Positions 1 through 8,290 of a stretch of DNA of 8,290 bases are shown here, in pieces. Source of the stretch: an uncultured Selenomonadales bacterium (lineage in GTDB: Bacteria; Bacillota_C; Negativicutes; Selenomonadales; Selenomonadaceae); contig CAMYWI010000046.1 of assembly GCA_947302675.1 (NCBI GenBank), positions 1 to 8,290 on the forward strand. Direction: 5' to 3'. The notes below the pieces were generated by a model. It was not told where the DNA came from. It did no database searches and saw only the letters and a program-made list of their open reading frames with translations. A program made the translations under genes and the position numbers. Every line of letters starts with the position of its first letter. Positions within the stretch are counted from its first letter, which is position 1.

Positions 1-1
1 A

Positions 2-592
2 CTCGTCCCTTACACCAATACTCCCGCGACTGCCAATCAAACTGTTTCCAAAGCTGTCCAGTCGTCGGATCAATCATCCGATAAAACAAAAGTTCAAGCC
101 GTTGCCGAGAATTTACGTTGGAAGTTGGAAGGCAGAACGTTGACGGTTGGCGGCGTACTCGAAATAAAAGATTATTCTCGCGAAAATCCTCCCTGGTTCA
201 AGAAACGCCACGACATTTTTAAAATCGTTATAGAAGAGGGCGTTGAAAAAATATCTGCGAATGCTTTCAACGAGTGCATACGCCTTGAGGAGTTGATACT
301 TCCTTTAAGTGTCAAGACGATAGGCGACTTTGCATTTACGTTTTGCTACTGTGGCGACAAGAAATACAATGGCGGCAAGAATGTTATTTGGAGTTTGGAA
401 GACGGTGTTTTGTTGATAAAGAAAAATCCCGCCGCGAAGAATGAAACTAACTTTTCGACGGGATATGAAATTTGGAACGTTGCCGAGAAAAGTATTAAAA
501 GCATCCGCATTGAACGCGGCATAATTCCGAGTAAGAGATTTTACGATTGGCTTGCCCATGTGGGTAACGAACTGCCGATTTTATTTTCATAG
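2..592 (+). CDS. BspA-like leucine-rich repeat protein, C-terminal part (5' end outside the window)
   Basis: The frame is open from base 2 to the TAG at 590..592, giving 196 residues. A TTG at 125 could mimic a start, but the reading continues upstream without a stop, so this is best read as the tail of a longer protein. Residues 1-35 are rich in Ser, Thr, Gln and Ala and look like a linker. From W40 the pattern WKLEGRTLTVGG, then PPW, then a leucine-rich unit with IEEGVEKISANAF and SVKTIGDFAF, matches BspA-type (LRR_5) repeats. A second degenerate unit begins near residue 130 (VIWSLEDGVLLI) and contains GYEIW and IERGIIPS. Such repeats usually mediate protein binding or cell-surface adhesion; no signal peptide can be judged because the N-terminus is missing. 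It is convergent with the defence-like operon and probably unrelated to it. Confidence 0.8.
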   Translation, partial: LVPYTNTPATANQTVSKAVQSSDQSSDKTKVQAVAENLRWKLEGRTLTVGGVLEIKDYSRENPPWFKKRHDIFKIVIEEGVEKISANAFNECIRLEELILPLSVKTIGDFAFTFCYCGDKKYNGGKNVIWSLEDGVLLIKKNPAAKNETNFSTGYEIWNVAEKSIKSIRIERGIIPSKRFYDWLAHVGNELPILFS

Positions 593-594
593 TG

Positions 595-3500
595 TCAATG
601 GGTTGAGCGCGTGCCTTTTTCAAATAAATTTTTTAACTGTTCGCCTATGTGGTCAAGATCCGCTTGCAGTGTCAAAATTTCCAGTTCCGCGCCGCGACTT
701 TCTTGTATTTTATTTCCTGCCGTCGCCTTGCGAGTTTCCGCTACCAAAACGGCTTTGGCATTCACGCCGAATTTTTTTGTCAGCCCAAACAATTTGAAGT
801 AACTTTCTTGACGCAACTGATTTTGCGCTTTGCACTCCACTATCAACATTTGAAAGCCGCGTGTAAGTACGCAGTCAAACTCATTGTTTATATCCTTATC
901 GCTCCAATGCGGCTCAAAATTCGTCACGACATCATCGAAGTAGCCCGTCTTTTTCGCCGAGCGGTACACGTAAATTTCCAGCATCTTGCCGTCGTTCGTC
1001 AGCAAGTCCTTTATTTCGCGCGTCGCATAAGTAAACCGCACGTCTGGCGGATTTTTTATGTCCAAGTTTCTAAGGTAGTGCTTTTCCTCCAAGTACTTGA
1101 GCAAGCCGCAGATTGACTCATAGGGGACTTGGCTTAAGTTTGTTAAATTCAAGCCAGTTACCGCCAAGTCGTCAAACGTCATTGCCAACTGTTTCATTTT
1201 CGGCACAAAGCCTATTGCCTCAGGCAATATCAGTTTGTACGGTTCAGAAAAAATTTTTTCGTAAGCGGCTTTATTCTTGCAGTAATCGATTATCACGACT
1301 TCGCACGCCGTCGAGTTGTAAGGCTGAACGCGGCTGTGAGAATCCGCCACTTCCTCCATTATCAAGGTGTCGAGAATTTTTTCCACGCCCTTGAAACAAA
1401 ACGTCGGCAACAAATATGTGTACTTCTTGAGCGAATCCTTTGCCTCTCGCGAAAAGAAAGTAACGACGTCATTTGCCTCTCTGTGACTTTTCAAGCGTTC
1501 ACAAAGTTTTTTCCAGGTGCGCCTGTCGTTTTCCTTATACTTCGCCCACAACTCCGCGTAGTCTTCGACAAAAGTCGGTTGCTCGCCAATTTTACCGAAC
1601 GAATTATTCAAAGCTGTCAGGTCGTTCACCGTTATGTAATTTTTTTTTCCGATGTAGCCAAAGCTATCGCAGTCCTTTATCGAGACGAACTTCATTTGCT
1701 CCGAATCGAATCTGTAAGTAGGATATTCGGCGTAACTCTTTGCGCCTTGCAACCAATTCGATATTTTTCCGCTGTTGAGTTCCAATGCCAGTCGTTCTTC
1801 GGGACGATTTTTCTTTAGCCGCCGCAGTTCATTTTGAATTTCTTTAACGACTTCGCAAGCGGGATTGTCGATTGATTTAATAATCTTAAAGCGAACTTGA
1901 CGGATTTTTCCCTGCCCGACCGATTTAAATTTTCGAGTTTCTGCGCGAGCAGTTATGCTCTTGTCGCCCGAAGTTATCATGAATTCGAGTTTAGCGCGAA
2001 ATTTTTTGCGCGACGTGTACGCCAGGATTTTTTGAACACTTTCCTTTAAATTCTCCAACTCCGCCGCGTCCTTGCAAAAGGCGAAGTAAATTATTCTTTT
2101 GGGATTTATCACTGTGGCGGCGGCGACGTTTTCAAACAGAGCCGCCGTCTCGCCCGCGCAGAAAGGAATTGCCAAGCTGATATTTTCCGAGTAGGTCAGT
2201 ATGAACGGGATCTTTTCTACCATTGCCGCATCGTCCTGCTTGTATTCCCTGTACTCCATGCTCAGCAAAATCGGGCGAATTTTTTCTTCCAAGATTTTGA
2301 AATTCTCTTTGATAACGTCGCGCGTGTTCGTCGGCAACTGATTGACTTTCTCCAAAAACGTCTCACTCAAATTTTTATACAGACGAACTTTTTTATCGTC
2401 GCCATTCATTATGTCCTTAAAGCCGACCTTCAACTCTTGAAAACTCATCAGTATTCCCACGTTGAACGTCAGCTTGGTTTGGATATTTTCAAAAAGTTTC
2501 TCTATAAGATCCGGCTCGCGCCGCGCCTTTTCCGCCGCCGCTACGAAAACTTTATGGAGCTTAACCGATAACCTGTCGAGTTCGTCAAGTTCCGCGAGTT
2601 CACTCTTTGTCAAAGTCGCCCATTGTGCCGATGGATATTTTTCAAGGAGCAACCTGTCGGGGCGACTTTTTACTATGCACACGTGCGTTTTAGTTTTTTC
2701 GTCTTTAGTTTGACCGTCGGCGCATTCCTCGACAGGGCGATGACGATAGCCCTTACAGAGTTTCTCGACAACCCAACGTTTATGTTCGCTGTAAATAAAA
2801 TCGTTCTTGCGGCTCTCGTCGAAACTCAACTCCGAAAATTTCTGCGCGACCTCCGCCTCAGTCTTCTTAGCAAGATCCAAGTCCAAGTCGTGCAACTTGT
2901 ACTTTATCGCTATAACCGCCGCGATACACGCCTCGTGATTGTAAGGCTTGAGATAATCTTTCCTCAACGCCTCGTAGTCCGTGTTCAAATTTTTTTCCCA
3001 GACCAAATGCACGTTGAAGGCTCGCCTTTCAATTTCGGCGTGAGCGGCGTAATTCTTCACGTCTTCATTAACGAATATTGGCGTCGCGAACTTCAACTTC
3101 TTAGCTTTACTCGCCGCCGATTCGCGAATGTAATTCAAGCCCGCCTTGCAGTTCATGTTTTCCAGAGCTTTCTTGCAAGCGGTTGTAGCTTTCTCGTTCT
3201 TAGCGTCCTCGCCAAAGTCTATCAGCACATAATCGGGCTTTCCCGATATCTCCGTAAAAAATTCTACCAAATCTTCTTTGGTCGGCTCGACTATCAGCGT
3301 ATCGAAGAAAATTTTCCCGTAACTTTCCGGCGTGTCTCCGTGCCCGTTGATGTTGAAAAAATTTTCCAGTTCCGGTCGCTTGCTCAGATATTCTTCGACG
3401 ACGGTTTCATTTTGGGTAAAAACTTTCACCGTTAACTTTTGCTTGAGCACCTGCCCAACTTGCAAACAGCTGTCCAAAAAATACGAACTGTGTTTGCCGA

Positions 3501-3633
3501 ACCCCAACAGAATTACATTAAGTTCTTCCGCATTATCGGTCGCGTACTCGTAAAGCGGATTGCTGTAAAGGTGATACTGCATCACCATTTGCGAATTTTT
3601 CTCCGCGTTTCGCCTTGAGGATTTTTTATTCAA
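595..3633 (-). CDS. Rossmann / RyR-like / CARF-like protein with C-terminal PD-(D/E)xK nuclease (DUF1887/Card1-like)
   Basis: The protein has 1012 residues. Residues about 36-200 look like a Rossmann domain, with a hydrophobic strand running into the loop GFGKHS (44-49). Residues about 275-365 resemble a RyR domain: EHKRWVVEKLCKGY, then a KTH motif at 315-317 and a following D/L-rich helix. Residues about 510-672 read as a CARF-like fold: strand RIIYFAF, helix, and a late strand ending ALELNSGK where CARF proteins have a TGGTK-type loop. The C-terminus carries a PD-(D/E)xK nuclease: E886 in MLEIYVY, D920 in NNEFD, E933 and K935 in IVECK, matching the DUF1887 domain of Card1/Can2, which cut nucleic acid when a cyclic oligoadenylate binds CARF. 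The TTG start at 3633 is chosen because AAGGGAGG lies 7 nt upstream and it overlaps the helicase stop by 4 bp. No signal peptide or membrane segment is visible. Inferred role: ligand-activated effector nuclease of a defence operon. The nuclease call is firm, CARF-like and RyR moderate. Confidence 0.85.
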   Translation of the reverse strand: MNKKSSRRNAEKNSQMVMQYHLYSNPLYEYATDNAEELNVILLGFGKHSSYFLDSCLQVGQVLKQKLTVKVFTQNETVVEEYLSKRPELENFFNINGHGDTPESYGKIFFDTLIVEPTKEDLVEFFTEISGKPDYVLIDFGEDAKNEKATTACKKALENMNCKAGLNYIRESAASKAKKLKFATPIFVNEDVKNYAAHAEIERRAFNVHLVWEKNLNTDYEALRKDYLKPYNHEACIAAVIAIKYKLHDLDLDLAKKTEAEVAQKFSELSFDESRKNDFIYSEHKRWVVEKLCKGYRHRPVEECADGQTKDEKTKTHVCIVKSRPDRLLLEKYPSAQWATLTKSELAELDELDRLSVKLHKVFVAAAEKARREPDLIEKLFENIQTKLTFNVGILMSFQELKVGFKDIMNGDDKKVRLYKNLSETFLEKVNQLPTNTRDVIKENFKILEEKIRPILLSMEYREYKQDDAAMVEKIPFILTYSENISLAIPFCAGETAALFENVAAATVINPKRIIYFAFCKDAAELENLKESVQKILAYTSRKKFRAKLEFMITSGDKSITARAETRKFKSVGQGKIRQVRFKIIKSIDNPACEVVKEIQNELRRLKKNRPEERLALELNSGKISNWLQGAKSYAEYPTYRFDSEQMKFVSIKDCDSFGYIGKKNYITVNDLTALNNSFGKIGEQPTFVEDYAELWAKYKENDRRTWKKLCERLKSHREANDVVTFFSREAKDSLKKYTYLLPTFCFKGVEKILDTLIMEEVADSHSRVQPYNSTACEVVIIDYCKNKAAYEKIFSEPYKLILPEAIGFVPKMKQLAMTFDDLAVTGLNLTNLSQVPYESICGLLKYLEEKHYLRNLDIKNPPDVRFTYATREIKDLLTNDGKMLEIYVYRSAKKTGYFDDVVTNFEPHWSDKDINNEFDCVLTRGFQMLIVECKAQNQLRQESYFKLFGLTKKFGVNAKAVLVAETRKATAGNKIQESRGAELEILTLQADLDHIGEQLKNLFEKGTRSTH
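634..996 (-). other. PD-(D/E)xK nuclease domain (DUF1887/Card1-like)
   Basis: This covers residues about 880-1000 of the 1012-residue protein. The ordered motifs are DGKMLEIYVY (E886), a short spacer, NNEFDCV (D920), then LIVECKA (E933, K935) and a following helix with YFKLFGL. This is the layout of the Card1/Can2 nuclease domain, in which the same acidic residues and lysine bind metal and catalyse cleavage. All expected catalytic positions are present, so the domain looks active. Confidence 0.8.
1618..2106 (-). other. CARF-like ligand-sensing domain with altered TGGTK loop
   Basis: This covers residues about 510-672 of the nuclease protein. A hydrophobic strand (RIIYFAF, 513-519) is followed by a helix, further strands and LALELNSGK (615-623; NSGK is encoded at 1765..1776). 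In CARF domains the equivalent strand usually ends in TGGTK and contacts the cyclic nucleotide. The segment after it (YRFDSEQMKFVSI, then YITVNDLTALN) resembles the linker that joins CARF to the DUF1887 nuclease. The altered loop suggests a different ligand or loss of binding. The call rests on position and secondary-structure pattern rather than strong identity. Confidence 0.5.
2539..2811 (-). other. RyR-like domain
   Basis: This covers residues about 275-365 of the nuclease protein. The pattern H284, W287, K291, G295-Y296, then DEKTKTH (311-317) and a Leu/Glu/Asp-rich helix (ELAELDELDRLS) follows the RyR repeat, whose signature is HxxW, an aromatic glycine turn, a K-x-H strand and a terminal acidic helix. 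Prokaryotic RyR domains have been proposed to bind nucleotide-derived ligands in conflict systems. The role here is inferred. Confidence 0.55.
3034..3528 (-). other. N-terminal Rossmann-like (TrkA-N-type) domain
   Basis: This covers residues about 36-200 of the nuclease protein. The strand LNVILLGFGKHS leads into a Gly-containing loop and helix, followed by strands KLTVKVFT, KIFFDTLIV and DYVLIDFGED. This alternation of strand and helix is Rossmann-like. The glycine loop is GxGxxS rather than a full GxGxxG, so nucleotide binding is possible but not certain. Its position in front of a RyR-like domain fits the TrkA-N plus RyR pairing known in some prokaryotic proteins. Confidence 0.5.
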
Positions 3634-6600
3634 GTCTTCGCCTCCCTTAAATTATCGCGCACAAGTTTTATAAATTTTGCGGCGGTCTCGCTTAACGTCT
3701 CCGCCGTCAATGCTGTTTCGTAGTCGTGCCCTTTCCGAAAGTAAGCGCAGTGTTTTTTGCCCGGCAAATGCAGGAACCATAAGCGCGATTCTTCTATCTT
3801 CGGCAGTTCGGCGAGCCGTTCGGTAATGGCGGTGAATTCATTGTTGCACGGGTCAGAGGCTTCGTTGTAAGTCGGGTCGTCGAGCACCAAGAAAAATTCG
3901 CTGTCCTTATAATATTTCCCATTTCTATCTGCGCCGCCCTGCCCCTGCAATAAATTATGCGCTGTAGGATATTCGTCGTAGAAAATTTTTTCCTCTGGAA
4001 AAGCGGCTTTAAGCTCATCTACGAATTTATCCAATAGATCCAGTCCGTCCGAGTCGGTTGAGTAAGAGACGCCTATTAAAAATTTTTCGTCGCGTTTCAT
4101 TTGCAGGAAGGGCTTTATTTTGTTCGGCACGTCCACATTGAATTTTTTTGTAGTTTCAATATGGCTTAAACTTTCGACCGCATGTTCGGGATTGCCGCCC
4201 CACTCGCGGAAGTTACTTTCCGAATCGAAAATCGCGAATGTCTTGTTGTAGCCCGTTATCGAAACACGTGGTTTCTGTCCCGTCTTTTTTAGGTAGGCGC
4301 AGAACGTTTTCAAGCTATCCATTTTTTGCGCCATGTTCCAATCGAGATATATGAGATAAAAATTTTCTCGAACGTTTTCCGAGTAAAGCCCTTCGCCCCA
4401 ACTCACAACGCGATAGGATATTTTTTGCCGTTTCAAATGTTCAAGGAGTTCGTTATAGGCAACGTGATTGCGCTTGTCGCAAACTATCCGCAAAGTCGGC
4501 AGGTCAGGCGAGCCTTCCAAGTAGTCTTTGACTTCCGTGATCTCGTAATTTTTCAACATCATTCCCATTGTGCTAAGTGAAATTGGCGGGAAGTTTTCCG
4601 CCACGTCCCACAACAACGAGGTCAGTGCGCGTGCGTCGGTGTCCTTTACCTTGATTGCTTGCACCAGCAAATACGCAAATTGCTTGAACGTTATCGCCAC
4701 GCTTACATTTTCCAACAGCACTTCGCCCGCCGCGTCTTGAAATTTTCCAAGTCGGTTGCGCCATTGTACTCGCGAAAATTTTCCTTCTGTGCTCACCACC
4801 AAGATTATTCGTCTGTTGGGTGAAGGATTTTTTTCAAGCCATCGCCTGTATCTTTGAAAATCGACCTTCGACTCCTCTTTGTCATTGTAAGCTATGAATG
4901 TAAAAATTTTCTCGCCGCTCGTCACTTGCAAAAAATTTTCGTCTTCAAAAATCGGCACGCTGAATTCAATCGCGCCTTTAAAGACCGGCTCCTCTGCGGG
5001 GCTGAAAAGATTTGTAAGCGGCTGCAGGAGATTCGCGGAGTTTTCGTTCGTGTTGGTATCGTAAAGATTTTGTATTGCAGTGTACGCGCTCTCGCTGAGG
5101 TTGCTTTCAGTCCTTATCGTCTCCAAGAGTATATCGTAGCTGTCGTGGAGCGTGGACTCTTCCAAGCGCAGGATTATTTCCTTGCGTTCTTCTTCACTTA
5201 TAATTTTTCTTATCTCCGCCAAGTCGCGCTCGTTGCTCATGAGCAACATTTGTTCGGGACTTTCATAGCGCAGTTTTTTACTTTCCCACAGCTTGCCGAG
5301 TTTTAATATCGTACGCCTGTCGAGTGTGCGAACATGTTTGTTGGCTATCACGACCAAATTTCGCGGCATCCCGTAATTTACGCAAGTCGAAAACCTGTAA
5401 ATGTCGCCGGAATTTAGTTTCTCAAACCCTGCGTGTTGCGCCACGATCAAACAATTACTTATCGCCTCCAAAAGATATGCGACGGTCTCGGCTATTCTTG
5501 CAATGTCTTCTTGAACTATCGCTATGGTCGCAAAGCGGAATCCCGTCTCGCGTCTTATCTCTGATAAATCGTAGCCTTTCGTCCAGTACCATAACAATAT
5601 TGCTCGCAAAAGATGTTTCTTGTCTTCGCGCTCATTCGTCCATTGATAATCCGAAGAAAGCATGTTTGCTATCGGGCTATCCTCCCAAAGTTGGCAGTCA
5701 CCCGACTCAACCATCCGCCGCAACGTCTTTTCTATTGTCGTGCAGACTTTTCGATAGTTATCGTACTGATTCGGTTGCGGTATTTCCAACTGACCTATTC
5801 GCTCAATCTCCGGCGTACAGCACAATCTGTAAAGAATATCCAGTGAATATTTTTCCAGGTCATCGGCAGTCGCATTTGTCGGCAAGCCGCCTTCGCCGCG
5901 ACGTTTCTTCTTAATACCTAATTTTTTCTTCATGTAAAGATGATTATAAAAATATCTTCTTATCAGCTTACAAGTTTCCAAATGCAAAGCGTAGGGCGAA
6001 ATGTTTTCTCCAAATTCATTGAGGCGATAATAAACTTCCTCCTCTTCGTCAAGGTCGAAGTAGTCGTCATCATTTTCCATTTCGCACAGCTTAGCTTTCA
6101 CAAGTGCCGCGCAGATTTTTTTTGTGTCAAACTTTCGCGCCGAGCACTTCTGCGCAAAACTTTCCTTCAACAGCTGCTCAAAATTTTCGAGCGTGAATCT
6201 TTTCCGCCCGAATCTCCGCAACAAATTTAAATAGTATGGAGCTTGATTTTCTTCTTCCACGTTCGCCAACGCCGATTTTATTTCTTCCGCTCGATAGTAG
6301 ACATAGTTATCCCAAAAATAATTGCCCTTTTGCCCGTCTTCGGCGAAGATATAACTTTCGCCCGTATTTTTGCTCCTGTTCCCCAAACGACCTGCGCGCC
6401 CGACGAAATTCTTATACTCTTGATTCGTCAGCGACACTCGCCCTTCAAAGCGCGTCGTCTGCGAGTCGTAAAGTATCATGACATCTACTGGCATATTCAT
6501 TCCTATCGTGAGCGTTTCCTTCGCTACGACCAATCTAAGCGGGTCTTCGTTGTCGCAAAATAATTCTTCTATTAACTCGCGCAACGGATACGACAGTGAC

Positions 6601-7760
6601 GCATTATGAAAGGCAATTCTGCGCGGCAACAATTTTTCCCGCAAGATTTTTGTGTAGTCGTCCTCGTCGAATTCTTCAATACGTTTCATGCGCTCCGACA
6701 TTTCTTCTACAGGCAATAATCCTTCCGAAGCGACGAATTCAGCAACCCGACGAGTTCCGCGCCGCCCGTTCACGTAGACAAGAACCTTTGCATTAGGATT
6801 TTCTCTGTAGATTTTCAACAGCAAAGCTTTCAGCAAGGCGTTTTTCTTGTCGCCCTCGCGATTTCGTAATGCCGCAGTAACTTTCAATTCACCCGACGAT
6901 TGCTCTTCCCCGTCTTGCAACTTTTTATCGCTATTCTCCCCGTAAGTATGACGCACCCGATATTTACCGTTTAATTCTATCACGTGCTCGGAAAGTCCCG
7001 CAGGTCGCGCGTTGCTCTGAATTAAAATCGGCTTGAGTCCCTTTTCCGTTCCGTCGTCAACGGTCAACCATTTTTCTATCTGCCCAACTTTGCAATCGCA
7101 GGTCGTCAAGCACATGATTCGCGTCTTGAGGTCTTTGTTATCGAGTTTGTTGTTTTCCAAAACTTTTTGTATCGCTATCTCCAATTTTGGACCGCGCTCC
7201 TGGCTGTTCAGCATTTGCAATTCGTCAACAACCAAAAGTGCGCAGTCGTTTAGCATGGGAATATCTTTGCCGTTAGTTGCCTTGAATTGAGACTGCGACA
7301 GCATTGCAAAAAATTTTTCATAGACAATTACCGCGACTTCAAAATCTCCTTGAATTATTTCGCCGTCGTGATCTTGAAAGTCACTGCTGGAGGCATATAC
7401 TTTTTCTATTCCTTGTGCGCTAAAATCTTCGCGCAGTTGGTCATGCCTTTCGCGAACCATTGCCCGCAACGGCACGAGCACCAAGCTTTTCTTGTTCCCG
7501 TTTTTCAAGCTGTCGAGTATCGCCAACTCGCTAACCAAAGTTTTACCGGAACTCGTTGCGCCTTGAATTATGACATGGCGAATTGAATTCTTTTGCGACA
7601 GCCAAAAACCTTCCCTATTGAAGGCGGCATTTTGCAGTGCCGTAAATTTTACTTCGCTCGGCTCAATGTTCATTGACTCTGATAACCGCTTATTTATGTT
7701 TTGCAATGTGTCTCGGCTGAGCTGAAATTTTTCTACTATGTCTTCAAAATTTCTTATCAA
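3630..7760 (-). CDS. Ski2/Hel308-like SF2 helicase with C-terminal TIR domain
   Basis: The protein has 1376 residues. Helicase motifs occur in order: I GATSSGKT (67-74), Ia LVPLRAM (95-101), II DELQ (179-182), III-like CLTTC (217-221), IV VLVYVNGRRGT (326-336), AFHNASL (383-389), V ETLTIGMNMPVD (415-426) and VI FVGRAGRLG (452-460). The MLNSQERG after motif II and the AFHNASL and GMNMP motifs point to the Ski2/Hel308/PolQ branch. A winged helix follows (about 540-600), ending in YYRLNEFGENIS, with a basic patch at 611-621. Residues about 715-840 are helical and resemble the upstream gene product. Residues about 935-1205 are alpha/beta and not recognised. The C-terminus (about 1222-1340) is a TIR domain with E1308 in the catalytic position. 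The TTG start is chosen for GGAGG 9 nt upstream and the TTGA overlap with the preceding stop. Inferred role: nucleic-acid sensing coupled to NAD+ cleavage or signal production. Helicase call firm, TIR good. Confidence 0.9.
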   Translation of the reverse strand: MIRNFEDIVEKFQLSRDTLQNINKRLSESMNIEPSEVKFTALQNAAFNREGFWLSQKNSIRHVIIQGATSSGKTLVSELAILDSLKNGNKKSLVLVPLRAMVRERHDQLREDFSAQGIEKVYASSSDFQDHDGEIIQGDFEVAVIVYEKFFAMLSQSQFKATNGKDIPMLNDCALLVVDELQMLNSQERGPKLEIAIQKVLENNKLDNKDLKTRIMCLTTCDCKVGQIEKWLTVDDGTEKGLKPILIQSNARPAGLSEHVIELNGKYRVRHTYGENSDKKLQDGEEQSSGELKVTAALRNREGDKKNALLKALLLKIYRENPNAKVLVYVNGRRGTRRVAEFVASEGLLPVEEMSERMKRIEEFDEDDYTKILREKLLPRRIAFHNASLSYPLRELIEELFCDNEDPLRLVVAKETLTIGMNMPVDVMILYDSQTTRFEGRVSLTNQEYKNFVGRAGRLGNRSKNTGESYIFAEDGQKGNYFWDNYVYYRAEEIKSALANVEEENQAPYYLNLLRRFGRKRFTLENFEQLLKESFAQKCSARKFDTKKICAALVKAKLCEMENDDDYFDLDEEEEVYYRLNEFGENISPYALHLETCKLIRRYFYNHLYMKKKLGIKKKRRGEGGLPTNATADDLEKYSLDILYRLCCTPEIERIGQLEIPQPNQYDNYRKVCTTIEKTLRRMVESGDCQLWEDSPIANMLSSDYQWTNEREDKKHLLRAILLWYWTKGYDLSEIRRETGFRFATIAIVQEDIARIAETVAYLLEAISNCLIVAQHAGFEKLNSGDIYRFSTCVNYGMPRNLVVIANKHVRTLDRRTILKLGKLWESKKLRYESPEQMLLMSNERDLAEIRKIISEEERKEIILRLEESTLHDSYDILLETIRTESNLSESAYTAIQNLYDTNTNENSANLLQPLTNLFSPAEEPVFKGAIEFSVPIFEDENFLQVTSGEKIFTFIAYNDKEESKVDFQRYRRWLEKNPSPNRRIILVVSTEGKFSRVQWRNRLGKFQDAAGEVLLENVSVAITFKQFAYLLVQAIKVKDTDARALTSLLWDVAENFPPISLSTMGMMLKNYEITEVKDYLEGSPDLPTLRIVCDKRNHVAYNELLEHLKRQKISYRVVSWGEGLYSENVRENFYLIYLDWNMAQKMDSLKTFCAYLKKTGQKPRVSITGYNKTFAIFDSESNFREWGGNPEHAVESLSHIETTKKFNVDVPNKIKPFLQMKRDEKFLIGVSYSTDSDGLDLLDKFVDELKAAFPEEKIFYDEYPTAHNLLQGQGGADRNGKYYKDSEFFLVLDDPTYNEASDPCNNEFTAITERLAELPKIEESRLWFLHLPGKKHCAYFRKGHDYETALTAETLSETAAKFIKLVRDNLREAKT
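3641..3648 (-). promoter_or_regulatory. Ribosome binding site of the nuclease gene
   Basis: On the minus strand, AAGGGAGG lies 7 nt before the TTG at 3633..3631. It sits inside the last codons of the helicase gene, whose TGA overlaps the TTG as TTGA (3633..3630). This supports the TTG start and suggests translational coupling. Confidence 0.8.
3741..4097 (-). other. TIR domain (putative NADase or signalling enzyme)
   Basis: This covers residues about 1222-1340 of the helicase. The first strand FLIGVSYS and helix DLLDKFVDEL are followed by KIFYDEY, a glycine-containing loop, YYKDSEFFLVLDDPTY and DPCNNEFTAI. This follows the bacterial TIR order of strand A, helix A, strand B, the Y-x-x-S strand D and the C-x-x-E helix. 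E1308 (codon 3837..3839) is at the position of the catalytic glutamate of TIR NADases. The domain is C-terminal, so it is likely controlled by the helicase. Confidence 0.7.
4146..4958 (-). other. Uncharacterised alpha/beta region between helicase and TIR domain
   Basis: This covers residues about 935-1205 of the helicase. Two strand-helix-strand units are visible: the first runs from KIFTFIAYND through RRIILVVSTEG to VSVAITFKQF, the second from LRIVCDKRN through ISYRVVSWGE and FYLIYLDWN to TFAIFDS. Both look Rossmann- or TIR-like in outline, but no catalytic motif is recognisable. They may be degenerate TIR-like or ligand-binding modules. I do not recognise a family. Confidence 0.4.
7539..7562 (-). 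other. Helicase motif I (Walker A)
   Basis: The codons spell GATSSGKT, the ATP-binding P-loop of the helicase (residues 67-74). Together with DELQ at 7215..7226 and FVGRAGRLG within 6381..6422, it shows that the ATPase site is intact. Confidence 0.9.
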
Positions 7761-8290
7761 AACATTTTTCCTCCAAAATTCTTTTTGAATGCCTCACGCC
7801 AACTCGGCGTCCATTTCTCTGATTCCTTCGCCAAAAGTTTTATCTCCTCCAAAGTTTCAGGCGTCTTTTCTGGCGAACAAAGAAGTTTGTACAATCGCTC
7901 CACTTTCCACAAACACTGCGCCTTGTACAAATCGCAATGACTTATGCCAAGAAAATCGCAAAACTCCTTCGATGGATAATACATCATTTTATTGATGATC
8001 CGCGTCATGCGTTCGGCGATTTCGTCTGTCCTTTCGACGCCGAGACTTTGCCTTAACGTCTGCCCCTTTTCTCGCGCCGGTGCTAACGGCAATGCAAAGC
8101 GCATTATTTCCACACGATAACTTACCGACTCAACCATGCGGTGTAAGGTCTCGTAATAAATTTTGAAACCGTCATACAATCTGCGCGGCGAACAATTCCT
8201 GCCTCTGTACCACAGCAAAATCGACGCCAAAATACGGTATTGCTTGAAATTTTCGTCCCCATAAACCTCGACCGCTTTGTTTTTGTCCAA
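7757..8290 (-). CDS. C-terminal part of a protein resembling the helical module of the neighbouring helicase (5' end outside the window)
   Basis: The frame is open to the right edge. The first visible codon is TTG, but nothing shows that it is a start, and the sequence reads as the interior of a longer protein. The visible 177 residues are mostly helical and carry no catalytic motif. They align by eye with residues about 715-840 of the downstream helicase: RILASILLWYRG against HLLRAILLWYWT; MVESVSYRVEIM against IAETVAYLLEAI; a strand-like NKMMYYPSKE against CVNYGMPRN; LCSPEKTPE against YESPEQM. This suggests a second Ski2-like helicase, or a protein sharing its post-core module. It is the first visible gene of the operon and overlaps the helicase start by 4 bp. 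Function cannot be stated from this fragment; a role with the helicase is inferred from coupling and similarity. Confidence 0.75.
   Translation of the reverse strand: MDKNKAVEVYGDENFKQYRILASILLWYRGRNCSPRRLYDGFKIYYETLHRMVESVSYRVEIMRFALPLAPAREKGQTLRQSLGVERTDEIAERMTRIINKMMYYPSKEFCDFLGISHCDLYKAQCLWKVERLYKLLCSPEKTPETLEEIKLLAKESEKWTPSWREAFKKNFGGKMF
7770..7774 (-). promoter_or_regulatory. Ribosome binding site of the helicase gene
   Basis: On the minus strand GGAGG lies 9 nt before the TTG at 7760..7758, within the final codons of the upstream gene. A closer ATG (7765..7763) is in the upstream gene's frame and runs into its stop after one codon, so it is not the start. The TTG overlaps the upstream TGA as TTGA. 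Confidence 0.75.
7841..8242 (-). other. Helical module shared with the downstream helicase
   Basis: The boundaries, given from 5' to 3' on the minus strand, cover visible residues 17-150 of the partial upstream gene. The counterpart in the helicase lies at 5241..5618. The shared landmarks are ILLWY, an ESVSY/ETVAY helix and a SPE(K/Q) turn. In Ski2-like helicases the region after the winged helix is a helical bundle that contacts nucleic acid; whether this module plays that part is inference. Confidence 0.5.

Follow-up and report, generated by a model that had tools for sequence, protein, structure and literature searches.

The window (the whole stretch of DNA analyzed here, 8,290 nucleotides) contains three genes in tandem on its minus strand, with a fourth gene facing them:

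7757..8290, minus strand: helA (gene 1), the C-terminal 177 aa, with the frame open at the window edge and the 5' part beyond it
7757..7760, minus strand: 4-bp TTGA stop/start overlap from helA to the helicase-TIR gene
3630..7760, minus strand: helicase-TIR protein (gene 2), 1376 aa
3630..3633, minus strand: 4-bp TTGA stop/start overlap from the helicase-TIR gene to the nuclease gene
595..3633, minus strand: Rossmann-RyR-CARF-nuclease effector (gene 3), 1012 aa
2..592, plus strand: LRR_5 (BspA-type) gene, convergent with gene 3 and ending two bases from it

An earlier note on this DNA described three minus-strand genes joined by 4-bp overlaps, and the reading frames together with the TTGA at 7757-7760 and 3630-3633 confirm this arrangement. 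At both overlaps a TTG start lies over a TGA stop, with a Shine-Dalgarno-like GGAGG or GGGAGG just upstream of each. The presence of both features at each junction indicates that genes 1-3 are probably translationally coupled. The source of the operon is a gut-type bacterium. The note's three guesses at domain architecture (a helicase-like protein, a Ski2-like helicase-TIR and a Rossmann-RyR-CARF-like nuclease) were all correct, on the evidence that follows.

The 177-aa piece of helA matched no Pfam, PADLOC or NCBIfam model. Proteins of ~730-840 aa at four other loci (L072, L073, L074 and L076) resemble both this piece (E 9.5e-21 to 4.9e-40) and the helicase-TIR protein; Pfam scans of two of them, those of L072 and L073, found DEAD and Helicase_C domains. 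It is through these longer relatives that the first protein can be called helicase-like, and they make a second Hel308/HamB-like helicase, one without a TIR domain, the likeliest identity of helA.

Two regions of the helicase-TIR protein were assigned, with no domain assignment for the part between them at about residues 850-1225:

6201..7613, minus strand: helicase core, about residues 50-520 (Pfam DEAD at 61-207, Helicase_C at 363-460)
3648..4085, minus strand: TIR domain, residues 1226-1371, with Glu1308 as the predicted catalytic residue

The helicase core scored 65 bits for DEAD and 28 bits for Helicase_C, and its closest solved structures are those of Hel308, Ski2 and HamB. A profile of the family matched 507 database proteins at E <= 0.001; among 121 relatives, the Walker lysine, the DE pair and the motif VI arginines are kept in every protein that has a residue at these positions. 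HamB profiles matched at E 2.5e-26 (PADLOC), and the HamB structure 8vx9 at E 5e-10. The top PADLOC match of the helicase part by E-value was the candidate PDC-M23B (4e-31), yet it covers the core only (57-544). Pfam misses the TIR domain, finding it in 0 of 6 alignment members. Foldseek gave no match for the C-terminus at E <= 0.001 (best 5.5e-3, to TIR domains and DNPH1), so the assignment rests on VIA-align Z scores; in this structure comparison a TIR domain is evident, and the top fold match is the SPARTA TIR. The Pfam domains, the solved Hel308/Ski2/HamB relatives and the structure comparison thus bear out a Ski2-like helicase-TIR. Residue 414, within the helicase motif ATETLTIG, is Lys in the window copy; it is Thr in 120 of 121 relatives and a gap in the other. 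The window protein also has nine extra residues, at 1160-1168, that are present in 0 of 121 relatives. Because of these two departures, the window's helicase-TIR may be functionally impaired, or the result of misassembly.

The predicted structure of the gene 3 protein (pLDDT 91.6, pTM 0.88) comprises four domains of interest:

3049..3528, minus strand: TrkA/RCK-like Rossmann domain at the N-terminus, about residues 36-195
2554..2817, minus strand: RyR domain, about residues 273-360, with H284, W287, H317 and D350
1654..2184, minus strand: CARF-like domain, about residues 484-660, by VIA-align
619..993, minus strand: PD-(D/E)xK nuclease domain, about residues 881-1005, with D920, E933 and K935

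The protein lies above the Pfam cut-off for Card1_endonuc (PF09002; 34 bits versus 26.4), its PADLOC match is CARF_PDDEXK, and by VIA-align its CARF-like domain aligns with the CARF domains of Cdn1, VC1899, Can2, Card1, Csm6 and Cad1. A sequence search of the PDB with the nuclease returned nothing at E <= 1. The order of CARF and then PD-(D/E)xK, with a D...ExK motif, is that of Card1/Can2-type nucleases. The catalytic residues are intact in most of the family (D920 in 52, E933 in 50 and K935 in 48 of 58 relatives); the ExK residues are not universal, which we count against the TIR-signal explanation developed below. Compared with the CARF-PD-(D/E)xK nucleases Card1, Can2, Cdn1 and VC1899, the gene 3 family adds the N-terminal Rossmann and RyR domains, has TIR neighbors and often a fused kinase. 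Since the best folds for gene 3 include Can2, Card1 and Cdn1, which are activated by cA4, the nuclease could be imagined as an ancillary effector of type III CRISPR, switched on by cyclic oligoadenylate and lying beside a TIR helicase by chance. We regard this as extremely improbable: there was no Cas family among the Pfam-scanned neighbors of gene 3, including ten flanking genes of L072/L073, the weak PADLOC Cas3 matches fall on the helicases, and linkage to TIR genes is far above chance (see below).

The Pfam RyR model did not match the window protein, and matched 2 of 10 family members weakly (best E 0.027). We therefore turned to profile comparison, using 19 stand-alone RyR proteins encoded near gene 3 relatives, of which the L072 member was confirmed as PF02026. 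By hhalign, segment 225-400 matched this profile with P 3e-6, and the whole gene 3 protein with P 3.5e-5; five column shuffles gave P 0.24-0.48. H284, W287, H317 and D350 are invariant in 58 of 58 aligned gene 3 sequences, while position 353 carries D in 54 of them and E in the remaining 4. The profile comparison and the invariant H, W, H and D place the domain in the RyR (PF02026) family, and with the Card1_endonuc score and the CARF structure alignment they uphold the proposed Rossmann-RyR-CARF-like nuclease. The stand-alone neighbors keep the H-x-x-W and D-R motifs, with the second His in 0 of 19. Earlier computational work by Burroughs and colleagues in 2015 reportedly connected prokaryotic RyR, TIR and SLOG domains.

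According to a 2026 preprint (PMC13232231), phage PF02026 proteins bind or cleave 2'/3'cADPR via H75, W78, H100 and D117, the founding protein, RyDEP, acting as a glycosidase through H75 and D117. PMC9503650 does not mention RyR. Ligand residues of the RyDEP pocket are also kept in gene 3, namely H-x-x-W with the same spacing, a second His and an Asp, the counterpart of D117 being D350 or D353 (its placing is uncertain). In contrast to RyDEP, the gene 3 RyR is a domain of a host effector and not phage counter-defense, and its residues are more widely spaced. The His and Asp that may match those of the glycosidase, and the presence of a CARF domain, allow a reading in which the RyR domain destroys the TIR signal as the system's own off-switch and the CARF pocket senses a different ligand. 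This seems quite unlikely, given that 6 of 8 tested homologues bound signals and cleavage was found only in the founding protein (PMC13232231), and that no cyclic-oligonucleotide synthetase occurred among the Pfam-scanned neighbors of gene 3. From the pocket residues and the TIR linkage, we infer that a TIR-made ADPR-type molecule may instead activate the effector.

Searches for gene 3 found 64 database relatives and 53 genome loci. The proteins encoded near gene 3 at several loci, most of them with TIR domains on diverse partners, include:

L031: TIR-NB-ARC-TPR and TIR-Sel1
L050: TIR-NACHT (NACHT just under its cut-off)
L042: TIR-NPHP3-TPR-RyR
L044: TIR
L053: TIR-TPR
L014: DUF4062-TPR (DUF4062 just under its cut-off)
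L010: a double TIR and TIR-VWA
L018 and L052: TIR

In 49 genomes bearing gene 3 (about 129 Mb, with sizes rounded), there were 165 TIR_2 matches. Thirty-eight of the 150 listed lie within 10 kb of gene 3, compared to at most 1.4 expected, and these neighbors fall in 22 of the 49 genomes among the matches listed. The genomes represent 49 of the 53 loci (L022, L038, L039 and L046 were dropped, for one shared genome and three small contigs), and the counts used 56 gene 3 places, about one per locus, with fragment rows left out. A mere defense-island effect was considered as the source of this proximity and rejected at the level of the N6_Mtase control, for which 2 of the 150 listed matches (of 179) lay within 10 kb, both on one contig, against at most 1.6 expected. 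In 27 of the 49 genomes no TIR_2 lies within 10 kb among the 150 of 165 matches listed, a figure that we count against the TIR-signal explanation and that is to be read knowing that many contigs are short and that Pfam misses helicase-fused TIR domains. The loci are not fully independent, since several are near-identical (for example L032, L047 and L049), and enrichment p-values are only a guide because genomes and loci are partly related.

Other genes recur around the nuclease. A Ser/Thr kinase is fused to gene 3 or directly upstream of it in 45 of 53 loci; c2, a conserved gene mostly without a Pfam match, lies upstream at 36 of these 45 and at none of the 8 loci that lack a kinase. Of the 53 loci, 28 have PP2C upstream, and 15 have a stand-alone RyR gene no more than two genes after the nuclease. 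Given the frequency of the kinase and of c2, phosphorylation may be the main trigger at the kinase-bearing loci. In a phylogenetic tree the kinase-free window clade is nested within kinase-bearing branches, some nearby supports being low, and the kinase was therefore probably lost in the window lineage. This tree was built from 104 sequences: of the 111 rows that entered, one was removed on coverage grounds and 6 because they were near-duplicates, after prior exclusion of 6 of the 64 database relatives and of those genome rows whose matches were weak or short.

The earlier note had tied its proposal of an undescribed system to conservation of the pairing in other genomes and to the lack of a match to a named system. 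The pairing does recur. The family to which L001's genome belongs was covered by 189 genomes, of which 8 have gene 3 and 5 have helicase-TIR, each of these 5 being among the 8 (Fisher p 3e-8, for genomes that are related); at L001 itself the two genes are joined by the same 4-bp overlap. The 3 of 8 nuclease-bearing genomes without helicase-TIR are counted against our preferred explanation. At L072 and L073, one direction of transcription takes in c2 (cut by the contig end at L073), a kinase-gene 3 fusion, a 277-aa protein, a RyR gene, helicase A and helicase-TIR. In genomes G072 and G097, helicase-TIR and gene 3 are on separate contigs, with both genes cut by contig ends in the case of G097. 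Three pairs of nuclease and helicase-TIR homologues share the size of their longest contig (9,992, 28,995 and 25,989), which suggests that these are further linked cases. With all 5 helicase-TIR genomes of the L001 family also bearing gene 3, the pairing is beyond chance, though the genomes are related.

The distribution of helicase-TIR is patchy: across 380 genomes of the whole class, the same 5 carry it. The family of L004's genome gave one case in 299 genomes (the locus L080), and the relatives of G341 gave two in 102 (the second being L088); none turned up in 345 genomes from the order of L011's genome or in 148 from the family of L016's genome. Neither gene 3 relatives (by pattern scans of limited reach) nor helicase-TIR could be confirmed in viral contigs. 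Gene 3 relatives were absent from plasmids and phages at E 1e-5; the search of plasmids for helicase-TIR gave only two Hymenobacter helicases that match the core alone (E limit 1e-30), and that for relatives of the L080 Macro protein gave none (E limit 1e-10).

At L080 and L088, the gene after helicase A and helicase-TIR encodes a ThsA TM-Macro protein of 298-300 aa, which takes the nuclease's place. The L080 protein has a Thoeris Macro domain (PF20016, 120.6 bits; PADLOC ThsA E 2e-56), and its L088 counterpart matches it at E 4e-157 and has a 4-bp overlap with helicase-TIR. No gene 3 relative was found in the examined stretches of either locus. L080 and L088 belong to two genomes that were reached through a Lachnospiraceae MAG. 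This exchange of nuclease and TM-Macro protein means that the same sensor pair has at least two kinds of effector. One of these, ThsA Macro, is known to read TIR products in type II Thoeris, according to PMC11204291 and PMC12948488, which also state that TM-Macro effectors bind ADPR/IAD or His-ADPR and not cADPR. For that reason, the molecule that helicase-TIR makes may not be the RyR ligand described in PMC13232231.

The helicase-TIR protein matches Hel308, and Hel308 is a family of repair helicases. A helicase pair of this kind could form a DNA-damage or stress-response module with no role in defense. Its patchy occurrence (5 of 380 genomes of the class), the exchange of the nuclease with a defense effector, and TIR partners of immunity-type kinds make this very unlikely.

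With respect to named systems, PADLOC recognized separate parts only (a HamB/PDC-M23B helicase and a CARF_PDDEXK nuclease), and no paper on this gene combination was found among open-licence papers. The window resembles Hachiman in that a Ski2/HamB-like superfamily 2 helicase adjoins a nuclease, but it has an added TIR domain, two helicases and a nuclease with sensor domains, and no HamA (DUF1837-type) was found among the PADLOC or Pfam matches of gene 3. HamB being among the closest helicases, the SPARTA TIR being the top fold match and the tight gene overlaps would all suit direct control in the manner of Hachiman, with the helicases holding the nuclease in a complex and freeing it on damaged or foreign DNA, and the TIR domain acting as a SPARTA-like, NAD-depleting killer that makes no signal. 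We consider this unlikely: in place of a HamA match the partner nuclease has three ligand-type domains, the same helicase pair stands beside ThsA Macro, an effector known to act as a signal receptor, and nuclease relatives adjoin other kinds of TIR at loci where no helicase-TIR was found.

The likeness to Thoeris is that a TIR enzyme gene adjoins an effector with nucleotide-sensing domains, and that a ThsA-type Macro effector takes this position in L080 and L088. The window differs from Thoeris in that a Hel308-like helicase carries the TIR domain and has another helicase as its partner, and in that a Rossmann-RyR-CARF nuclease takes the effector position, where Thoeris has SIR2-SLOG or TM-Macro. 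Of the two components of Thoeris, the window has the TIR-domain candidate signal producer (the ThsB part), while ThsA is present only in L080/L088; for this reason we call the window Thoeris-like and not Thoeris.

We conclude that the operon is probably a Thoeris-like TIR-signaling anti-phage system with a two-helicase sensor. The two Hel308/HamB-like helicases would bind or travel on foreign nucleic acid. This would release the TIR domain at the C-terminus of the second helicase, whose Glu1308 would turn NAD+ into an ADP-ribose-type signal. The RyR domain of the gene 3 protein, perhaps with the Rossmann or CARF pockets, would bind the signal, and the Card1/Can2-type PD-(D/E)xK domain would then cut nucleic acid, stopping infection. 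Against this explanation stand, besides the counts already named as such, the frequent kinase, the uncertain placing of the RyR Asp, the lack of the second His in the stand-alone RyR proteins, the ligands of TM-Macro effectors and the two departures in the window's helicase-TIR. The passing of a TIR-made signal to the partner, as the earlier note had modeled it, is supported by the TIR enrichment, the swap with ThsA and the invariant RyR residues.

A broader joint reading is offered tentatively, its three parts together standing a little short of an even chance. It holds that the bacterial RyR domain may be a physiological receptor of a TIR-made, cyclic-ADPR-like signal and gate a Card1-type nuclease; that the two helicases and TIR may form a portable sensor with exchangeable effectors (the RyR-CARF nuclease and the TM-Macro ThsA); and that the RyR-nuclease may serve TIR sensors of NB-ARC, NACHT, TPR, VWA and helicase type, with the kinase and PP2C as a second control.

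If the reading is true, two different effectors should respond to one and the same sensor, and a nucleic-acid-sensing helicase pair would be an added way to trigger a bacterial TIR domain. A CARF nuclease would act outside CRISPR, under a TIR signal. Bacterial RyR domains would gain a host-side role as receptors for ADPR-type signals, and the long-standing problem of cADPR action on ryanodine receptors could be tested in a simple system.

The helicase-TIR gene of the window (3630-7760, minus strand) departs from its relatives at two places. At residue 414, a helicase-motif position, 120 of 121 relatives have Thr where the window protein has Lys. Residues 1160-1168 are a 9-residue insertion private to the window protein. 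Neither is present in P0065, a database copy that is 98-99% identical; the two differences may reflect allelic variation or faulty assembly. Elsewhere among the database relatives, P0108-P0185 form a large divergent helicase-TIR branch (identity mostly about 30%) in which the TIR motif is more classical.

Genes for BspA-type leucine-rich repeat proteins (Pfam family name LRR_5) lie near the nuclease in the window and at two loci in other genomes, and a conserved 277-aa Ala/Gly-rich protein is encoded close to helicase A at three further loci:

Window 2-592, plus strand: LRR_5 gene, convergent with the nuclease gene
L009 3209-6376: LRR_5 gene
L036 9308-12043: LRR_5 gene
L072 8847-9677: 277-aa protein
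L073 4149-4979: 277-aa protein
L076 5563-6393: 277-aa protein

In the window, 2 bp separate the end of the LRR_5 gene from the nuclease stop. The L072 277-aa protein has a weak PADLOC match to PDC-M72B (E 2e-6).

Most nuclease loci (45 of 53) carry a kinase. A cassette comprising c2 (a conserved gene upstream of the nuclease), a PP2C phosphatase of about 237 aa and a kinase-Rossmann-RyR-CARF-nuclease is conserved at L002, L005, L007, L017, L020, L042 and others, its genes often joined by 4-bp overlaps. The c2 gene encodes proteins of about 560-850 aa, and among the ones compared with Pfam none had a match above the cut-off.

Individual nuclease loci have further features:

L010 3469-4602: TIR-VWA fusion, adjoining a double-TIR protein
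L047 13102-13404: cREC_REC (cyclic-phosphate-processing receiver domain) protein
L050 4162-7930: nuclease reading frame in three pieces

The L010 pair lies immediately upstream of c2 and the kinase-nuclease. At L047, the kinase-nuclease is followed downstream by a stand-alone RyR gene and then directly by the cREC_REC gene. Because its frame is split, the L050 nuclease looks broken; a RyR gene and a TIR-NACHT gene lie downstream.

Across the nuclease loci, c2 occurs in 36 of the 45 with a kinase, whereas none of the eight kinase-free loci, the type to which the window belongs, contains it. The c2/PP2C/kinase-nuclease cassette is possibly a kinase-gated form of the window-type nuclease effector.
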